Shown here: positions 1 through 64,000 of the stretch, piece by piece | Position numbering within the stretch: position 1 is the stretch's first letter | Layout: the number at the start of each line of letters is the position of its first letter | NCBI GenBank assembly: GCA_006738865.1 | Contig: AP019701.1 | Span: 248,001-312,000, forward strand | From: Allostella sp. ATCC 35155 | GTDB taxonomy: Bacteria > Pseudomonadota > Alphaproteobacteria > ATCC43930 > Allostellaceae | Reading direction: 5' to 3' | DNA: 64,000 nt | Translations under genes and position numbers: made by a program | The notes under the pieces: model-generated | The model's input: the letters and a program-made list of their open reading frames with translations, nothing else | What the model was told of the DNA's origin: nothing | Databases searched by the model: none

Positions 1-411
1 GGCCCGGCGCGGAACGCCGTGCTCGCGGGCGAGCCGCCGGTGATGTTCGAGAACATCCAGACGACCATCTCGCTGCACAAGTCGGGCAAGCTGCGGGTAC
101 TCGCCGTGGCGGCCGACAAGCGCTCCGCCGCGCTGCCCGACGTGCCGACGATGGCCGAGCAGGGCTTCCCGCTCAACGTCTCGTCCTGGACCGCCTTCTT
201 CGTTCCGGCCGGCACGCCGCAGCCGGTCATCGACCGGCTCCACGCCAGCGCCCTCGTCGCCCTGCGCCACGAGGACACCCAGCGCCGCCTCAAGGATCTC
301 AGCACCGACAGCGTCGGATCGACTCCGGCCGAGCTCGCCGCCTTCGTGAAGTCCGAGTACGACGGCTGGGGAGCGGTCATCCGCGCGCAGGGCCTGAAGA
401 TCGACAACTGA
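1..411 (+). CDS. Tripartite tricarboxylate transporter (Bug/TctC family) solute-binding protein, C-terminal part
   Basis: This is a partial gene whose reading frame is open from the first base of the window, so only the last ~136 residues are seen. The visible part has the typical TctC/Bug C-terminal layout: a stretch ending in KLRVLAVAADKRSAALPDVPT, which is the common second-domain signature (return to low-affinity lobe and DVPT turn), followed by the GTP-P-VIDRL helix and a closing SEYDGWGAVIRAQGLK helix. The family comprises periplasmic proteins that deliver carboxylates or related small molecules to a TctAB membrane pair. No TctA or TctB is adjacent on the downstream side. The next gene follows after 25 bp on the same strand, so the two are probably co-transcribed. 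Confidence 0.9.
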   Translation, partial: GPARNAVLAGEPPVMFENIQTTISLHKSGKLRVLAVAADKRSAALPDVPTMAEQGFPLNVSSWTAFFVPAGTPQPVIDRLHASALVALRHEDTQRRLKDLSTDSVGSTPAELAAFVKSEYDGWGAVIRAQGLKIDN

Positions 412-436
412 GCGCCCGGCGCAAAGGAGATCCGCC

Positions 437-1255
437 ATGAATGCCATCGAGGGAGTCCTGGAGCGCGAGCCGACGCTCGAGGAATACGGCCGCATGACGC
501 CGGCGGAGGTCCGCCAGGTCATGCGGGAGAACCGCTTCACCCTGCGCACCACCCGGAACGTCGCGCTGGGCCATGTGCAGTGCGCGCTGGTCGTCCTGCC
601 GAAGTCGCTCGCCTTCGACTTCCTGCTCTTCTGCCAGCGCAACCAGCGCCCCTGCCCGGTGCTGGACGTGACCGATCCGGGCAATCCCGAGCCGAAGCGG
701 ATTGCGCCGGGCGCCGACCTGCGGACCGACAGTCCCGGCTACTCGGTCTATCGGAACGGCGTGCTGGAGGGGTACCGGACCGACATCGTCGATCTGTGGC
801 GTAACGATTCGGTCGCCTTCTGCATCGGCTCCAACACCTCCTGCGACCTCGCCCTGCGGCGGGCGGGCGTCCAGACCGAGCGCAATCGCTGGGTCTTGCG
901 GACCTCCGTCCCGACCGAGCCCGCAGGGCCGTTCCATGGGCCGCTCGTCGTCACCATGCGCTGGCTGAAGCCCCAGGAGGCGCTGATCGCGACGCAGCTC
1001 ACCGGGCGGTTCCCATTCAACCACGGGGCGCCGATTCATATCGGCGACCCGGCGGCCCTCGGCTGCGACCTCGAGCGGCCGATGATGGGCGATCCGGTGC
1101 CGCCCATCCCGAAGGACGTGGTGCCCGTCTTCTGGGCATGCAGCATGACCCCGCAGGCGGTCGCGGAGGTGTCCGGGATCGAGCTGATGATCACCTCGGC
1201 GCCGTCCAAGGGATTGATTTCGGACCTCGTGTCCGACCGCGTCTGCGCGCCCTGA
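437..1255 (+). CDS. D-glutamate cyclase / DUF1445 (YcsI-like putative hydro-lyase) family protein
   Basis: The 272-residue protein matches the DUF1445/UPF0317 family in length and sequence. It begins with a helix (TPAEVRQVMRENRF), continues with the LPKSLAFDFLLFCQRNQRPCPVLDVTDPG block, and has the NDSVAFCIGSNTSCDLALRRAG and GPLVVTMRWLKP motifs characteristic of the family. Mammalian and some bacterial members convert D-glutamate to 5-oxoproline, while many bacterial members are only annotated as putative hydro-lyases, so the substrate is not certain. A strong ribosome binding site (AAAGGAG) lies 8 bp before the ATG. It is likely co-transcribed with the upstream TctC-type binding protein. Genes for 5-oxoprolinase-like HyuA/HyuB occur at the other end of the window, a possible but unproven link. 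Confidence 0.85.
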   Translation: MNAIEGVLEREPTLEEYGRMTPAEVRQVMRENRFTLRTTRNVALGHVQCALVVLPKSLAFDFLLFCQRNQRPCPVLDVTDPGNPEPKRIAPGADLRTDSPGYSVYRNGVLEGYRTDIVDLWRNDSVAFCIGSNTSCDLALRRAGVQTERNRWVLRTSVPTEPAGPFHGPLVVTMRWLKPQEALIATQLTGRFPFNHGAPIHIGDPAALGCDLERPMMGDPVPPIPKDVVPVFWACSMTPQAVAEVSGIELMITSAPSKGLISDLVSDRVCAP

Positions 1256-1350
1256 AGGGTGTAGCCGCACGCGGCGATTGAGGAGCGGGCGGGCCTCGTC
1301 CCGATTGCGGTGCGGGGCCCGCCAGTGCTGAAAAAACGTGCAGGATGCGA

Positions 1351-1376
1351 ACGAAATTTCACTGTCATAATTTCGT
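1351..1376. promoter_or_regulatory. AT-rich inverted repeat upstream of the phosphonate ester hydrolase gene
   Basis: A perfect 8-bp inverted repeat (ACGAAATT, 10-bp spacer, AATTTCGT) stands out as AT-rich in a very GC-rich context, 67 bp before the ATG at 1443. The inner GAAATTTC is itself palindromic. It is a plausible operator for a dimeric repressor controlling the downstream operon. No regulator gene for it is adjacent. Confidence 0.45.
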
Positions 1377-1442
1377 CAGAAATATGTAGGCTGACGCTGA
1401 TAAGAGGCGGTCACCGCCGCAGCCGGGAGAGGCAACGCATCC

Positions 1443-2984
1443 ATGGGCCGACCGAAGAACGTACTGCTGATCGTGGTCGATCAGTGGCGCGGGGATCATC
1501 TCGCTTGCCTCGGAATGGAGAACCTGCGCACGCCGAATCTCGACCGGCTGTGCCGTGAAGGGGTCACCTTCCGCAACCACTTCACCCAGACCGCGCCTTG
1601 CGGCCCGGCGCGCGCCTCGCTGCTGACCGGCCTCTACCAGATGAACCATCGGGCGGTGCAGAACACCATCCCGCTGGACGATCGCCATGACACGCTGGGC
1701 CGGGCGCTGCGCCGCATCGGCTACGATCCGGCGCTGGTCGGCTATACGACGACGACGCCGGACCCGCGCACGACGGGCCCGGACGATCCCCGTTTCAAGA
1801 TCCTGGGCGACCTGATGGACGGGTTCCGCTCGGTCGGGCCGTTCGAGCCCGCGATGGACGGCTACTTCGGCTGGGTCGCCGGCAAGGACTTCCCGCTGCC
1901 GCAGCCGCGCGCCGACATCTGGATGCCGGAGGGCGACGATGCCGTGCCGGGTCCGACGCCGCGCCCCTCGCGCATCCCGGCCGAGCTCAGCGACACCGCC
2001 TATTTCACCGACCGCGGCCTGACCTACCTCAAGGGCCGGCGCGACGGGAACTGGTTCCTCCATCTCGGCTACTACCGGCCGCATCCGCAGTTCATCGCGC
2101 CGGCGCCGTACAATGCGATGTACGACGCGGCCGACATGCCCTCGCCGGTCCGCGCCGCCTCGCCGGCCGAAGAGGCGCGGCAGCATCCACTGCTCGACTT
2201 CTACGTCAACCATATCGGCCGCAGCGGCTTCTTCCAGAACGCCAAGGGCCTCGCCAAGGATCTGAGCGACGCCGAGGTCCGCCAGATGCGCGCGACCTAT
2301 CGCGCCCTGATGACGGAGATCGACGATCACCTCGGCCAGGTCTTCGCCTTCCTGGAGGAGACGGGGCAGTGGGAGGACACGCTGATCCTCTTCACCTGCG
2401 ACCATGGCGAGCAGCTCGGCGACCATCACATGCTGGGCAAGATCGGCTATTTCGACGAGAGCTTCCGCATTCCGATGATCCTGCGCGATCCCTCGCCCGA
2501 GGCGGATGCGACGCGCGGCACCATCGTCGACGATTTCTCCGAGACGATCGACACCTTCCCGACGATCATGGAATGGCTCGGCGCGCCGAGCCCGCGGCAG
2601 TGCGACGGGCGCAGCCTGCTGCCCTTCGCCCACCAGGGTCGGCCGTCCGACTGGCGGACCGAGGTCCATTACGAGTTCGACTTCCGCGACATCTTCTATT
2701 CGCAGCCGGAGACGGCGCTCGGGCTGCACATGGACGAGTGCTCGCTCGCGGTGGTCCAGGACCACGACTACAAGTACGTCCATTTTCCGGCGCTACCGCC
2801 GCTCTTCTTCGACCTGAAGCGCGATCCGGGGCAGTTCGAGAACCGGGCGGACGACCCCGCCTACGCCGCACTGGTTCGGGACTATGCGCAGAAGATGCTC
2901 AACTGGCGGATGCGCTATGCCGAACGGACGCTTACGCATTTCCGTGCCACCCCCAAGGGGCTGGAGGAGCGCGTCGTCCGCTGA
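1443..2984 (+). CDS. pehA: Phosphonate monoester hydrolase / phosphodiesterase (sulfatase superfamily)
   Basis: The 513-residue protein is a member of the alkaline phosphatase superfamily and resembles the characterised rhizobial phosphonate monoester hydrolase along its full length as I remember that sequence. Seen directly: an N-terminal metal-binding Asp (VLLIVVDQWRGDH, D13), the formylglycine motif C-G-P-A-R with Cys53 (residues 53-57), the phrase SLLTGLYQMNHRAVQNT, and the distal metal motif FTCDHGEQLGDHH around residue 320. Enzymes of this group hydrolyse phosphonate and phosphate esters and often sulfate esters promiscuously. The Cys would need maturation to formylglycine by an enzyme that is not in the window. 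It heads the operon with an ABC importer and a glycerophosphodiesterase. There is no signal peptide, so it acts in the cytoplasm on imported substrate. Confidence 0.93.
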   Translation: MGRPKNVLLIVVDQWRGDHLACLGMENLRTPNLDRLCREGVTFRNHFTQTAPCGPARASLLTGLYQMNHRAVQNTIPLDDRHDTLGRALRRIGYDPALVGYTTTTPDPRTTGPDDPRFKILGDLMDGFRSVGPFEPAMDGYFGWVAGKDFPLPQPRADIWMPEGDDAVPGPTPRPSRIPAELSDTAYFTDRGLTYLKGRRDGNWFLHLGYYRPHPQFIAPAPYNAMYDAADMPSPVRAASPAEEARQHPLLDFYVNHIGRSGFFQNAKGLAKDLSDAEVRQMRATYRALMTEIDDHLGQVFAFLEETGQWEDTLILFTCDHGEQLGDHHMLGKIGYFDESFRIPMILRDPSPEADATRGTIVDDFSETIDTFPTIMEWLGAPSPRQCDGRSLLPFAHQGRPSDWRTEVHYEFDFRDIFYSQPETALGLHMDECSLAVVQDHDYKYVHFPALPPLFFDLKRDPGQFENRADDPAYAALVRDYAQKMLNWRMRYAERTLTHFRATPKGLEERVVR

Positions 2985-3045
2985 ATGCCGTCCGGCCCGT
3001 CGGGGAGCGGCGGCCGGCCAGAATTTGCAGAGAGAGGAGCCCGAT

Positions 3046-4677
3046 ATGACCCGTATCACCCGGAGGACCGTCCTCAAGGCCGGTGTCGCCGCCAGCGCCG
3101 TCGGCGTCCTGCCGCGCTTCGCCGTGGCCCAGGCCGACGACCGCCCGTCCATCACGATCGCCGTCCAGCAGATCGTCAACGCCAACACGCTGGAGCCCCT
3201 GCGCGAGCAGTCGAACGTCGGCACGCGCCTGATGACGAGCGTGTTCGAATGCCTCATCGAGCAGGATCTGCAGCGCGAGCTGCAGCAGATTCCGGGCCTT
3301 GCGACCGAATGGAAGCGGATCGACGACCGCACGGTCGAGCTGTCCCTGCGCCGCGGCGCCAAGTTCCACAATGGCGACGAGGTGACGGCGGACGACGTCG
3401 TCTTCTCCTTCGGGCCGGAGCGCATGTTCGGCAAGAGCGGCGCGCCTGAGGGCAAGCTCTTCACGGGCATCATCGGCGGCGAGACGAAGGATCTGCCGCC
3501 GGAGGTTCCGGCCGTCGCCAAGCGCCTCTGGCCGGCGCTGGAGCGGATCGAGGCGGTCGACAAGTACACGGTCCGCTTCGTCAACAAGCAGCCGGACGTG
3601 ACGCTCGAAGGGCGCATCGCCCGCGGCGGCTCGCAGATCATCTCCCGCCGTGCCTTCAGCGAGGCGAAGAGCTGGCTCGACTGGGCGCGCAATCCGGTCG
3701 GAACGGGCCCCTATCGCGTCGTCGAGTTCCGCCCCGACACCTCGCTGACGCTGGCCGCCTTCGACGAATACTGGCAGGGCCGCCCGCCCATCAAGCAGAT
3801 CCGCTTCGTGGTGGTGCCCGAGGTGGCGAGCCGCATCAACGGCCTCGTCTCCGGGCAGTACGACTTCGCCTGCGACATCCCGCCCGACCAGATCCCCGAG
3901 GTCGAGAAGCACGCCCGGTACGAGATCTCCGGCGGCCTCATCGGCAATCACCGGCTGCTCTGCTTCGACAAGGCGCATCCGGAACTGAAGGATCCGCGCG
4001 TCCGCCTGGCGATGTGCCATGCGATCGACCGCCAGCTCATCGTCGATGCGCTGTGGGCCGGCCGCACCCGGGTGCCGAAGGGCCTGCAGTGGGAATTCTA
4101 CGACCAGATGTTCCATGCCGACTGGTCGGTGCCGGCGTACGACCCCAACCTCGCCAAGAAGCTGCTGCGCGAGGCGGGCTACAAGGGCGGCGTCATCCCC
4201 TACCGCGTGCTCAACAACTACTACACGAACCAGACCTCCACGGCGCAGGTGCTGATCGAGATGTGGCGCGCGGTCGGGCTGAACGTCGAGATCCAGATGA
4301 AGGAGAACTGGGGCCAGATCTTCGACCGGAACAGCCAGCGCGGCGTGCGCGACTGGTCGAACAGCGCGCCCTTCAACGACCCGGTGTCGTCGATCGTCAA
4401 CCAGCACGGGCCCAAGGGCCAGCAGCAGCAGATCGGCGAATGGACCAACGCCGAGATGAACACGCTGTCGGTCGAACTCGAGACCTCCACCGACCGGCCC
4501 CGGCGCCGCGCCGTGTTCCGGCGGATGTTGGAAATCTGCGAGCGCGAGGATCCGGGCTATACCGTCCTGCACCAGACCGCCGTCTTCACCGGCAAGCGCA
4601 AGGACATCGAGTGGAAGCCGGCGCCCTCCTTCGCGATGGACTTCCGTTCCCGCAACTTCAAGATCAAGCGGGCCTGA
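3046..4677 (+). CDS. ABC transporter solute-binding protein, peptide/nickel family (SBP family 5)
   Basis: The 543-residue protein starts with a Tat-like signal (TRRTVLKAG followed by a hydrophobic stretch ending AVAQA near residue 30). I chose the ATG at 3046 because it follows GAGAGAGGAG and begins at the twin-arginine leader; an open frame extends further upstream without support. Family-5 features are visible: LATEWKRIDDRTVELSLRRGAKFHNGDEVTADDVVFSF near residues 85-125 and NPVGTGPYRVVEF near residue 220. These proteins bind oligopeptides, nickel or other medium-sized ligands in the periplasm. The gene lies 61 bp after the phosphonate ester hydrolase and directly before its ATPases and permeases. 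I infer a phosphorus-ester ligand from context only. Confidence 0.92.
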   Translation: MTRITRRTVLKAGVAASAVGVLPRFAVAQADDRPSITIAVQQIVNANTLEPLREQSNVGTRLMTSVFECLIEQDLQRELQQIPGLATEWKRIDDRTVELSLRRGAKFHNGDEVTADDVVFSFGPERMFGKSGAPEGKLFTGIIGGETKDLPPEVPAVAKRLWPALERIEAVDKYTVRFVNKQPDVTLEGRIARGGSQIISRRAFSEAKSWLDWARNPVGTGPYRVVEFRPDTSLTLAAFDEYWQGRPPIKQIRFVVVPEVASRINGLVSGQYDFACDIPPDQIPEVEKHARYEISGGLIGNHRLLCFDKAHPELKDPRVRLAMCHAIDRQLIVDALWAGRTRVPKGLQWEFYDQMFHADWSVPAYDPNLAKKLLREAGYKGGVIPYRVLNNYYTNQTSTAQVLIEMWRAVGLNVEIQMKENWGQIFDRNSQRGVRDWSNSAPFNDPVSSIVNQHGPKGQQQQIGEWTNAEMNTLSVELETSTDRPRRRAVFRRMLEICEREDPGYTVLHQTAVFTGKRKDIEWKPAPSFAMDFRSRNFKIKRA

Positions 4678-4684
4678 CCCAGGC

Positions 4685-5659
4685 ATGGAAACACTCGTCT
4701 CGATCCGGGGGCTGACAGTCGATTTCGACCTCGGCCACCGGGTCGTACGCGTGCTGCACGGCGTCGACCTGACGATCGGGCGCGGGCAGGCGGTCGGGCT
4801 GGTCGGGGAATCCGGGTCCGGCAAGAGCGTCACCTGGCTGGCCGCGCTCGGCCTGCTCGGCCCCCGCGCCCATGTCGGAGGATCGGTCACGTTGGGCGGC
4901 GAACCGCTGCTCGGCGTGCCGGTTCGCCGGCTGGAGGCGGTGCGCGGGCGGCGGATCGCCATGATCTTCCAGGACCCGGCCAGCGCCCTCAATCCCGTGC
5001 ACCGCATCGGCCGCCAGCTTGGCGAGGCCCTGCGCCTGCATCGCGGGCTGGAGGGGCAGGCGGCCCGCGCCGAGGCGAGAAGGCTGCTCGACCGGGTCGG
5101 CATCGCCGACGCCGGGCGGCGGCTCGACGATTATCCCCACCAGCTGTCCGGCGGCATGAACCAGCGCGTGATGATCGCCATGGCGCTGGCGGGTGAGCCC
5201 GACATGCTGGTGGCGGACGAACCGACGACCGCGCTCGACGCCACCATCCAGGCGCAGATTCTCGACCTGCTGCGCGAACTGCGCCGCGATGGCGGGATGT
5301 CCATGGTGCTCATCAGCCACGATCTCGGCGTCGTCGCCGAGAACAGCGACCGCATCGCGGTCATGTATGCCGGGCGCATCGTCGAGGAGGCGCCGACCGC
5401 CGACCTCTTCGCCAACCCCCGCCACCCCTACACCAGCGGCCTGCTCGCCGCCCTTCCCGACCTCGAAGGGCCGCGCCGACGCCTCGTCGCCATTCCCGGC
5501 ACGGTGCCCGATCCGGCACACCTGCCGCCCGGCTGCGCCTTCGCGCCGCGGTGCCCGCAGGCGATCGACGCCTGCATCCGGGCAGTGCCGCCGCTGGAGC
5601 ATGTCGGTTCCGACCACCGGGCAGCCTGCATCCGGGTCCAGACCGCGGTGGCCGCATGA
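4685..5659 (+). CDS. ABC transporter ATP-binding protein, OppD/DppD type
   Basis: The 324-residue ATPase has Walker A GESGSGKS (near residue 40), the signature LSGGMNQR (the LSGGM variant usual in OppD-like proteins), Walker [12 protein letters not shown], and the switch His in LISHDLGV. The C-terminal oligopeptide-transporter extension with its Cys-rich motif ([15 protein letters not shown]) is present. This is one half of the ATPase pair energising import of the ligand bound by the preceding protein. It starts 7 bp after that gene, and its stop overlaps the ATG of the next ATPase by four bases, so translation is coupled. Confidence 0.95.
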
Positions 5660-6687
5660 CCGATACTCCGATCGTCCCGCCCGCGGACCGCCCGCTGCTC
5701 CAGGTCCGCGACCTCGCGCGCGCCTTTCATGTCCGGCGCGCAGGCGGCTTCTTCGGCCGGCCAGCGACGCTGCACGCCGTCGACGGCGTATCCTTCGACC
5801 TCCGGCGCGGGCGGACGCTCGGCATCGTCGGCGAGTCCGGCTGCGGCAAGACGACCACGGCCCGTCTCGTCCTCGGCGTCCTGACGCCGACCGGCGGCCG
5901 GGTCGAGTTCGAGGGCGAGGCCGTGCCGGCGCCGGGGACGGCCGCGTGGCGGGCCCTGCGGCGCCGGATGCAGATGGTCTACCAGGATCCGCTCGGCGCC
6001 CTCGACCGCCGCATTCCGGTCGGCCAGCAGGTGATGGAGCCGCTTGCCATCCACGGCATCGGCGCCAGAGCCGAGTGGCGCAGCCGCGCCCTCGAGCTGC
6101 TCGATGCCGTCGGCCTCGGCGCGACCTTCTTCGCACGCTACCCGCACGAGCTGTCGGGCGGGCAGCGCCAGCGCATCGTCCTCGCCCGGGCGCTGATCCT
6201 GGAGCCGTCGCTGCTCGTCTGCGACGAGCCGATCTCGGCCCTCGACGTCTCGATCCAGGCCCAGGTCATCAACCTGCTGCTCGACCTCCAGGCGCGCTTC
6301 GACCTCGGCTTCCTCTTCATCAGCCACGACCTCAAGGTGGTGCGGCAGATCTGCCACGAGGTCGCGGTCATGTATCTCGGCCGCATCGTCGAGCAGGGCG
6401 ATCCGGACCAACTCCTGGTCGAACCGGCGCACCCGTATACCCAGGCCCTGGTGTCGGCGATCCCGATCGCCGCCGCCGCCCGGCGGCGGCCGCGCCTCAT
6501 CCTCAAGGGCGACCCGCCCAATCCCGTCGACCGGCCGGCGGGCTGTTCCTTCCACCCGCGCTGCCCCGCCGCGACGGCACGCTGTCTCGTCGATATCCCT
6601 GCATTGAAGCCGCTGCCCGACGGGCGCCTCGTCGCCTGCCACGTCGCCCATGGCGAGGCGGGCGCCCGGCCGCGGGCGGCGGCATAG
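5656..6687 (+). CDS. ABC transporter ATP-binding protein, OppF/DppF type
   Basis: The 343-residue ATPase begins at the ATG of an ATGA overlap with the upstream ATPase. Walker A is GESGCGKTT, the signature is the canonical LSGGQRQR, Walker B is LVCDEPISALD, and the switch His lies in FISHDLKV. The C-terminal extension carries the Cys-containing GCSFHPRCPAATARC motif, which in this family can hold an iron-sulfur cluster or structural cysteines. It is expected to form a heterodimer with the OppD-type partner at the cytoplasmic face of the membrane. Confidence 0.95.
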   Translation: MTDTPIVPPADRPLLQVRDLARAFHVRRAGGFFGRPATLHAVDGVSFDLRRGRTLGIVGESGCGKTTTARLVLGVLTPTGGRVEFEGEAVPAPGTAAWRALRRRMQMVYQDPLGALDRRIPVGQQVMEPLAIHGIGARAEWRSRALELLDAVGLGATFFARYPHELSGGQRQRIVLARALILEPSLLVCDEPISALDVSIQAQVINLLLDLQARFDLGFLFISHDLKVVRQICHEVAVMYLGRIVEQGDPDQLLVEPAHPYTQALVSAIPIAAAARRRPRLILKGDPPNPVDRPAGCSFHPRCPAATARCLVDIPALKPLPDGRLVACHVAHGEAGARPRAAA

Positions 6688-6697
6688 GAGCCGGCCG

Positions 6698-7633
6698 ATG
6701 CTGCGCTATCTCTCGACCCGGCTGGTGCGGGCGCTGCTCACCATCTGCTTCGTCGTCACCTTCGCCTTCGTCATATTGCGGCTGTCGGGCGATCCGGCGT
6801 TGCTGATCCTGTCGCCGGACGCCCCGCCCGAGGCGATCGAGGCCTTCCGCAAGTCCTGGGGCCTCGACCGGCCGCTGTGGGAGCAGTACTTCCACTATTT
6901 CGCGGCGATCGCGGAGGGCAATCTCGGACGCTCGATGCGCGACGGCCGGCCGGCCCTCGATCTCGTGCTGGAGCGCGTGCCGGCGACGCTGGCGCTGACG
7001 ATCCCGGCGCTCATCCTCAAGATCGGCATCGGGATTCCGGCGGGCATCTATGCCGCCCTCAATCGCAACAAGCTGGCCGACCGCCTGACGATGCTCTTCT
7101 CGGTCGCCGGCTTCACGGTGCCGAGCTTCGTGCTGGGCCTGGTGCTGGTGCTGATCTTCGCGGTCAATCTCGGCTGGTTGCCCTCCGGCGGCAGCGACTC
7201 CTGGGTCCACGGCATCCTGCCGATCATCACGCTGGGGACCGCCGGCGCGGCCGTGCTCGCGCGCTTCACCCGCAGTGCGATGCTGGAGGTGCTGGGCCAG
7301 CCCTATATCCGAACCGCATCGGCCAAGGGGCTGGCATGGCGGCGGGTCGTCGTCGACCATGCGCTGCCGAACGCCGCGATCCCCACGGTCACGATCGTCG
7401 GCTTCATGGTCGGCAGCCTGGTCGCCGGTGCGGTCGTGGTCGAGAGCGTCTTCTCCTGGCCCGGCGTCGGCCGCCTGCTGGTGGTGGCCGTCGCCAATCG
7501 CGACCTCGCGGTCGTCCAGACCATCCTGCTGTTCGTGGCCCTGACGATGGTCTGCGCCAACCTGACGGTCGACATGCTCTACGGATGGATCGACCCGCGG
7601 CTGCGCACGCGCCGCGTCGCGGGAGCGGGGTGA
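6698..7633 (+). CDS. ABC transporter permease, DppB/OppB type
   Basis: The 311-residue membrane protein begins MLRYLSTRLVRALLT, the usual start of DppB-type permeases, with six predicted hydrophobic segments. The ATPase-contact loop is visible as YIRTASAKGLAWRRVVVDHALPNA near residues 205-228. The start at 6698 follows GGAG, 10 bp after the ATPase stop. It pairs with the next permease to form the transmembrane channel of the importer. Confidence 0.94.
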   Translation: MLRYLSTRLVRALLTICFVVTFAFVILRLSGDPALLILSPDAPPEAIEAFRKSWGLDRPLWEQYFHYFAAIAEGNLGRSMRDGRPALDLVLERVPATLALTIPALILKIGIGIPAGIYAALNRNKLADRLTMLFSVAGFTVPSFVLGLVLVLIFAVNLGWLPSGGSDSWVHGILPIITLGTAGAAVLARFTRSAMLEVLGQPYIRTASAKGLAWRRVVVDHALPNAAIPTVTIVGFMVGSLVAGAVVVESVFSWPGVGRLLVVAVANRDLAVVQTILLFVALTMVCANLTVDMLYGWIDPRLRTRRVAGAG

Positions 7634-7636
7634 GCC

Positions 7637-8584
7637 ATGGCCATCACCACTGGAAGCGGCCCTTCGGCCGGCGAGGACGCGACGACCCGCGAGCGCAACC
7701 TGCCACCCGGCGAGATCGTCGAGAAACGCGCGCCGCGCGGACGGACAGCGCGCTTCTTCGAGGCGTGGCCGCCGTCGGTCCTGCTGGCGCTCGGCTGGAT
7801 CCTGGCGATGCTCTTCATCGCCGCCTTCGTCGAGATCCTCGCCGCCTATTCCTATACCGCGATGGATCTGCGGGCGCGGCTGACGCCGCCGGTCTTCTGG
7901 GGAGGCACCGACGTCCGCCACCTGCTCGGCACCGACGAACTCGGCCGCGACGTGCTCTCGCGGCTCCTCTACTCGATCCGCATGAGCCTGCTGATCGCCT
8001 TCTTCGGAACGCTCATCGCGGCCACGCTCGGCACCTTCCTCGGCATCCTCGCTGCCCATTTCCGCGGCTGGGTCGAGGATGTCGTCCTGATGGCGATCGA
8101 CTTCCAGGCGTCGATGCCGTTCCTCATCATCGCACTCGCGGTGCTGGCCTTCTTCGGCAACTCGCTCATCCTCTTCATCTGCCTGATGGGGTTCCATGGC
8201 TGGGAGCGCTATGCGCGCATCTCGCGCGGGCTCGCCATCTCGGCCAACGAGCAGGGCTATGCCGGCGCGGTGCGCCAGCTCGGCGCACCCGCCTGGCGGA
8301 TCTACGGCCGGCACATCCTGCCCAACATCGCCTCGACCCTGATCGTCAGCATGACGCTGGCCTTCCCGGAAACGATCCTGCTCGAATCCGGGCTGTCGTT
8401 CCTCGGCCTGGGCGTGCAGCCGCCGCTGACCTCGCTCGGCAACATGGTCGGGTACGGCCGCGAGTACATCACCCGCGCGCCCTGGATCATGCTGGCACCC
8501 AGCGTCATCATCATCCTGACGACGCTCTCGATCAGCATCGTCGGCGACTGGCTGCGCGACCGTCTCGATCCTACCCTGAAGTGA
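7637..8584 (+). CDS. ABC transporter permease, DppC/OppC type
   Basis: The 315-residue permease has the DppC-specific signature HLLGTDELGRDVLSRLLYSIRMSL after the first membrane segment and the EAA-type loop AVRQLGAPAWRIYGRHILPN near residues 215-234. A hydrophilic N-terminal extension of about 45 residues precedes the first membrane segment, common in DppC. It starts 3 bp after the DppB stop, and its TGA shares one base with the ATG of the phosphodiesterase gene. Confidence 0.94.
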   Translation: MAITTGSGPSAGEDATTRERNLPPGEIVEKRAPRGRTARFFEAWPPSVLLALGWILAMLFIAAFVEILAAYSYTAMDLRARLTPPVFWGGTDVRHLLGTDELGRDVLSRLLYSIRMSLLIAFFGTLIAATLGTFLGILAAHFRGWVEDVVLMAIDFQASMPFLIIALAVLAFFGNSLILFICLMGFHGWERYARISRGLAISANEQGYAGAVRQLGAPAWRIYGRHILPNIASTLIVSMTLAFPETILLESGLSFLGLGVQPPLTSLGNMVGYGREYITRAPWIMLAPSVIIILTTLSISIVGDWLRDRLDPTLK

Positions 8585-9375
8585 TGGCCGACCCCGAAGT
8601 GAAGCCCGCAATGCCCGTGAAGCCCGCAATGCCCGTGAAGACCGAGATCGCTTCGCACCGCGGCGGTGCGCTGGTGTGGCCCGAGAACAGCCCGACCGCC
8701 TTCCGCAACACGGCCGCCCTGCCGGTCGAGCAGGTGGAGTTCGACGTCCACCCGACGACCGACGGCCGGCTCGCGGTCTTCCACGACCCGACCCTGGAAC
8801 GCACCTCCGACGGCACCGGCCCGATCGCCGGCTACAGCTGGGACGAGCTGCAGCGCTTCGCCCTCAAGGGCACCGAGGGCGAGCGGATGCCGTCGCTGGA
8901 GGATGTGATCGCGACCTTCCGGCCGACCGCGATCAAGCTGCGGCTCGAGATCAAGCCGGACCACGAGCGCCGCCCCTATCCGCAATCGCCCGCGATGGTC
9001 GCGGCGGTGCTGGCGGCCGAGGGCGTGCTGGACCGGACGACCGTGACGAGCTTCCAGGTCGAGACGCTGGCGGCGCTGCTGCGCCATGCCGCCCCGCTCG
9101 GCACCATCTGGATCCTATCCAACTATGTCATGACCGACGTCGGCATCGCCGGGGCCATCCGCACGGCGCAGCTCCACGGCATACCGGCCCTCTCGGTCCA
9201 TCGCACCATGCTGACGGCCGATGTCGTGAAGACGGTGCGCGACGCCGGCCTCGGCATCGGCGGCTTCGCGGTCAACGAGGAGGCCGACATTCGCCGGATG
9301 TTCGAACTCGGGGTCGATGTCTTCACCACCGACCGTCCAGACCGGGCGGTGGCGATCCGCGCGGCGTTGGGGTAG
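8584..9375 (+). CDS. Glycerophosphodiester phosphodiesterase
   Basis: The 263-residue protein has the GDPD catalytic core: HRGG (His25), WPENS (Glu34), VEFDVHPTTDG (Glu52 and Asp54), VFHDP (His67), and the LRLEIKPD metal-site strand. It hydrolyses glycerophosphodiesters to glycerol-3-phosphate and an alcohol. No signal peptide is seen, so it likely works in the cytoplasm on substrate brought in by the ABC importer encoded upstream. The ATG overlaps the permease stop. The first 20 residues contain a duplicated hexapeptide (KPAMPV twice) from an 18-bp tandem repeat. Two further in-frame ATGs in the repeat could also start translation. Confidence 0.93.
   Translation: MADPEVKPAMPVKPAMPVKTEIASHRGGALVWPENSPTAFRNTAALPVEQVEFDVHPTTDGRLAVFHDPTLERTSDGTGPIAGYSWDELQRFALKGTEGERMPSLEDVIATFRPTAIKLRLEIKPDHERRPYPQSPAMVAAVLAAEGVLDRTTVTSFQVETLAALLRHAAPLGTIWILSNYVMTDVGIAGAIRTAQLHGIPALSVHRTMLTADVVKTVRDAGLGIGGFAVNEEADIRRMFELGVDVFTTDRPDRAVAIRAALG
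8601..8636. repeat. 18-bp tandem duplication in the 5' end of the GDPD gene
   Basis: Two perfect 18-bp copies lie head to tail (8601-8618 and 8619-8636), each containing CCCGCAATGCCCGTG. They keep frame and add six residues before the conserved catalytic core, so the duplication is probably neutral. Confidence 0.9.
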
Positions 9376-9440
9376 GGATAGCGACCTTCCCTCCCTAGCG
9401 ACCGGCCGCCCGCCATCCGGCGGCGCGGCCATGGGTTCCC

Positions 9441-10661
9441 ATGCAGAACGGCAGTTGGGTCGGCGCCCTCGGCGTCACCTTCGCGATCCAGGTCGCCATC
9501 TCGTTCCTGTCGAGCGCGGTGGCGGTCACCGCGCCGATGATCACCGCGGCCGCCGGCGTCCCGGTCGAGCGCATCGGCTATTTCTCGGCGCTCTCGACGC
9601 TGGCCAGCATGTGGTACCTGATGGCCTGCGGGCCGTTGCTCGGCCTCTTCGGGCCACTGCGCCTGCTTCAGGCCGGGCTGGCGCTGGCGGCGGCGGCGCT
9701 GCTCTTCGTCACCGTCGGCGAATGGACCGTGATCATGCTCGCCGCCCTGGCCTTCGGCCTCGGCTACGGGCCCGTACCGCCGGCGAGCAGCGACATCCTG
9801 GCTCGGCACACGCCCTCGGGGCGCCGCGGCCTCGCCTTCTCGGTCAAGCAGTCGGGGGTGCCGATCGGCCAGGCGATCGGCGGCCTCGCCATCCCGGTGC
9901 TGGCGCTGGCCCTCGACTGGCGCTGGGCGCTCGCGGCCGCCGCCGCGATCGCCGTCGCCATCGTGCTCGCGACCCAGCCGCTGCGCGGCGCCCTCGATGC
10001 CGGCCGGTCGGGCAGCGCGCTGCGCTTCGAGCCCTACCGCCGCATCTTCGCGCCGGCCAATTTCGCGCAGCCCTACCGCACGCTGCGCGCGGTGCCGAAC
10101 ATGGCGTTGCTGACCTATGCCGGGTTCGGCTTCGCCTGCGCCCAGGGCAGCCTCTTCTCGTTCTATGTCCCGTATTTCACGGCCGACCTCGGCTTTGCGG
10201 TGACGGCCGCCGGCACCGCCTATGCCGTGCTGCAGATCGGCGGCGCCACCGGCCGCATCTCGGCCGGGTGGCTGGCCGACCGCACCTCGGCGATCACGAC
10301 GCTGCGCATCCTCGGCGCCACCTCCACCATGGCGCTCTGCCTCACCGCGGCCCTGTCGCCCGCCATGCCGTGGTGGGCGATCCTGGCGGCGGCGACCGCC
10401 ACCGGCGTTGCCGCGGTGAGCTGGAACGGCGTCTATCTCGCCGAGGTCGCCCGGATCGCGCCGCCGGGCCGCGTCGGCGAGACGACCTCGGCCTCCAGCT
10501 TCTTCACCTTCATCGGCTATGCCGCCGGCCCCGCCGCCTTCTCCTTCCTGGTCGAGACGACGGGGCGCTACGACGTGGTGTTCCTCGTCTTCGCGGCGCT
10601 GCCCGCGTCGGGCTTCCTATCCCTGACGCTGGCCCGCCGCCGCAGCCTCCGCGCGGGGTAG
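9441..10661 (+). CDS. Major facilitator superfamily transporter
   Basis: The 406-residue protein has 12 hydrophobic segments and the MFS loop motifs, including RHTPSGRRGLAFSVKQSGVPIG between segments 4 and 5, typical of the CynX/NimT-like and related anion/drug transporter groups. The substrate cannot be told from sequence. It lies 65 bp after the phosphodiesterase gene on the same strand and may be the last gene of the operon. Its last 45 bp overlap the 3' end of the convergent rhodanese gene. Confidence 0.88.
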   Translation: MQNGSWVGALGVTFAIQVAISFLSSAVAVTAPMITAAAGVPVERIGYFSALSTLASMWYLMACGPLLGLFGPLRLLQAGLALAAAALLFVTVGEWTVIMLAALAFGLGYGPVPPASSDILARHTPSGRRGLAFSVKQSGVPIGQAIGGLAIPVLALALDWRWALAAAAAIAVAIVLATQPLRGALDAGRSGSALRFEPYRRIFAPANFAQPYRTLRAVPNMALLTYAGFGFACAQGSLFSFYVPYFTADLGFAVTAAGTAYAVLQIGGATGRISAGWLADRTSAITTLRILGATSTMALCLTAALSPAMPWWAILAAATATGVAAVSWNGVYLAEVARIAPPGRVGETTSASSFFTFIGYAAGPAAFSFLVETTGRYDVVFLVFAALPASGFLSLTLARRRSLRAG

Positions 10662-11051
10662 GGCCGGCTCCAGCGCCAGGCCCTCGTCGAGCCAGCCCGT
10701 CACGCCGCCGATCATCAGCTTGACCGTCCGGCCGAGCCGCGCCAGGGCCAGCGCCGCCTTGTCGGCCCCGTTGCAGTGCGGCCCGGCGCAATAGACGACG
10801 AAGAGGGTGTCGGCCGGCCAGGCGGCGAGACGTTCGGCATCGATCTCCCGCCGCGGCAGGCTGACGGCACCCGGCACATGCCCGCGGGCATACAGCGCCG
10901 CCGTGCGGACATCGAGCAGCACGAAGTCGGCGCGGCCGTCGCGGGTCGCCGCATGGACGTCCCAGCAATCGGTCTCCAGTTCCAGCTTGCGGGCGAAATG
11001 GGCAGCCGCCACGGGCGGCGAAGCGGCCGGCGTCTCGGAAACGAAGCTCAT
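10617..11051 (-). CDS. Rhodanese-like domain protein
   Basis: The 144-residue single-domain rhodanese has the DVRTAALYARGHVPGAVSLP motif and an active-site loop VYCAGPHCNGADKAA with the expected catalytic Cys in YCAGPHC. Members transfer sulfane sulfur to thiol acceptors. The start at 11051 was chosen because GGAGG lies 7 bp upstream; a longer open frame exists without a ribosome binding site. It is transcribed divergently from an FtrA-like regulator, an arrangement I remember as recurrent, so control by that regulator is likely. Confidence 0.9.
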   Translation of the reverse strand: MSFVSETPAASPPVAAAHFARKLELETDCWDVHAATRDGRADFVLLDVRTAALYARGHVPGAVSLPRREIDAERLAAWPADTLFVVYCAGPHCNGADKAALALARLGRTVKLMIGGVTGWLDEGLALEPALPRAEAAAAGQRQG

Positions 11052-11103
11052 GCGGGGATCCTCCGTCGGGATCGCGGCGGGTGTGCCGCGGTCCGGCCAA
11101 CCT

Positions 11104-11136
11104 GCCGTTTCGGCCGCTTGCGGAAAACTGGCGGAA
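11104..11136. promoter_or_regulatory. Repeat-containing divergent control region of rhodanese and ftrA-like genes
   Basis: The 103-bp gap between the divergent genes contains a direct repeat GCGGAA at 11120-11125 and 11131-11136 (11-bp period, one helical turn, as expected for an AraC-family monomer pair). Just upstream is a short inverted repeat, GCCG-TTT-CGGC (11104-11114). The assignment as a binding site is inferred from spacing and context. Confidence 0.4.
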
Positions 11137-11154
11137 TCGTCAATCATCGAAAAC

Positions 11155-12129
11155 ATGCCGCCAAATCGGAACCCGCCGCAGAACCCCGACGTCGCCGTCG
11201 TCGCCTATGACGGGTTGTGCACGTTCGAATTCGGCATCGCGGTCGAGCTGTTCGGCCTGCCGCGGCCGGAGATGGGGGGCGGCTGGTACCGCTTCCGCGT
11301 CTGTGCGGCCGAGCCGGGGCCGATCCGCGCCGTCGGCGGCATCCGGGTCGCGACCGACCATGGGCTGGACGGGCTGGCCGGGGCCGGCACGGTGATCGTT
11401 CCCGGCTGGCGCGGTGCCCGCGAGGCGCCGCCGGCGCCGCTGCTCGATGCCCTCCGGGATGCCCACCGCCGCGGCGCGCGGCTGGTGTCGCTCTGCTCCG
11501 GCGTCTTCGTCCTGGCGGCGACGGGCCTGCTCGACGGCCGCCGGGCCACCACCCACTGGCGCTATCTGCCGACCCTGGCCGAGCTCCATCCGGCGGTCCG
11601 CATCGCGCCCGACGTGCTCTATGTCGACGAGGGCGACATCCTGACCGCCGCCGGCAGTGCCGCCGGAATCGACCTCTGCGTCCATATCGTCCGCCGCGAT
11701 CACGGTAGCCGGATCGCCAACCAGGTCGCGCGCCGGCTCGTCCTGCCGCCGCACCGCGAGGGCGGGCAGGCGCAATATGTCGAGCGGCCGGTGCCGCAGC
11801 ACGCGGGGTCGCGCCTCGCCGGGCTGCTCGATCGGTTGCGCGGCCGGCTCGGCGAACCGCTGGCGGTGCCGCGGCTGGCGGCCGAGGCGGGGATGAGCGA
11901 GCGCACCTTCCTGCGCCGCTTCGCCGAGGCGACGGGGACGACGCCCGGCGAATGGCTGGTGGGCGAGCGTCTCGCCCATGCGCGCACGCTCCTGGAGGAG
12001 ACGGACCTGCCGGTGGAACGGATCGCGACCGAGTGCGGCTTCGGTACGGCGGCGACGCTGCGCCACCATTTCCGCCTGCGGCTCGGCACCGCGCCGCGCG
12101 ACTATCGCGACCGCTTCCGCGCCGCCTGA
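11155..12129 (+). CDS. FtrA-like transcriptional regulator (DJ-1/PfpI-like domain plus AraC HTH)
   Basis: The 324-residue protein has an N-terminal GATase-1/PfpI-like domain (residues ~10-190, with VVAYDGLCTFEFGIAVELFGLPR at the start and the LVSLCSGVFVLAATGLLDGRRATTHW nucleophile-elbow region) and a C-terminal AraC/XylS double HTH (residues ~225-320, GMSERTFLRRFAEATGTTPGEWL and IATECGFGTAATLRHHFR). This architecture is that of GlxA/FtrA regulators, in which the first domain acts as a ligand or redox sensor. The closest named group I recognise is FtrA. It is divergent from the rhodanese gene. Confidence 0.88.
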   Translation: MPPNRNPPQNPDVAVVAYDGLCTFEFGIAVELFGLPRPEMGGGWYRFRVCAAEPGPIRAVGGIRVATDHGLDGLAGAGTVIVPGWRGAREAPPAPLLDALRDAHRRGARLVSLCSGVFVLAATGLLDGRRATTHWRYLPTLAELHPAVRIAPDVLYVDEGDILTAAGSAAGIDLCVHIVRRDHGSRIANQVARRLVLPPHREGGQAQYVERPVPQHAGSRLAGLLDRLRGRLGEPLAVPRLAAEAGMSERTFLRRFAEATGTTPGEWLVGERLAHARTLLEETDLPVERIATECGFGTAATLRHHFRLRLGTAPRDYRDRFRAA

Positions 12130-12253
12130 GCGCCGCCGCCCGTTTCCATGGGCGAGGCGCATCGCCGCCACAAAGTCGCCGCGGAATCAGTCCATCCGAT
12201 CGGCCGGCGCCGCCGATTGGGGCCGGCGCGATCCCTCCGAGACGGAAGAAGAC

Positions 12254-13141
12254 ATGTCGATCCTGGTGACGCGCCGCACGGCGCTGGTCGGCTCGTTCCT
12301 CGCGGGCGCCGGGCTGGCGTTCGGCGCCCCTGCCGCCCGCGCGGTCGTCGGCGACGCGACCGCCGCGCGCCTCGCCGACCTCGAGGCCCGTCACGGCGGC
12401 CGGCTCGGGGTCTCTGCCCTCGATACCGGCACCGGCCGGCGCATCGAGCATCGCGCCGACGAGCGGTTTCCCATGTGCAGCACCTTCAAGCTGCTGGCCG
12501 CCGCCTGTGTGCTGTCCCGGGTCGATCGCGGCGAGGAGCGGCTCGACCGGCGGGTCGTCTTCCAGGCGTCCGACCTCGTCGCCTATTCGCCCGCGACCGA
12601 AAAGCGGGTCGGCGGCGACGGCATGACGATGGCCGAGATCTGCGCCGCCGCAATGACGCTCAGCGACAACACGGCCGGCAACCTGCTGCTCGCGAGTTTC
12701 GGCGGTCCGCCGGCGCTGACGGCCTATGCCCGCTCCCTCGGCGACCGGGTGACCCGCCTCGACCGGATCGAGACGGCGCTCAACGAGGGCGCGCCGGGCG
12801 ATCCGCGCGACACGACGACACCGGGTGCGATGCTGGACGATCTCTGTGCGCTGGTCCTCGGTACCGCGCTCTCCGAGCCGTCGCGGGCGCAGCTCACGAC
12901 CTGGCTGCTCGACAACCGGACGGGCGATCGCCGCTTGCGTGCGGGTTTCCCCGGCGGCTGGCGGGTCGGCGACAAGACCGGGACCGGCGGCAACGGCGCG
13001 GCGGCCGACGTCGCCGTGGTCTGGCGGCCCGAACTGCCGCCGCTCGCCGTCGCGGTCTATTGGGCCGAAGCGGACGTGCCCTTCGAGGGGCGCAACGCGA
13101 TCTTCGAGGCGGTGGCCCGGATCCTCTCCGCCGCTTCCTGA
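12254..13141 (+). CDS. bla: Class A beta-lactamase
   Basis: The 295-residue protein has a Tat-type signal (TRRTALVGSFLAGAG, cleavage near ARA at residue 30) and all class A motifs: S-T-F-K with Ser76 and Lys79, S-D-N at 137-139, an omega-loop E-T-A-L-N at 173-177 (Ambler Glu166), and K-T-G at 241-243. It hydrolyses beta-lactams in the periplasm. Cys75 occupies Ambler position 69, as in several carbapenemases, but the partner at 238 is Gly (KTGTGG), so the Cys69-Cys238 disulfide of KPC/SME-type enzymes cannot form. It is probably an intrinsic chromosomal enzyme, with GC content and codon use like its neighbours. Confidence 0.95.
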   Translation: MSILVTRRTALVGSFLAGAGLAFGAPAARAVVGDATAARLADLEARHGGRLGVSALDTGTGRRIEHRADERFPMCSTFKLLAAACVLSRVDRGEERLDRRVVFQASDLVAYSPATEKRVGGDGMTMAEICAAAMTLSDNTAGNLLLASFGGPPALTAYARSLGDRVTRLDRIETALNEGAPGDPRDTTTPGAMLDDLCALVLGTALSEPSRAQLTTWLLDNRTGDRRLRAGFPGGWRVGDKTGTGGNGAAADVAVVWRPELPPLAVAVYWAEADVPFEGRNAIFEAVARILSAAS

Positions 13142-13145
13142 GGTT

Positions 13146-15107
13146 TCAGCCGATCGGCCAGGGCAGGCGGACGGCCTCCTGAAGCAGGCCGCGGGGAAAG
13201 TCGAGCACGAAGAGCCAGGCCATGCCGACCAGGAACGCCGTCGCCGCGGCGGTCAGCGTCAGGATGCGACGGGCCGGGGCCCGTGCCTCGACGGCCAGGA
13301 AGGCGACGAAGAACATTGCGAGGCCGATGAGGAACCCGACGATCGCCGAGACGGCGAAGAGCCCCGCGAGCCAGGCGAGGTAGTGCTCCATCGTCCGGGG
13401 ATGGCGATGGATCATGTCCTCGGTGTCGAACAGGACGGGATGCTTCCTGGCGAATACGAGGATCGCCAGTACGGCGACCATGCCGGCAAGGGCCGGAGCG
13501 GCCACGCCCAGCGGGAACACCTGCCCGAGGAAGGACCAGCCCAGCGACTGCTGCAGGGCGTAGGCGAAGGCGGCGGCGAGCAGCGCTGCGAAGAGGATCT
13601 GCGGCCAGCGCCCGCGCTGGGAAGCGGCCGACGCGCCGCCCTCGTCGATCCCCTTTCCGGCCATCCGCGTCCCGGCCCAGACCGAGAGCAGGATCGCCGC
13701 CGTGATGATGACGACGCCCGGCCGCCACAGCCAGCTCCAGCCGTGGAACTGGACCGCCTGGTAGAGGTAGGTCTCGGCGCCGGGGGCGAGGACGAAGCCG
13801 ATCAGCAGCGGCGGCCGCGGCCAGCCGAAGCGCCGCATATAAATCCCGAGCACCCCCAGCGCCATCAGCGCCAGGATGTCGCCCCAGTCGCGCGTCGCCT
13901 GATAGGCCGCGAACAGGACGATCATGAGCATGAAGGGCGCGAGATAGACGTAGGGGATCGTGGTCAGCCGCGCCACGTGGCGCGCAACGAGCACGCAGAG
14001 CCCGGCCCCCAGGATGTTGGCGATCGCCAGCGACCAGATGATCGTGTAGGTGAGGTCGAGGCGCGTCTCGATCATGGTGACGCCCGGCTGCAGGCCGAGC
14101 AGGACCATGCCGCCCAGGAAGATCGCCATGCTGCCCGAACCCGGGATGCCGAACAGCAGCGTCGGGACGAGCGCACCGCCCTGGACGGCATTGTTGGCCG
14201 ATTCCGGCGCGATGACCCCGCGGACGTCGCCGCGGCCGAACTGCGAGCGGTCGCGGCTGGTCTGGACGACATGGCCGTAGGCGACCCAGTCGACCACCGA
14301 GCCGCCGAGCCCGGGGAGGGCGCCGATCAGGCAGCCGATGCCGGAGCAGCGCAGGACGAGACCCATGTTGCGCAGCGTGTCGCGGATGCCGTCGCGCCAG
14401 CCGCGGCCGAGCGCGGCCACGCTGGCGATCGCCCGGTTGGCGCGCAGCAGGTCGACGATCTCCGGCAGCGCGAAGATGCCGAGGCCGACGACGACGATCG
14501 GCAGCCCGTCCGTGAGATAGTCGAACCCGAATGTCAGCCGCCATTCGCCGGTCGCGGGGGCGGCGCCGACCGATCCGAGCAGCAGGCCGAGCGCACAGGA
14601 GAGCAGCCCTTTGAGCAGGCTCGAGCCGGAGAGCACGCCGACCATGCTGAGGCCCAGCACGGTCAGCATGAAGAGCTCGGCCGAGCTGAAGGCGAGGATG
14701 ACGGGGCGGGCGACGACGACGAAGACCGTCAGCACCAGGGCTCCGATCACCCCGCCGATCATCGAGGCCAGGAAGGCCGCCGCCAGCGCCCGTGCGGCCT
14801 CGCCGCGCTGGGCCATCGGGAAACCGTCCAGGATCGTCGCCTGCGAGGCGCTGGAGCCCGGAATCCCCATCAAGATGGAGGTGAAGGTGTCGCCGGTCGG
14901 CACCACCGCCACCATGCCGATCAGCATGCCCAGCGCCGAGACGGGGTCCATGCCGTAGATGAAGGGCAGCAGGATCGCCATGCCGGCGATCCCGCCCAGC
15001 CCCGGCAGGATGCCGATCACGAGGCCGACCAGCACCCCGACCGTCATCCAGGCGAGGTGCCAGCCGGTCAGCAGCCCGACCAGCGCACTCCAGAGGGTTT
15101 CCAGCAT
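13146..15107 (-). CDS. tctA: Fused tripartite tricarboxylate transporter permease, TctA-TctB
   Basis: The 653-residue protein is about 150 residues longer than TctA. Residues 1-488 are TctA with its two repeated halves: GILPGLGGIAGMAILLPF at 32-49, a second GALPGLGGSVVDW near 262-274, and APESANNA at 300-307. After a hydrophilic linker (~485-500), residues 500-653 form four hydrophobic segments and end LDFPRGLLQEAV, resembling the small subunit TctB. The protein should supply both membrane subunits of a cation-coupled secondary importer. It lies downstream of a TctC gene on the same strand, and its stop is 4 bp from the convergent beta-lactamase stop. Confidence 0.88.
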   Translation of the reverse strand: MLETLWSALVGLLTGWHLAWMTVGVLVGLVIGILPGLGGIAGMAILLPFIYGMDPVSALGMLIGMVAVVPTGDTFTSILMGIPGSSASQATILDGFPMAQRGEAARALAAAFLASMIGGVIGALVLTVFVVVARPVILAFSSAELFMLTVLGLSMVGVLSGSSLLKGLLSCALGLLLGSVGAAPATGEWRLTFGFDYLTDGLPIVVVGLGIFALPEIVDLLRANRAIASVAALGRGWRDGIRDTLRNMGLVLRCSGIGCLIGALPGLGGSVVDWVAYGHVVQTSRDRSQFGRGDVRGVIAPESANNAVQGGALVPTLLFGIPGSGSMAIFLGGMVLLGLQPGVTMIETRLDLTYTIIWSLAIANILGAGLCVLVARHVARLTTIPYVYLAPFMLMIVLFAAYQATRDWGDILALMALGVLGIYMRRFGWPRPPLLIGFVLAPGAETYLYQAVQFHGWSWLWRPGVVIITAAILLSVWAGTRMAGKGIDEGGASAASQRGRWPQILFAALLAAAFAYALQQSLGWSFLGQVFPLGVAAPALAGMVAVLAILVFARKHPVLFDTEDMIHRHPRTMEHYLAWLAGLFAVSAIVGFLIGLAMFFVAFLAVEARAPARRILTLTAAATAFLVGMAWLFVLDFPRGLLQEAVRLPWPIG

Positions 15108-15168
15108 CGGTGGTCGGCCCGCCTGTCCGGCTGCCGCCGTCCGCCCGGTCGGCGTCGACCCGTCGCCG

Positions 15169-16269
15169 TCAATTCGCCAGCTTCACTCCGTGCTTCTCGG
15201 TGAGCCATTTCTTGACCCAGGCCTTGGCGTCGTCGTCGATGTCGAGCGCGACATTGATCATCTTCTGCGCGGCGGCGCCGGTCGCCTGGCGGTACTCGCC
15301 GATCTCGTCGCCCGCCTTCTCCTTGAAGCCTGGCGCCGTGACCACCGCCTGGAACGCCCGGGCGAAGGTCTCGACGATGTCGGCAGGCGTCCCCTTGGGC
15401 AGGAAGACGCCCTTCTGGACGGCGAAGCCGGCGGTGTTGAAGGCCTTGAAGGCCTGGAAGGCGATGCCCGACGGCTTGGCGCCGGTCGCCTGCTCGTAGA
15501 ACTCGATGAAGTGCGGCAGATCGGGGAAGGTCGGATCGCGCACGAACGCGCCCTTGTCGTCCAGCACGCCCCAGGAGAAGAGCGGCACCGCCTTGCCCGC
15601 CTTCACCAGCGGCACGACGTTGCGCAGATAGGCCGAGGAGGTCTGGTAGTCGATGGCGGCCTCGCCGCGCTCGAAGGCGAGCCGGCCGTCGCCGCGCCCC
15701 TTCATGCCGAAGACCGGCTTGACGTTGAGGCCGAGCATCTCGAAGGCGAGCAGCGGCACGAGGTCGAGGGAAGTCGCGCCCTGGCTGCCGTACTTCATCT
15801 CGTGGCTGCGCAGCTTGGCGAGGTCGCCCGGGCCCTTCACCCCGAGATCGGGGTTGACGTAGACGACGCCGCCGGTCGGCGTCGCCAGTACGGCGGACCA
15901 GTCCTTGTACTGGTATTTGACGCGGGGATCGTCGAGCAGATAGGGGAACTGGGTGGAGCCGGAGGTACCGAGGATGGTCAGTCCGTCCGGCCGGGCGCGG
16001 GCCTGGAACTGGTTGGTGCCGGTGATCGAGCCGCCACCAGGAACGTTCTTGACGACGACGGTGGGGCGGCCCGGCAGTTGTTCGGCCAGCAACGGCGCGA
16101 AGAAGCGGGCCCAGACATCCGAACCGCCGCCGACGGAGAAGGGAATGACCCATTCGATGGTCTTGCCGGCGAAGTCGGCGGCCTTGGCGGCGGGCGCGAC
16201 GGCGGCAAGAAGGGCAGCGGCAGCGGCGAGCCGCAGGCAGCTGCGACGGGACGACAGGACGGATGACAT
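15169..16269 (-). CDS. tctC: TctC/Bug-type solute-binding protein
   Basis: The 366-residue periplasmic binding protein has a signal peptide (SSRRSCLRLAAAAALLAAVAPAAKA) and the TctC core phrases TIEWVIPFSVGGGSDVWARFFAPLL and VVVKNVPGGGSITGTN. It presumably binds a carboxylate and feeds the fused TctAB permease encoded 61 bp downstream. The ligand is unknown. The protein is somewhat longer than the usual ~320 residues, with extra sequence in the second lobe (around KGRGDGRLAFERGEAAIDYQ). Confidence 0.92.
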   Translation of the reverse strand: MSSVLSSRRSCLRLAAAAALLAAVAPAAKAADFAGKTIEWVIPFSVGGGSDVWARFFAPLLAEQLPGRPTVVVKNVPGGGSITGTNQFQARARPDGLTILGTSGSTQFPYLLDDPRVKYQYKDWSAVLATPTGGVVYVNPDLGVKGPGDLAKLRSHEMKYGSQGATSLDLVPLLAFEMLGLNVKPVFGMKGRGDGRLAFERGEAAIDYQTSSAYLRNVVPLVKAGKAVPLFSWGVLDDKGAFVRDPTFPDLPHFIEFYEQATGAKPSGIAFQAFKAFNTAGFAVQKGVFLPKGTPADIVETFARAFQAVVTAPGFKEKAGDEIGEYRQATGAAAQKMINVALDIDDDAKAWVKKWLTEKHGVKLAN

Positions 16270-16386
16270 GATGGAACCTCCCCAGGTTCGTCGCTCGGGC
16301 CCCGGTTGCGGGCGTGCCGGCTCGATTGCGCGTCATGGTAGCCGATCGGCGGTGCGCGCGGAACTGCCTGCGGAAAGGGCTGCGCG

Positions 16387-16812
16387 ATGGCCATGATCCC
16401 CGTCACGGGCCGGATCGCCCTCGACGAGCGCGAGATCGTCGAGAACTTCGTCCTGGCCACGGGGCCGGGCGGTCAGAACGTCAACAAGGTGTCGACCGCC
16501 GTCGAGCTGCGCTTCGACGTCGCGCGCTCGCCGTCGCTGCCGGAGCCGGTGCGCGAGCGGCTGATGCGGCTCGCCGGCCGGCGCCTGACGCAGGACGGCG
16601 TGCTGGTCCTCTTCGCCCGCGCCCATCGCAGCCAGCTGCGCAACCGCGAGGCGGCGCTGGAGGCGCTGCTCGATCTCATTCGCCGCGCCGCGGTGCCGCC
16701 GGTGCCGCGCCGGGCGACACGTCCGACGCTCGCCAGCAAGAAGCGGCGCCTGGAGGCCAAGACCCGCCGGGGTGCGGTCAAGCGCGGCCGGACGAGCCCG
16801 CCCGACGACTGA
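16387..16812 (+). CDS. arfB: Alternative ribosome-rescue factor / peptidyl-tRNA hydrolase ArfB
   Basis: The 141-residue protein has the release-factor catalytic motif in ATGPGGQNVNKVSTAVELRFD (GGQ at 28-30) and a highly basic C-terminal tail (SKKRRLEAKTRRGAVKRGR) that inserts into the empty mRNA channel of stalled ribosomes. Length and layout match ArfB/YaeJ. Its 3' end overlaps the convergent ogt gene by 35 bp. Confidence 0.95.
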   Translation: MAMIPVTGRIALDEREIVENFVLATGPGGQNVNKVSTAVELRFDVARSPSLPEPVRERLMRLAGRRLTQDGVLVLFARAHRSQLRNREAALEALLDLIRRAAVPPVPRRATRPTLASKKRRLEAKTRRGAVKRGRTSPPDD

Positions 16813-17308
16813 CCGCCGCCCCTTCGTGGGCGAGCAGCCAGCGCTTGCGCGCGATGCCCCCGCCATAGCCGGTCAATCCGCCGTCGCTGCCGACCAGCCG
16901 GTGGCAGGGCACGACGACGGCGATCGGGTTGCGGCCGTTGGCGGCGCCGACCGCACGCTGCGCGGCGGCGTGGCCGATCTCCTGCGCGAAGCCGGCGTAG
17001 GTGCGGGTCTCCCCGGCGGGGATGCCGCGCAGGCGGGCCCACACCCGCTCCTGGAACGGCGTGCCGCCGGCGGCGACGGGAATGCCGTCGATGGCGTCGA
17101 GCGTACCGGCGAAGTAGGCGCCGAGCGCCGTCGCGACGCCGAGCGGATCGCGGGCCTCGACGAACTCCGGGCGGCCGAGGCGCCGGCCGACCCAGTCCTC
17201 GACGCGGTCCATCGCGTCGGCGAATTCCAGCAGCCGCAGGTGCCGCTCGTCGGCGAGGACCACCATCGGGCCGATCGGCGTTTCGACCTGATCGCGGAAG
17301 AGGCGCAT
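16778..17308 (-). CDS. ogt: Methylated-DNA-protein-cysteine S-methyltransferase
   Basis: The 176-residue protein has the acceptor-cysteine motif NPIAVVVPCHRLVGSDGGLTGYGGG (Cys135) and the helix-turn-helix TPFQERVWARLRGIPAGETRTYAGFAQEIG. It repairs O6-alkylguanine by irreversible transfer to its own Cys. There is no AraC-like Ada domain, so this is the Ogt form. The start at 17308 (MRLFRDQVETPIGPM) was preferred over a longer open frame because it begins at the conserved N-terminal strand. Confidence 0.94.
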   Translation of the reverse strand: MRLFRDQVETPIGPMVVLADERHLRLLEFADAMDRVEDWVGRRLGRPEFVEARDPLGVATALGAYFAGTLDAIDGIPVAAGGTPFQERVWARLRGIPAGETRTYAGFAQEIGHAAAQRAVGAANGRNPIAVVVPCHRLVGSDGGLTGYGGGIARKRWLLAHEGAAVSRRAGSSGRA

Positions 17309-17378
17309 GGCTCCATCATGGATCGCCGTCGCAGGATTCGGGAAGCCGCGGCGGCCCGCGCGCGGCATGCTTCCCGCG

Positions 17379-18599
17379 ATGCGAACGGGAATCTATCACG
17401 GCTGGCGCGTGGTCATCTGCGCCTTCGCCGTCGCCTTCTTCGGCTGGGGCCTGGGATTCTACGGGCCCGGCATCTACATGGTCGCGCTGCAACGGCAGCA
17501 TGGCTGGCCGACCGACGTCATCGCGTCGGCGATCACGCTCTACTACGTCGCCGGCGCCCTGATGATCGCCGGCATCGGCCGCGCCTTCGACCGCTTCGGC
17601 CCGCGGCGAACCGTGATCGGCGGTGCCCTCGCCATGGCGGCCGGCGTCCTCGTCCTGTCCCGGGTGACGGCGTCCTGGCAGCTGCCCTTCGCCTTCCTGG
17701 TCATGGCGGCGGGCTGGGCCGCGATGGGCACGGCGGCGGTCAACGGCATCGTCGCACCCTGGTTCGACCGCCGCCGCGGCCTCGCCGTCAGTCTCGCGCT
17801 CAACGGGGCGAGCTGCGGCGGCGTGGTCATGGCGCCGCTGCTGGTGGCGCTCGTCGATGCGCTCGGCTTCCGGCTGGCGCTGCCGGTCGCGGCGGCCGCG
17901 ATGCTGGTGCTGCTCATCCCGCTGGCGGCGGCCGTGCTGCGGCCGCGGCGGCCGGACGAGCGCGAGGGCGGCACGTCCGCCCAGGCGGCCGCCGGCCCGG
18001 CGCCCCCGGCGGCGCCCTGGCGCACCTTCGCCACCCTGCGCTCGTGGGCCTTCGTCGGCGTCAGCCTGCCGTTCGCGCTCGGCCTCCTGGCCCAGGTCGG
18101 GCTGCTGACCCACCAGGTGGCGCTGCTGTCGCCGGCGCTCGGCGTCACCGGTGCCGGCTGGGCGGTCAGCCTGACGACGGCGGCGGCGGTCGCTGGCCGG
18201 GTCGGTCTCGGCTTCGTCGTCGACCGCCTCGACGTCCGCCTCGTCTCGGCCGGCAACTTCCTCGTCCAGGTGGCCGGCATGGCCTGCCTGGCCGCGGGGA
18301 CGCCGTGGCTGCTGCTCGCCGGATGCGTGCTCTTCGGCCTCGGCGTCGGCAACCTCATCACCTTTCCGGCGCTCATCGTGCAACGGGAGTTCCCGCCGGC
18401 GCATTTTGCCCGCGTCGTCGGCCTCGTCGTCGCCGTGAACCAGTTCGCCTTCGCCTTCGGCCCCGGCCTGCTCGGGTTGCTGCGCGAATGGACGGGCGGC
18501 TACGGCGCGGCGCTGGTCGTCTGCATGGCGTTGCAGGGAACGGCGGCGGCGATCGTGCTGGTGCGGCCGCGGCCGGCTCAGCAGGCCTCCTTCACATAG
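17379..18599 (+). CDS. MFS transporter, monocarboxylate/oxalate-antiporter-like
   Basis: The 406-residue protein has 12 hydrophobic segments and the N-terminal YHGWRVVICAFAVAFFGWGL motif common to MFS members of the monocarboxylate porter-like group. The loop after segment 2 is GIGRAFDRFGPRRTVIGG (motif A variant). Starts at 17367 and 17379 are both possible; neither has a strong ribosome binding site. It is divergent from ogt. Its 3' end overlaps the convergent deacetylase gene by 22 bp. The substrate is not predictable. Confidence 0.85.
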   Translation: MRTGIYHGWRVVICAFAVAFFGWGLGFYGPGIYMVALQRQHGWPTDVIASAITLYYVAGALMIAGIGRAFDRFGPRRTVIGGALAMAAGVLVLSRVTASWQLPFAFLVMAAGWAAMGTAAVNGIVAPWFDRRRGLAVSLALNGASCGGVVMAPLLVALVDALGFRLALPVAAAAMLVLLIPLAAAVLRPRRPDEREGGTSAQAAAGPAPPAAPWRTFATLRSWAFVGVSLPFALGLLAQVGLLTHQVALLSPALGVTGAGWAVSLTTAAAVAGRVGLGFVVDRLDVRLVSAGNFLVQVAGMACLAAGTPWLLLAGCVLFGLGVGNLITFPALIVQREFPPAHFARVVGLVVAVNQFAFAFGPGLLGLLREWTGGYGAALVVCMALQGTAAAIVLVRPRPAQQASFT

Positions 18600-19495
18600 C
18601 GGACGACGTCGGCGTGGGTCGCGAACCAGACGCCGGTGTGCGAACGGGCATGGCGGATCAGCTCCTCCAGGATCCACATGCGCGAGCGGTAGCCGATCAT
18701 GTGCGGGTGCATGGTGAGCTGGAAGAGGCCGCCCTCGGCATAGGCGGCGTCGAACTCGCGCCGGAAGATGTCGTAGACGCCTTCGGGCGGCGTATAGGGC
18801 CGGAGCGCGCTGAAGCGGTTCATGGCGAAATAGACCGCGTCGTCGCGGATCCACTCGACCGGCAGCTCGACGACGCCGGTCGGCTCGCCGTCCATCTCCA
18901 GCTCGTAGCAGTCGACGTCGGCCATCAGCGAACTGTCGTAGAGGAGGCCCATCTCGCGGGTGATCGCCAGCGTCTCGGGGCTGAAGTCCCAGGACGGCGT
19001 GCGAATGCCGACGGGCCGGACGCCGGTCACCTTCTCCAGTACGTCGGCCGAGCGCATCTGCAGGTCGCGCTCGTCGGCTGCGGGCAGGATCGAATTGCGC
19101 TCGTGGATCCAGCCATGGATGCCGACCTCGTGCCCCTCGGCCACCACCCGCCGCTGCTCGTCGGGATAGAGGGTGGCGACGACCGCCGGGACGTAGAAGC
19201 TGGCCGGTACGGAATGGCGCTTCAGCACGTCGAGGATGCGCGGCACGCCCTGGCGGGCGCCGTACTGCCCCTGGCTCATGCGCCCGATCGACTTGCCGCC
19301 GTCGCGCAGCTCGTTGGTCTCGTGGTCGGAATCGAACGACAGGGCGACGGCGCAGCGGGCGCCGCCGGGCCAGGTCTCGGGCCGCAGTGTCCGCCCGGCA
19401 CGGACATGCTCGACGATCGCCCGCCATTGCGGCTCCGGCCACTGCCAGGGTTCGAGATCGGCGGGCGGGGTGACGGGAACGGGACGTAGCGCCAT
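18578..19495 (-). CDS. Polysaccharide deacetylase family protein
   Basis: The 305-residue protein has the NodB-homology motifs: SFDSDHETNE (metal/catalytic Asp pair), HEVGIHGWIHERN (metal His pair) and RTPSWDFSPETL, with QLTMHPHMIGYRSRM at the C-terminal catalytic His. Members hydrolyse amide bonds of acetylated sugars or, in the PuuE-like branch, cyclic ureides. No signal peptide is seen. The start at 19495 follows GGGAGA. The second family member in the window (45002-45919) is clearly PuuE; this one keeps the metal ligands, so a metal-dependent amidohydrolase is more likely. Confidence 0.85.
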   Translation of the reverse strand: MALRPVPVTPPADLEPWQWPEPQWRAIVEHVRAGRTLRPETWPGGARCAVALSFDSDHETNELRDGGKSIGRMSQGQYGARQGVPRILDVLKRHSVPASFYVPAVVATLYPDEQRRVVAEGHEVGIHGWIHERNSILPAADERDLQMRSADVLEKVTGVRPVGIRTPSWDFSPETLAITREMGLLYDSSLMADVDCYELEMDGEPTGVVELPVEWIRDDAVYFAMNRFSALRPYTPPEGVYDIFRREFDAAYAEGGLFQLTMHPHMIGYRSRMWILEELIRHARSHTGVWFATHADVVRYVKEAC

Positions 19496-19587
19496 TGGGG
19501 GTCTCCCGGGTTGGAGAGGGCAGGCCGACGGCCCCATTGTTATGGCAGACTTGGGAGACAGGGTAGCCGCTGACGCGGGGCGCGATC

Positions 19588-19622
19588 TTGATCGAGCGGG
19601 TGTGTGCCACCATAATGGTGGC
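19588..19622 (+). promoter_or_regulatory. Promoter and palindromic operator of the mqsRA locus
   Basis: A sigma-70-like promoter, TTGATC at 19588-19593 and CATAAT at 19611-19616 with a 17-bp spacer, has its -10 box inside a perfect 17-bp palindrome GCCACCAT-A-ATGGTGGC (19606-19622). The palindrome ends 10 bp before the toxin ATG. This is the arrangement expected for autorepression by the antitoxin HTH domain. Its sequence differs from the E. coli MqsA palindrome as I recall it, which fits a divergent subfamily. Confidence 0.65.
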
Positions 19623-19632
19623 GCAGTCTGGA

Positions 19633-19937
19633 ATGGAAAAGTGGCGCCCGACCTACGATCTGGCGGCCGTGCAGGGTGCGTTTGCCAGCCCCGCACCCTG
19701 GCGATCACCGTCAGCGCTTTCCGGGATGCGACGGCCTTGGGATTTGATCGCCCCGCCATCGTCCGGGTCATCCAATCGATGGATCGGAGCATGTTCGTAG
19801 AGTCGATGACCACCTACGCCGACAGCCGCCTCTGGCAGGATGTCTACCATGTCCCCGCCGATGAACGGGTGCTGTACGTGAAGTTCCATGCGGATGTCGT
19901 GACCGAGTTCCGCGTCATGGCATTCAAGGAGAAGTGA
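19633..19937 (+). pseudogene. mqsR: MqsR-like mRNA interferase toxin, frameshifted
   Basis: The first 20 codons from ATG 19633 encode MEKWRPTYDLAAVQGAFASP. The rest of an MqsR-like toxin (RTLAITVSAF...GFDRPAIVRVIQSMDRS, SMTTYADSRLWQDVYHVP, FHADVVTEFRVMAFKEK) continues in the frame starting at 19692. A single extra C in the CCCC run at 19689-19692 would restore a 101-residue protein, close to the ~98 residues of MqsR, whose SMTTYSD-WQDVY and ending SFKEK it shares. MqsR cleaves mRNA at GCU. As read here, the toxin is broken. A sequencing error in the C run is the main alternative, and a programmed slip is less likely because the site is not a classical slippery heptamer. The stop lies 2 bp before the antitoxin ATG. 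Confidence 0.8.
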
Positions 19938-19939
19938 GG

Positions 19940-20368
19940 ATGGCTGCGCAGCCGATACCGGACGGTCCGGCGATGACGTCTCCGGAAACCGGCGAGCCGC
20001 TGGCACGCGGCGTCCGACCCTTCACGGTGACCTACAAGGGTCACTCCATCACCGTCGATCTGCCGGGCTGGTATCCGGAGGGAGACGGCGAGGGCGTGCT
20101 TGTGGGCGATGACATGGCGGCGGCCGATCAGGCCCTGCGCATGCTGAAGGAACGCGTCGACGGGTTGCCGTCTCCCGCCACCATCCGCCGCATCCGCACC
20201 AAGCTGAAGCTTTCGCAGCGCGCGGCCGGGGCGGCATTCAAGGTCGGGCCGAATGCCTTCGACAAGTACGAACGTGGGCTGGTCGAGCCGAGCGGGCCGA
20301 CCGTTCAGCTTCTGCTGCTCCTTGACCGCCACCCCGACCTGATCCGCGACCTGTCGCAGCCGGCCTGA
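19940..20368 (+). CDS. mqsA: MqsA-family antitoxin lacking zinc cysteines
   Basis: The 142-residue protein has an N-terminal domain (RGVRPFTVTYKGHSITVDLPGWY) and a C-terminal XRE-type HTH (TIRRIRTKLKLSQRAAGAAFKVGPNAFDKYERGLVEPSGPTVQLLLLLDRHPDL), the MqsA layout. E. coli MqsA uses four cysteines for zinc. Here the equivalent stretches read TSPETGE and YPEGDGEG, and the whole protein contains no Cys. The HTH should bind the palindrome upstream of mqsR. Translation starts 2 bp after the toxin stop, with AAGGAG inside the toxin end. Confidence 0.88.
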   Translation: MAAQPIPDGPAMTSPETGEPLARGVRPFTVTYKGHSITVDLPGWYPEGDGEGVLVGDDMAAADQALRMLKERVDGLPSPATIRRIRTKLKLSQRAAGAAFKVGPNAFDKYERGLVEPSGPTVQLLLLLDRHPDLIRDLSQPA

Positions 20369-20379
20369 ACGGCAGGTGG

Positions 20380-21153
20380 TCAGGGGAAGGGCGCGCCCGA
20401 CACCGGCAGCACCTGGCCGGTGATCCAGGACGCATAGTCGGAGGCGAGGAAGAGGGTGGCGTGGGCGATGTCCTCGGGCTCGCCGAGGCGGCGCATCGGG
20501 ATGCGGGCGACGAGTGCGCGCTGGCCCTCTTCGCCATAGCCCTGCCATTGCCGCTCATAGTCCGGACTGGTGCGCAGGAAGCCCGGCGCCACCGAATTGA
20601 CCGTGATGCCGAACGGCCCCAGTTCCTGCGCCAGCTGCCGCGTCAGGCCGACCAGGGCGTGCTTGGAGGAGCAGTAGGACTGGATGCCGGTGAGGCTCGG
20701 CCGCAGGCCGGCGCCGCTGGAGATGGTGACGATGCGGCCGCGCCCGGCCGCCTTCATGCCGGGAACGACGGCGCGCGCGGCGTGGAAGGCGGTCACGACG
20801 TTGGCATCGTAGATCGCCCGCCAACTCGCCTCGTCGACGGCCTCGAAGGGCTGCGGCGTCTGCCCGCGCACGCCGCCTGCCACCGTCACCAGCACGTCGA
20901 TCGGGCCGCCTGCCGCGGCTTCGGCGACATGCGCCTGCACGGCCGGGCCGTCGGTCAGGTCGAGCGCGCGCACGGCGAGGCTGCCGCCGCGGCCGGGCAC
21001 CGTCGCAGCCGCCAGCGCCTGCAACTCGTCCTCCAGCAGATCGCAGGCATGGACGGCGGCGCCGCGTTCGGCGAAAGCCCGCGCAATCGCCTGCCCGATG
21101 CCGCGGGCGGCGCCGGTGACGAGGACACGGCGATTCTCGAAATGGATGTCCAA
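20380..21153 (-). CDS. SDR family oxidoreductase
   Basis: The 257-residue classical short-chain dehydrogenase/reductase has the cofactor motif VTGAARGIGQA, a structural T-V-A-G-G in place of NNAG, catalytic Ser in IVTISSGAG and Y-C-S-S-K as the YxxxK motif. The ending SGAPFP replaces the usual DGG. It has an extra segment EVDEASWRAIYDANVV typical of ketoacyl-reductase-like members. The substrate is unknown. It is convergent with mqsA and divergent from the next SDR, with 106 bp between the two SDR starts. Confidence 0.88.
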   Translation of the reverse strand: MDIHFENRRVLVTGAARGIGQAIARAFAERGAAVHACDLLEDELQALAAATVPGRGGSLAVRALDLTDGPAVQAHVAEAAAGGPIDVLVTVAGGVRGQTPQPFEAVDEASWRAIYDANVVTAFHAARAVVPGMKAAGRGRIVTISSGAGLRPSLTGIQSYCSSKHALVGLTRQLAQELGPFGITVNSVAPGFLRTSPDYERQWQGYGEEGQRALVARIPMRRLGEPEDIAHATLFLASDYASWITGQVLPVSGAPFP

Positions 21154-21259
21154 GGCGGCTCTCGTGGAAATGTGTAGGCGTCAAAGAGGGCTGACTGCGA
21201 CGGCGCGCCGGACCATGCTATCAGCCCTGTCCCCGGCCTGACCCCAGGAGAATCGAGCC

Positions 21260-22003
21260 ATGCGACGAACCGCGATCGTAACCGGCGGCGCCCGCGGCAT
21301 CGGCCGTGCCTCGGCGCTGGCGCTGGCCGGCAAGGGCTTCGACGTGGCGCTCGTCGATCTCCTGCCGGAGGACATGGCCCGCACCGCCGGGGAGATCCGC
21401 GCGGCCGGGGTCGAAGTCCTCACCTTCGAGGCCGATGTCGCGGACCATGCACGCGCGGCCGAGGTGGCGGCGGCGGTCGATGGTGCCTGGGGCCGGATCG
21501 ACTTCCTGCTCAACAATGCCGGACGCTCGATGGCCAAGGGCATCCTCGATATCGCCGAGGACGAGTTCGACCGCACGATCGCGATCAACCTCAAGAGCTG
21601 CTTCAACTATGTCCAGGCGGTGGCGCCGGTGATGCTGCGCCAGGGCGGCGGACGCATCGCCAGCATGTCGTCGGTCAACGCGCTGAGCGGCGGGGTGACC
21701 AGCGCGGTCAGCCGCTTCGCCTACGCGGCGGCCAAGGCCGGCATCCTCGGCATGACGCGCGCGCTGGCGAAGGAACTGGGGCCGACCATCGCCGTCAACG
21801 CCATCTGCCCCGGCGTCATCAAGACCGAGCTCGTCAGCACCATGATCGAAGCCCGCGAGGCGGAGTTCCGGCGCGGCATCGCGCTCGGCCGGGTCGGCGC
21901 GCCGCAGGACGTGGCCCAGGTCGTGCTCTTCCTGGCGACCGCCGAGCCCTGCTTCATGACCGGTCAGGCGCTGGTGGTCGACGGCTTCCAGTGGTCCTGC
22001 TGA
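21260..22003 (+). CDS. SDR family oxidoreductase, 3-ketoacyl-ACP reductase-like
   Basis: The 247-residue SDR has VTGGARGIGRASA (NAD(P) binding), NNAGRSM, ASMSSVNA and the catalytic Y-A-A-A-K. It ends with the VVDGF(Q)W variant of the family C-terminus. A ribosome binding site (CAGGAG) precedes the ATG. It overlaps no annotated gene and lies 56 bp before the hydroxyacid dehydrogenase gene on the same strand, so the two are probably co-transcribed and may oxidise and reduce related hydroxy/keto acids. Confidence 0.88.
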   Translation: MRRTAIVTGGARGIGRASALALAGKGFDVALVDLLPEDMARTAGEIRAAGVEVLTFEADVADHARAAEVAAAVDGAWGRIDFLLNNAGRSMAKGILDIAEDEFDRTIAINLKSCFNYVQAVAPVMLRQGGGRIASMSSVNALSGGVTSAVSRFAYAAAKAGILGMTRALAKELGPTIAVNAICPGVIKTELVSTMIEAREAEFRRGIALGRVGAPQDVAQVVLFLATAEPCFMTGQALVVDGFQWSC

Positions 22004-22059
22004 ACGGCACGGCGATTGCCTCGCCGGCCGGCCTTTCCAATCCCCGAGGTGTTCCCGCG

Positions 22060-22986
22060 ATGACCGTCGTCTACAAGTCCGATCCCGTACGCGGGCGCGA
22101 ATGGGCCGCGATCCTGGCCGAACATGCGCCGGACCTCCCGTTCCACATGTGGCCGGAGACGGGGGACCCGGCGGCCGTGCGCTATCTCGTCGCCTGGCAG
22201 CCGCCGGCCGACATCGGCACGCTCTTCCCGAACCTCGAGGTCATGTTCTCGGTCGCCGCCGGGGTCGACCAGCTCGACCTCTCGGCGGTGCCGGCCCACC
22301 TGCCGGTGGTGCGCATGGTCGACCCCAACCTCATCGCCAGCATGGCCGAGTACGTCGTGATGGGCGTGCTGATGCTGCATCGCGACCTCCTCGACTATCT
22401 GCAGTTCCAGCGCGACGGACGCTGGCAGGAAATCCGGGTGACGACCGCAGCCCGGCGCCGGGTGGGGATCATGGGGCTGGGCTCGCTCGGCACGGCGGCG
22501 ATCGAACGGCTCCGGCCGTTCGGTTTCCCGCTCGCCGGCTGGAGCCGGTCGCCCAAGGCGATCGCCGGCGTGGAATGCTTCGCCGGCGAGGAGGGTTTTC
22601 ACGCATTCCTCGCGCGCACCGACATCCTCGTCTGCCTCGTCCCGCTGACGCCCGAGACGCGCGGCATCCTGAATGCGGAAACCTTCGCCCGCCTGCCGGC
22701 CGGTGCCGGCCTCGTCCAGGTCGGCCGCGGCGGCCATCTGGTCGACGCCGACCTGGTGGCGGCGCTCGATTCCGATCATCTGCGGGGTGCGATCGTCGAC
22801 GTGGTGTCGACCGAGCCGGCGCCGCCCGGCCATCCCTTCTGGAACCATCCGAAGATCGTGCTGACGCCGCACGTCGCCAGCATGACGCAGCCGCAGACGG
22901 CCGCCCATGTCTTCCTCGACAATGTCCGCCGCCACCAGCGCGGCGAGCCGCTGCTGGGGACGGTGGATCGCGGCCGGGGCTACTGA
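22060..22986 (+). CDS. D-2-hydroxyacid dehydrogenase, glyoxylate/hydroxypyruvate reductase A-like
   Basis: The 308-residue protein has the NAD(P)-binding GIMGLGSLGTAA motif near residue 135 and the catalytic triad of the family: Arg in VQVGRGGHLVD, Glu in VDVVSTEPAPPGHPFW, and His in LTPHVASMT. The short N-terminal catalytic domain (AAGVDQLDLSAVP) is that of GhrA-type enzymes, which reduce glyoxylate and hydroxypyruvate. The ATG at 22060 was chosen because GAGGT lies 8 bp upstream; the frame is open further upstream and would overlap the SDR. Confidence 0.9.
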   Translation: MTVVYKSDPVRGREWAAILAEHAPDLPFHMWPETGDPAAVRYLVAWQPPADIGTLFPNLEVMFSVAAGVDQLDLSAVPAHLPVVRMVDPNLIASMAEYVVMGVLMLHRDLLDYLQFQRDGRWQEIRVTTAARRRVGIMGLGSLGTAAIERLRPFGFPLAGWSRSPKAIAGVECFAGEEGFHAFLARTDILVCLVPLTPETRGILNAETFARLPAGAGLVQVGRGGHLVDADLVAALDSDHLRGAIVDVVSTEPAPPGHPFWNHPKIVLTPHVASMTQPQTAAHVFLDNVRRHQRGEPLLGTVDRGRGY

Positions 22987-22993
22987 GGCGCGG

Positions 22994-24394
22994 CTATCGC
23001 GCGGGGTGGCCGAGCAGCGGCACCAGGGCGGCGAGGAAGTCGTTGGTGCGCTGGTCGGGCTCGATGCCACGCATGTGGCCGTGGCGGACGACGACGAGGT
23101 CCATCGACGGCACGACGAAGACGCGCTGCCCGCCGGCCCCGGCGAAGTTGTAGGCGTCCTCCGGCAGGGCCCATGGCGCGGGCGTCCGCTGGGTCGCCTG
23201 GTTGAGCCAGCAGCCGCCGCCATAGAGGTGGTGGAAGTCGCTGAGGGGCTCCGGCAGGGACAGCCAGGCCGGTGCCGGCGTCGCCATGAAATCGATGTAG
23301 GCGGCCGGGACGAGGCGCTGGCCGGCCCACTCGCCGCGGGCGAGACAGAATTGGCCGAGGCGCGCCCAGTCGCGCGCGGTGCCGTAGTTCATGCCGGTAT
23401 AGACGATGTTGCCGTAGGCGTCGGCCGACAGCGTCATGCGGCGGATGCCGAGCGGCCGGAACAGCAGGCGCTCGACGATGGTCAGCGGGTCGCGCCCCGC
23501 CGCCTGCTCGGAGCGCGCGGCGATGGCGCCGAGTGCCGCGATGTCGCAATTGCGGTAGCGGCCGACCGTCTCGGGCGGGTGCTGCGCCGGCTGCGCCAGG
23601 GAGAAGGCATAGCTGTCGATCGCCTCGGCATAGACGAGCTGATGGTCGGCGACGCCGCGGCCCCAGAGATGCTCGGGCTCGCGCGCGCCGGAAAAGCGGA
23701 GGCCGCTGCTCATCCGTGCGAGGTCGGCCGGGCGGATGCGTTGCCGGCCGTCCTCGGGCGCGGCGTGCCATTCCGGGATCGGGGCCGGCGCCTCCATCTC
23801 CAGCCGGCCTTCCTGGACCAGGCGGCCGATCACCAGTGCGGCGATGCTCTTGCCCATCGACCAGCTCGCCAGCATCGTGTCGCGCCCGGCCCCGGCACCA
23901 TAGCGTTCGGCGACGATCCGGCCGCGATGGATGACCAGCACGGACGCGGTCAGGGCCTCGGGCGCGAAGGCACGGTCGACGGCGGCCGCCAGTTCGGTGT
24001 CGTCCAGCGCACCGGCATCGACATCGTAATCGTCGGGTGCGTGCGTGGGCTTCGGCGCGCGGTGCGGCCCGGTATCGAAGAATACGTCGTCGAAGCCGGC
24101 CGGCAGGAGGATGCAGCCGAGCCCGCCATAATGGCGCAGCGTCCGGCGATAGCCGCGCAGCGTCTGCGTGAGGGTGCCGCGCTCGCGGTCGAGGGCGTAG
24201 ATCGCGTCGGGGTCCGCCTCGACCTGGCGGCCGAGATCGGGATCGAGGTCGCCGATGCGGTTGGTCGAGCGCACGGCGTCGGCGAGGGGCAGCCCGGAGA
24301 CGAGGTGGATGTTGCCGGTGTCCACCAAGGCGGTGTTGGCGGCATAGTGGAACCGGCTGACCGCCGGCCCGCGATAGGTGACCGGGTCCGTCAT
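22994..24394 (-). CDS. Serine hydrolase of the beta-lactamase/esterase (class C-like) family
   Basis: The 466-residue protein has an N-terminal segment of ~125 residues (start MTDPVTYRGPAVSRFHYAANTALV) and a class C beta-lactamase-like domain with the S-x-x-K motif in ASWSMGKSIAAL, a YxN-equivalent YRNCDI, and a late HxG-type motif near GGQRVFVVPSMDLVVVRHGH. There is no signal peptide, so it is more likely a cytoplasmic esterase or amidase than a resistance enzyme. It is convergent with the hydroxyacid dehydrogenase and lies downstream of an SDR on the same strand with a 26-bp gap, suggesting a two-gene operon. Confidence 0.87.
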   Translation of the reverse strand: MTDPVTYRGPAVSRFHYAANTALVDTGNIHLVSGLPLADAVRSTNRIGDLDPDLGRQVEADPDAIYALDRERGTLTQTLRGYRRTLRHYGGLGCILLPAGFDDVFFDTGPHRAPKPTHAPDDYDVDAGALDDTELAAAVDRAFAPEALTASVLVIHRGRIVAERYGAGAGRDTMLASWSMGKSIAALVIGRLVQEGRLEMEAPAPIPEWHAAPEDGRQRIRPADLARMSSGLRFSGAREPEHLWGRGVADHQLVYAEAIDSYAFSLAQPAQHPPETVGRYRNCDIAALGAIAARSEQAAGRDPLTIVERLLFRPLGIRRMTLSADAYGNIVYTGMNYGTARDWARLGQFCLARGEWAGQRLVPAAYIDFMATPAPAWLSLPEPLSDFHHLYGGGCWLNQATQRTPAPWALPEDAYNFAGAGGQRVFVVPSMDLVVVRHGHMRGIEPDQRTNDFLAALVPLLGHPAR

Positions 24395-24420
24395 GGGCTG
24401 CCCCTCTCTCTTCTCCGCCG

Positions 24421-25173
24421 TCAGCCGCGGCCGACGAAGGGCATCTTGGTCGCCATGACCGTCAGGAACTGCACGTTCGCGTCGAGCGGCAGGCTTGCCA
24501 TGTAGGCGACGGAGCTGCCGACATGGTCGACGTCCATCCGCGGCTCGACCATCATCTCGCCGTTGGCCTGCAGGACGCCCTTGGTCATGCGCTGCGTCAT
24601 CTCGGTGGCGGCATTGCCGATGTCGACCTGGCCGCAGGCGATGTCGTACTTGCGCCCGTCGAGGCTGGTCGACTTGGTGAGGCCAGTCACGGCGTGCTTG
24701 GTCGCGGTGTAGGGCGACGAGTTGGGGCGCGGCGCATGGGCCGAGATCGAGCCGTTGTTGATGATCCGGCCGCCGCGCGGATCCTGCGCCTTCATGATCC
24801 GGAAGGCGTGCTGGGTGCACAGGAACATGCCCGTCAGGTTGACGTCGACGACGGTCTTCCACTGCTCGACCGTCAGATCCTCGAGCGGGATCGCGGGCGC
24901 GCCCATGCCGGCATTGTTGAAGAGGACGTCGAGCCGTCCGAAGACCTCCCGCGTCCGGGCGAACAACGCATCGATCGAAGCCGGATCGGCGACGTCCGTC
25001 GGAACCACCAGCGTGCGGGCGCCGCCCGCCAGGGCCGCGGTCTCTTCCAGTGGTTCCTTGCGCCGCCCGGCCAGCACCACCGCGAACCCGTCCTTCGCCA
25101 GGGCCAACGCCGCGCTGCGGCCGACGCCCGTGCCGGCGCCCGTCACCAGGGCGACCTTCGTCGTTGCTGCCAT
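24421..25173 (-). CDS. SDR family oxidoreductase
   Basis: The 250-residue SDR has [49 protein letters not shown] (catalytic Ser and Y-T-A-T-K) and a C-terminal segment [17 protein letters not shown] that differs from the usual DGG ending. The start at 25173 follows GGAGG. It is the first gene of a two-gene unit with the downstream serine hydrolase. The substrate cannot be assigned. Confidence 0.88.
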
Positions 25174-25355
25174 GATCCCGCGCTCCTCCCGCTCGTTGTC
25201 ATGATGGAAACCGGTATGCGGCCCCGAGGATCGTCCAACCGGCGGCCAGCGTCGACAGGAATTGTCGCCAGGGCGAGCGGCGACCGGCGATCGTTGCGAC
25301 CGCTGCCGCGCGTCCCTAGATTGCGGTTCGCAGCGCCACGCAGGGGAGACGGCCG

Positions 25356-25643
25356 ATGACGGGCGAGAAGCGGATATTCGACGACCTTGCCCGGCTGGCG
25401 GGCGGTGCGGTGGATGCGCTGGGGGCGGTGCGGCAGGAGGTCGAGGCGCGGGCCAAGGGGCAGGTCGATGCCGCCCTCCAGCGCATGGATGTGCCGACCC
25501 GCGAGGAAGTGGACACCACCCGCACACTGGCGGCCAACGCGCGCGCCGCGGGGGAGGATCTGGCCGTCCGCGTGGCGGCACTGGAAGCGCGCATCGCGGC
25601 CCTGGAGGCGCGGGTTCCCCCGCAGGAGCCGAGCGGCGAATAG
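25356..25643 (+). CDS. ubiK: Ubiquinone biosynthesis accessory factor UbiK (BMFP domain)
   Basis: The 95-residue, mostly helical protein starts with [32 protein letters not shown], continues with [44 protein letters not shown], and matches the UbiK/BMFP layout: an amphipathic N-terminal helix and a trimeric C-terminal coiled coil. UbiK helps UbiJ and the soluble Ubi complex make ubiquinone; a coq7 gene lies 5 kb away. GGGGAG precedes the ATG. Confidence 0.88.
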
Positions 25644-26182
25644 AGGCTGCGGAATAAGCCGGCCGCGCGGCGGGTCCAGAACCGCGCGACCGGCCCCCGT
25701 GCCGCGCCGACCGCTGAAAATCTTCCAGAGATCGGCGTCCGAGAACCGCGATGTCCCGCCGGTACGGGCCAGTACCGGGGAAACCGCCGATGGAGAACGG
25801 GATCCTTCGAGCAGTCGGCGCCGGTGCCTTGCCGCCCGTTGCCGCCCGGCCAGACATGCAATTCTCTTGACACGACAACCTCGCGCCGCTCTAACCGTTC
25901 CGAACGAACCCCCCATCACTCGCAATTCGGGCGTCGGCGACAGGCTTCTCGCGGTCGGTGCCGCGGGACTGTGCATGACGGTACGACGATGAACGGCAAG
26001 CTTGGCTTGCGCGCGAGAATCGCTTTTGGCACCCTACAGGCCGTGGTGTGCGGAGGCGCGTTGCTACACAACATGTCGACTTCCCCCGCGCCGCCATCCG
26101 GCGGCGTCGCCCGAGTCCCACCGCTCGGCCGGGCACCGTCCGGCCGCCTGCCGCTAGGTTCCGCTCGGGAGGAATTCTGACC
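25644..26182. other. Intergenic region of 539 bp with no convincing gene
   Basis: The stretch between ubiK and ybjN-like gene holds a consensus-like promoter at 25867-25895 and a possible small open frame at 25989-26180 (63 codons, MNGKLGLRARIAFGTLQ at its start). I see no homology for that frame and its second half is proline-rich and looks non-coding. No tRNA, repeat or clear terminator was found. Confidence 0.5.
25867..25895 (+). promoter_or_regulatory. Sigma-70-type promoter upstream of the ybjN-like gene and proC
   Basis: A perfect -35 hexamer TTGACA (25867-25872) is followed after 17 bp by TCTAAC (25890-25895, 4 of 6 to TATAAT). If it drives ybjN-proC, the transcript would have a leader of about 280 bases. 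Confidence 0.5.
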
Positions 26183-26689
26183 ATGAGCATCACGTCCGCT
26201 TCCGAGGTCAGCGCCGGCGCGGCCAATCCGATCGACCTCGTCGAGGAGATCGTCGCTGCCAATGAGTGGGCGCATGAGCGTGCCAGCGACGACGAGATGT
26301 TCGTCGAGATCGGCGGCCGCTGGTGCGACTATCGGCTGTTCTTCGTCTGGCAGCCGGAGATGAACGCCCTGCTCTTCTCCTGCGGGTTCGAGATGAAGGT
26401 GCCGCGCGCGCGCCGCACGGCCGTGTTCGAGCTGCTGTCGCTGGTCAACGAGAAGCTGTGGCTCGGCCATTTCGACCTCGCCGGCGACACCAACCAGCCG
26501 AGTTTCCGCCATGCCCTGCTGCTGCGCGGCTCGCTCGGCGCCAGCGTCGAGCAGGTCGAGGATATCGTCGACTCCGCCATCAGCGAGTGCGAGCGGTTCT
26601 ATCCCGCCTTCCAGTTCGTCGTCTGGGGCGGCAAGCCACCGGGCGAGGCGCTGACCGCGGCGATGATCGACCCGGTCGGCGAAGCCTGA
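26183..26689 (+). CDS. YbjN domain-containing protein
   Basis: The 168-residue protein has the YbjN/type III secretion chaperone-like fold sequence: GGRWCDYRLFFVWQPEMNALLFSCGFEMKVP, RRTAVFELLSLVNEKLWLGHFDL and LRGSLGASVEQVEDIVDSAISECERFYPAFQFVVWGG. Alphaproteobacterial members commonly sit just before proC, as here. The function is unknown. The ATG follows GGAGG at the expected distance and was preferred over a longer upstream open frame. Confidence 0.88.
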   Translation: MSITSASEVSAGAANPIDLVEEIVAANEWAHERASDDEMFVEIGGRWCDYRLFFVWQPEMNALLFSCGFEMKVPRARRTAVFELLSLVNEKLWLGHFDLAGDTNQPSFRHALLLRGSLGASVEQVEDIVDSAISECERFYPAFQFVVWGGKPPGEALTAAMIDPVGEA

Positions 26690-26724
26690 GGAATTACGAC
26701 CGGCACGATGATGGGGGCGCGCAA

Positions 26725-27543
26725 GTGACGGATGCTGGGATCGGACCGCTGCTGCTCGTCGGCTGCGGCAAGATGGGCGGGGCGATGCTGGAGGGCTGGC
26801 ATGCCCGTGGCCTGACCACTGCCGGCTGCGTCGTCGTCGAGCCGTCCGCAGACCCGCGCATCGCCGACCTGGCCGGCATCCGGCTGCATGCCGATGCCGA
26901 AGCCATCGCCGCCGATTTCCGGCCCGGCGTCGTCGTCCTGGCGGTGAAGCCGCAGAGCATGGATGCGGTGCTGCCCGCCTATCGCCGCTTTGCCGGTCCC
27001 GACACCGTCTTCCTGTCGATCGCCGCGGGCAAGACCATCGGCTATTTCGAGCGCGGCCTGGGTGCCGTGCCGATCGTCCGGGCGATGCCGAACACGCCGG
27101 CCGCGGTCGGCGAGGGCATGACGGTCGCGGTCCCCAACGCGCAGGTCACGGCGGCGCAACGGCAGGCCTGCGACCGGCTGCTGGCGGCGGTCGGCGAAAT
27201 CGCCTGGGTCGAGGAGGAAGGGCTGATCGACGCCGTCACGGCGGTCTCGGGCGGCGGACCGGCCTACGTCTTTCTCCTGATCGAATGCCTGGCCGAAGCC
27301 GGCCGCGAGGCGGGGCTGCCGGCCGAACTCGCCATGCGCCTCGCCCGGACGACGGTGGCCGGATCGGGCGCGCTGGTGCGCCAGTCGGCGGAGCCGGCGG
27401 CGACGCTGCGGCGCAACGTCACCTCGCCGAACGGCACCACGCAGGAGGCCCTGGCGGTGCTGATGGCGCCCGACGGGCTGCAACCGCTGATGACCCGGGC
27501 CATCGCCGCCGCGACCCGGCGCTCGCGGGAACTGGCCGGCTGA
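26725..27543 (+). CDS. proC: Pyrroline-5-carboxylate reductase
   Basis: The 272-residue protein has the Rossmann motif LLLVGCGKMGGAMLEGW, VLAVKPQSMDAVL, IVRAMPNTPAAVGEGMT and the substrate/C-terminal signature DAVTAVSGGGPAYVFLLIECLAEAG, all typical of ProC, which makes proline from pyrroline-5-carboxylate with NAD(P)H. The only in-frame start near the conserved N-terminus is GTG 26725. It lies 35 bp after the ybjN-like gene. Confidence 0.95.
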   Translation: MTDAGIGPLLLVGCGKMGGAMLEGWHARGLTTAGCVVVEPSADPRIADLAGIRLHADAEAIAADFRPGVVVLAVKPQSMDAVLPAYRRFAGPDTVFLSIAAGKTIGYFERGLGAVPIVRAMPNTPAAVGEGMTVAVPNAQVTAAQRQACDRLLAAVGEIAWVEEEGLIDAVTAVSGGGPAYVFLLIECLAEAGREAGLPAELAMRLARTTVAGSGALVRQSAEPAATLRRNVTSPNGTTQEALAVLMAPDGLQPLMTRAIAAATRRSRELAG

Positions 27544-27551
27544 CGGCAGGG

Positions 27552-27571
27552 CCGGCCCCCGCGGGGGCCGG
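27552..27571. terminator. GC-rich palindrome between convergent proC and the amidase gene
   Basis: The 20-base perfect palindrome CCGGCCCCCGCGGGGGCCGG lies 8 bp after proC and 20 bp from the amidase stop. Its place between convergent genes suggests a bidirectional terminator, though there is no T-tract on either side. Confidence 0.55.
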
Positions 27572-27595
27572 ACACCTCTACCCGGACACCTCTAC
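27568..27595. repeat. 14-bp tandem duplication at the amidase stop codon
   Basis: CCGGACACCTCTAC is repeated perfectly at 27568-27581 and 27582-27595. The second copy contains the amidase stop codon (complement of CTA, 27592-27594), so the event did not change the protein if the original stop lay at the same place. Confidence 0.9.
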
Positions 27596-28413
27596 AGGGG
27601 GCGCAGGAATTCCTTCTGCGCGAAGTACCGGCCGACCGCCCGGACGGTGGCTTGCGCGACCTTGGCCCGGTGGTTCGGGTTGAGCAGCAGCCGTTCGTCC
27701 TGCCGGTTGGAGAGGTAGCCCATCTCCAGCAGCACGGAGGGAATGTCCGGCGCCTTCAGCACGGTGAAGCCGGCGAAGCGGTGGCTCGACGAGATCAGGG
27801 TCGTGTGGCGCGCCAGTTCCGGCAGCAGGCCGGATGCGAAGACGGCCGACCGGTTCTTGGTCTCGCGCTGCATCAGGTCGATGAGGATGCGGCTCACCTC
27901 GCGCGACTGATGGGCGAGGTTCACGCCGGCCAGCAGATCGGCCTGATTCTCCTTCTGGGCGAGCGCCGCGGCCTGGGCATCGGAGGCGACCTCCGAGAGC
28001 GTGTAGACCGAGGCGCCGCGAATGTCCGGCCGGCCGATCGAGTCGGCGTGCAGCGAGATGAAGAGCTCGCCTTCGACGTCGCGGGCAAGCTCGACCCGCT
28101 GGCCGAGCCCGAGGAAAGTGTCGTCGCGCCGCGTCAGGATCGGCCGATAGCGACCGGTCGCGCGGAGCTGGATGTACAGCTCGCGCGCAGCCGCCAGCGT
28201 GACGTCCTTCTCGTGCGAGCCGCTGAAGCCGATCGTGCCCGGATCATGGCCCCCATGACCGGCATCGATGACAATGGTCGGCTTTCGCGGTCCACGCGGC
28301 ATGGCGCTGGCCGGAACCGGCAACGCGGTTGCGGAAAAAGCGAGTGTCGCCATTCCCGTCAGCATGGAACGGCGGCTCAGCCGCTGCGGCGATTGGCGCG
28401 GATCGTCCGTCAC
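27592..28413 (-). CDS. N-acetylmuramoyl-L-alanine amidase (Amidase_3)
   Basis: The 273-residue protein has a twin-arginine signal (RLSRRSMLTGMATLAFSATALPVPASA) and an Amidase_3 zinc domain: IVIDAGHGGHDPG (zinc His), SGSHEKDVTL (zinc Glu), LFISLHADS (zinc His) and SVLLEMGYLSNRQDE (catalytic Glu). It cleaves peptide stems from peptidoglycan in the periplasm, for cell separation. There is no AMIN domain, so it is the short AmiA-like form. It is convergent with proC. Confidence 0.93.
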   Translation of the reverse strand: MTDDPRQSPQRLSRRSMLTGMATLAFSATALPVPASAMPRGPRKPTIVIDAGHGGHDPGTIGFSGSHEKDVTLAAARELYIQLRATGRYRPILTRRDDTFLGLGQRVELARDVEGELFISLHADSIGRPDIRGASVYTLSEVASDAQAAALAQKENQADLLAGVNLAHQSREVSRILIDLMQRETKNRSAVFASGLLPELARHTTLISSSHRFAGFTVLKAPDIPSVLLEMGYLSNRQDERLLLNPNHRAKVAQATVRAVGRYFAQKEFLRPL

Positions 28414-28583
28414 GATCGACCTGACCCCCCGTTGATTCAGGTAGTTGCGCCGGAGTCTTATAGCATCGCGAAAGCCGGGTGCAAGGCAGCATGTCGGCGA
28501 ATGCGGGAAGCGGCGCGGAATCGCGCTGGCCGGCGGCCCGCGACCGCACCATGTATGGTATGCCGAATCGGGAGGACGACGAA

Positions 28584-29252
28584 ATGGCGAAGGCTGCGCG
28601 CCGGACCTCGACGGACGAGGATCTCGAACAGCTGGTCATCGACACCGCCATGCGGCTGGCCGTCGAGCGCGGCTGGCGCCGAGTCGCGCTGGCGGACATC
28701 GCGCTGGCGGCGGGGCGACCGCTTGCGGACCTCTACCGGCAGTTCCCGTCGAAGTCGGCGATTCTCGAGGCGATCGGCCGCCGCGCGGATCTGGCGGTGG
28801 CGCGTGGGACGGACCTGGCGGCGGACGCGGACGAACGCCCGCGGGACCGGCTGTTCGACGTCGTCATGCGCCGGCTGGAGTACCTCGCGCCGTGGCGGCC
28901 GGGGCTGGCGGCGGTGACGCGCGACCTGCGCGGCGATCCGCTCTCGGGCATCGCGGCGTTGCCCTCCTTCCGCCGCTCCCTGCGCTGGATGATGGAAGCG
29001 GCGGGCCTCGACACCGCCGGGTTGCGTGGCGCCGTCCGCACCAAGGCCTTCGCCGCGGCCTATCTCGCAGCGGCGGCGACATGGCTCGACGACGATTCGC
29101 CCGATCTCACACGGACCATGGCCCGGCTCGACCGGGCGCTGCGGCGGATCGACGACTGGACCGCGCTGTTCGGCGGCGGGCCCGCGGCGGGCCGACCGGA
29201 TGTCGCAGCGCCGGACGTTTCAGGATCGAATGGTGCAGTGCAGCAAGAATAG
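28584..29252 (+). CDS. TetR/AcrR family transcriptional regulator
   Basis: The 222-residue protein has an N-terminal TetR HTH (VALADIALAAGRPLADLYRQFPSKSAILEAIGRRADLA, residues ~35-75) and a helical C-terminal domain. The ATG at 28584 follows GGAGG; longer open frames start upstream. A short inverted repeat ACCAT-GT-ATGGT (28548-28559) lies 25 bp before the start and may be an autoregulatory site. It lies 65 bp upstream of the phasin gene on the same strand. A link between the regulator and the phasin is plausible but not shown. Confidence 0.87.
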   Translation: MAKAARRTSTDEDLEQLVIDTAMRLAVERGWRRVALADIALAAGRPLADLYRQFPSKSAILEAIGRRADLAVARGTDLAADADERPRDRLFDVVMRRLEYLAPWRPGLAAVTRDLRGDPLSGIAALPSFRRSLRWMMEAAGLDTAGLRGAVRTKAFAAAYLAAAATWLDDDSPDLTRTMARLDRALRRIDDWTALFGGGPAAGRPDVAAPDVSGSNGAVQQE

Positions 29253-29266
29253 TTGCAGTGCAGCAA
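29234..29266 (+). promoter_or_regulatory. TGC-rich direct repeat upstream of the phasin gene
   Basis: TGCAGTGCAGCAA occurs twice, at 29234-29246 and 29254-29266, exactly 20 bp apart (two helical turns). The second copy is within TTGC-AGTGCA-GCAA, an inverted repeat. Regulators of phasin genes (PhaR) in related bacteria are known to bind TGC-rich elements, so this is a candidate PhaR operator. The first copy lies inside the end of the tetR gene. Confidence 0.55.
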
Positions 29267-29317
29267 AAATCTGCTAGAGCTTCCCCGCATCCCGTCCCCC
29301 CGAGCCGGAGAGCGACC

Positions 29318-29770
29318 ATGGCCGAGCCCAAGAATCCCTTTCTCGATTTCGACGTGACCCGCCTCGTCGGCGAGTTTCGCCTGCCGGGCCTCGACACCGA
29401 GGCGATGATGGCCGCGCAGCGCCGCAACATCGAAGCCGTGACGCGTGCCAACCAGCTCGCGGCCGAGGGCATGCAGGCGGTCATGAAGCGGCAGGCCGAG
29501 ATCCTGCGCCAGACGATGGAAGAGGCCTCGCGCATGATGGGCGACATCGCCCAGGCGGGCGGCCCCGAGCGTCAGGCGGCCAAGCAGGCGGAGGTCGCCA
29601 AGGCGGCCTTCGAGAAGGCGATCAGCAACATGAAGGAAATCGCCGACCTGATGGCGCGCGCCAACCAGGACACCTTCGCCGTCATCAACAAGCGCGTCGC
29701 GGAGAGCATGGACGAGGTCCGCGCGCAGCTCGCCAAGGCGGCCGACGGCACCGCCAAGCCCAAGGCCTGA
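29318..29770 (+). CDS. Phasin family protein
   Basis: The 150-residue helical protein has a phasin_2-type core: DTEAMMAAQRRNIEAVTRANQLAAEGMQAVMKRQAEILRQTMEEAS, then a long amphipathic helix and a lysine/alanine-rich tail ending TAKPKA. Phasins coat polyhydroxyalkanoate granules. No PHA synthase is in the window. GGAGAG precedes the ATG. The TGC-rich repeats upstream suggest PhaR-type control. Confidence 0.88.
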   Translation: MAEPKNPFLDFDVTRLVGEFRLPGLDTEAMMAAQRRNIEAVTRANQLAAEGMQAVMKRQAEILRQTMEEASRMMGDIAQAGGPERQAAKQAEVAKAAFEKAISNMKEIADLMARANQDTFAVINKRVAESMDEVRAQLAKAADGTAKPKA

Positions 29771-29844
29771 GCCGCACGGCCGGGTTCCGACCTTCGCCTC
29801 CCGGCTGGCGGAAGCCGGCGGGAGGCGATAGGGTCGCCCGCGCC

Positions 29845-30210
29845 ATGAGCGATGCAGCGACCCCGGCCAAGCCGGATCAGATCACCTACGAGGATTTCGC
29901 CCGGGTCGACGTCCGGGTCGGGACCATCGTCGCGGCCGAGCCCTTTCCCCAGGCGCGCCGCCCCGCCTATCGCCTGCAGGTCGATTTCGGACCGGAGATC
30001 GGCGTGCGGAAGAGTTCCGCGCAGCTCACCGTCCACTATCGGCCGGAGGAACTGGTCGGCCGGCAGGTGGCGGGCGTCGTCAACTTCCCGCCGCGCCAGA
30101 TCGGCCCGATGCGATCGGAGGTGCTGGTGCTGGGCTTCCCCGACGCCGACGGCGCGGTCGTGCTGATCGCTCCGGACAAGCCGGTGCCGAACGGCGGGCG
30201 CCTGTTCTGA
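29845..30210 (+). CDS. csaA: CsaA-like tRNA-binding / export chaperone protein
   Basis: The 121-residue protein is a single tRNA-binding OB-fold domain: ITYEDFARVDVRVGTIVAAEPFPQARRPAYRLQVDFGPEIGVRKSSAQLT, VVNFPPRQIGPMRSEVLVLGF. This matches CsaA, a small dimeric protein with chaperone activity and homology to the C-terminus of MetRS. It is convergent with coq7. Confidence 0.93.
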   Translation: MSDAATPAKPDQITYEDFARVDVRVGTIVAAEPFPQARRPAYRLQVDFGPEIGVRKSSAQLTVHYRPEELVGRQVAGVVNFPPRQIGPMRSEVLVLGFPDADGAVVLIAPDKPVPNGGRLF

Positions 30211-30217
30211 GCGGCCG

Positions 30218-30793
30218 TCAGATCCGCTGGGAGAGGCGAATCGCCAGCCGGGACGCCGCCTTGATCGCGGCCGACAGCACGGGGTAGGCGGGAGCCTCTG
30301 CAGCGCCGGCCAGCAGCGCCGTGTCGCGGTGCTCCAGCTCCTCGGCGCGGAATTCCTCGACCTGGGCCCGGATCTCGGGCTCGCTGGTGCCCAGCGCCTC
30401 CGACTGGCCGCGATAATGCTCGTCGATGACCTCCTCGACGGCGACGGTGCACGCCATCGCCGCCTTCTCGCCGAGGAGGGCCGTGGCGGCGCCCAGCGCG
30501 TAGCCGGCGAGGTGCCAGACCGGCAGCAGCGCCGTCGGCCGCACCCGCCGCTCGACGATCAGCCGCTCGAAGGATTCGAGATGGCGGGACTCCTGCTCGG
30601 CCATGTGGCGGATCGCAGGGCCGGACGGGCCGCGTCCCAGGACCGCCAGCTGGCCCTCGTAGATGCGGCGGGCACCGTACTCGCCGGCATGGTCGACGCG
30701 GATCATCCGCGCCAGCTGTTCGGGCGCGGCGGGGTCGCCGGGCAGGCGCCAGCCGAGCGCGGGCGCGGTGCGGGGCGGGCTGCGATCGGTCAT
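30218..30793 (-). CDS. coq7: Demethoxyubiquinone hydroxylase (Coq7 family)
   Basis: The 191-residue di-iron protein has the Coq7 repeats IRVDHAGEYGARRIYEGQ, MAEQESRHLESF, VAVEEVIDEHYRGQ and FRAEELEHRDTAL, giving the E-x-x-H ligands of the ferritin-like site. It hydroxylates demethoxyubiquinone in ubiquinone synthesis. The ATG overlaps the dsbB stop (ATGA at 30790-30793), so the two are co-translated. UbiK is encoded 5 kb upstream. Confidence 0.94.
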   Translation of the reverse strand: MTDRSPPRTAPALGWRLPGDPAAPEQLARMIRVDHAGEYGARRIYEGQLAVLGRGPSGPAIRHMAEQESRHLESFERLIVERRVRPTALLPVWHLAGYALGAATALLGEKAAMACTVAVEEVIDEHYRGQSEALGTSEPEIRAQVEEFRAEELEHRDTALLAGAAEAPAYPVLSAAIKAASRLAIRLSQRI

Positions 30794-31287
30794 CGGGCGC
30801 TCCCTTGGCGAAGGCGGCCGGCCGTGCGCAGCGCAAGCGCGGCCAGCAGCAGCGAGAAGATGGCGTTGAAGCCGGCCAGCGAGATGCCGAACAGTGCCCA
30901 CGGCACCTCGTCGCAGCGCACGACCGGACGGTCGACGATCATGCGCTGGAAGTCGGCCAGCGTCCTGGCCCCCGACAGCGGGGCGCTGCAGGTGGCCGGT
31001 CCGGCGACCCAGTGCTGCTCGACGGCGACGTGGTAGGCGGCGAGCAGGAAGCTGCCGGCGAAGATCAGCGCGAAGAGGAGCGGCAGGAACGGTCCGGCCC
31101 GGCGGCGGACGGGCGGCAGGACCAGCGACAGCGCCGCGATGGCGCCGGCGACCCACCACGGCCAGCGCTGCCAGAGACACAGCACGCAGGGTGCCAGCCC
31201 GCCGACATGCTCGAACAGCAGCGCGCCGCCGAGTACCGCGACGCAGCCCGCCAGGATGATGGCCGCCAGACCCTTGCTCGATTCCAT
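30790..31287 (-). CDS. dsbB: Disulfide bond formation protein B
   Basis: The 165-residue membrane protein has four hydrophobic segments, the first periplasmic pair of cysteines in APCVLCLWQRWPWW (C-V-L-C) and a second pair in GPATCSAP and VVRCDEVPW. It reoxidises DsbA and passes electrons to quinones, which fits co-expression with a ubiquinone biosynthesis gene. The start follows a weak ribosome binding site. Confidence 0.92.
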   Translation of the reverse strand: MESSKGLAAIILAGCVAVLGGALLFEHVGGLAPCVLCLWQRWPWWVAGAIAALSLVLPPVRRRAGPFLPLLFALIFAGSFLLAAYHVAVEQHWVAGPATCSAPLSGARTLADFQRMIVDRPVVRCDEVPWALFGISLAGFNAIFSLLLAALALRTAGRLRQGSAR

Positions 31288-31388
31288 GCGCCGTCCGCTT
31301 CCCTCTGCCCGACCGGATTAGCCCAGCGGCTGCCGGCACGCCACAAAGCTGTTGTCGCGGCGCCGCTCCGGCGACTATCCAGGACGGG

Positions 31389-31961
31389 ATGTCGCACCCT
31401 CCGGAGGCGGCCGCCCTGTCCCGGCCCGTCCCCTCCCGCGCCCAGCTCTTCCTCGCCTTCCTCGGGATCGCCATGTCCGGGTTCGGCGGCGTGCTGCCAT
31501 GGGCCAGGCGGATGCTGGTCGAACGGCGCGGCTGGCTGTCCGGGGCCGAATTCACCGACGTGCTCGGGCTCTGCCAGTTCCTTCCGGGCCCCAACATCGT
31601 CAACGTGTCGATCGCCGTCGGCAGCCGCTTCCATGGGCTCGGCGGGGCCCTGGCGGCGCTGTCGGGCCTGCTCGGCGGGCCGGTGGCGCTGATGTGCGTG
31701 GCCGGCGCGCTCTATGCCCGGTTCGGCGGCCACGGGGCCGTGCGCCAGATCTTCGCCGGCGTCGCCGCCGCTGCCGCCGGGCTGATCGTCGCCATGGCGG
31801 TCAAGATGGCCGTGCCGCTGGTCCGCGAGCGGCCGCTGGAGGCGGTGCCGATCGCGCTCGCCGGCTTCGTCCTGGTCGGGCTGCTGCGCTGGCCGCTCGT
31901 CTGGGTGCTGCCGCCGCTCCTGGCCGCGGGGATGGCGGTCGCCTGGTGGCGGCGGGGATAG
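31389..31961 (+). CDS. Chromate transporter, N-terminal half-type (short ChrA)
   Basis: The 190-residue membrane protein is a single CHR domain with the family phrases AFLGIAMSGFGGVLPWARRMLVERRGWLSGAEFTDVLGLCQFLPGPNIVNVSIAVG. Short-chain ChrA proteins occur as tandem pairs that together form the exporter; the partner begins 8 bp downstream. Substrates are chromate or related oxyanions, though a physiological role other than chromate export is possible. Confidence 0.9.
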   Translation: MSHPPEAAALSRPVPSRAQLFLAFLGIAMSGFGGVLPWARRMLVERRGWLSGAEFTDVLGLCQFLPGPNIVNVSIAVGSRFHGLGGALAALSGLLGGPVALMCVAGALYARFGGHGAVRQIFAGVAAAAAGLIVAMAVKMAVPLVRERPLEAVPIALAGFVLVGLLRWPLVWVLPPLLAAGMAVAWWRRG

Positions 31962-31969
31962 CGGCCGCG

Positions 31970-32491
31970 ATGGGCGAGATCGGCACTCTCATCCGCCACT
32001 TCGCGCTGCTGTCGCTGCTGGCCTTCGGCGGCGGCAACACGGTGCTGCCCGAGATGCACCGCCAGGCCGTCGAGGTCTCGGGCTGGCTGACCGAGCAGCA
32101 GTTCGCGGACCTCTTCGCCATCGCCCAGGCCGCGCCCGGGCCGAACATCCTGATCGTGACCCTGATCGGTTGGCAGGTGGCCGGCCTGGCCGGCGCGCTC
32201 GCGGCGACGGCCGCCATCTGCACGCCGGCCTGCACGCTGACCTACATCGCGGCCAATCTCTGGCACCGCTTCCGCGACCGGCCGTGGCGGCGGATCCTCC
32301 AGCGCGGGCTGGCGCCGGTGACGGTCGGCATCGTCGCGGCCGGCGCCTGGGTGGTGGCCGAGACCGTCGACCGCTCGCTGGTCGCGCTGGCGCTCACCCT
32401 GGCGACGGCGGCCGTCTCGCTCTGGACGCGCCTCAATCCCCTCTGGGTGCTGGTCGCCGGCGGCGTGCTGGGGGCGGCCGGCTGGGTCTGA
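31970..32491 (+). CDS. Chromate transporter, C-terminal half-type (short ChrA)
   Basis: The 173-residue second CHR domain has ALLSLLAFGGGNTVLPEMHRQAVEVSGWLTEQQFADLFAIAQAAPGPNILIVTLIGWQVAG, the usual partner sequence of the upstream half. The ATG at 31970 starts 8 bp after the first gene's stop. A longer upstream frame overlaps the first gene and is not supported. Confidence 0.9.
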   Translation: MGEIGTLIRHFALLSLLAFGGGNTVLPEMHRQAVEVSGWLTEQQFADLFAIAQAAPGPNILIVTLIGWQVAGLAGALAATAAICTPACTLTYIAANLWHRFRDRPWRRILQRGLAPVTVGIVAAGAWVVAETVDRSLVALALTLATAAVSLWTRLNPLWVLVAGGVLGAAGWV

Positions 32492-32562
32492 TGGCTGGGT
32501 CTGATGGCGGGCGCTTCCGCCATTCCATTCGCTGGCCGCCGTCGCTATGTTCCGCGCCGAGT

Positions 32563-32648
32563 GCCCCTGTGGCGGAATGGTAGACGCGGCAGACTCAAAA
32601 TCTGTTGTCCGCAAGGGCGTGTTGGTTCGAGTCCGACCAGGGGCACCA
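32563..32648 (+). tRNA. tRNA-Leu (anticodon CAA)
   Basis: An 86-base tRNA folds with a 7-bp acceptor stem (GCCCCTG with CAGGGGC), a D-arm GCGGAATGGTAGACGC, anticodon stem-loop GCAGA-CTCAAAA-TCTGT giving anticodon CAA, a long variable arm TGTCCGCAAGGGCGT as in class II tRNAs, T-arm GTTGG-TTCGAGT-CCGAC, and an encoded CCA end. It reads UUG leucine codons. A TATGTT -10-like hexamer lies 11 bp upstream. Confidence 0.97.
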
Positions 32649-32704
32649 TTCTATCGGCCGGACGTTGAGACCATCTTCTTGGGCTCCATCTGGCGGAACA
32701 GAGC

Positions 32705-33928
32705 ATGCCTGAGACTGTCGATGGCGACGTGTTCGATCCACCGGTCTTCATCACGGAGGCGCTGACGCGGCGCCCCGCGCGAAAGGCCGACCATCTTCAG
32801 GAGAAGCAGGCCCTGCAGGAGCTGGCCGCCCGGATGGTCGACGAACCGGCCGCCGTCCTGCCGCGGTTCGTCGACCTTGCGATGGCGATGACGGGCGGGA
32901 CCGCTGCCGGCATCAGCCTGTACGAGGGCGGCCCCCCGCCAGGCTTGTTCCGCTGGCACTATCTTCGCGGCAGGCTTGCCCGGTTCGACGGTGCGGTCAC
33001 ACCCCGGAACTTCAGTCCTTGCGGCATCACCCTCGACTGCATGACGCCCATTCTGACATCCCATCCCGAGCGCATGTACGACTGGATCGCCGAAGCGGGC
33101 ATTGCCGTTCCGGAAGTGCTCCTCGTGCCGCTGTTCATTCGCGGGAGGGAGCCGCTCGGCACCTTGTGGATCGTGTCCGACGAGGAGGAGCACTTCGACA
33201 GCGGCGATGCGCGCGTCGCGACGGAACTCTCGACCTTCGTCGGCCTGGCCCTTCGGATGCTGCAGACGGAACGCAGTCTGATCGACGCTCTCGACGAGCA
33301 GAAGATGCTCGCCGCCGAGATGAACCATCGGGTGAAGAACGCGTTCGCGCTCATCCAGGGCCTGATCCACGTCAGCATGAGGGGTGCAAAGGATCCGGGC
33401 GACATGGCGAGGAGCCTGTCCGGGCGCCTGCGGGCATTGGCCGATGCGCATGCCCTGACGAGCCGGGAATCCCGCGATCCTGGTGCCGGACCGGAAACGG
33501 CCGACCTGGCCAGCCTTCTTGCGGTGATTGTCGGGGCCTATGTCGGGGTAGACGGCCAACCGCGCGTCGCGCTGCGCGGCCCGCCAATCCGGTGCCGCGA
33601 GGGCGCGGTCAACGGCATTGCGCTCATTTTCCACGAACTGGCGACGAACTGCGCCAAGTACGGCGCGCTCCAGGCGGAGAGCGGTGGCGTCGAGGTCGAG
33701 TGGCGGGTCGAAGGCGGCCGGCTTGCGATCACGTGGTGCGAGCATGGCGGCCCGCCCATTCTGGCGCCGCCCGCAGCGACCGGATTCGGCTCCCGGCTGT
33801 TGCAGAGCACGATCACGCAGCGGTTCGGCGGAGAGCTGCGGCACGAGTGGAACCGGGATGGCCTGCGGGCGACCATCGCGATCCCGACCGACCGGGTGCT
33901 GGATCCGGCAGTCGCCGCGTCCGCATGA
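32705..33928 (+). CDS. HWE-type sensor histidine kinase with GAF domain
   Basis: The 407-residue soluble kinase has a GAF-like sensor (residues ~40-190) and an HWE kinase core: phospho-acceptor His208 in AAEMNHRVKNAFALIQGL, N-box LIFHELATNCAKYGAL with the extra His310, and TWCEHGGP (Trp344 and Glu346), which define the HWE family. It has no membrane segment or receiver domain. HWE kinases in alphaproteobacteria often serve light or general stress signalling; no PhyR/EcfG genes are nearby. It follows the tRNA by 56 bp. Confidence 0.88.
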   Translation: MPETVDGDVFDPPVFITEALTRRPARKADHLQEKQALQELAARMVDEPAAVLPRFVDLAMAMTGGTAAGISLYEGGPPPGLFRWHYLRGRLARFDGAVTPRNFSPCGITLDCMTPILTSHPERMYDWIAEAGIAVPEVLLVPLFIRGREPLGTLWIVSDEEEHFDSGDARVATELSTFVGLALRMLQTERSLIDALDEQKMLAAEMNHRVKNAFALIQGLIHVSMRGAKDPGDMARSLSGRLRALADAHALTSRESRDPGAGPETADLASLLAVIVGAYVGVDGQPRVALRGPPIRCREGAVNGIALIFHELATNCAKYGALQAESGGVEVEWRVEGGRLAITWCEHGGPPILAPPAATGFGSRLLQSTITQRFGGELRHEWNRDGLRATIAIPTDRVLDPAVAASA

Positions 33929-34015
33929 CGGCAGCGGAGCGGTCGGAATTGCGGCACGAAGGCGCGGCTGCGGGAGCGGGGGCAGTGCATCCCGCTCCCG
34001 GTCGGCCCGGTATGA

Positions 34016-34894
34016 TCAGGCTTTCGCCGGCGCCAGCTTGTCCTGGGTCTTGGTCTCGAAGTCGGCGGCGTCGTGGCGCTCGTGCAGCTGGGTCGCGGGA
34101 TCGCCGCTGACGCGATTGACCATGCGCCCGCGCTGCACCGTCGGCCGCTCCAGCAGCATGTCGGCCCAGCGCTGGACGTTGCGGTACTGGTCGACGGCGA
34201 GGAACTCGGCGGCGCCATAGAGCCAGCCCTTGGCCAGCCCGCCATACCAGGGGAAGATCGCCATGTCGGCGATCGTGTAGTCGCCGCCGGCGACATACTC
34301 GGTCTCGGCCAGCCGCCGGTCGAGCACGTCGAGCTGGCGCTTCACCTCCATCGCGAAGCGGTCGATCGCATATTCGATCTTGGTCGGCGCGTAGGCGTAG
34401 AAGTGGCCGAAGCCGCCGCCGAGATAGGGGGCGCTGCCCATCTGCCAGAACAGCCACGACAGGCATTCGGCGCGGGCTGCCGGCTCGGTCGGCACGAAGG
34501 CGCCGAACTTCTCGGCGAGGTAGAGCAGGATCGATCCCGATTCGAAGACGCGGATCGGCTCGGGTCCGCTGCGGTCGACGAGCGCCGGGATCTTGGAGTT
34601 CGGATTGACGGCGACGAAGCCGCTGCCGAACTGGTTGCCGTCGCCGATTCGGATCAGCCAGGCGTCGTACTCGGCGCCGGCATGGCCCAGCGCCAGCAGC
34701 TCCTCCAGCATGATCGTGACCTTGACGCCGTTCGGCGTGCCCAGGGAATAGAGCTGCAGCGGGTGCCGGCCGACCGGCAGCTCCTTGTCGTGCGTCGGCC
34801 CGGCGATCGGCCGATTGATGCTGGCGAAACGGCCGCCGTTCTCTTTCTGCCAGGTCCAGACCTTGGGGGGCATGTAGCCGGGGGCGTCGTTCAT
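34016..34894 (-). CDS. yghU: YghU-like glutathione transferase / disulfide-bond oxidoreductase
   Basis: The 292-residue protein carries the Nu-class GST features: PPKVWTWQKENGGRFASINRPIAGPTHDKELPVGRHPLQLYSLGTPNGVKVTIMLEEL at the N-terminus, NSKIPALVD and VFESGSILLYLAEKFG in the thioredoxin domain. Enzymes of this group bind two glutathiones and reduce disulfides. The start at 34894 is the closest ATG to the conserved region. It is divergent from a TetR gene with a strong palindrome between them. Confidence 0.92.
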   Translation of the reverse strand: MNDAPGYMPPKVWTWQKENGGRFASINRPIAGPTHDKELPVGRHPLQLYSLGTPNGVKVTIMLEELLALGHAGAEYDAWLIRIGDGNQFGSGFVAVNPNSKIPALVDRSGPEPIRVFESGSILLYLAEKFGAFVPTEPAARAECLSWLFWQMGSAPYLGGGFGHFYAYAPTKIEYAIDRFAMEVKRQLDVLDRRLAETEYVAGGDYTIADMAIFPWYGGLAKGWLYGAAEFLAVDQYRNVQRWADMLLERPTVQRGRMVNRVSGDPATQLHERHDAADFETKTQDKLAPAKA

Positions 34895-34942
34895 CGCGAA
34901 TCTCCGCAAGGCGGGCGGCGCTCGGCCGCGGCCAATGATGAC

Positions 34943-34966
34943 ATTTTAGATTGTATGATCTAAAAT
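34943..34966. promoter_or_regulatory. Perfect 9-bp inverted repeat, likely TetR operator, between yghU and tetR
   Basis: ATTTTAGAT and ATCTAAAAT flank a 6-bp spacer TGTATG. It is by far the most AT-rich stretch in its neighbourhood, and -10-like hexamers lie inside it on both strands (TATGAT forward, TACAAT reverse). Its place in a divergent promoter next to a TetR gene makes it the probable binding site of that protein. Confidence 0.75.
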
Positions 34967-34996
34967 ACAGACCTTCGACGACGACGGCAAGGCAGG

Positions 34997-35620
34997 ATGG
35001 CGAGACCGCGGGAGTTCGACGAGGCGGCGGTGCTGGATGCGGCGATGGAGTGCTTCTGGGCCAATGGCTACGAGGCGACCTCGGTCCGCGACCTGACGGC
35101 CCGGACCGGGCTCTGCGGCGCCAGCCTCTACAACGCCTTCGGCGACAAGCGGCTCCTCTATGTCCGGGCGCTGGATCGCTATGTCGAGGACAGTATCGGC
35201 GCGCGCATCCGCCGCTGCGAGACGCTGTCGCCCGGCGCGGCCATCGAGGCCTTCTTCGCGGAGGTTCTCGAGCGGTCGCTGCAGGATCCGTCGCACCGGG
35301 GATGCATGCTGGTGAATGCTGCATTCGAGGCGGGGTCGCCGGACGGCGATCTGCGCGCCATGGTCGCCGGGACCCTGGTGCGAATCGAGCGCTTCTTCGC
35401 CGGCTGCGTTCGCGCCGGCCAGGCCGACGGGACCATCGCGGCGTCGGCGAGTCCCGAGGAGGTCGGGCGCCACCTTCTGGCCGTCCTGATGGGGACGCGG
35501 GTGCTGGCGCGAATCCGCCCGGAGCCGGTCTTGCTGCAAGGGGCGGTGGCGACCGCCCTCGCAATCCTCCGGCCCGTCCGTCCCGCGGGCGGCGAAGCGG
35601 CGCGCCCGCCCGGCGTCTAG
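34997..35620 (+). CDS. TetR/AcrR family transcriptional regulator
   Basis: The 207-residue regulator has an N-terminal HTH (FDEAAVLDAAMECFWANGYEATSVRDLTARTGLCGASLYNAFGDKRLLYVRAL) of the branch with LYNAFGDK, and a TetR_C-type ligand domain. Divergence from yghU and the palindrome between the genes suggest it represses yghU and itself until an electrophile or similar ligand binds. Its stop overlaps that of the convergent ArsR gene by four bases. Confidence 0.88.
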   Translation: MARPREFDEAAVLDAAMECFWANGYEATSVRDLTARTGLCGASLYNAFGDKRLLYVRALDRYVEDSIGARIRRCETLSPGAAIEAFFAEVLERSLQDPSHRGCMLVNAAFEAGSPDGDLRAMVAGTLVRIERFFAGCVRAGQADGTIAASASPEEVGRHLLAVLMGTRVLARIRPEPVLLQGAVATALAILRPVRPAGGEAARPPGV

Positions 35621-35961
35621 GCCCGCTCCTGCTCCTCCCGCTCGAGCAGGGTTGCGAGACGGTCGAGGCTGCCGGTCCAAAAGCGCTGATAGTGGGCAAG
35701 CCAGCTCATCGCTTCCTCCATCGGTCCGGCGCTCAGGCGGCAGGACACGGTCCGCCCGACCTTCCTGCGGGTGATGAGGCCGGCATCCGAGAGCACGTCG
35801 AGGTGCTTCATCACGGCCGGCAGGGACATCGGGATCGGGCGGGCGAGCTCCGTCACCGACAGGGTCTCCGCCTCGCCGAGCCGGGCGAGCAGGGCCCGGC
35901 GCGTCGGATCGGAGAGCGCGGCGAAGGTGCGGTCGAGCGGCGAACGATCAGAGTTAACCAT
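35617..35961 (-). CDS. ArsR-type winged-helix transcriptional regulator
   Basis: The 114-residue protein has the phrases LDRTFAALSDPTRRALLARLGEAETLSVTELARPIPMSLPAVMKHLDVLSDAGLITRRKVGRTVSCRLS, the ArsR fold of the SRPBCC-associated subgroup, without metal-binding cysteines in the HTH. The usual SRPBCC partner gene is absent here. The start at 35961 is chosen by homology and because the promoter seen at 35970-35998 would not transcribe the upstream ATG. Confidence 0.87.
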   Translation of the reverse strand: MVNSDRSPLDRTFAALSDPTRRALLARLGEAETLSVTELARPIPMSLPAVMKHLDVLSDAGLITRRKVGRTVSCRLSAGPMEEAMSWLAHYQRFWTGSLDRLATLLEREEQERA

Positions 35962-35998
35962 CGCGTTAAACAATAGGATCATCATACAACCCGGTCAA
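35954..35998 (-). promoter_or_regulatory. Promoter and short inverted repeat at the start of the arsR-type gene
   Basis: On the minus strand, TTGACC (complement of 35993-35998) and TATTGT (complement of 35970-35975) are 17 bp apart. An inverted repeat TTAAC-CATCGC-GTTAA (35954-35969) spans the start codon and touches the -10 box, a good place for autorepression. The transcript would begin within a few bases of the ATG, and no Shine-Dalgarno sequence is seen. Confidence 0.45.
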
Positions 35999-36101
35999 GT
36001 GCTCAGCGTATGGCGCGGGTTGCCGATCATGGGGGCGGCCGGCCGATTGACAGCCGTCGCCGGTGGCCGCATTCGTACCCAGAGCCTCCCTGCCGGGTCC
36101 G

Positions 36102-36932
36102 ATGACAGACGCGCTGCCACTGCCGACTGCCCTGCCGACCACGCTCCTCGGAGTGCCGGGACCGGTTGCGTGCAAGCCCTTCCCGCACGTGATCCGGCGG
36201 CCGGCGATCGATCGCGACCGCTACGCGGCGCTGGCAGAGGCGTTTCCGGCCTCGGAGCGCATTGCCGGCCCGCCGCCGCACCCGAACAACTCCGCCTTCC
36301 GGGTCAGCGCGGCCACCCTGCTGCGCTCGGCGAAGCTGCCCGGGGTCTGGCGCGCGTTCGTCGCCCACCATGTCGGCCCGGATTTCTGGGCCGACATCGT
36401 CCGAACCATGGGGCCGGCGATCCGCTCCGTCCATCCGGGTCTGGAAGCGCGGGTCGGGCGCCCGCTGGAGGACTGGCGGAGCGGCTGCCGCAGGCGGGAC
36501 CCGGGCTGCGACGTGCTGCTCGACTGCCAGCTCGTGGTCAACACGGCGGTCACCGAGGCGACCACGGTGCGCGGTCCCCACGTCGACACGCCCGACAAGA
36601 TCTTCAGCGGCCTGTTCTATTTCCGCCCGGACGACGATCCGACGCCGGGCGGCGACCTCGATCTCTATCGCTGGACCGCAGACCCGCAATTCCGCGAGCT
36701 GTTCGCGGCCGCCGACCGGATCGAGCGGGTGGCATCCGTCGCCTATGCCGCCAACTGCTTCCTCGGCTTCGTCAACGGACCGCAGGCGGTGCACGGCGTC
36801 TCGCCCCGCGGCCTCACCGACCGGCCCCGCTTCTACGTCAATCTGATCGCGGAATGCGCCGCACCGATCTTCGCGCTGCCTCAGGTGCCGGGCTGGGTGC
36901 CGGGGCCGCAGCATCGCGATGCGCGCGAATGA
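36102..36932 (+). CDS. 2-oxoglutarate/Fe(II)-dependent oxygenase-like protein
   Basis: The 276-residue protein has the facial triad of non-haem iron oxygenases: H-x-D in RGPHVDTPDKIFSGLFYFR (His160 and Asp162), distal His231 in QAVHGVSPR and Arg243 in RPRFYVN for 2-oxoglutarate. Members of this type act on small molecules or carbohydrates in sulfated or glycosylated pathways. A longer in-frame start at 36063 exists. It is probably co-transcribed with the sulfotransferase gene downstream. Confidence 0.75.
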   Translation: MTDALPLPTALPTTLLGVPGPVACKPFPHVIRRPAIDRDRYAALAEAFPASERIAGPPPHPNNSAFRVSAATLLRSAKLPGVWRAFVAHHVGPDFWADIVRTMGPAIRSVHPGLEARVGRPLEDWRSGCRRRDPGCDVLLDCQLVVNTAVTEATTVRGPHVDTPDKIFSGLFYFRPDDDPTPGGDLDLYRWTADPQFRELFAAADRIERVASVAYAANCFLGFVNGPQAVHGVSPRGLTDRPRFYVNLIAECAAPIFALPQVPGWVPGPQHRDARE

Positions 36933-37047
36933 GGATGCCCGGGATTGTGCCGGCCGCCGCCCGGCCGCTATCGTCTCGACCGATCACGATGACCGCCGTC
37001 CCGTCCTGCTGCCCCCGTCGAAAGCGCCGAAGGCGAGGCCGTCCGGA

Positions 37048-37977
37048 ATGACGACCGACGTGCCGGACGATTTTCCGATCGACGACCAGGAACTGCTGCG
37101 GCGGGCGCGAGGCACCGGCCCGCGCCGGTTGTTCGGCCACGACCGGCAGGAGGTGGCACGGCTCGCCGCCTGGGCGGGCGCCCAGCCGGCGCCCGATCTC
37201 CGCGATGCCGAGGCGTTCCTCCTCTTCGTGGGTTATCCGCGCAGCGGCCACAGCCTCGTCGGCGCCCTGCTCGACGCCCACCCCGAGATCGCCATCGCCC
37301 ACGAGCTCGACGTCCTGCAGCTCTGGTCGTTCGGCCTCGACCGGCGGCGCATCCTGACGCTGACGCTCGAGAACGCGCGCCGCCTCGGCCGCATCGGCCG
37401 CAACTGGGGCGCCTACGACTACCGGGTCGCGGGCGGAGCGCAGGGGCGCTGGACCCGCCTGCGCTTCGTCGGCGACAAGCGCGGCGGCGAGACCTCGCGT
37501 CGCCTCAGCGAGGATCCCCTGGCCCTCGACCGGTTCGGGGAATTCCTCGGGCTTCCGCTGCGGTTCGTCCACGTCGTTCGCCATCCGGCGGACAATGTCG
37601 CCACCATGGTCCGGCATGCCCGCCGGCGCCGCGACGTCGGCGACGATGCGATGCTGTTGCGCAAGGCCCTGTCGCACTATGCGGCCCTGGCTCTTGCCAA
37701 TGATGCCTTTCTCGCGCGCACCGATCCCGCGCAGGCCCTGACGCTGTGGCACGAGGATCTCGTCGCCGACCCGCGGCGCGAGCTCGTGCGGCTGGCCGAC
37801 TTCCTCGGCATTGCAGCCGGGGACGACTATCTCGACGCCTGTGCGGCGATCGTCCAGCCGACGCCGAACCGCAGCCGGGACGAGGTCGAGTGGGCGCCCG
37901 AACATCGGCTTGTCCTCAGGCGGATTATCGCACGGACGCCCTTCCTGCAGCGCTATGCGGGGGAGGGGGGCCCGTGA
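37048..37977 (+). CDS. Sulfotransferase family protein
   Basis: The 309-residue protein has the PAPS-binding 5'-phosphosulfate loop FVGYPRSGHSLVGALLDAHPEI (residues 61-80) and the 3'-phosphate motif VHVVRHPADNVATMVRHA, followed by a helical C-terminal part. It should transfer sulfate from PAPS to an unknown acceptor. The start at 37048 has a weak ribosome binding site. Its stop overlaps the GTG of the next gene. Confidence 0.83.
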   Translation: MTTDVPDDFPIDDQELLRRARGTGPRRLFGHDRQEVARLAAWAGAQPAPDLRDAEAFLLFVGYPRSGHSLVGALLDAHPEIAIAHELDVLQLWSFGLDRRRILTLTLENARRLGRIGRNWGAYDYRVAGGAQGRWTRLRFVGDKRGGETSRRLSEDPLALDRFGEFLGLPLRFVHVVRHPADNVATMVRHARRRRDVGDDAMLLRKALSHYAALALANDAFLARTDPAQALTLWHEDLVADPRRELVRLADFLGIAAGDDYLDACAAIVQPTPNRSRDEVEWAPEHRLVLRRIIARTPFLQRYAGEGGP

Positions 37978-40175
37978 AGGGTTGGCGGGGGCTCGCGTTC
38001 GGCGGTCCGAGCGACGGCACCGCCGGCCGGCTGCTGCGTGCCGTCGCGGTCGGCACGCTGCTGCTGCCGGCGCTGCTGTTCGCGCTCTTCGCCTGGCAGT
38101 CGTGGAACGCCGCGATGCGTGAGACGGCAGAGCGGCTGCGCGGCACGGCGGGCCTCATCCTGGAGCACGCGGTCAAGGTCTTCGAGACCCAGGAACTGGT
38201 CGGCGCCCATGTCGCGGAGATCGTGCGCGGCCTCGACGTGGCGGCGGCGAGGGCCGCGGCCGAGGGCCTTCACCTGCGGCTCCGCGCGATCCAGGAGCGC
38301 CTGCCGCAGATCGAGGACATCTGGCTGATCGATGCGGCCGGCCGGCCGATCGTGGCGGCGCGCGTCGCGACCGTCCCTCCGGATCTCGACGTCTCGGACC
38401 GGGAGTACTTCCACATCCACTTCGCGCATCCCGACGCCAGCACCTATGTCGGGCCGGTGATCCGGGGCCGGGTGCGCGGCGCGACCTTCTTCCAGATGAG
38501 CTGGCGTTCGGCCAACGCCGCCGGGTTCGACGGCGTCGTCGTCGTCTCCGTCAGGCCGAGCTACTTCCAGGAGTTCTATGCCGGCGTCGCCGAGGACACG
38601 GGCTTCACCGCGACCTTGATCCGCGCGGACGGGGCGGTGCTGGCACGCTTTCCCCCGCCGGCGCAGCCGCTCGACGCGCTGCCGCCGTCGGACCCGTTTG
38701 CCTCGGCAATCGAGGGGCGGCCGGAGGGCGGCCTGTTCCGGGCCGTGTCGTCGTTCGACCGGCGCGATCGGATCATCGCCTATCGCCGACTGCCGCGCTA
38801 TCCGGTCTACGTCACGGCCGGCGCCGCGATCGCCGACATCCGCGCCGGCTGGATCGCGACCACGACCAGTCACCTCGCCTTCGGACTGCCGGTCACGCTG
38901 GCGCTGTTCGTCGTCACGCTGATCGCGCTGGCGCGCACCCGGCGCGAAAGCGCCGCCCTTGCCCAGTTGCGTGCGGAATCCGTTCGCCGCGAGGCGACCG
39001 AGGCACAGCTGCGGCAGTCGCAGAAGATGGACGCGATCGGCCGGCTGACCGGTGGCGTCGCGCACGATTTCAACAATCTCCTGACGGTGGTGACGGGCAA
39101 TCTCGACCTCGTGCTGCGGCGTCTGGGAGACGGGGCCGATCCGCGCGTTCGCCGTGGCATCACCGGTGCGCTCGAAGGGGCGCGGCGGGCTGCCGCGCTG
39201 ACCCAGCGGCTGCTCGCCTTCGCGCGCCAGCAGCCGCTCGATCCCAAGCCGACCGACGCGAACCGGCTGGTCGGGGGCATGTCCGACCTGCTGCGCCGCA
39301 CGCTCGGCGAGGTCGTCGAGATCGAGACGGTGCTCGCCGGCGGACTCTGGCCGATCTTCGCCGACGCGCCGCAGCTCGAGAATGCGCTGCTCAATCTGGC
39401 GGTCAACGCGCGCGACGCCATGCCGGCCGGGGGCAAGCTGACGATCGAGACGGCCAACACGCACCTCGACGACGCCTATGCCCGCTCGCACGACGAGGTG
39501 ACGCCCGGGCAGTATGTCATGATCGCCGTGTCCGACACCGGGACGGGCATGCCGCCCGACGTCATCGCGCGGGCATTCGATCCGTTCTTCACGACCAAGC
39601 CGCTGGGGGAGGGCACCGGCCTCGGCCTCAGCCAGGTCTTCGGTTTCGTCAAGCAGTCGGGCGGGCATGTGAAGATCTACTCGGAGCCGGGCCAGGGCAC
39701 GGCCGTGAAGATCTACCTGCCGCGCCACATTCCGCCGGCGCAGGCCGAGGACGACCTGGCCTGGGCCGCGCCTCCCGAAGAGCGCCAACTGGGGAACGGA
39801 CGCACGATCCTGGTGGTCGAGGACGAGGCCGCCGTGCGGCAGTTCAGCGTCGAGTGCCTGGCCGACCTCGGCTATGCGGTGCTGGAGGCGGGCGACGGGG
39901 CGACGGCGCTGCGCCTGCTCGATCAGCATCCGGAGGTGGTGGTGCTCTTCACCGATGTCATCCTGCCGGGCGGCATGAACGGCCGCCATCTCGCCGACGA
40001 GGCGTGCCGGCGCCGGCCGGGGCTGGCCGTGCTCTTCACCACCGGCTACACGCAGAACGCGATCGTCCACAACGGGATGCTCGATCCCGGCGTCGACATG
40101 ATCGGCAAGCCGTTCACCCAGGCCGAGGTCGCGCGCAAGCTGGCGCAGGCGATCGGCCGCTCCGAGGGGCGCTAG
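37974..40175 (+). CDS. Hybrid sensor histidine kinase/response regulator
   Basis: The 733-residue protein starts at GTG 37974, overlapping the sulfotransferase stop. It has a first membrane segment (residues ~22-42), a periplasmic Cache-like sensor (~45-295), a second membrane segment (~300-320), HisKA with His364 in GGVAHDFNNLLTVVTGNLDLV, HATPase with N-box ALLNLAVNARDAM, G1 VSDTGTGMPP, G2 GEGTGLGLSQV, and a C-terminal receiver with phospho-acceptor Asp661 in VVLFTDVILPGG. A short response regulator gene lies convergently 1 bp downstream. Confidence 0.92.
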   Translation: MKGWRGLAFGGPSDGTAGRLLRAVAVGTLLLPALLFALFAWQSWNAAMRETAERLRGTAGLILEHAVKVFETQELVGAHVAEIVRGLDVAAARAAAEGLHLRLRAIQERLPQIEDIWLIDAAGRPIVAARVATVPPDLDVSDREYFHIHFAHPDASTYVGPVIRGRVRGATFFQMSWRSANAAGFDGVVVVSVRPSYFQEFYAGVAEDTGFTATLIRADGAVLARFPPPAQPLDALPPSDPFASAIEGRPEGGLFRAVSSFDRRDRIIAYRRLPRYPVYVTAGAAIADIRAGWIATTTSHLAFGLPVTLALFVVTLIALARTRRESAALAQLRAESVRREATEAQLRQSQKMDAIGRLTGGVAHDFNNLLTVVTGNLDLVLRRLGDGADPRVRRGITGALEGARRAAALTQRLLAFARQQPLDPKPTDANRLVGGMSDLLRRTLGEVVEIETVLAGGLWPIFADAPQLENALLNLAVNARDAMPAGGKLTIETANTHLDDAYARSHDEVTPGQYVMIAVSDTGTGMPPDVIARAFDPFFTTKPLGEGTGLGLSQVFGFVKQSGGHVKIYSEPGQGTAVKIYLPRHIPPAQAEDDLAWAAPPEERQLGNGRTILVVEDEAAVRQFSVECLADLGYAVLEAGDGATALRLLDQHPEVVVLFTDVILPGGMNGRHLADEACRRRPGLAVLFTTGYTQNAIVHNGMLDPGVDMIGKPFTQAEVARKLAQAIGRSEGR

Positions 40176-40176
40176 A

Positions 40177-40554
40177 TCAGGACCGCACCCCGGCCAGCGC
40201 GTCCGCGATGCAGCGTTGCAGTTCGCGCTCGACGAAGGGCTTCTGCAGGGTCGGCTGGCCCTGATGGTCGGCGCGCAGCGTGGATGCGCCATAGCCGGTC
40301 GAGAAGACGTAGGGAATGCCGCGGCGGCGCAGCACGTCGGCCACGGGATAGGTCTCGGTCCCGCCGAGATTGACGTCGAGGATGGCGAGGTCGAACTCGT
40401 CCCCCTCCGCCGCCTGCACGGCCTCGCCGAGCGCTCCGGCCGTCGCGGCGACGACGCAGCCGAACTCCTCCAGCATGTCCTGCAGCAGCATGGCGATCAT
40501 CGCCTCGTCCTCGACGATCAGAACCCGCGTTCCGGCGATGTCTGCACTTCCCAC
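40177..40554 (-). CDS. Single-domain response regulator
   Basis: The 125-residue receiver domain has VLIVEDEAMIAMLLQDML, phospho-acceptor Asp60 in FDLAILDVNLGG, STGYG and Lys105 in TLQKPF. It has no output domain, typical of CheY-like proteins that act with HWE or hybrid kinases in alphaproteobacteria. The start is GTG 40554 with AGGAG 8 bp upstream. It is convergent with the hybrid kinase and is probably a partner for it or for the HWE kinase 6 kb away. Confidence 0.9.
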   Translation of the reverse strand: MGSADIAGTRVLIVEDEAMIAMLLQDMLEEFGCVVAATAGALGEAVQAAEGDEFDLAILDVNLGGTETYPVADVLRRRGIPYVFSTGYGASTLRADHQGQPTLQKPFVERELQRCIADALAGVRS

Positions 40555-40693
40555 GATCGGTTCACTCCTGGCGGCGCGGGCGCCACATTGTCCCGCCGTG
40601 TCGGACGTGACAATGATTTTGCGTCGCACGGCCGCTTGCGGTGGCGGCCCCGGGTGCCTTAGATCGGGCCGAGTTGGCGGAGTGGGACGGCGG

Positions 40694-41617
40694 ATGACGG
40701 ACGAGCGAGTCGCCGGGTCGGGATCGGAAGCGGACCGGCAGGCCCTGGCCCGTGTGCGTGCCATGATGCAGGCGGGCGACTATGACGCCGCCGCCGCCGC
40801 CGCCGCCGACCTCGCCAGTTCGCCGGCGCTCCGCCCGATCGCGCAGCGGCTGGTCACGGCGTGCCGCTATGCCCTCGAACTGCGGTTCCAGCGGCCGGCC
40901 GAAGCGGCGCGCATGGTCACCGGCCTGATTGAGGACATGGGCAGCTCCGACCATCTCCTCCCCGAAACCAGCGCCGGGCCGCAGGTGGTGGAGAGCCCCG
41001 GAAGCGAGCGGGCGGTCTTCGTCTTCGCCGGCGCCGACCAGGCGCCCTTCGCGCATGTCGTGGTCCAGAGCTGGCTGCGTCGCCGCGGCTGCCATGCCGT
41101 CTATGTCCGCGATCCGCGCTCGCAGTTCGCCATCACCGGCCTGCCGGGCCTCGCGCCGGACCTGGAAGGCTGCATGGCCGGGCTGCGGCGCATCGCCGAC
41201 GGGCTGGGCGCCCGGCGACGGTACTGCCTCGGCTATTCCGCCAACGGCTACTCGGCCCTGCGCTACGGCATCGGGATCGAGGCGGAGGCGGTGCTCGCCT
41301 TCTCGCCGGTGACCACGCTCGACCTCAAGCCGGATCAGCGCAACCGCTTTCCCATGATCCGCCGCCTGCACGAGGAGAACCCGCATCTGGTCGACGACGT
41401 GCTGCCGCACTATCGCCGGGCGGCCCGGCCGCCCCGGCTGACCATCGTCTACGGCGCGGAGAACCGGTCCGACCGCTGGGCGGCCCAGCGCATGGCGGTG
41501 CTGCCGGGCGTGCGTCTGGTCCCGGTCCCGGGGCTGGCCGACCATGACAGCATGGGCGTCTGCATGGTCTCCCGCCGGTTCGGCCCGCTGCTCGACGAGA
41601 TGTTCGGCCCGGCCTAG
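40694..41617 (+). CDS. Alpha/beta-hydrolase-like protein of unknown function
   Basis: The 307-residue protein begins with a helical ~80-residue part containing an alanine run (YDAAAAAAADLASS) and continues with a hydrolase-like fold: RAVFVFAGADQAPFAHVVVQSWL, the nucleophile elbow GYSANGYSALRYGIG (Ser in G-Y-S-A-N-G), and a C-terminal His in GLADHDSMGVCMV. I do not recognise a named family. It lies convergent to a sulfotransferase pair and may act on the same glycan or lipid. Confidence 0.7.
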   Translation: MTDERVAGSGSEADRQALARVRAMMQAGDYDAAAAAAADLASSPALRPIAQRLVTACRYALELRFQRPAEAARMVTGLIEDMGSSDHLLPETSAGPQVVESPGSERAVFVFAGADQAPFAHVVVQSWLRRRGCHAVYVRDPRSQFAITGLPGLAPDLEGCMAGLRRIADGLGARRRYCLGYSANGYSALRYGIGIEAEAVLAFSPVTTLDLKPDQRNRFPMIRRLHEENPHLVDDVLPHYRRAARPPRLTIVYGAENRSDRWAAQRMAVLPGVRLVPVPGLADHDSMGVCMVSRRFGPLLDEMFGPA

Positions 41618-42399
41618 CCGGCGCGTCGCCGCGCCGCCTCCCAGACGCTGGCGCAATACTCCTCGGCGGCGGCTTCGACGATCCGGCGATCGACCAGGTC
41701 GAACAGGTCGAACGGCGTGTCGGAGGCATGCATGTGCGACCGCTCGCGGCTGATGCGGTCCGTCCCGACGCCCGCGAACTCGGCCAGCCGGGCGATCTCG
41801 TCGGGATGCGACAGGCGGTCGACGGCGACCACCAGCAGGCGGTCGGCCGGCAGCATCTCCATCGCCTTCCGGTTCTGCCGGGCGTACCAGCGCAGATACC
41901 CCTCGAGCGAGAACAACCCGGCGCGCTCCAGCGCAGCATCGCGCTCGCGGTGCGGATAGAGATCCGGTCGGAAGCGGAACCGGCGCAGCTCCCACCAGTC
42001 CCAATGGGTGCTGCGCGGCCGCGTGCTCTCGTGCCGGCAGATCGAGGCCAGCCAGGAGACGGGCTCGCGCACGGTCAGGACGAACCGGGCCTCGGGTTGC
42101 AGCCGGCGGATCAGCGGGATCAGGTGGTAGTTGAGCGTCGAGGAATTCATCTCCCAGGCCCAGCCCGCCACCAGCGCCTGCAGGGGTCGGGAGAAGAAGA
42201 AGTCGCCGGTCCGGCTGCCGTCGGGATGCAGGGCCAGGCGGATGATCCGTCGCCAGTCCGGCTCGTGGGTCGACCGGAAATGACCGCCGAACATGCCGCA
42301 GAGCGAGATCGTCCCCGTCTTGCCGAGCCCGATCCCGTAGAGGCGGAAGCGCGGCGGCGCATCCGGGGGATAGTCGGCGGGGAGATAGTTCGCCACCAT
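41614..42399 (-). CDS. Sulfotransferase-like protein
   Basis: The 261-residue protein has a P-loop-like start YGIGLGKTGTISLCGMFGGHFRSTHEPD (residues 21-48) and VLTVREPVSWLASICRHE as the 3'-phosphate-type motif, consistent with the P-loop sulfotransferase superfamily (also found in sulfotransferase-like kinases). It is 6 bp downstream of another sulfotransferase gene in the same orientation. Confidence 0.75.
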   Translation of the reverse strand: MVANYLPADYPPDAPPRFRLYGIGLGKTGTISLCGMFGGHFRSTHEPDWRRIIRLALHPDGSRTGDFFFSRPLQALVAGWAWEMNSSTLNYHLIPLIRRLQPEARFVLTVREPVSWLASICRHESTRPRSTHWDWWELRRFRFRPDLYPHRERDAALERAGLFSLEGYLRWYARQNRKAMEMLPADRLLVVAVDRLSHPDEIARLAEFAGVGTDRISRERSHMHASDTPFDLFDLVDRRIVEAAAEEYCASVWEAARRRAG

Positions 42400-42405
42400 C
42401 GCGGG

Positions 42406-43143
42406 TCAGGGCTCCTCGTCCTCGGTCATCCAGGCGTGGGGCGAGCCGGCGAGGCAGGCGCGCACCTCGTCGAGATTTTCGACGATCTGCCCAAGGGGCC
42501 AGGGCGTCGTCCGCGCCAGCCGCACCGCGGTCTCGCACGGCGGCAGGCCGAGAAAGTCGAGCGTCCGCCGGCAGGCCGCCGCCGGGTCGGGCCGGATATC
42601 CTCCTCGAAGACGAGATCGAGGCGCGCGCGGTCCCGCAGCACGGCATCGAGGCGGCGGAAATCGGCGAGATAGTGCTCGATGATGTCGAGCAGGGGCCGG
42701 TGGCCGCCCTCGATCGGGACGCGCTGCGGGTCGATCCGGACCGTGTGCAGCACGGCCTCCCGGCCGGCCGGCAGGTGCCAGCGCCGGCTGGCGCGGGCGA
42801 CCTGGGACGACACGACCTTGCGCAGCAGGTTGCGCCGCCGGACGACGAGAAAGCGGTCGAAACCCAGGGCTTCGAGACGGTCGACGAACGGCTCCAGCTC
42901 CAGCCCGGCGCGGCGCAGGTGATAGAATTTCGCTTCCAGGCCGAACCGGCGCCCGCCCGCCTGGCGGATGCCGGCCTCGACCAGCGCCAGGGCCGTGGCA
43001 GGTCCCAGGCGCACCCGCTTGTGGTCGAGCATCTCGCCGGCCCAGACGAGGTCCGGGTGCTGACCCATCTGGTCGGCGAGGACCGTGCTGCCGCTGCGGC
43101 CGATATGGAACATGCAGGCGTTGCCGCGCCGTTCGTGGCTCAT
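42406..43143 (-). CDS. Sulfotransferase family protein, short
   Basis: The 245-residue protein has MFHIGRSGSTVLADQMGQHPDLVWAGEML (5'-phosphosulfate loop) and FDRFLVVRRRNLLRKVVSSQVARASRRWHL (3'-phosphate motif). It overlaps the stop of the glycosyltransferase gene upstream by four bases (ATGA, 43140-43143), so the two are co-translated. The acceptor is unknown. Confidence 0.8.
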   Translation of the reverse strand: MSHERRGNACMFHIGRSGSTVLADQMGQHPDLVWAGEMLDHKRVRLGPATALALVEAGIRQAGGRRFGLEAKFYHLRRAGLELEPFVDRLEALGFDRFLVVRRRNLLRKVVSSQVARASRRWHLPAGREAVLHTVRIDPQRVPIEGGHRPLLDIIEHYLADFRRLDAVLRDRARLDLVFEEDIRPDPAAACRRTLDFLGLPPCETAVRLARTTPWPLGQIVENLDEVRACLAGSPHAWMTEDEEP

Positions 43144-44093
43144 CTCGGGCGATCCTGCGAATGACCTTCGTCCCGCTTGCGGGCGGCATAGTCGAGCATG
43201 GCGCGGGTCAGGTCGGGCCAGCGCAGGAAGGTCTCGTGATAGGTCCAGCCGCGCCGGGCCGCCTCCTCCAGGCGCTCATGGAAGGCGGGCGTGCGGGCGA
43301 GCCGCCACAGCCGGGATCCCGGACGCACGGTGTAGGCGACGCTGTGCCGCCCCGTCCAGGCGACGGTGTGCATGCGGGCCAGCGCCTGCATCATCTGCCG
43401 GTCCTGGCCCGCGCCGTCCTCGGCCGTGACTGTCGTCCAGGCGACGAGCGGCAGGACGACCCGCCGCTTGTCGATGAGATAGCAGCTGGTGTCGATCAGC
43501 CCGCCCGAGATGCGCGCATACATCCCGCGGGCGGGACCGACCGATTCCCAGCGGTCGCGGCAGAGCAGGCGGCCCGCCTCGTCGGCGAACCAACGTAGCG
43601 AGAAGGCCCAGTCGAATCCCTCGATCGCCCCCATGAGATCGGCCAGATGGTCCGGCAGATACCAGCCGTCGTCGTCGAGGAAGGCGATGTGGTTGGCGTT
43701 GGCGAGGAAGGACAGCACCGTGCGCATCGCACCGCCGCCGCGGCCGGCATGGACGCCGCCGTTGCGGCGCGCGGTCGAGTATCCCGGGGTCAGCAGCAGG
43801 GCACCCATCCGCTCCGGCCGCTCGGCGAGCAGGGTCCGCAGTCCGTCCAGCTCCAGGCCGCCGTCGGTGCGATCGCAGCCGATCGCGAGGATGACGGTGC
43901 CGGGAAAGGTCTGGTGGAAGACCGAGCGCACCGCCGCCAGCAGGGCCGGGCGCAGCACCGTCGCGATGACCACCGCGACGTCCGCCGGCGCCTGCGGGTC
44001 GCGGCGGGCGATCGGCCAGACCTCGCCGAGCGCGGTGGAGCCCGGCAGCGCGGGAGGCGGCAGGTCGGTCGGCGGATCGGATGGCTGCGACAT
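43140..44093 (-). CDS. Family 2-type glycosyltransferase
   Basis: The 317-residue protein has a GT-A fold sequence: VAVVIATVLRPALLAAVRSVFHQTFPGTVILAIGCDR (strand-helix of GT2), then NHIAFLDDDGWYLPDHLADL with the D-D-D metal motif, and AWTTVTAEDGAGQDRQMMQAL near the acceptor site. It has no membrane segment. It heads a three-gene unit with two sulfotransferases, which suggests synthesis of a sulfated glycan or glycolipid. Confidence 0.85.
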   Translation of the reverse strand: MSQPSDPPTDLPPPALPGSTALGEVWPIARRDPQAPADVAVVIATVLRPALLAAVRSVFHQTFPGTVILAIGCDRTDGGLELDGLRTLLAERPERMGALLLTPGYSTARRNGGVHAGRGGGAMRTVLSFLANANHIAFLDDDGWYLPDHLADLMGAIEGFDWAFSLRWFADEAGRLLCRDRWESVGPARGMYARISGGLIDTSCYLIDKRRVVLPLVAWTTVTAEDGAGQDRQMMQALARMHTVAWTGRHSVAYTVRPGSRLWRLARTPAFHERLEEAARRGWTYHETFLRWPDLTRAMLDYAARKRDEGHSQDRPR

Positions 44094-44217
44094 TGCTGGC
44101 CGGATTTGTCGACGCGGCTGCTACCATGCGTGGGGCGGCGGCGCCGGGAGGCGCCCCGGCGCGGGACCTTGGGCGCCCGCGCGGCACCCGGTCAAGCACA
44201 AGCAGGGAGAAGGATCG

Positions 44218-44982
44218 ATGGAAGGGTTCGCACGTTATCCGAGCCTGCGCGATCGGGCGGTCTTCGTCAGCGGCGGGGCGAGCGGCATCGGTGCCGCGAT
44301 CGTCGCGCACTATGTCGCCCAGGGCGCCCGCGTGGCCTTCGTCGACATCGACGAGGCAGCGGGACGGGCGCTGGTGGACGAGCTCGAGGGCAAGGGGCTC
44401 CAGCCCCTGTTCCTGCCGTGCGACCTGCGCGACATCCCGGCGCTGCGGGCGGCCTGCGCCGATGCCGCGGCCGCCATCGGGCCGATTCGCGCCGTCGTCA
44501 ACAACGCCGCCCGCGACGACCGCCATACGATCGAGGAGGTGACGCCCGAGTTCTGGGACGAGCGCATGGCGACCAACCTGCGCCATCAGTTCTTCGTCTC
44601 GCAGGCGCTGGCGCCGGCGATGGCCGAGGCGGGCGGCGGGGCGATCGTCAATTTCGGCTCGATCAGCTGGATGGGCATGACGCCCCACATCCCGGTCTAC
44701 CTGACCGCCAAGGCGGCGGTGCAGGGGCTGACGCGCGCGCTCGCCCGCGATCTGGGGGAGCGCAAGATCCGGGTCAATACGGTGGTACCGGGCTGGGTGA
44801 TGACCGAGCGCCAGGTGAAGATGTGGCTGACGCCGGAGGCGGAGGAGCGGCTGATGAGCCTGCAATGCCTGAAGGAGAAGGTCTATCCGCCCGACATCGC
44901 CCGCATGGTGCTGTGGCTGACCGCCGACGACAGCCGCATGGTCTCGGCCCAGACCTTCATCGTCGACGGCGGTCGGATCTAG
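44218..44982 (+). CDS. SDR family oxidoreductase, sugar dehydrogenase-like
   Basis: The 254-residue SDR has VSGGASGIGAAIV, NNAARDDRHTIEEVTPEFWDE, NFGSISWMGM and the catalytic Y-L-T-A-K, ending FIVDGGRI. The phrase LTADDSRMVSAQTFIVDGG is common to L-fuconate/L-arabinose-type dehydrogenases and their relatives. It precedes puuE by 19 bp on the same strand, with AGGAGA before puuE, so the two are probably co-transcribed. Confidence 0.88.
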   Translation: MEGFARYPSLRDRAVFVSGGASGIGAAIVAHYVAQGARVAFVDIDEAAGRALVDELEGKGLQPLFLPCDLRDIPALRAACADAAAAIGPIRAVVNNAARDDRHTIEEVTPEFWDERMATNLRHQFFVSQALAPAMAEAGGGAIVNFGSISWMGMTPHIPVYLTAKAAVQGLTRALARDLGERKIRVNTVVPGWVMTERQVKMWLTPEAEERLMSLQCLKEKVYPPDIARMVLWLTADDSRMVSAQTFIVDGGRI

Positions 44983-45001
44983 CCCGGGGGAGGAGAGGGC
45001 G

Positions 45002-45919
45002 ATGGAACGGGACTACCCGCGCGATCTTCGCGGCTATGGCCGCAATCCGCCGGACCCGCGCTGGCCGGGCGGTGCCCGCATCGCCGTCCAGTTCGTCATC
45101 AACTACGAGGAAGGCGGTGAGAACAACATCCTCCACGGCGACGGCCAGTCGGAGGCGTTCCTGTCCGAGATCGTCGGGGCTGCCGCTTGGCCGGGCGAGC
45201 GGAACTGGAACATGGAGTCGATCTACGAGTACGGCGCGCGCGCCGGGTTCTGGCGCCTGTGGCGGCTCTTCGGCGAGCGCGGCGTCCCGGTCACCGTCTA
45301 TGGCGTCGCAACGGCCCTGATGCGGGGAGCCGAGCAGGTGGCGGCGATGTCCGAGGCCGGCTGGGAGATTGCCAGCCACGGGCTGAAATGGATCGAGTAC
45401 AAGGATTTCCCGCTGGAGGAGGAGCGCCGCCACATGCAGGAGGCGATCCGCATCCACACCGCCTGCACCGGCGAGCGGCCGCTCGGCTGGTACACCGGCC
45501 GCTGCTCGATGCGCACCCTCGACCTCGTGATGGAGGAGGGCGGATTCCTCTACTCCTCCGACAGCTATGCCGACGACCTGCCCTACTGGGTGGCCGGGCC
45601 GAAGGCGCCGCACCTCGTCGTGCCCTACACGCTGGATGCCAACGACATGCGCTTCGCCACCGCCCAGGGTTTCAATTCGGGCGACCAGTTCTTCGCCTAT
45701 CTGCGCGACAGCTTCGACATGCTCTATGCCGAGGGCGCGACGAGCCCGAAGATGATGTCGGTCGGCCTGCATTGCCGCCTGGCGGGGCGGCCGGGCCGGG
45801 CGCTGGCGCTCGCCCGCTTCCTCGACTACGCGCAGCGCCATGCCGGCGTCTGGTTCTGCCGCCGGGTCGATATCGCCCGCCACTGGATGGCCGAGCACCC
45901 GCATCGTCCCCAGGCGTGA
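45002..45919 (+). CDS. puuE: Allantoinase PuuE (metal-independent, polysaccharide deacetylase-like)
   Basis: The 305-residue protein matches PuuE along its length: DYPRDLRGYGRNPPDPRWPGGARIAVQFVINYEEGGENNILHGD, EIASHGLKWIEYKDF, GWYTGRCSMRTLDL and YSSDSYADDLPYW. Metal ligands of NodB deacetylases are replaced, as in PuuE. It opens allantoin to allantoate in purine breakdown. A sigma-54-type promoter and an ABC importer follow directly, in line with nitrogen scavenging. Confidence 0.92.
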   Translation: MERDYPRDLRGYGRNPPDPRWPGGARIAVQFVINYEEGGENNILHGDGQSEAFLSEIVGAAAWPGERNWNMESIYEYGARAGFWRLWRLFGERGVPVTVYGVATALMRGAEQVAAMSEAGWEIASHGLKWIEYKDFPLEEERRHMQEAIRIHTACTGERPLGWYTGRCSMRTLDLVMEEGGFLYSSDSYADDLPYWVAGPKAPHLVVPYTLDANDMRFATAQGFNSGDQFFAYLRDSFDMLYAEGATSPKMMSVGLHCRLAGRPGRALALARFLDYAQRHAGVWFCRRVDIARHWMAEHPHRPQA

Positions 45920-45933
45920 CGATCGCGTGACCG

Positions 45934-45951
45934 CTGGCACACCCTCTGCAT
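45934..45951 (+). promoter_or_regulatory. Sigma-54 (RpoN) type promoter upstream of the polyamine-type ABC operon
   Basis: CTGGCACACCCTCTGCAT keeps the GG-N10-GC spacing of -24/-12 promoters and most of the consensus TGGCAC-N5-TTGCA. Its GC dinucleotide is ~29 bp before the ATG at 45978. It suggests nitrogen-dependent activation by an NtrC-type protein. No enhancer site was identified. Confidence 0.65.
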
Positions 45952-45977
45952 AGAATTGAGGCAGGGGGGAGGGCCGG

Positions 45978-46973
45978 ATGCAGGGTGTCGCGGTCGATCT
46001 GGTCAGGGTCACGAAGCGCTACGGGGCGGTGACGGCGGTCGACGCGATCGACCTGCGCATCCCCGCCGGCAGCTATTGCTGCCTCCTCGGCCCGTCCGGC
46101 TGCGGCAAGACCTCGACGCTGCGCATGATCGCCGGGCACGAGGCCGTCGACGACGGCGACATCCGGCTCGGCGACACGGTCGTCACCGGAATGCCGCCGG
46201 CGCGGCGCGGCACCGCGATGATGTTCCAGTCCTACGCGCTCTTCCCGCACCTGTCCGTCGCCGACAACGTCGCCTTCAGCCTGAAGATGAAGGGCGTCGG
46301 CCGCGAGCCGCGGCGGGCCAAGGCGATGGAGTTCCTGAAGCTCGTGCATATGGAGGGCTATGCCGCGCGCATGCCGGCCCAGCTCTCGGGCGGGCAGCAG
46401 CAGCGGGTGGCGCTGGCGCGTGCGCTGGTGACGGAACCGCAGGTGCTGCTGCTCGACGAGCCGCTTTCGGCACTCGACCCCTTCCTGCGCGGCCGCGTCC
46501 GCGCCGAGCTGAAGCGGCTGCAGCGCGATCTCGGCATCAGCTTCGTCCACGTCACCCACAGCCAGGACGAGGCGATGGCGCTGGCCGACCTCGTGGTGGT
46601 GATGAATGCCGGCCGCATCGAGCAGGCCGACACTGCGCGCGCCGTCTTCGACCGGCCGCGCTCGGAGTTCGTCGCGCGCTTCATCGGCGGCCACAACATC
46701 GTCGCGACGGCGACCGGCAAGTGGGCGGTGCGCAGCGACCGGGTGCAGCTCGTGCGCGGGGATGCGGCCCCGGCCGACGGGCTCGGCCTCGTCGCCACGG
46801 TGCAGGCGGTCGAGTACCAGGGCAGCGCGGTGGTGCTTTCCTTGCAGGAGGAGCGCCACGCGGACCTCGCCGCCGTGATCGACGACGCCATCCACTTCGC
46901 CGATCCGCTGCAGCCGGGCGACCGCGTGACCATGCGGTGGCGCCCGGACGACGCCCACCGTCTCGACAGCTGA
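45978..46973 (+). CDS. ABC transporter ATP-binding protein, spermidine/putrescine type (PotA-like)
   Basis: The 331-residue ATPase has Walker A GPSGCGKTS, Q-loop MFQSYALFPHLSV, signature LSGGQQQRVALARAL, Walker B LLLDEPLSALD and H-loop VTHSQDEAMALADLVVVMNAGRIEQ. A C-terminal TOBE-type domain follows (ATGKWAVRSDRVQLVRG). It energises the importer formed by the two permeases downstream. A strong ribosome binding site (GGGGGGAGG) precedes the ATG. Confidence 0.94.
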   Translation: MQGVAVDLVRVTKRYGAVTAVDAIDLRIPAGSYCCLLGPSGCGKTSTLRMIAGHEAVDDGDIRLGDTVVTGMPPARRGTAMMFQSYALFPHLSVADNVAFSLKMKGVGREPRRAKAMEFLKLVHMEGYAARMPAQLSGGQQQRVALARALVTEPQVLLLDEPLSALDPFLRGRVRAELKRLQRDLGISFVHVTHSQDEAMALADLVVVMNAGRIEQADTARAVFDRPRSEFVARFIGGHNIVATATGKWAVRSDRVQLVRGDAAPADGLGLVATVQAVEYQGSAVVLSLQEERHADLAAVIDDAIHFADPLQPGDRVTMRWRPDDAHRLDS

Positions 46974-46990
46974 GAAGGGGAAGGGGACCC

Positions 46991-48259
46991 ATGAACAGGA
47001 CACGACCGACCATCTCCCGCCGCAGCCTGCTGAAGGGCGCGGCCGCCACTGCCGGCGTCGGCGCCTTCACGGGCTTTCCGGCGATCGTCTCGGCCGAGCC
47101 GGTGACGCTGCGCTATCTCGGCACGGCGGTGAACCAGTCGCGCGAAATCGCCGAGAAGGTGAAGCAGGATCTCGGCATCACCATCGAGTACATCCCCGTC
47201 ACCACCGACGACGTCACCCGGCGGGTCATCACCCAGCCGAACTCCTTCGACATCGTCGACACCGAGTATTTCTCGCTGAAGAAGCTGGTGCCGTCCGGCA
47301 ACCTGCTGGGCATGGACGCCAAGCGCATCAAGCTGGCCGACAAGATCACGCCCGTCTTCACCAAGGGCGAGATCGGCGGGAAGAAGATCGGCGACCAGGG
47401 CACGGCGCCGCGGAAGGTCTTCTATCTGGAGGGCCAGGGCTCGAAGAAATTCGCGAGCCAGCCGACCCAGTGGATCACCCTCATCCCGACCGTCTACAAC
47501 GCCGACACGCTGGGCATCCGCCCCGACCTTATCAAGCGGCCGATCGAGAGCTGGAAGGAACTGCTGAACCCCGAGTTCAAGGGCAAGGCCTCGATCCTCA
47601 ACATTCCCTCCATCGGCATCATGGACGCGGCCATGGTCGTCGAGGCCTCCGGCATCCACAAATATGCCGACAAGGGCAACATGACGAAGGCCGAGATCGA
47701 CCTCACCATGAAGGTCCTGACCGAGGCCAAGAAGGCCGGCCAGTTCCGCGCCTTCTGGAAGGACTTCAACGAGAGCGTCAACCTGATGGCATCGGGCGAG
47801 ACGGTGATCCAGTCGATGTGGTCGCCGGCCGTGACCAAGGTGCGCTCGATGGGCATCGCCTGCACCTACCAGCCGCTGAAGGAGGGCTATCGCGCCTGGG
47901 CGGCCGGCTTCGCGCTGCCCAAGACGCTGCGCGGCCGGAAACTCGACGCCTCCTACGAGTTCATCAACTGGTTCCTCTCCGGCTGGGCCGGCGCCTTCCT
48001 CAACCGCCAGGGCTACTACTCGGCGGTGCTGGAGACGGCCAAGGCCAACATGGAGGCCTACGAATGGGCCTACTGGATGGAGGGCAAGCCGGCCGAGAAG
48101 GACATCAAGGCGCCGGACGGCACGGTGCTGGAGAAGGCGGGCGCGGTCCGCGACGGCGGCTCCTACGAGGCGCGCATGGGCGGCGTCGCCTGCTGGAACG
48201 CGATCATGGACGAGAACGAGTACATGGTCCGCAAGTGGAACGAGTTCATCGCCGCCTGA
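46991..48259 (+). CDS. ABC transporter solute-binding protein, spermidine/putrescine type
   Basis: The 422-residue protein has a Tat signal (ISRRSLLKGAAATAGVGAFTGFPAIVSA) and the SBP_bac_8 layout typical of PotD/PotF relatives, with YIPVTTDDVTRRVITQPNSFDIVDTEYF, LIPTVYNADTLGIRPDLI and a long C-terminal helix region (YYSAVLETAKANMEAYEWAYWMEG). The ligand may be a polyamine or an amino acid or ureide derivative. Context (allantoinase, racemases) favours a nitrogen compound. Confidence 0.9.
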   Translation: MNRTRPTISRRSLLKGAAATAGVGAFTGFPAIVSAEPVTLRYLGTAVNQSREIAEKVKQDLGITIEYIPVTTDDVTRRVITQPNSFDIVDTEYFSLKKLVPSGNLLGMDAKRIKLADKITPVFTKGEIGGKKIGDQGTAPRKVFYLEGQGSKKFASQPTQWITLIPTVYNADTLGIRPDLIKRPIESWKELLNPEFKGKASILNIPSIGIMDAAMVVEASGIHKYADKGNMTKAEIDLTMKVLTEAKKAGQFRAFWKDFNESVNLMASGETVIQSMWSPAVTKVRSMGIACTYQPLKEGYRAWAAGFALPKTLRGRKLDASYEFINWFLSGWAGAFLNRQGYYSAVLETAKANMEAYEWAYWMEGKPAEKDIKAPDGTVLEKAGAVRDGGSYEARMGGVACWNAIMDENEYMVRKWNEFIAA

Positions 48260-48290
48260 TGAGCCGGAACAGGGGCCGGAATCGGGGCCG

Positions 48291-49187
48291 ATGACGGCGG
48301 TCGGGACCAGGGGTCGGGCCGAACGGCTGGCGCCGCTGCTGCAGGCGGCGCCGCTCGTCCTGCTGCTGGCGGTGTTCTTCGTCCTGCCGCTGGTCCTGAT
48401 CGTCGTCGTCAGCTTCTGGGACTACAACGACTACGCCATCCTGCCGGACGCGACGCCGCGCAACTACAACGACGTGTTCGAGGGCTGCCTCGCGCGGCTG
48501 CCCGACCTCTGCGTCACCTTCCGCACCTATCTCTCGACGCTGAAGTTCTGCCTGCTGGTCTGGCTGACGACGCTGCTGATCGGCTTCACCGTCGCCTATT
48601 TTTTGGCTTTCCACGTCCGCTCGCTCGGCTGGCAGGTGGTGCTGTTCCTGCTCTGCACCATCCCGTTCTGGACCTCGAACGTGATCCGCATGATCTCGTG
48701 GATCCCGCTGCTCGGCCGCAACGGCGTCATCAACCAGTGGCTCCAGGCGATGGGGGTGACGGACCAGCCGCTGGAATGGCTGCTCTTCTCGGACTTCTCG
48801 GTCCTGCTGGCCTTCGTCCACCTCTACACGATGTTCATGATCGTCCCGATCTTCAACTCGATGACCCGGATCGACCGGTCGCTGCTGGAGGTCGCCTACG
48901 ACGCCGGCGCGTCGGGCTGGCAGACGCTGTGGAACGTGGTCGTGCCGCTGAGCAAGCCCGGCATCGTCATCGGCTCGATCTTCGTCGTCACCATCGTCAT
49001 GGGCGATTTCGTGACGATCGGCGTCATGGGCGGCCAGCAGATCGCCTCGATCGGCAAGATCATCAGCGTGCAGATGAGCTACCTGCAGTTCCCCCTGGCG
49101 GCCGCCAACGCCGTCATCCTGCTGGCCGTGGTGATCATGATCATCTGGGCGATGACCCGGGTGGTCGACATCCGGCGCGAACTCTGA
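48291..49187 (+). CDS. ABC transporter permease, PotB type
   Basis: The 298-residue permease has six hydrophobic segments, VSFWDYNDYAILPDATPRNYNDVF in the first periplasmic loop and the EAA loop LEVAYDAGASGWQTLWNVVVPLSKPGIVIGS near residues 201-231. An 11-codon open frame (MSRNRGRNRGR) fills the gap from the SBP stop and ends on the ATG of this gene, which would couple the two. It pairs with the next permease. Confidence 0.92.
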   Translation: MTAVGTRGRAERLAPLLQAAPLVLLLAVFFVLPLVLIVVVSFWDYNDYAILPDATPRNYNDVFEGCLARLPDLCVTFRTYLSTLKFCLLVWLTTLLIGFTVAYFLAFHVRSLGWQVVLFLLCTIPFWTSNVIRMISWIPLLGRNGVINQWLQAMGVTDQPLEWLLFSDFSVLLAFVHLYTMFMIVPIFNSMTRIDRSLLEVAYDAGASGWQTLWNVVVPLSKPGIVIGSIFVVTIVMGDFVTIGVMGGQQIASIGKIISVQMSYLQFPLAAANAVILLAVVIMIIWAMTRVVDIRREL

Positions 49188-49196
49188 GGCCGGCCG

Positions 49197-50081
49197 ATGC
49201 GCCGCCCGCCCGCCTTCTGGCTGCTTGCCGGCTTCTTCGCGCTCTTCGTGCTCTTCCTCTACGGGCCGGTCATCACCATCGTCGTCCTCTCCTTCCAGGG
49301 CCCGTCGGGCGGCCTCACCTTCCCGATGCAGGGGGTGTCGACCCATTGGTTCGGCCGGCTATGGGAGGGGGTGGGCGTCGTCGACATCTGGGCCGCCTTC
49401 GGCCGCTCGTTCCGCCTCGGCCTCCTCGTCATGGTCCTGACGGTGCTGGTGTCGCTGGCCGCGGGCTATGCCTTCCGCCGCCGCTTTCCCGGCTCCGGCC
49501 TCGTCTTCTACACGGCGGTCGCCAGCCTGATCGTGCCCTCGATCGTGGTCTCGCTCGGCATCGCCGTCATGTTCCGCCTGCTCGACCTCGGCGTCACGAC
49601 GGTCGGCGAGGCGGTCGGCAGCGACTGGGTGCAGCAGGAATTCACGACGACGGCCGGCATCTACACCTCCGGCATCGGTGCCCACCTCACCTGGACGCTG
49701 CCCTTCGGCCTGCTCATCATGTTCGCGGTCTTCAACCGCTTCGACCCGCGCTTCGAGGAGGCCGCGCGCGACCTCGGCGCGACGCCCTGGCAGACCTTCC
49801 GCCATGTCGTGCTGCCGATCGTGGCGCCCTCGCTGATCGGCATCGGCCTCTTCGGCTTCACGCTGTCCTGGGACGAGGCGGCGCGGTCGAGCCAGGCCCT
49901 GGGCGGCGACCAGAACACCCTGCCGCTCGAGCTGACCGGCCTCACCACCACCGTCACCAACCCCGAGATCTATGCGCTCGGCAGCCTGACGACGGGCGTC
50001 TCCTTCGCCGTGATCCTCGCCGCGCTCATCGCCATCCGGGCGCTGCGCTATCGTGCGGCCGCCCTGCGCGCGAAGGAGTGA
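49197..50081 (+). CDS. ABC transporter permease, PotC type
   Basis: The 294-residue permease starts MRRPPAFWLLAGFFALFVLFLYGPVITIVVLSF, has six hydrophobic segments and the EAA loop FEEAARDLGATPWQTFRHVVLPIVAPSLIGI near residues 185-215. It begins 9 bp after potB-like stop. Together with the PotB-type protein it forms the channel of the importer. Confidence 0.92.
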   Translation: MRRPPAFWLLAGFFALFVLFLYGPVITIVVLSFQGPSGGLTFPMQGVSTHWFGRLWEGVGVVDIWAAFGRSFRLGLLVMVLTVLVSLAAGYAFRRRFPGSGLVFYTAVASLIVPSIVVSLGIAVMFRLLDLGVTTVGEAVGSDWVQQEFTTTAGIYTSGIGAHLTWTLPFGLLIMFAVFNRFDPRFEEAARDLGATPWQTFRHVVLPIVAPSLIGIGLFGFTLSWDEAARSSQALGGDQNTLPLELTGLTTTVTNPEIYALGSLTTGVSFAVILAALIAIRALRYRAAALRAKE

Positions 50082-50087
50082 GCGGCC

Positions 50088-50822
50088 TTGGAGATCCTCG
50101 TCGTCAATCCCAACACCACCGGCGCCATGACCCGCAAGATCGGCCTTGCCGCCGCGCGGGCGGCCGGCCCCGGCACCCGCATCCGGGCGACCCAGCCGGC
50201 GATGGGGCCGGCCTCGATCGAGGGCTTCTACGACGAGGCCTTCTCGGTCCCGGGCCTGCTGGCGGAGATCGCCAGGGGCGAGGCCGACGGCGTCGCCGCC
50301 CACATCATCGCCTGCTTCGACGACACCGGCCTCGACGCCGCCCGCTCGCTGGCCGCCGCGCCAGTCATCGGCATCGGCGAGGCCGCCTTCCACATGGCGT
50401 CGCTGATCGCCCACCGCTTCGCCGTCGTCACGACTCTGTCGCGCTCGATCGCCGCGATCGAGGCGAATCTCGTGCGCTATGGCCTCGCCGCCCGCTGCGC
50501 GGCGGTGCGCGCGGCCGAGGTCCCGGTCCTGGCGCTGGAGGATCGCGATGCCGGCGCCGTCGGCCGCATCGCTGCCGAGATCGCGCGGGCCAAGGCGGAG
50601 GACCGGGCGGACGCAATCGTGCTCGGCTGCGCCGGCATGGCCGACCTCGCGGGCGAACTGTCGGCCGCACACGGCCTGCCGGTGGTCGACGGGGTGGCGT
50701 CGGCCGTCGTCCTGGCCGAGGGGCTGGCGCGGCTCGGCCTGCGCACCGCCAAGTCCGGTCCCTACGCCCCGCCGCTGCCCAAACCCTATGCCGGCATCTT
50801 CGCGCCGTTCGCCCCGCGATGA
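50088..50822 (+). CDS. Aspartate/glutamate racemase family protein (hydantoin racemase-like)
   Basis: The 244-residue protein starts at TTG 50088 (AAGGAG 8 bp upstream) with MEILVVNPNTTGAMTRKIG and has both catalytic cysteines of the family, in HIIACFDDTGLD and IVLGCAGMADLA. Hydantoin racemases and allantoin racemases belong to this group. It follows the ABC importer by 6 bp, and allantoinase lies just upstream, so racemisation of a ureide or hydantoin is a plausible role. Confidence 0.9.
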   Translation: MEILVVNPNTTGAMTRKIGLAAARAAGPGTRIRATQPAMGPASIEGFYDEAFSVPGLLAEIARGEADGVAAHIIACFDDTGLDAARSLAAAPVIGIGEAAFHMASLIAHRFAVVTTLSRSIAAIEANLVRYGLAARCAAVRAAEVPVLALEDRDAGAVGRIAAEIARAKAEDRADAIVLGCAGMADLAGELSAAHGLPVVDGVASAVVLAEGLARLGLRTAKSGPYAPPLPKPYAGIFAPFAPR

Positions 50823-51561
50823 CCGCCCCCGCATCCTCCTCGTCAATCCCAACACCAGCGCCTCGGTCACCGACCTCCTGGCGGCGGAGGCGCGCTGGCG
50901 GGCGGGCGACCGGGCCGAGATCGTCGGCGTCACCGCCCGCTTCGGGGCTGCCGGCATCGAGTGCCTGGCCGAAGGTGCCGTCGCCGCCCATGCCGCCCTC
51001 GACCGGGTGGCCGAGCATCCGGACGCCGATGCGGTCATCGTCGCCGCCTTCATGGACCCTGGGCTGGAGGCGCTGCGCGAGGCGGCCCCCATGCCGGCGG
51101 TCGGGCTTGCGGAATCGGGCGTGCGTGCGGCCGCGGCCGGCGGCCGCCACTTCGCCATCGTCAGCCTCGCGCGGAAGCTGGCGCCGGCGGTGCATCGCGT
51201 CGTCGGCGAATGCGGCGTCGCCGACCGGCTGGTCGCCCTCCGCTACGTTTCGGGCGGCGTCCTGGCGCTGGCGAAGGACCGGGCCGCCTTCCTCGAGGAG
51301 ATCGCCGGGCTCGCCGGCCGGCTGGCGGAGGAGGGCGCCGAGGCGATCCTCTTCGGCGGGGCGGTCTTCGCCGGCATCGGCCGCGACATCGGCGACCGGG
51401 TGCCGGTGCCGCTCTTCGACGGCGTCGGCGACGCCGTCGAGGCGGCGCTGGCCGCGATCGCGGCCCGCCCGCCGCGGCCGGCCCCGCGCGATCCCGCCAA
51501 GCCCTATCCCGGCCTGCCGGATGCGCTGGCCCGGATGCTGGCCGGCGGGCTCGCGCAGTAG
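50788..51561 (+). CDS. Aspartate/glutamate racemase-like paralogue lacking both catalytic cysteines
   Basis: The ~245-residue conserved part (RILLVNPNTSASVTDLL onward) is a paralogue of the preceding racemase, but the two catalytic cysteines are replaced: VIVAAFMDPGLE has Ala and AILFGGAVF has Gly. The protein is therefore not a two-base Cys racemase; it could be a decarboxylase- or lyase-like member, or inactive. ATG 50788 is the nearest in-frame start and overlaps the first racemase gene by 35 bp. An ATG at 50819 would overlap the stop in the normal ATGA way, but is one base out of frame across a run of five C (50825-50829), so a missing C is possible. Confidence 0.8.
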   Translation: MPASSRRSPRDDRPRILLVNPNTSASVTDLLAAEARWRAGDRAEIVGVTARFGAAGIECLAEGAVAAHAALDRVAEHPDADAVIVAAFMDPGLEALREAAPMPAVGLAESGVRAAAAGGRHFAIVSLARKLAPAVHRVVGECGVADRLVALRYVSGGVLALAKDRAAFLEEIAGLAGRLAEEGAEAILFGGAVFAGIGRDIGDRVPVPLFDGVGDAVEAALAAIAARPPRPAPRDPAKPYPGLPDALARMLAGGLAQ

Positions 51562-51591
51562 CCGCCGCTTGCGATCGGGCGCCCCAGACTT

Positions 51592-51626
51592 CCAATCTGC
51601 AGGCCTCTGACTCCCAATCTGCAGGC
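51592..51626. repeat. 13-bp direct repeat downstream of the second racemase gene
   Basis: CCAATCTGCAGGC occurs at 51592-51604 and 51614-51626 (22-bp period). Such phrases recur in intergenic DNA of GC-rich bacteria as far as I recall. No function is evident. Confidence 0.7.
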
Positions 51627-51690
51627 TTGATAGCAGGCGGCGAACGTCGAGGTCGGCACGTCCGGGCCGACCCGTAGCCGATGCCGTTGC

Positions 51691-51770
51691 GTCCCTCGAC
51701 TTCGCTCGGGATGAGGGAAATTCATTAACCTGAACAAAGGCCCCCCTCATCCCGAGCGAAGTCGAGGGAC
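51691..51770. repeat. Long hairpin repeat element, copy 1 (downstream of tctA)
   Basis: A perfect 27-bp inverted repeat has arms at 51691-51717 and 51744-51770, beginning GTCCCTCGACTTCGCTCGGG, with a 26-bp loop. A near-identical element lies at 53394-53481. It is a dispersed palindromic element of the REP/MITE type, and could also act as a terminator between the convergent racemase and tctA genes. Confidence 0.92.
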
Positions 51771-51800
51771 CCACGGCTCAGCGCGGTGCCGCTGTCCCTG

Positions 51801-53309
51801 CTATGGCGATGACCGATCGTTGGCCCCGCGCCGGCGCAGCAGGGGGGCGAGGGCGCCGCCGGCGAGCACCAGGGCGACGAGGATCCAGATGCCGAGCGCG
51901 ATCGGCGATTCGACGAAGACGAGGAGGTCGCCGCCGCTCATGAAGAGGCCCTCGCGCAGGTGCTTCTCGATGAGCGGCCCCAGCACCAGCCCGATCACCA
52001 TGGGCGCGAGCTGGAAGTCGAGCTTGCGCAGGAGGTAGCCGACGACGCCGAGCAGGATCAGGCCGTAGACGTCGACCATGCTGTTGCCGACGCCGTAGGA
52101 GCCGATGACGGCGATCACCAGGATGATCGGCAGGAAGATGTGGCGCGGGACGCGCAGCATGCTGACCCACAGCCCGATCATCGGGATGTTGAGCACCAGC
52201 AGCGCGATGTTGCCGATATAGAGCGAGGCGATGACGCCCCAGAAGACGTCGGCGTTGCTCTGCATCAGCAGCGGGCCCGGCTGGATGCCGTGGACCATCA
52301 TCGCCGCCAGCATCAGCGCCGTCACCGAGCCGAAGGGGATGCCGAGCGCGAGCAGCGGCACCATCGAGGAGGTGGCGGCGGCGTTGTTCGCCGTCTCGGG
52401 GCCGGCGACGCCCTCGACGGCGCCGTGGCCGATCTCGTCGCGGTATTTCGAGACCGCCTTCTCCAGCCGGTAGGAGGCAAAGCTCGACATGGCCGCCGAC
52501 GGGCCGGGCAGCAGCCCGAAGAGGAAGCCGACCGCCGTGCCGCGGCCGAAGGACGGCGCCGACCGCCGCCATTCGGTCTTGGTCGGCAGCATCTCGCGCA
52601 GGCGCACCGGCACCGGCGGCGGCGCGGCACGGCGCGATTCGACCAGCGTCAGGATCTCCGCGATGCCGTAGAGGCCGACCACCGCGGCCACCAGCTCCAC
52701 CCCCTGGGCGAGTTCCAGATAGCCGAAGGTGAAGCGGTTCTGCGCCGTGATCGCCTCCTGCCCGACGGTGCTGAGCATCAGGCCGAGCGACATCGGGAAG
52801 ATGCCGGCGGCGAAGCTGCCGCCCGATATGCGCGACAGGATCAACAGGCCCCCGCCCGCCAGCGCCAGGAACTCGGCCGGCCCGAAGAGGATGCCGAGCT
52901 TGGCCAGCCACGGCGCGAACAACATCACCCCCACCACCGAGACGGTGCCGCCGACGAAGGAGCCGGCGGCGACCAGCGCCAGCACCGCGCCGGCCCGGCC
53001 CTTCTTCGTCAGCTGGTAGCCGTCGATGCAGGTCATGACCGAGGCGGATTCGCCCGGCATGTTGAGCAGGATCGCCGTCGTCGAGCCGCCATACATGGCG
53101 CCGTAATAGATGCCGGCCATCATGATGAGGCCGGTCACCGGCTCGAACGCGTAGGAGAGCGGCAGGATCATCGCCACGCCCGCGACGGGCCCCAGGCCCG
53201 GCAGGACGCCGATCATCGTGCCGACGAGCGCCCCCAGCAGCGCCGCCGCCAGGTTCTGGAAGCTGAGCGCGACCCCGAAGCCGTAGAGCAGGCCCTCGAT
53301 CGGATCCAT
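51801..53309 (-). CDS. tctA: Tripartite tricarboxylate transporter permease TctA
   Basis: The 502-residue protein is a stand-alone TctA with the two-fold repeat: GVLPGLGPVAGVAMILPLSYAFEPVTG near residues 34-60, NMPGESASVMTCIDGY, and LPGPSAAMSSFASYRLEKAVSKYRDEIGHGAVEGVAGPETANNAA in the second half. It is the large membrane subunit of the tctC-SDR-tctB-tctA operon. A hairpin repeat and a 208-bp gap separate it from tctB, so it may rely on read-through or its own promoter. The start at 53309 is at the conserved MDPIEGLLYGF. Confidence 0.94.
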   Translation of the reverse strand: MDPIEGLLYGFGVALSFQNLAAALLGALVGTMIGVLPGLGPVAGVAMILPLSYAFEPVTGLIMMAGIYYGAMYGGSTTAILLNMPGESASVMTCIDGYQLTKKGRAGAVLALVAAGSFVGGTVSVVGVMLFAPWLAKLGILFGPAEFLALAGGGLLILSRISGGSFAAGIFPMSLGLMLSTVGQEAITAQNRFTFGYLELAQGVELVAAVVGLYGIAEILTLVESRRAAPPPVPVRLREMLPTKTEWRRSAPSFGRGTAVGFLFGLLPGPSAAMSSFASYRLEKAVSKYRDEIGHGAVEGVAGPETANNAAATSSMVPLLALGIPFGSVTALMLAAMMVHGIQPGPLLMQSNADVFWGVIASLYIGNIALLVLNIPMIGLWVSMLRVPRHIFLPIILVIAVIGSYGVGNSMVDVYGLILLGVVGYLLRKLDFQLAPMVIGLVLGPLIEKHLREGLFMSGGDLLVFVESPIALGIWILVALVLAGGALAPLLRRRGANDRSSP

Positions 53310-53393
53310 GGCTATCCCTGCTGGGTGGGGGGCGGTTGGGGGCTGGTGGTGCCAGCGCCGGCGCACGATGGCTCATGGCGCGGGCGAGCGGTC

Positions 53394-53481
53394 GTGCGTC
53401 CCTCGACTTCGCTCGGGATGAGGGATGTCCTTGTTCTAACTAAGGAATGTTGCTCATCCCGAGCGCAGTCGAGGGACGCAC
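53394..53481. repeat. Long hairpin repeat element, copy 2 (between tctB and tctA)
   Basis: Arms of 29 bp at 53394-53422 and 53453-53481 are complementary except for one base (CTTCG against CTGCG in the shared core). The core matches copy 1 at 51691-51770. The loop is 30 bp. It splits the tct operon and could attenuate or process the transcript. Confidence 0.92.
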
Positions 53482-53517
53482 CAACCACAACCATAAGCGA
53501 AATCACCGAACGCCGGC

Positions 53518-54003
53518 CTAGAAGCCGAGGATGCCGCGCGGCATCTGGACCTGGAGCAGCCGGACGAAGACGAGCTGGGCGGTGACGGCGATCGCCGCCG
53601 CCTGGAGGGCGATCCAGGGCCAGGGCGTGCGCGACAGCAGGCGGATGACCAGCAGGCAGAAGAGGAAGCTGCCGACCAGCTGCCCGATCCAGGGCAGCAG
53701 CAGGACATAGCCGACGAGCAGCCCGAGCAGGGCCAGCACGCGGACGGCGTCCACGCCCGCCGGCATCGCGACCGCGTCCTCCGCCGGCATCCGCCACCCC
53801 TCCCACAGGACGGCGATGCTGGACAGCAGCACCAGGACGCCCACCACGACCGGGAACACGCCGGCACCCGGCTGGTCCATCGCGCCGAGCGGCAGCCGCG
53901 CGGCCAGCGCCAGATAGCCGGCGCTGAGCGCGGCGCCGATCGCGCCGGTCACGAGATAGCCGCCGCGCTTGCCCATCTGCCCCATCCTGCCGGGCCGCGT
54001 CAT
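53518..54003 (-). CDS. tctB: Tripartite tricarboxylate transporter small permease TctB
   Basis: The 161-residue protein has four hydrophobic segments and a TctB-type arrangement: a first segment followed by LPLGAMDQPGAGVFPVVVGVLVLLSSIAVLWEG, and a C-terminal VRLLQVQMPRGILGF. TctB is the small membrane subunit needed with TctA. It starts 1 bp after the SDR stop. Confidence 0.9.
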   Translation of the reverse strand: MTRPGRMGQMGKRGGYLVTGAIGAALSAGYLALAARLPLGAMDQPGAGVFPVVVGVLVLLSSIAVLWEGWRMPAEDAVAMPAGVDAVRVLALLGLLVGYVLLLPWIGQLVGSFLFCLLVIRLLSRTPWPWIALQAAAIAVTAQLVFVRLLQVQMPRGILGF

Positions 54004-54004
54004 C

Positions 54005-54775
54005 TCAGAACAGGAACTCGCCGCCGTTGAGGTGGAGGAGCTGGCCGGTCACGTACTCGCCCCCGCAGGCGAGGTAGAGGCAGGCCTCGCCCACATCCTC
54101 CGCGGTGCCGAGCCGGCGCAGCGGCGTCGCCTTCACCGCCTCCGCCCAGGCCTCGCGATAGCCCGGATAGTTCTTCTCGTCGCGGGTCGTGTCCATCTTG
54201 CCGGGCGCGATGGTGTTGGCGGTGATGCCGAACTCGCCGAACTCGATCGCGATCGCCTTGGCCAGCGAGTGCAGCCCCGCCTTGCAGGTGACGTTGTGGG
54301 CGCGGTGGCTGATGGTGAAGAACCCGTCGCGGCCCGAGATGTGGACGATGCGGCCCCATTTCCGCTTCTTCATCTCCGGCAGGACGGCGCGGGCGAGGTA
54401 GAAGGCCGAGCTGAGGTTGGTCTCGATCACCCGCCGCCAGTCCTCGACCGAGATCTCGAGGAAGGCCTGGCGCGGGCGCAGGCCGACATTGGCGACCGCG
54501 ATGTCGGCCGAGCCGAAGGCGGCCACCGTCTCGGCCACCAGCCGCTCGCACTCCTCGGGCTGCGAGACGTCGGCCATCACGGCCAGCGCCTCGACGCCGA
54601 GCGCGCGCGCCTCCTCGGCGACCCGCTCGACGGCGTCGCGGTCGCGGTGGCCGTTGACGACGACGTTGGCGCCGGCCCCGGCGAAGGCGAGGATCATCCC
54701 CCGGCCGAGGTTGCGGCCCGAGCCGGTGACGATGGCGGCCCGGCCCGCCAGGGGCTTCGAGGTGTCGGCGCTCAT
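54005..54775 (-). CDS. SDR-like protein with the catalytic Tyr replaced
   Basis: The 256-residue SDR has the cofactor motif VTGSGRNLGRGMI, the V-A-N-V-G-L variant of NNAG, Ser in VHISGRDGFF and Lys in NVTCKAGLHSLAKAIAIEFG. The usual Tyr of YxxxK is Asn (N-V-T-C-K), read directly from the codon AAC. It may use another residue, bind without catalysis, or belong to a non-classical branch. It lies between tctC and tctB in the operon, with a 1-base overlap with tctC. Confidence 0.87.
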   Translation of the reverse strand: MSADTSKPLAGRAAIVTGSGRNLGRGMILAFAGAGANVVVNGHRDRDAVERVAEEARALGVEALAVMADVSQPEECERLVAETVAAFGSADIAVANVGLRPRQAFLEISVEDWRRVIETNLSSAFYLARAVLPEMKKRKWGRIVHISGRDGFFTISHRAHNVTCKAGLHSLAKAIAIEFGEFGITANTIAPGKMDTTRDEKNYPGYREAWAEAVKATPLRRLGTAEDVGEACLYLACGGEYVTGQLLHLNGGEFLF

Positions 54776-55746
54776 CACTTCTGCTCCAGGAACTTCAGCA
54801 GCTCGGTGAACATGGCGTGGTCGCGCTCGAACTCGGCCCGGATCTCCTCGGGCGTCATGTTCTCGACCGAATAGCCCTTGTCGGCGGCGAACTTGCGGTA
54901 CTCGGCGCTGGCGATGACCTTGCGCGAGGCGGCGGTCAGCTTGTCCAGCGCCTCCTTGGGGATGCCGGCCGGCGCGATGGCATAGTAGGTCGGGCCCAGC
55001 GTCGCGTCGTACCCGGCGTCGCCCACCGGCGTCGCGTTGGGGAAGAGGTCGTAGCGGCCCTTCTGGAAGACGGCCAGCACGCGCACCGAGCCCGCCTTCT
55101 CGTGGCCGACGGTGCTGGCGCCGGTGCCGACATAGGCCTCGACCCGTCCGCCCAGCAGGGCGACCATCGCCTCGCCGCCGCCGCCCGTGAAGGGGATCGT
55201 CCGCACCTTGATGCCGGCCGCCTTGTTCAGCTGCTGCATCGTCAAGTCGTTGGTCGCCCGGATGCCCGAGACGGACGCGCGCAGCTTGTTCGGCTGCTTC
55301 TTCGCGTCGTCGATGAATTCCTGCAGCGTCTTCCACGGCGCGTCCGCCTTGACGACCAGGACGTAGGGCAGGCTGACCAGCTTGGCGATCGGCTGGTAGT
55401 CGGCGGGCGACTTGTAGACCAGGTCCTTGTTGGTCATCGGCGCGAAGACCAGCGTCGTGTTCGGGCCGAGCCCGATCGTGTAGCCGTCGGGCGCGGCGGT
55501 CACGATGGCGCTGGTGCCGAGCGTGCCGGCGGCGCCCGGCTTGTTCTGGACGATGATGTTGCGCCCCAGTTCCTTCTCCATCTGGGAGGCGTACTGGCGC
55601 GAGATCGGGTCGGTCGAGCCGCCCGAGCCATAGGGCACGATGAAGGTCAGGTCGCGCGACGGATAGTCCTGCGCGGCGGCGGCGCCCGCGCTCGTGGCCA
55701 GCGTGAGGCCGACGAGGGTGCGCACCAGGGTCTTGCCCAGCTTCAT
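54775..55746 (-). CDS. tctC: TctC/Bug-type solute-binding protein
   Basis: The 323-residue protein has a signal peptide (MKLGKTLVRTLVGLTLATSAGAAAA), DLTFIVPYGSGGSTDPISRQYASQMEKELGRNIIVQNKPGAAGTLGTSAIV and APDGYTIGLGPNTTLVFAP, standard TctC features, and a normal length. It is the first gene of the tctC-SDR-tctB-tctA operon. A LacI-family-like operator lies 40 bp upstream. The ligand is unknown; the operon is divergent from hyuA, so a hydantoin- or pyroglutamate-type acid is a guess from context. Confidence 0.92.
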   Translation of the reverse strand: MKLGKTLVRTLVGLTLATSAGAAAAQDYPSRDLTFIVPYGSGGSTDPISRQYASQMEKELGRNIIVQNKPGAAGTLGTSAIVTAAPDGYTIGLGPNTTLVFAPMTNKDLVYKSPADYQPIAKLVSLPYVLVVKADAPWKTLQEFIDDAKKQPNKLRASVSGIRATNDLTMQQLNKAAGIKVRTIPFTGGGGEAMVALLGGRVEAYVGTGASTVGHEKAGSVRVLAVFQKGRYDLFPNATPVGDAGYDATLGPTYYAIAPAGIPKEALDKLTAASRKVIASAEYRKFAADKGYSVENMTPEEIRAEFERDHAMFTELLKFLEQK

Positions 55747-56087
55747 GGTCGGGTTCCTCTCCTTCTTTCGCGTTCTTGGCGACGCTGAAAGCGCTTACAG
55801 CAGGGTCGTTCGATAGCGTTCGGCGGTCTGCCCTCGGCGCTGGGTCGCCCTGTGACGGACGGGGTGGGTCGGGAAATCGCGACCGCTCGACCGGCGCGAC
55901 GTCGGATAATGCAAACTACCTGCAAACGATGCCCCTATCAAGCGGCCCCCGATCGCGCGATCGGGGCGCCCCGCCGGCTTGCGCGCGCCCCGGCCGCCGC
56001 TAGACTGCCGCCCCACACTCCAATGCCGGCCGCCCCTCCTGGTTGGGGGCAACGGGGCCGGCGTCCGGCGGCGAACGCGAAGGAAAC
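55747..56087. promoter_or_regulatory. Divergent control region between tctC and hyuA (341 bp)
   Basis: No gene is seen. The region contains a LacI-type palindrome (55786-55799), a direct repeat TGCAAAC at 55910-55916 and 55921-55927 (11-bp period), and a perfect 20-bp palindrome CCCCGATCGCGCGATCGGGG at 55947-55966. These suggest shared regulation of the transport operon and hyuA. Confidence 0.55.
55786..55799. promoter_or_regulatory. LacI/CcpA-type palindromic operator
   Basis: TGAAAGCGCTTACA fits the cre-like consensus TGWAANCGNTNWCA at every position and has the central CG of LacI-family sites. In an alphaproteobacterium it would be bound by a LacI/GalR-type repressor rather than CcpA. It lies 40 bp before the tctC start. 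No such regulator is encoded in the window. Confidence 0.6.
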
Positions 56088-58187
56088 ATGGCAGACACGC
56101 TCTCGAAGGGGCCGCGGCTGGCGGTCGACATCGGCGGAACCTTCACCGACATCGTGCTGGAGGCGGCCGGCCGCCGCTGGACCCGCAAGGTGCTGACGAC
56201 CCCGACGGCACCCGAGCTCGGCGTCATGGATGGCATCGCCGTCACCATCGCCGACGCCGGCCTGGCGCTGGCCGACATCGAGATGCTGGTCCACGGCACG
56301 ACGCTCGCGACCAACGCCATCATCGAGCGCAAGGGCGCCGTCACCGCGCTCATCGCGACCGAGGGCTTCCGCGACACCATCGATATCGCCTACGAGAGCC
56401 GGTACGACCAGTACGACATCTTCATCGAGAAGCCGCCCGCGCTCGTCCCGCGCTGGCGCCGCTTCACCGTGCCCGAGCGGGTGGACGTGAAGGGCCGGGT
56501 GCGCCTCGCCCTCGATACCGCCGCCGTCGAGGCGCTGGTGCCCGCCATCCGCGAGGCGGGGATCGAGAGCCTCGCCGTCGCCCTCATGCACTCCTATGCC
56601 GAGCCCGCCCATGAGGAGGCGATCCGCGACGTGCTGGCCCGCCACCTGCCGGACGTCTGGGTCACCCTCTCGTCGGAGGTCTGCCCCGAGATCCGGGAGT
56701 ATGAGCGCACCTCGACCGCCATCGCCAACGCCTACGTCCAGCCGCTGATGGCCGGATATCTCGCCCGGCTGGAGACGGCGCTGAAGGAGGGCGGCTTCGG
56801 CGGCAGCGTCTATCTCATGACCTCGGGCGGCGGCCTCACCACCATTGCGACCGCCCGGCGCTTTCCCATCCGCCTCGTCGAATCCGGCCCCGCCGGCGGC
56901 GCCATCCTCGCCTCCCACATCGCGGCGGCGGCGGGGGAGGAGAAGGTGCTGTCCTACGACATGGGCGGCACCACGGCGAAGATCTGCCTCATCGAGAATT
57001 ATCGCCCGGCCAGCGCGCGGGCCTTCGAGGTCGACCGCGCCGCCCGCTTCCTCAAGGGCAGCGGCCTGCCGCTCCGCATCCCCGTCATCGAGATGGTGGA
57101 GATCGGGGCCGGCGGCGGCTCGATCGCGCGCGTCGACGCCCTGAAGCGCATCACCGTCGGCCCGGATTCGGCCGGCTCCGAGCCGGGCCCCGCCTGCTAT
57201 GGCCGCGGCGGCGAGAAGCCGACCGTGACCGACGCCGACGTCGTGCTCGGCAAGATCGACCCCGCGCGCTTTGCCGGCGGCAAGATCCCCCTCTATCCCG
57301 ACCGCTCGGCCGCCGCGCTCGAGGCCGGCGTGGGCGAGGCGCTGGGCCTCGGGCCCGAGATGGCGGCCCTCGGCGTCGCCGAGATCGTCGACGAGAACAT
57401 GGCCAACGCCGCCCGCGTCCACGCCGTCGAACGGGGGGAGGCGGCGGACGCCCACACCCTCGTCGCCTTCGGGGGTGCGGCCCCGCTGCACGCCGCGCGG
57501 CTGGCGGAAAAGCTCGGCATCGACCGGGTGATCGTGCCGGTCAATGCCGGCGTCGGCTCGGCCGTCGGCTTCCTCCTGGCCCCCATCGCCTACGAGGTGG
57601 TGCGCAGCCGCTACATGCGGCTCGACGCGTTCGACGCGGGCCTCGCCAACCAGCTCCTCGACACCATGACGGCCGAGGCCGAGGCGGTGGTCGCCGCCGG
57701 CGCCGCCGGCCGCCCGCTCACCCGCACCCGCTATGCCTTCATGCGCTATGTCGGCCAGGGGCACGAGATCGTCGTCCCACTGCCGGACCGCCCGCTGGCC
57801 GAGGCCGACCGCACCGCCCTCCAGGCCGCCTACGACGCCGAATACCGCACCCTCTTCGCCCGCGTCGTGCCGACCGCAGCGGTGGAGGTGCTGAGCTGGG
57901 GCGTGGTGGTCTCGACCGAGGCCCCGCTGCCGGCGGTGGTGCCGGAGACGGCGGAGCGCAGCCAGGCGAAGGAGGCCGCGCGCATCGACGTGTTCGACGC
58001 GGAGACGGGGGAACGGGCGGAGATTCCGCTATATTGGCGGGCGGACCTGGCGGTGGGAGCCAGTCTGTCAGGGCCGGCGGTGATCGCGGAGGATGAGACT
58101 TCGACGTACGTGCCGGCGCGGTTCGGGGCTCGGGTGGCGGCTACCGGGAGCATTGTGTTGGAGAAGCTGAGCAGACGCCCGATTTGA
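56088..58187 (+). CDS. hyuA: Hydantoinase/oxoprolinase family protein, subunit A
   Basis: The 699-residue protein has the HyuA actin-like fold: RLAVDIGGTFTDIVLEAAGRR (phosphate loop 1), VHGTTLATNAIIERKGAVTALIATEGFRDTIDIAYESRYDQYDI, SYDMGGTTAKICLIEN (phosphate 2) and GPDSAGSEPGPACYGRGG, with FGGAAPLHAARLAEKLGID. With HyuB it performs ATP-dependent opening of hydantoins, 5-oxoproline or a related cyclic amide, or acetone-type carboxylation. AAGGA precedes the ATG. Its partner hyuB is separated by a 3.9-kb low-GC insertion. Confidence 0.94.
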   Translation: MADTLSKGPRLAVDIGGTFTDIVLEAAGRRWTRKVLTTPTAPELGVMDGIAVTIADAGLALADIEMLVHGTTLATNAIIERKGAVTALIATEGFRDTIDIAYESRYDQYDIFIEKPPALVPRWRRFTVPERVDVKGRVRLALDTAAVEALVPAIREAGIESLAVALMHSYAEPAHEEAIRDVLARHLPDVWVTLSSEVCPEIREYERTSTAIANAYVQPLMAGYLARLETALKEGGFGGSVYLMTSGGGLTTIATARRFPIRLVESGPAGGAILASHIAAAAGEEKVLSYDMGGTTAKICLIENYRPASARAFEVDRAARFLKGSGLPLRIPVIEMVEIGAGGGSIARVDALKRITVGPDSAGSEPGPACYGRGGEKPTVTDADVVLGKIDPARFAGGKIPLYPDRSAAALEAGVGEALGLGPEMAALGVAEIVDENMANAARVHAVERGEAADAHTLVAFGGAAPLHAARLAEKLGIDRVIVPVNAGVGSAVGFLLAPIAYEVVRSRYMRLDAFDAGLANQLLDTMTAEAEAVVAAGAAGRPLTRTRYAFMRYVGQGHEIVVPLPDRPLAEADRTALQAAYDAEYRTLFARVVPTAAVEVLSWGVVVSTEAPLPAVVPETAERSQAKEAARIDVFDAETGERAEIPLYWRADLAVGASLSGPAVIAEDETSTYVPARFGARVAATGSIVLEKLSRRPI

Positions 58188-58446
58188 GATTGTATTATGG
58201 GTGCCTGCATGTACGCTCAGGCAAGCGACGACTAGCCATCGGCCTGTTCGCGACACGGCGGCATATCGCTTGAGGCGTCTCCTTAGGATCATGGCGAAAG
58301 CCAGGAACTCAACAGTCCATCAGGCGAGCAATAAAAGGACCACGGAATGGTTGGGAATGGATAATTGGCATCCGTGACACATTTGCAGAGTCAACCACAT
58401 ATTATCAGTCTGTCGGTTCGATCGCTTCCAGGGCGAGGCACGAATT
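58188..58446. other. Left flank of the low-GC insertion, no gene seen
   Basis: The 259-bp stretch between hyuA and the GHKL gene drops in GC content. A TATTAT -10-like hexamer lies at 58400-58405 but without a clear -35. No terminal inverted repeat, tRNA or integrase remnant was found. Confidence 0.5.
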
Positions 58447-59646
58447 GTGGGGGGCGTAGTGCTCAGAATTGAGCGCGAATTCTCGCTTGACGATTTTGAG
58501 CGATCGCTTGATGTCGTGAACAGGGGCGAGTTCGTACTTCAGTTGCCCCATGTGATCAAGACTAACGCTGTCGGCGCGGAAGTTGCGCTTTTGCAGCTGA
58601 TAATCAGCTGGGCGCGAAAAGACCCAGAGCAGGCACTTCTGCGCCTGTACAGCAAAACTGACGATGGTGAGCGGCAGGCTGCATTTGCGCAGACCCCGTT
58701 TGGATTGGCGGCCTTAGTAATGGCTCGTCGCGTTCAGTCCGTATCGGGTGACAATATTGACCGATATAAAATACTGCTAATGGCGCGTAGCTATGTTGTG
58801 GCGATGGCCGAGCGTCCGTTATCGGTCTTGCGAGAGTATAACAAATCAACACTAGCCTTTTTATGTATTGATAATGCGAGAGAGTATCGTCGACCTGCGC
58901 GATTCTATATTCCTGGAACGGACAAGGTGCGACAAAGGTCCGACTTTACAAGTCTAATTCGTTCGTGTGCTGCGCTATTGCCCGCCAGCCGCAGAATAAT
59001 GCGTCATGATATATTCGATTCGGCTGGAAGCCTATTATACGAAGCTTTTCAAAACACACATGATCATGCACAGACGGATGAAATAGGAAATGTCCTTCGT
59101 CATTCAGTTCGTGGTTTACTTTTGAACTTCCAGTATGTCCGGATTGATGGTCTTGTTCAAGCGGCGGGCGACAGTGCTCCGCTCCAAACCTACTATCGAG
59201 AATGGCAGCCTGACATTGACACCGCACGCCACGCTCAGTTTCTTGAGATCGCTGTCTTCGATAGCGGTCCTGGCATGGCGCGCCGATGGCTGGCGACGCA
59301 GACTGAGCTTGCTGCCCGATTGCCTAGAGGTGGTTATCTCGACGAAGAATATCGGGCCGTAACCCAGTGCCTTCACAAAGGGTCGACTACCAAGTCGGGT
59401 AGTACAAGTGGCAATGGACTCTTTCGTATCATGCATGTGATAAAACGAATGGGTGGGGTGATTCGCATCCGAACAGGTAGCCTCTCATTGGTAAAGGCGT
59501 TTTCTGGGACTTCTGCGCCCCTGACGGATGATGACCTTGATCTGGAAGATCTTAGAAACGGTATCGCTAGAATTGAAAAGAGGGCTTGGTCCGAAGGTAC
59601 GGCGATCTCTGTGCTGCTACCAATTAACCGGGCGGTAGAGCATTGA
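58447..59646 (+). CDS. GHKL-type ATPase domain protein of unknown function
   Basis: The protein has up to 399 residues; GTG 58447 or GTG 58459 (after a GGGGGG run) may be used, and there is no ATG nearby. Its C-terminal half is a GHKL (HSP90/histidine kinase) ATP site: N-box LLYEAFQNTHDHA (Glu199, Asn203), G1 VFDSGPGMA (Asp272), and G2 loop KGSTTKSGSTSGNGLFRI (311-328). There is no HisKA or H-box phospho-acceptor and no receiver, so it is not a classical kinase. The N-terminal half (1-185) is not recognisable. It is translationally coupled to the next gene (TTGA overlap), and codon use is much less GC-biased than that of neighbours. Confidence 0.8.
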   Translation: MGGVVLRIEREFSLDDFERSLDVVNRGEFVLQLPHVIKTNAVGAEVALLQLIISWARKDPEQALLRLYSKTDDGERQAAFAQTPFGLAALVMARRVQSVSGDNIDRYKILLMARSYVVAMAERPLSVLREYNKSTLAFLCIDNAREYRRPARFYIPGTDKVRQRSDFTSLIRSCAALLPASRRIMRHDIFDSAGSLLYEAFQNTHDHAQTDEIGNVLRHSVRGLLLNFQYVRIDGLVQAAGDSAPLQTYYREWQPDIDTARHAQFLEIAVFDSGPGMARRWLATQTELAARLPRGGYLDEEYRAVTQCLHKGSTTKSGSTSGNGLFRIMHVIKRMGGVIRIRTGSLSLVKAFSGTSAPLTDDDLDLEDLRNGIARIEKRAWSEGTAISVLLPINRAVEH

Positions 59647-61817
59647 GTAATATATTTCATTTCCGGTGCAGAACCCCCGATTGTCCGCGCCGAGAGGCGG
59701 CTCTAATCTTGTTCTCTGGACCAACCGCATATGACAGAAACGCAATTACCGATGCTATCACAGAAGAGACGCGAAGATCCCTGTCACCCGAGGCAGCCTA
59801 CCTTCTGTACCCGGAAGAGACCGCCAACGAGGCGTTGGATGACCTGCGCAACTCTCCCGACGTGTTCGGTGCTCTGACCGATGATGCAGCCATCGGAGTT
59901 TACCAGTACAACCGCAGAGGTGAGATCAATCTGTTAGGGGGAATCAGAGGAAATCCCAACGATCAGATCGCTGTTGATGAGATCAGACGACAGGGGCTTA
60001 CAATCTTGTTTCGCAGGCGGGGCGGGCTCCTGGACGCGGGGCCAACAGCGCATTTTGTCCGTCCGTCGCGCCGAGCTTCGTCAAATTTCCTGCGTGCGGC
60101 TCACGCGCTGTCCGGAGGGGCCGAGATTTACTTCGCGGCCTTTTGGATCCTGCCGTACCTCCACGCTAGTATAGAAAATATTCATCTAGACACCTCGTCA
60201 ATAGCTAGCGTTGCTCTTGCTGCTCAAATTCTTAATAAAAGCACATCGTACCCTACAATACATACGTTTCATTCGTATGATGGACTGAAAAAGCACCCAT
60301 TTAGTGTTGACAGAGCTGATCTGGTCTTAATTTCTGCATCACAGTCCGGTAGTATGGCAAAGGACATCGCAAGTCGCGTAGCAGATCCGGGTCGAGTTAT
60401 AACTTTATTCTCATCTGCGGATGCTCCCGGCAACACTAAGGTAATATGCGATATTAGGCATGACCCTGAGTATAACGACAGCGGCTATGATCCGGCAGTG
60501 GAGGTTACGGCGGTAGCTAGTACAAGACCAATACAATTGTTCGGTGAGCACTTCCTGGTAAGTCCACAGCCACTGCGTTCCATAGTTCCTATCAAATCAG
60601 ATGCGCCGGCTGTCATAGCCGACACGCTCGCGAAGCTGGTTGGCAAGAACGTTCTTGTGGCCCTGCGCGCTACGGGCATAGGGGACGCCCGGAACTCGAT
60701 GTGGGTCGACATGGTAGCGCTGAAGGAGGTTGAGTGCTTCAAGTTATGGATAAAGAGAATGGTCAACAATTTCGTCCCAGCGGCCACTAGAGCGGTTGTC
60801 CAAGTGGGTTCGGACGCAGATTCCGCAGTAATGGCAGAGTCGTTAATCAACGAGATCAGAGCGCAGGGTGGTGATCTGATCGCGGTTCGTTCACTTTCTC
60901 TGGATGAGATTGAGGTTGGTCAGGCGGGTTGGGCTGATGAAGGATCTCCAGTCGTTGTTACCGGAGCGAGCGCCGGGCGCGGCACTCAATGGCTGGCGGC
61001 AAGCCGTGCGCTGCGGCAATTCGCGCCAAGGTCGCATAGAATTTATATTATGCCAGGTCTAATAAGTATGTCGGATCGCGCGGCGGATCTGTTGACAAGA
61101 AATCTAAAGCAGCCAACGTTTCGGTTGGAGGTAATGTTTAAAATCATCGTTGATCGCGAGCGTGATGCGGAAAGCTGGATTAGTGAAAGGCTGCTGCTGT
61201 TGGCGCTTCAGAATGAGGGGGCGCCGCAGGAGGTGGACGATCGAATTCGATCAATTTCCGGGGAAGCGGAAGGACGGATCAATGGGCTGTTCCTGGATGC
61301 TCCGGCGGGGGCGCTGAGACTTCGTGAAAATTTTGCGTTCTGGCCGCCGAGCGTGGTGTGCTCGGATGCGAGTCATGCGGATGTATTTGCTACAATAGCC
61401 ACGCTCGTGGAGAATATGAGGACGGGATCGGTAGATGCTGGGCAAAGGTTGTTAAATGACGCCCAGACACATAGTGTGCTAGATCCTGAAACATTCTCTC
61501 GTTACAATGATGGCATTATACAGGCGGCATTTTTACGAGCGGCGCTACCAATAGAGTTGAACTACCGAGATTCGCCTCAGGGCAGCCGGTTGATGGCGGC
61601 GCTGATGGACCAGATGATCAGGTACGCCGACCGTCAGCAGGGTGAGGCGCTCTCGGAGTTCCTCCTTGCAATCGCCTGCGGCCGCTTGCGCTTGGTGACT
61701 GAAGACTATGGTGCGTTACAGGAGGTGCTCCGACCAGGACTTCCTCATGGTACTGTTCTGGGGCGTTGGCTGGCAGATTGCATCGTTAATCGTTCAGGCG
61801 AACTGCCGATAGGGTAA
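59643..61817 (+). CDS. Large protein of unknown function with phosphoribosyltransferase-like loops
   Basis: The 724-residue protein starts at TTG 59643 overlapping the stop of the GHKL gene. I cannot name a family. Visible blocks: C9 and C14 in a short CxxxxC (RCRTPDCPR); residues ~145-240 with SSNFLRAAHALSGGAEIYFAAF, LDTSSIASVALAA, TIHTFHSYDGL and VLISASQSGSMAKDIA, which look like a sugar-phosphate or nucleotide-binding Rossmannoid; and residues ~383-460 with AVVQVGSDADSAVMAESLI and VVVTGASAGRGTQWLAASRAL, similar in layout to a PRPP loop but without its Asp-Asp. The C-terminal ~200 residues are helical. Codon use is AT-richer than the surroundings. Confidence 0.75.
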   Translation: MSNIFHFRCRTPDCPRREAALILFSGPTAYDRNAITDAITEETRRSLSPEAAYLLYPEETANEALDDLRNSPDVFGALTDDAAIGVYQYNRRGEINLLGGIRGNPNDQIAVDEIRRQGLTILFRRRGGLLDAGPTAHFVRPSRRASSNFLRAAHALSGGAEIYFAAFWILPYLHASIENIHLDTSSIASVALAAQILNKSTSYPTIHTFHSYDGLKKHPFSVDRADLVLISASQSGSMAKDIASRVADPGRVITLFSSADAPGNTKVICDIRHDPEYNDSGYDPAVEVTAVASTRPIQLFGEHFLVSPQPLRSIVPIKSDAPAVIADTLAKLVGKNVLVALRATGIGDARNSMWVDMVALKEVECFKLWIKRMVNNFVPAATRAVVQVGSDADSAVMAESLINEIRAQGGDLIAVRSLSLDEIEVGQAGWADEGSPVVVTGASAGRGTQWLAASRALRQFAPRSHRIYIMPGLISMSDRAADLLTRNLKQPTFRLEVMFKIIVDRERDAESWISERLLLLALQNEGAPQEVDDRIRSISGEAEGRINGLFLDAPAGALRLRENFAFWPPSVVCSDASHADVFATIATLVENMRTGSVDAGQRLLNDAQTHSVLDPETFSRYNDGIIQAAFLRAALPIELNYRDSPQGSRLMAALMDQMIRYADRQQGEALSEFLLAIACGRLRLVTEDYGALQEVLRPGLPHGTVLGRWLADCIVNRSGELPIG

Positions 61818-62044
61818 GAGCCACGAAGGGTTGGTCGCGGCTAGAAGCAGCTGTACGCCAAGGGGTGTTTGGCGATTTGTGTTGTGCGTGTATCGTCGGT
61901 GTCGACGTAGGGTGGCGCCGTCGAACTTTCGAGTTCGGGCAGGCGGCTTGGGTCGTGTAAGGCGGGTCGGTTCTTCGTGCTCGCGCTGATCCTGGCCCGT
62001 TGCACTCTCGCCATATAGTCCATCGCGCCTCAGGATCCCGCCCC
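61818..62044. other. Right flank of the low-GC insertion
   Basis: This 227-bp gap between the insertion and hyuB contains a stable hairpin CGAACT-TTCG-AGTTCG (61922-61937, a UUCG tetraloop), which may slow or end transcription from the insertion, though no T-tract follows. GC content rises to the chromosomal level before the hyuB start. Confidence 0.5.
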
Positions 62045-63712
62045 ATGCCCCGCTCCAACACCCTCTCCCAGATCCATACCCAGATCATGTGGAACCGCCT
62101 GATCGCGGTCGTCGAGGAGCAGGCGCAGACCCTGATCCGCACGGCGTTCAGCCCGATCGTGCGCGAGTGCGGCGACCTGTCGGCGGGGGTGTTCGACCTC
62201 AGGGGCCGCATGCTGGCGCAGGCGGTGACGGGCACGCCCGGCCACGTCAACTCGATGGCGGAATCGGTGAAACACTTCCTTCGCCACTTCCCGGTCGAGA
62301 CGATGGAGGAGGGCGACATCTACATCACCAACGACCCGTGGATGGGCACGGGCCACCTGAATGATTTCGTGCTGACGACGCCCTGCTTCCACCGCGGCAA
62401 GCTGGTGGCGCTCCTCTCCTGCACCAGCCACCTCATGGACATCGGCGGCATCGGCTTCGGGCCGGACGGCAGCGACGTCTTCATGGAGGGGCTCTATATC
62501 CCCATGCTCAAGCTGGCCGAGCGCGGCCAGATGAACGAGACGCTGCTGGCGATGATCCGCGCCAACACGCGCCTGCCGGTCGACACCGAGGGCGACGTCT
62601 ATTCGCTCGCCGCCTGCAACGACGTCGGCTGCAAGCGGCTGGCCGAGATGATGGACGAGTTCGGGCTCGACAGCCTCGACGACCTGGCCGAGCACATCAT
62701 CCACCACTCGCGCGAGGCGGTGCTGGCGGAAATCCGCCGCCTGCCCCAGGGCTCCTGGAGCTTCGCCATGACGGTCGACGGGTTCGACCAGCCGATCGAC
62801 CTCGCCGCCACCGTCACCGTCTCGGCCACCGGCATCCATGTCGACTACACCGGCACCTCGCCCGCCTCCTCCAAGGGCATCAACGTGCCGATCGCCTATA
62901 CGACGGCCTATACCTGCTTCGGCCTCGGCTGCGTCGTCGCCGCCCAGATCCCGAACAATGCCGGCTCGCTGGAGCCGCTGACGGTCTCCGCACCCCCCGG
63001 CACCATCCTGAATGCGCCCTATCCGCTGCCCGTCTCCTCCCGCCACATCACCGGCCAGATGCTGCCCGACATGGTCTTCGGCTGCCTGCGCCAGGTGGTG
63101 CCGGAGCGGGTGCCGGCGGAGGGCACGTCGTGCCTCTACAACATGACCTTCCGCGGCCCCTCGGCCGACCGGCCGGACAGCAAGTACGGCTTTGCCGTCA
63201 CCATCACGTCGAACGGCGGCACCGGCGCGCGGCCGGCCAAGGACGGGCTGTCGGCGACGGCCTATCCGTCGGGCGTGCGCGGCACCCCGGTCGAGATCGC
63301 GGAATCGGTGACGCCCCTCATCTTCTGGCGCAAGGAGCTGCGGCCGGATTCGGGCGGCGCCGGTATGACGCGCGGCGGCCTCGGCCAGGTGATCGAGATC
63401 GAGAGCGCGGACGGCCTGCCGGTCGAGCTGCTCGCCGCCTTCGACCGCATCGACCATCCGCCGCGCGGGCGCGACGGCGGGCGGGACGGGGCGGCCGGTT
63501 CGGTGGCGCTCGCGTCGGGCCAGCGCCTCCGCGGCAAGGGCTCCCAGATGGTGCCGCCGGGCGAGCGGTTGATCATCCAGACGCCGGGGGGTGCGGGCAT
63601 CGGCGACCCGGCCGGCCGGGCGCGCGATGCCCTCGCGGCCGACCTCCGCGACGGGCTGGTGACGGCGGACGCCGCCGCCCGCATCTACGGCGCCGCCGAG
63701 GCGGCCGAGTAG
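62045..63712 (+). CDS. hyuB: Hydantoinase/oxoprolinase family protein, subunit B
   Basis: The 555-residue protein has HyuB features: EEQAQTLIRTAFSPIVRECGDLSAGVFD, GTPGHVNSMAESVKHFL, GDIYITNDPWMGTGHLNDFVLTTPCF, SSKGINVPIAYTTAYTCFGLGCVV, and a C-terminal glycine-rich IQTPGGAGIGDPAGR. HyuB works with HyuA. It is complete at the N-terminus and has normal GC content, so the insertion upstream has not damaged it. The ATG at 62045 begins at the conserved start of the family. Confidence 0.94.
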   Translation: MPRSNTLSQIHTQIMWNRLIAVVEEQAQTLIRTAFSPIVRECGDLSAGVFDLRGRMLAQAVTGTPGHVNSMAESVKHFLRHFPVETMEEGDIYITNDPWMGTGHLNDFVLTTPCFHRGKLVALLSCTSHLMDIGGIGFGPDGSDVFMEGLYIPMLKLAERGQMNETLLAMIRANTRLPVDTEGDVYSLAACNDVGCKRLAEMMDEFGLDSLDDLAEHIIHHSREAVLAEIRRLPQGSWSFAMTVDGFDQPIDLAATVTVSATGIHVDYTGTSPASSKGINVPIAYTTAYTCFGLGCVVAAQIPNNAGSLEPLTVSAPPGTILNAPYPLPVSSRHITGQMLPDMVFGCLRQVVPERVPAEGTSCLYNMTFRGPSADRPDSKYGFAVTITSNGGTGARPAKDGLSATAYPSGVRGTPVEIAESVTPLIFWRKELRPDSGGAGMTRGGLGQVIEIESADGLPVELLAAFDRIDHPPRGRDGGRDGAAGSVALASGQRLRGKGSQMVPPGERLIIQTPGGAGIGDPAGRARDALAADLRDGLVTADAAARIYGAAEAAE

Positions 63713-63731
63713 GGCAGGGCGGCACCCGACG

Positions 63732-64000
63732 ATGCCCCAGGACCAGGACCCGCGCCGGGCCTTCCCCACCACCGCCACGCACTGGGGCACCTATCGCAGC
63801 GAGGTGCGGGACGGCCGGCTGGTCGCCCTGCATCCGTTCGAACTCGACGGCGACCCCTCGCCGATCGGCCGCTCGCCGCCGCCCGTCATCGACGGGCCGT
63901 TGCGCATCCGCGGGCCGATGGTCCGCCGTTCCTGGCTGGCGCGGCGCGAGCGGGCGGGCGGCGAGGGCCGCGGGGCCGAGCCCTTCGTCGAGGTCGGCTG
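63732..64000 (+). CDS. Molybdopterin oxidoreductase, BisC/TorZ-like, N-terminal part
   Basis: Translation from ATG 63732 is open to the end of the window (89 codons seen): THWGTYRSEVRDGRLVALHPFELDGDPSPIGRS and GPLRIRGPMVRRSWL are typical of the N-terminus of BisC/TorA-type S- or N-oxide reductases, which carry a molybdopterin guanine dinucleotide cofactor. No Tat signal is seen, which favours a cytoplasmic biotin sulfoxide reductase-like enzyme. It starts 19 bp after hyuB on the same strand. Partial. Confidence 0.85.
   Translation, partial: MPQDQDPRRAFPTTATHWGTYRSEVRDGRLVALHPFELDGDPSPIGRSPPPVIDGPLRIRGPMVRRSWLARRERAGGEGRGAEPFVEVG

Follow-up and report, generated by a model that had tools for sequence, protein, structure and literature searches.

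In the available text of PMC5892560, E. coli YghU has disulfide-bond reductase activity and, with YfcG, cleaves lignin-derived glutathione conjugates in vitro; the physiological roles of these Nu-class GSTs are called largely unknown in the same text. NemR of E. coli regulates enzymes of electrophile and glutathione-linked detoxification. According to the part of PMC7464077 at hand, its HOCl response rests on a Cys106–Lys175 bond, and its electrophile response is assigned to Cys21 and Cys116, not Cys106. AltR, from the allicin tolerance cluster of Pantoea ananatis, is described as NemR-related and requires Cys100 for de-repression by thiosulfinates; of the stresses named in the accessible portion of PMC13178969, thiosulfinates alone de-repress it, and other oxidisers and disulfide derivatives do not. 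Certain epoxides release CifR of Pseudomonas aeruginosa from DNA, as given in the available text of PMC8244358. Here we describe a locus in which a tetR gene and a yghU gene diverge from a shared palindrome.

The yghU–tetR intergenic region

The locus lies in a window of 64,000 nucleotides, the whole stretch of Allostella sp. ATCC 35155 DNA that was analysed (contig AP019701.1, positions 248,001 to 312,000). The two genes are divergent and separated by a gap of 102 bp (Table 1). Within this gap, 48 bp upstream of the yghU start codon, is a perfect 24-bp inverted repeat, ATTTTAGAT-TGTATG-ATCTAAAAT, whose 9-bp arms (34943–34951 and 34958–34966) flank a 6-bp centre. Its G+C content is 17%, against 57% for the gap and 70% for the window. 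A perfect repeat of this 9-6-9 geometry occurred by chance at a mean of 0.95 per 64 kb in 20 first-order Markov resamples of the window. AT-rich perfect repeats, defined by a 9-base arm with at most three G/C and a spacer of 0–10, numbered one in the window and none in any of the 20 resamples. The initial annotation had reported the repeat as perfect and strikingly AT-rich, and both descriptions held.

Across the 5.34-Mb genome, the pattern TAGAY-N6-RTCTA was found at a single place, the palindrome, as compared to eight for a reversed control pattern. The pattern TTYTAKW-N8-WMTARAA, with up to two mismatches, was found at nine places versus 31 for its control; the palindrome was the only exact match and the other eight places each carried two mismatches. 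The search for further operator targets in this genome thus yielded no second exact match to either pattern.

Table 1. Features of the yghU–tetR region (positions in the window).
Feature	Position	Strand	Remarks
TetR operator (predicted)	34943..34966	.	perfect inverted repeat; ortholog layout; single exact genome site
tetR, TetR-family regulator gene, 207 aa (P0001)	34997..35620	+	TetR_N + TetR_C_13; start codon at 34997
yghU, glutathione-dependent disulfide-bond oxidoreductase gene, 292 aa (P0002)	34016..34894	-	probable regulated gene; first base of start codon 34894
Predicted sigma-70-type tetR promoter	34938..34966	+	-35 ATGACA 34938-34943; 17-bp spacer; -10 TAAAAT 34961-34966
Weak candidate yghU -10 boxes	34943..34955	-	TAAAAT 34943-34948; TACAAT 34950-34955; without clear -35

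The predicted tetR promoter matches the consensus at 10 of 12 positions and was the sole promoter-like site found by a promoter scan of 34850–35050. Its spacer and −10 hexamer fall inside the palindrome, the −10 being contributed by the right arm. For the yghU strand, the scan of the same interval listed no promoter, and the best −35 for the TAAAAT box, the only one of the two hexamers that was scored, matched at two of six positions. It had been proposed that the palindrome covers the −10 boxes of both genes; this is well supported for tetR and not clearly so for yghU, where the hexamers have no good −35. The sites of the nearest relatives show the same asymmetry. Of 85 ortholog sites, 73 have TAGAAT, TAAAAT or TATAAT in the arm nearer to tetR. 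Over these 85 sites, a −35 hexamer with at least four of six matches is present on the tetR side in 29% and on the divergent side in 11%, as compared to 8% of 1700 random positions. Since the yghU side lacks a −35, the case for control of yghU is built on position and on the module described below.

Two further features of the window were recorded. An ArsR/SdpR-type regulator gene (35617–35985, minus strand) faces tetR in convergent orientation, with a 4-bp overlap between the reading frames, and has GTTAAC and GTTAAAC near its start (35953–35971). None of the 94 other loci, all from the nearest relatives, contained a match to this regulator (tblastn, E 1e-8). A tRNA-Leu (CAA) gene is located at 32563–32648 (plus strand).

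Conservation of the operator among relatives

To compare upstream regions, we collected orthologous loci. In 43 genomes of the order, including that of the window, 14 loci besides the window's encode a protein at least 53% identical to the TetR. A further 80 were the best 80 of 539 confirmed relatives, so that all counts describe nearest relatives. One locus (L093) was dropped as the same stretch as another (L040), and the remaining 94 were reduced to 90 by collapsing near-identical upstream regions. These 90 non-redundant loci were scored with a symmetric weight matrix in a leave-one-out design.

The region upstream of tetR scored above 18 in 82 of the 90 loci and above 22 in 78; the window operator scored 38.7. 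The sites, with the consensus rTTYTAGAwCGATCGwTCTARAAy (letters assigned by eye from site frequencies), mostly start about 80 bp before tetR (quartiles −82 and −77), and that of the window starts at −54. The initial annotation had named absence of the palindrome from relatives with the same gene pair as grounds for abandoning the operator assignment. Contrary to that outcome, all 29 loci with YghU within ~5 kb scored above 18, and 28 of them above 22.

Outside the tetR upstream regions, 25 of 852,096 locus positions scored above 22. Twelve of these lie no more than 300 bp before a gene that one of our queries matched, compared with 1.4 expected from the share of such positions: five precede AhpC/TSA genes, four GrdB-like genes, two the YfcG-like GST gene termed GSTn below, and one a weak SDR match (29%). 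Because these positions were absent from the matrix training, they are a separate line of evidence for a module operator. In eight of the 90 loci, the tetR upstream region scored 18 or less. Three of these have a site elsewhere, before GSTn in L133 and before the AhpC/TSA gene in L109 and L095. In the other five (L046, L050, L051, L052 and L061), no position in the rest of the locus scored above 22.

Upstream regions of paralogs scored below 18 in 13 of 15 cases. The matrix did not fully separate the remaining two, L017 at 18.0, with 46 bp of upstream sequence covered, and L027 at 19.3. Three paralogs of 33–39% identity (L015, L016 and L024) have palindromes of the GGACT/(A or G)GTCC type instead. 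Among the 33–36% paralogs L014, L016 and L024, the palindromes are of the GGACT/AGTCC type, that of L014 being TAGACT/AGTCCA. In L014 and L016, a GST ~42% identical to the window YghU is directly downstream of the paralogous tetR and in the same direction, possibly constituting a sister system.

Overall, the conservation upstream of tetR orthologs, the additional copies in the module and the single exact site in the genome strongly support the proposal that the palindrome is a TetR operator. By comparison with relatives, it is almost certainly the operator of the neighbouring TetR repressor.

The TetR regulator and a candidate sensing cysteine

The TetR protein matched PF00440 (TetR_N; 42.3 bits, cut-off 24) and PF16925 (TetR_C_13; 53.8 bits, cut-off 27). 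No NCBIfam model matched it at the model's cut-off, and its best solved-structure matches were 2i10 and CifR. We aligned 89 orthologs, including the window protein; L125 was left out as its tetR frame stops after five codons. Among these nearest relatives, Cys103 and Arg172 are each present in all 89 sequences. Three other cysteines are partly conserved: Cys19 in 74, Cys74 in 50 and Cys137 in 58 of the 89. Residue 40, where the presumed recognition helix begins, is a cysteine in the window TetR alone and a threonine in 83 of the 89.

In a pairwise alignment, on which the residues were counted, Cys103 falls on Cys106 of NemR and Arg172 on Lys175. The CifR cysteine aligned with Cys103 is a serine in chain 6nsm. 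The chemistry of the NemR bleach response cannot be copied exactly, since arginine replaces Lys175. Breadth of response is not predicted by a conserved cysteine: other oxidisers and disulfide derivatives fail to de-repress AltR. The palindrome had been predicted to form an electrophile or disulfide-stress switch. The invariance of Cys103 at the NemR Cys106 position and the thiol-redox neighbours in relatives make such a switch plausible; by contrast, the available text of the NemR review gives Cys106 a role in the HOCl response and Cys21 and Cys116 that in the electrophile response (PMC7464077). On sequence and by analogy, thiol-based sensing through Cys103 is likely.

YghU and the wider gene module

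The divergent gene encodes a YghU: its product matched the NCBIfam equivalog PRK11752 with 524 bits (cut-off 325) and the E. coli YghU structure 3c8e with an E-value of 3e-136. The earlier designation of a YghU-type glutathione enzyme is therefore confirmed.

To identify genes that accompany tetR, we searched ~5 kb around it in the 90 loci of the nearest relatives using identity thresholds of 65% for YghU, 70% to the L042 copy for GSTn, 45% over more than 150 residues for AhpC/TSA, and 60% for a particular SDR and a GrdB-like protein. The counts are lower bounds, since some loci end at contig edges. GSTn was found in at least 57 loci, YghU in at least 29, AhpC/TSA in at least 25, the SDR in at least 22 and the GrdB-like gene in at least six. 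GSTn scored 179.5 bits with the YfcG model (cut-off 332) and 152.9 with the YghU model (cut-off 325); it is a YfcG-like GST below both equivalog cut-offs. The orthologs thus adjoin a YfcG-like GST more often than YghU (57 versus 29 of 90). GSTn is also present in 28 of the 29 YghU loci, the window being the sole exception, and YghU occupies the divergent side in 27 of the 29. An EamA transporter gene is beside tetR in several loci (by Pfam in L087 and L093, by eye in the others). One congener (G001) has tetR, GSTn, YghU and an AhpC/TSA-like protein in one direction, and another (G003) has divergent EamA, GSTn and YghU.

YghU was also sought without reference to tetR. In a class-wide sample, it was present at E ≤ 1e-100 in 39 of 144 genomes. 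None of the 38 genomes other than that of the window had a TetR of at least 48% identity within ~6 kb of YghU, where some stretches end at contig edges, and a matrix score above 20 was found in one of the 38 loci, 2.5 kb from YghU. YghU is therefore an occasional partner of the regulator, not the reverse, and the tetR–yghU pair is not itself the usual unit. The window appears to hold a pared-down version of a conserved tetR/GST/YghU/AhpC-TSA module. Elsewhere in its own genome, the best matches to GSTn and EamA had 48% and 32% identity, respectively, and the AhpC/TSA query gave no match at E 1e-8, an empty result that is weak by itself; close copies elsewhere in the genome were thus not found. 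Our guess is that GSTn and EamA were lost here from an ancestral cluster. This scenario rests on gene content, as the tree of 89 orthologs placed the window protein in no well-supported grouping. In the literature covered, comprising titles and abstract openings with few subscription journals, we found no description of a TetR–GST–YghU module.

Several loci had other neighbours. In six (L043, L044, L045, L046, L047 and L049), the orthologous tetR is near a short GrdB-like gene (PF07355 in the L047 copy). Five of the six also encode a protein like the 242-aa one of L047, which has no Pfam match (tblastn), and in four the unit is preceded by an operator copy of its own. In four others (L078, L105, L108 and L117), tetR is near ECF sigma and NrsF anti-sigma genes, with NrsF recognised by Pfam in all four and the sigma factor scanned in L078, L105 and L117. 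An ECF16/NrsF-family system has been tied to hypochlorous acid resistance in Brucella, according to the accessible part of PMC8315932. Loci from Gemmobacter, Paracoccus and a Sphingomonas MAG (L054, L055 and L125) share an ORF with identical first 60 residues upstream of tetR, which suggests a mobile piece. Finally, five plasmid matches (H12–H16, from Alicycliphilus, two Comamonas, Sphingobium and Comamonadaceae) have one score and 54.7% identity, and are perhaps copies of one spreading gene.

Proposed mechanism and alternatives

We propose that a TetR dimer bound to the palindrome would cover the spacer and −10 of the tetR promoter and, from 48 bp before the yghU start, limit expression of its own gene and yghU together. 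A thiol-reactive compound, such as an electrophile, a disulfide or thiosulfinate, or an oxidant of the hypochlorous-acid type, would modify Cys103 in the C-terminal domain. The modified dimer would leave the operator and YghU, presumably acting as a glutathione-dependent disulfide reductase and deglutathionylating enzyme, would be made. In many relatives, this repressor and operator adjoin a larger cluster comprising a YfcG-like GST, AhpC/TSA, EamA and an SDR, with or without YghU; the window has tetR and yghU alone. We infer TetR binding, yghU repression, cysteine sensing and the class of inducer. To the whole chain of operator, yghU control and cysteine sensing of thiol-reactive stress, we assign a probability of roughly 0.7. 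Control of yghU by the repressor, judged from position and the module, is by itself very probable.

Non-covalent ligand binding is common among TetR repressors. The same operator and repressor could respond to a small molecule that binds reversibly, such as an aromatic compound or one of the glutathione conjugates that YghU cleaves, with Cys103 having a structural role. The absence of the NemR lysine partner and the EamA transporter adjoining several orthologs would suit such an inducer, as would the in vitro cleavage of glutathione conjugates by E. coli YghU and YfcG, enzymes of a class whose roles the available text calls largely unknown (PMC5892560). However, a cysteine retained in 89 of 89 orthologs at the position shared with NemR Cys106 and CifR, the AhpC/TSA genes in 25 of the 90 loci of nearest relatives, and the ECF/NrsF genes beside four relatives, of a family tied to HOCl resistance in Brucella (PMC8315932, as far as available), argue for cysteine chemistry, and we regard a bound ligand as rather unlikely.

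The palindrome might instead autoregulate tetR only, with yghU transcribed from an independent, unaffected promoter. The overlap with the tetR promoter is clear while a yghU promoter is not, and the 38 class-wide YghU genes lack this TetR. Nevertheless, the proximity of the operator to the yghU start codon in so short a gap, the copies in relatives that precede module enzymes at a distance from tetR (12 of the 25 additional sites, versus 1.4 expected) and the divergent placement of YghU in 27 of 29 loci make autoregulation of tetR alone improbable. Finally, the palindrome could have arisen by chance, serve as a terminator or be bound by an unrelated regulator. Approximately one perfect 9-6-9 repeat is expected per 64 kb, but AT-rich repeats were absent from all 20 resamples, no terminator-like site was found in 34850–35050, and the site is conserved in 82 of 90 orthologous loci of the nearest relatives; this explanation is barely credible.

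Implications

It is conceivable, at somewhat less than even odds, that these loci represent a widespread proteobacterial regulon comprising a cysteine-dependent TetR, a TTYTAGA-N8-TCTARAA-type operator, YfcG/YghU-like GSTs, AhpC/TSA and a transporter, the TetR having Cys103 together with an invariant Arg172 at the position of the NemR lysine. If so, the regulon would define a natural signal for the YfcG/YghU-like GST class, and the genome of the window would hold its smallest form: one operator, one repressor and one enzyme. Given a conserved repressor, a defined operator and a cysteine that may act as the sensor, the inducing stress is directly testable, and whatever releases TetR would probably reveal what the YghU/YfcG-like enzymes are for in these bacteria. 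Members of the regulon could also be read from genomes by means of the 24-bp consensus, as with the sites before AhpC/TSA and GrdB-like genes.

Comparison with known systems

The enzyme of the window is a clear YghU and differs from E. coli YghU (3c8e) in that its gene is beside a predicted TetR operator. The regulator shares with NemR its family and the alignment of Cys103 with Cys106. However, the two are 20% identical over the aligned part, Arg172 takes the place of the Lys175 partner in all 89 orthologs, and nemA and gloA are co-directional with nemR where yghU is divergent from tetR. AltR is alike by description, being a TetR repressor of its own promoter that has one key cysteine, a perfect inverted repeat with a 6-bp centre overlapping the −10, and thiol-stress genes. 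By contrast, its operator is CAATCTAC-N6-GTAGATTG as compared to ATTTTAGAT-N6-ATCTAAAAT in the window (PMC13178969, available part). CifR (6nsm, 6nsn and 6nsr) was the top hit among solved structures for the ortholog profile (E 8.2e-37), has a cysteine at the position aligned with Cys103 (Ser in 6nsm), and has a divergent target operon, as stated in the available part of PMC8244358; that target is an epoxide hydrolase operon and not a GST, whereas the divergent gene of the window is yghU. DitR of Stenotrophomonas maltophilia is likewise a TetR repressor inactivated through cysteines, in its case by diamide, but uses Cys92 and Cys127, binds CATAC-N5-GTATG and controls MFS transporters, according to the accessible text of PMC9342713. 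Overall, the proposed tetR/yghU switch adds a new and well-supported case to a known type of regulation; its less usual points are the invariant arginine in place of the NemR lysine and its membership in a conserved GST module.

Follow-up and report, generated by a model that had tools for sequence, protein, structure and literature searches.

Systems catalogued as PDCs were nominated by guilt-by-embedding, largely without experimental validation (PMC12988326). Proposed control of a defence effector by a GHKL domain is represented by VcSduA, a Shedu with an N-terminal GHKL in a single protein with a PD-(D/E)xK nuclease (PMC12137116), and chromosomal defence hotspots are represented by the core defense hotspots of Pseudomonas aeruginosa (PMC10250203). 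Here we analyse two genes, M65A and M65B, that lie between hyuA and hyuB in a 64,000-nt window (the whole stretch of DNA studied). The likeness to VcSduA is that a GHKL ATPase is proposed as controller of a defence effector; unlike in VcSduA, the window GHKL protein is separate and its partner was not a nuclease in any search. ABC-3C, Shedu, and Gabija were rejected as identities for the pair, as PADLOC and Pfam gave no ABC ATPase or PD-(D/E)xK match in either protein.

PADLOC profiles matched both proteins nearly full length: M65A as PDC-M65A (PDLC04764, E 2.8e-37, profile positions 14–395 of 398) and M65B as PDC-M65B (PDLC04765, E 2.6e-88, positions 4–738 of 763). With both matches and an adjacent A–B gene order, and with the order and overlap seen in ~90 relatives, the window pair is, on sequence profiles, PDC-M65, a catalogued but experimentally unvalidated candidate anti-virus system, and the earlier note's verdict, that no described system could be matched to the module, is superseded on the point of naming. 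The pair falls in a divergent subclade from Alphaproteobacteria, with ~25% identity to most of PDC-M65, in which the CxxC motif of M65B domain 1 has been lost. A search for published work under the name PDC-M65 found no paper, assay, validation, or mechanism. The family itself is already catalogued; what this analysis adds is the evidence for a hotspot, the assignment of a fold, the finding that the PRPP-type loops are disabled, and a set of named residues.

The features of the locus are as follows, in window coordinates.

56043–58187, + strand: hyuA, left hotspot border (Pfam PF05378, PF01968, PF19278); true start probably near 56088
58164–58446, + strand: left junction and cargo leader; sister-species homology ends at 58163
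58374–58403, + strand: promoter-like site; the match is weak and not above chance expectation
58447–59646, + strand: PDC-M65A, GHKL ATPase without a DHp domain; GTG at 58459 is an alternative start
59643–61817, + strand: PDC-M65B, PRTase-derived partner of 724 aa with a TTG start
59997–60572, + strand: M65B domain 1, orotate-PRTase-like, ~residues 119–310 (hhalign, Foldseek)
60954–61016, + strand: M65B second PRTase-like loop, residues 438–458, VVTGASAGRGTQWLAASRALR (sister-family alignment)
61500–61660, + strand: M65B C-terminal helical region with R620, D623, Q627, R632, and E672
61856–61874, + strand: possible terminator hairpin 3′ of M65B; single consensus match, not above chance expectation
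62045–63712, + strand: hyuB, right hotspot border (Pfam PF02538 Hydantoinase_B, E 3.7e-155)

These coordinates bear out the earlier description of intact hyuA and hyuB genes split by two overlapping, co-directional genes: the 3857-nt gap holds M65A and M65B on the same strand with a 4-nt overlap, HyuA has its Hydant_A_N, Hydantoinase_A, and Hydant_A_C domains (Pfam), and hyuB begins at ATG 62045, the same start as HyuB homologues. The further claim that the insertion lies exactly between the two genes holds insofar as both are intact; however, the final few codons of hyuA differ from those of sister species (DNA identity of 83–88%, stopping at 58163), so the replaced segment starts inside the hyuA end. 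The base change previously counted by hand was exact (30 of 60 G+C at 58801–58860 and 45 of 60 at 57481–57540). Overall, G+C is 52.7% in the pair and averages 0.696 in the window (hyuA 72.4%, hyuB 70.6%), GC3 is 0.49 and 0.54 in the cargo genes versus 0.93 and 0.96 in hyuA and hyuB, and the cargo is the lowest-G+C 3.4-kb stretch of the window (0.522; runner-up outside the gap, 0.668). Low G+C also marks the family, with pair G+C below that of the distant flanks at 62 of 71 PDC-M65 loci. The pair occurs once in the genome (one 5.34-Mb contig). At the insertion site, we sought terminal repeats, a recombinase or integrase, and a tRNA and found no significant end repeat and none of the others; the sole tRNA found lies at position 32563 of the window.

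To compare the hyuA–hyuB junction across related genomes, as the earlier note had proposed, we examined the window together with three species of the same genus (four genomes). Intact hyuA and hyuB orthologues are present in all three sister species at 82–88% DNA identity, and homology stops at ~58163 and picks up again at ~62031. In species G002, the hyuA and hyuB blocks lie ~76 bp apart, which constitutes an empty site. The gap in G003 measures 4.3 kb (50.8% G+C) and holds three opposite-strand genes, encoding an alpha/beta-hydrolase with CTD9, an ABC-3C middle component MC5, and an SMC-like ATPase matching LmuB, i.e. an ABC-three-component, Lamassu-like set. In G001, a 2.1-kb gap (50.9% G+C) contains a 222-aa ORF that matched no model. 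The junction is a recombinase-free hotspot: of the four species, three each carry a low-GC cargo unrelated to the others, and one is empty. With neither terminal repeats nor an integrase or tRNA found at the site, cargo likely arrives by homologous recombination in the hyu flanks. The site resembles the P. aeruginosa hotspots in its conserved flanks and variable defence-like cargo and differs from them in lying inside a hydantoinase/oxoprolinase pair in a little-sampled alphaproteobacterial genus, as seen in four genomes. In an observation made by eye only, the G001 ORF carries an R-N-x-x-A-H motif that looks HEPN-like.

Relatives of the pair were gathered by a genome scan that confirmed 165, of which 80 were kept, and by the addition of ~15 from plasmids and other genomes, yielding ~95 loci, mostly in Proteobacteria and Bacteroidota plus a Planctomyces bin. 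Co-occurrence of the two genes, another check that the earlier note had called for, is strict: M65B is immediately preceded by the GHKL gene, mostly with a 1- or 4-nt overlap, wherever a relative's contig leaves room for it, and loci lacking that gene begin at a contig edge (two, L052 and L045, appear split by frameshifts). M65A and M65B family distances correlate at r = 0.93, compared to at most 0.09 in 999 permutations. The closest relatives are from Roseomonas (49%), Caulobacter (45%), Acetobacter (43%), and Falsigemmobacter (38%), members of different orders. Several relatives are plasmid-borne, and integrases and transposases lie near some loci; a search of annotated phage records found no relatives, and one IMG/VR contig (viral, 86 kb) carries a PDC-M65 pair. 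Horizontal acquisition of the two-gene unit, as originally proposed, is supported by the empty sister site, the absence of the M65B gene from all three sister-species genomes, the placement of the nearest relatives in other alphaproteobacterial orders, and the low G+C; a clade-wide pair with matching G+C, considered at the outset as the contrary case, is not what the three sister species show.

The neighbourhoods of these relatives show that the PDC-M65 family associates with defence systems. The pair is followed at 3 bp by a type I restriction subunit in L117 and at 50 bp by a type I methylase in L096; elsewhere it lies next to type I specificity subunits (L114 and L059), immediately after HmaC of Hma (L112), near Gabija GajB (L124), and before Qat (L044), with a QatC-like gene downstream at L056. 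Downstream of it on the 86-kb viral contig come a gene judged NACHT-like by eye and a SIR2-type PDC-S25 gene (prophage SIR2), and a divergent sister pair adjoins AVAST type 1 on Cupriavidus pHG1. As raw counts, a type I methylase-containing gene cluster occurs near nine loci and a type I restriction subunit cluster near eight. Through this guilt-by-association, the inserted pair is likely a defence module, in agreement with the initial reading. A different set of neighbours concerns nucleotide metabolism: four rhizobial loci have thyX in the operon ahead of the pair, in Bosea it lies downstream (5 of ~95 loci), and dgt adjoins the pair on one Rhizobium plasmid. These neighbours suggest a link to deoxynucleotide or thymidylate pools, a lead drawn from 5 of ~95 loci.

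For M65A, the earlier description as a GHKL ATPase without a phospho-acceptor domain is upheld by both motifs and model. The N, G1, and G2 boxes are present (E199xxxN203, D272xGxG276, G322xG324), with E199/N203, D272-G274-G276, and G322/G324 invariant in 72 sequences. Pfam returned HATPase_c only, weakly (E 0.1), and the best PDB folds of the AlphaFold model (pLDDT 92.8) include the ATP-binding domains of CckA and CheA at weak E-values of about 0.01. The model contains no DHp phospho-acceptor helices; a sensor histidine kinase, which has a DHp with a phospho-acceptor His, was rejected as an identity for M65A.

The large partner had been described as unassigned, and for sequence searches this stands: Pfam, NCBIfam, and PDB sequence searches, with single proteins and with profiles, gave no assignment of M65B. 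Fold and profile–profile comparison, the only routes by which it could be assigned, nevertheless revealed a phosphoribosyltransferase (PRTase) fold. Top PDB matches of the AlphaFold model (pLDDT 93.5) in Foldseek are orotate phosphoribosyltransferases (best 4ohc, E 5e-5, probability 1.00), and hhalign of residues 119–310 against housekeeping PRTases gave E 6.2e-9 at 96% probability over 173 columns. Within the match lie the ‘HFVLSSGRHS’ strip and a terminal CPxCxxG, the latter seen in most relatives. As a separate observation, the PDC-M65B profile independently retrieved housekeeping PRTase genes.

Compared to PyrE, M65B thus shares the fold, an N-terminal ‘HFxxxSGxHSxxF’ strip, and, in most family members, the C-terminal CPxCxxG, but it carries ~500 further residues, is paired with a GHKL ATPase, and has lost catalytic residues. 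The PRPP loop LLVVEDVITTGGS corresponds to LVLISASQSGS in M65B (degenerate loop LVLISASQSG, 60321–60350): the acidic pair (ED/DD) is replaced by Ser231-Ala232, with Ser231 invariant in 81 relatives, and the Ser/Thr/Gly phosphate-binding part is kept. The catalytic flexible-loop lysine of orotate PRTases has no counterpart in the M65B profile alignment. By sequence, domain 1 does not match an active orotate PRTase: the fold is present and the acidic PRPP pair absent.

A second domain resembling a PRTase is suggested by a weak profile match together with the corresponding loop of a sister family. An origin of domain 2 by duplication of domain 1 is hinted at weakly (hhalign probability of 13%) and is not claimed here. 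In the loop at residues 438–458, no acidic pair is found among residues common to the 81 relatives; in an alignment of M65B with L025 and Cupriavidus pHG1, the sister family (G325 and pHG1) has Asp-Asp there. Homology to the G325 pair covers almost the full length (E 2.9e-26; GHKL partner, E 4.9e-11). A search for more Asp-Asp members in its own class returned the original only, and one further member lies on Cupriavidus plasmid pHG1. PRTase-CE (PF24390) and PRTase_2 (PF15609) of conflict systems were matched weakly by single relatives (E 0.074 and 0.29), and the sister family shares with them a loop of PRTase type, located in its domain 2; unlike these, the window M65B gave no significant match and has lost the acidic residues. 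In the C-terminal helical region, R620, D623, Q627, R632, and E672 are invariant in the 81-sequence M65B alignment. M65B is therefore partly assigned, as a protein with a phosphoribosyltransferase fold in which both PRPP-type loops are without the acidic PRPP-binding residues.

Taken together, we favour, at a probability of roughly 0.6, a horizontally acquired, probably abortive anti-phage PDC-M65 module in the hyuA–hyuB hotspot, in which the GHKL ATPase gates a PRTase-derived partner. The ATPase would act as an ATP-driven dimerisation switch keeping the partner in check. M65B may bind a nucleotide or another phosphate-bearing ligand, since the serine/threonine/glycine phosphate loop remains and the catalytic residues do not, and could in this way sense a phage-induced change in the nucleotide pool; once activated, the complex would stop the infected cell from growing, an activity that probably resides in the conserved C-terminal half of M65B. 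In rhizobial versions, operonic thyX might adjust or bypass a thymidylate shortage. A more specific and decidedly tentative form of this proposal is an immune system whose PRTase-fold large subunit has lost catalytic function at each of its two PRPP-like loops and been repurposed as a GHKL-gated sensor of disturbance in the nucleotide pool (perhaps of thymidylate, given thyX). If true, PDC-M65 would sense nucleotides through a pseudoenzyme, in a way that no described defence mechanism does. An anonymous database candidate is turned into a testable idea, a GHKL ATPase with a catalytically disarmed nucleotide-biosynthesis enzyme, for which mutable residues and a nucleotide-pool trigger are named.

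Alternatively, M65B could be an active phosphoribosyltransferase effector that starves phage by using up PRPP or modifying bases under regulation by the GHKL protein. Depletion of the dGTPase type is a known defence strategy, and the dgt gene beside the pair in Rhizobium, the PRTase fold, and the Asp-Asp loop retained in domain 2 of the sister family fit such an effector. We nonetheless consider it unlikely, as neither loop shows an acidic pair in any of the 81 aligned PDC-M65B proteins, loop 1 has an invariant Ser231, and the flexible-loop lysine is without a counterpart. Less probable still is a toxin–antitoxin or addiction pair that stabilises mobile elements, with phage defence secondary: the strict two-gene overlap and the plasmid-borne relatives with integrases and transposases nearby are as such a pair would have them, but both proteins are large and enzyme-like, and here the pair stands alone at a chromosomal site without any element, where one sister species has other defence-like cargo.

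Very improbable, finally, is an accessory regulator of nucleotide or hydantoin metabolism that sits in the hyu operon by chance. The PRTase fold, the shared direction with hyuA and hyuB, and the thyX and dgt neighbours in rhizobia can all be read in its favour; against it, the pair is missing from three sister species with intact hyuAB orthologues, is patchy across distant phyla, differs in G+C from its surroundings, and occupies a site that takes other insertions.

The analysis also describes a compact hotspot, in which two paired metabolic genes take up cargo without a visible recombinase and which can be mined in the genus. In a related family (f2), many hyuB genes without a nearby hyuA were considered as further split pairs and rejected; they are lone or rearranged paralogues. 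Adjacent hyuAB genes were found as a paralogous pair in G002 and as pairs in G004, G006, G030, and G031.

The hyuA-hyuB junction that holds the PDC-M65 pair in the window was occupied by an ABC-three-component set in the sister species G003, and the corresponding gap of sister species G001 carried an ORF:
L014:5225-8831, G003 gap, strand opposite to hyu: ABC-three-component set (alpha/beta-hydrolase-CTD9, MC5 and LmuB-like ATPase)
L015:5647-6315, G001 gap: 222-aa ORF with an R-N-x-x-A-H motif
Judged by eye, this motif appears HEPN-like; a model search with the ORF returned no match, and no relatives were found on plasmids. At the left junction, the C-terminal hyuA codons (58130-58187) encode LEKLSRRPI in the window versus LERRGG, LERRAG or LERRA in the sister species, so the replaced segment takes in the hyuA end. 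Adjacency of hyuA and hyuB is not universal across the order, since hyuA was absent from the flanks (up to 1.5 kb) of the family f2 hyuB orthologues or paralogues (L136-L148, 57–59% identity).

Elsewhere, the PDC-M65 pair was operonic with thyX in rhizobial loci (thyX upstream in four, downstream in one), and both a sister family and a viral neighbourhood were recovered:
L043:3867-4817, L050:3880-4818, L071:7543-8481, L072:7832-8818 and L078:12275-13210: thyX with PDC-M65
L025:61-3302 (G325) and L156:3626-7043 (Cupriavidus pHG1): sister-family pairs, domain 2 with an Asp-Asp PRPP-type loop
L154:1222-9498, 86-kb IMG/VR contig: PDC-M65, NACHT-like gene and SIR2-type PDC-S25 gene, consecutive
On pHG1, AVAST type 1 adjoins the sister-family pair. 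At a further locus (L114:7264-15311), the PDC-M65 pair is flanked by a type I specificity gene on one side and a large UvrD-like helicase gene on the other.
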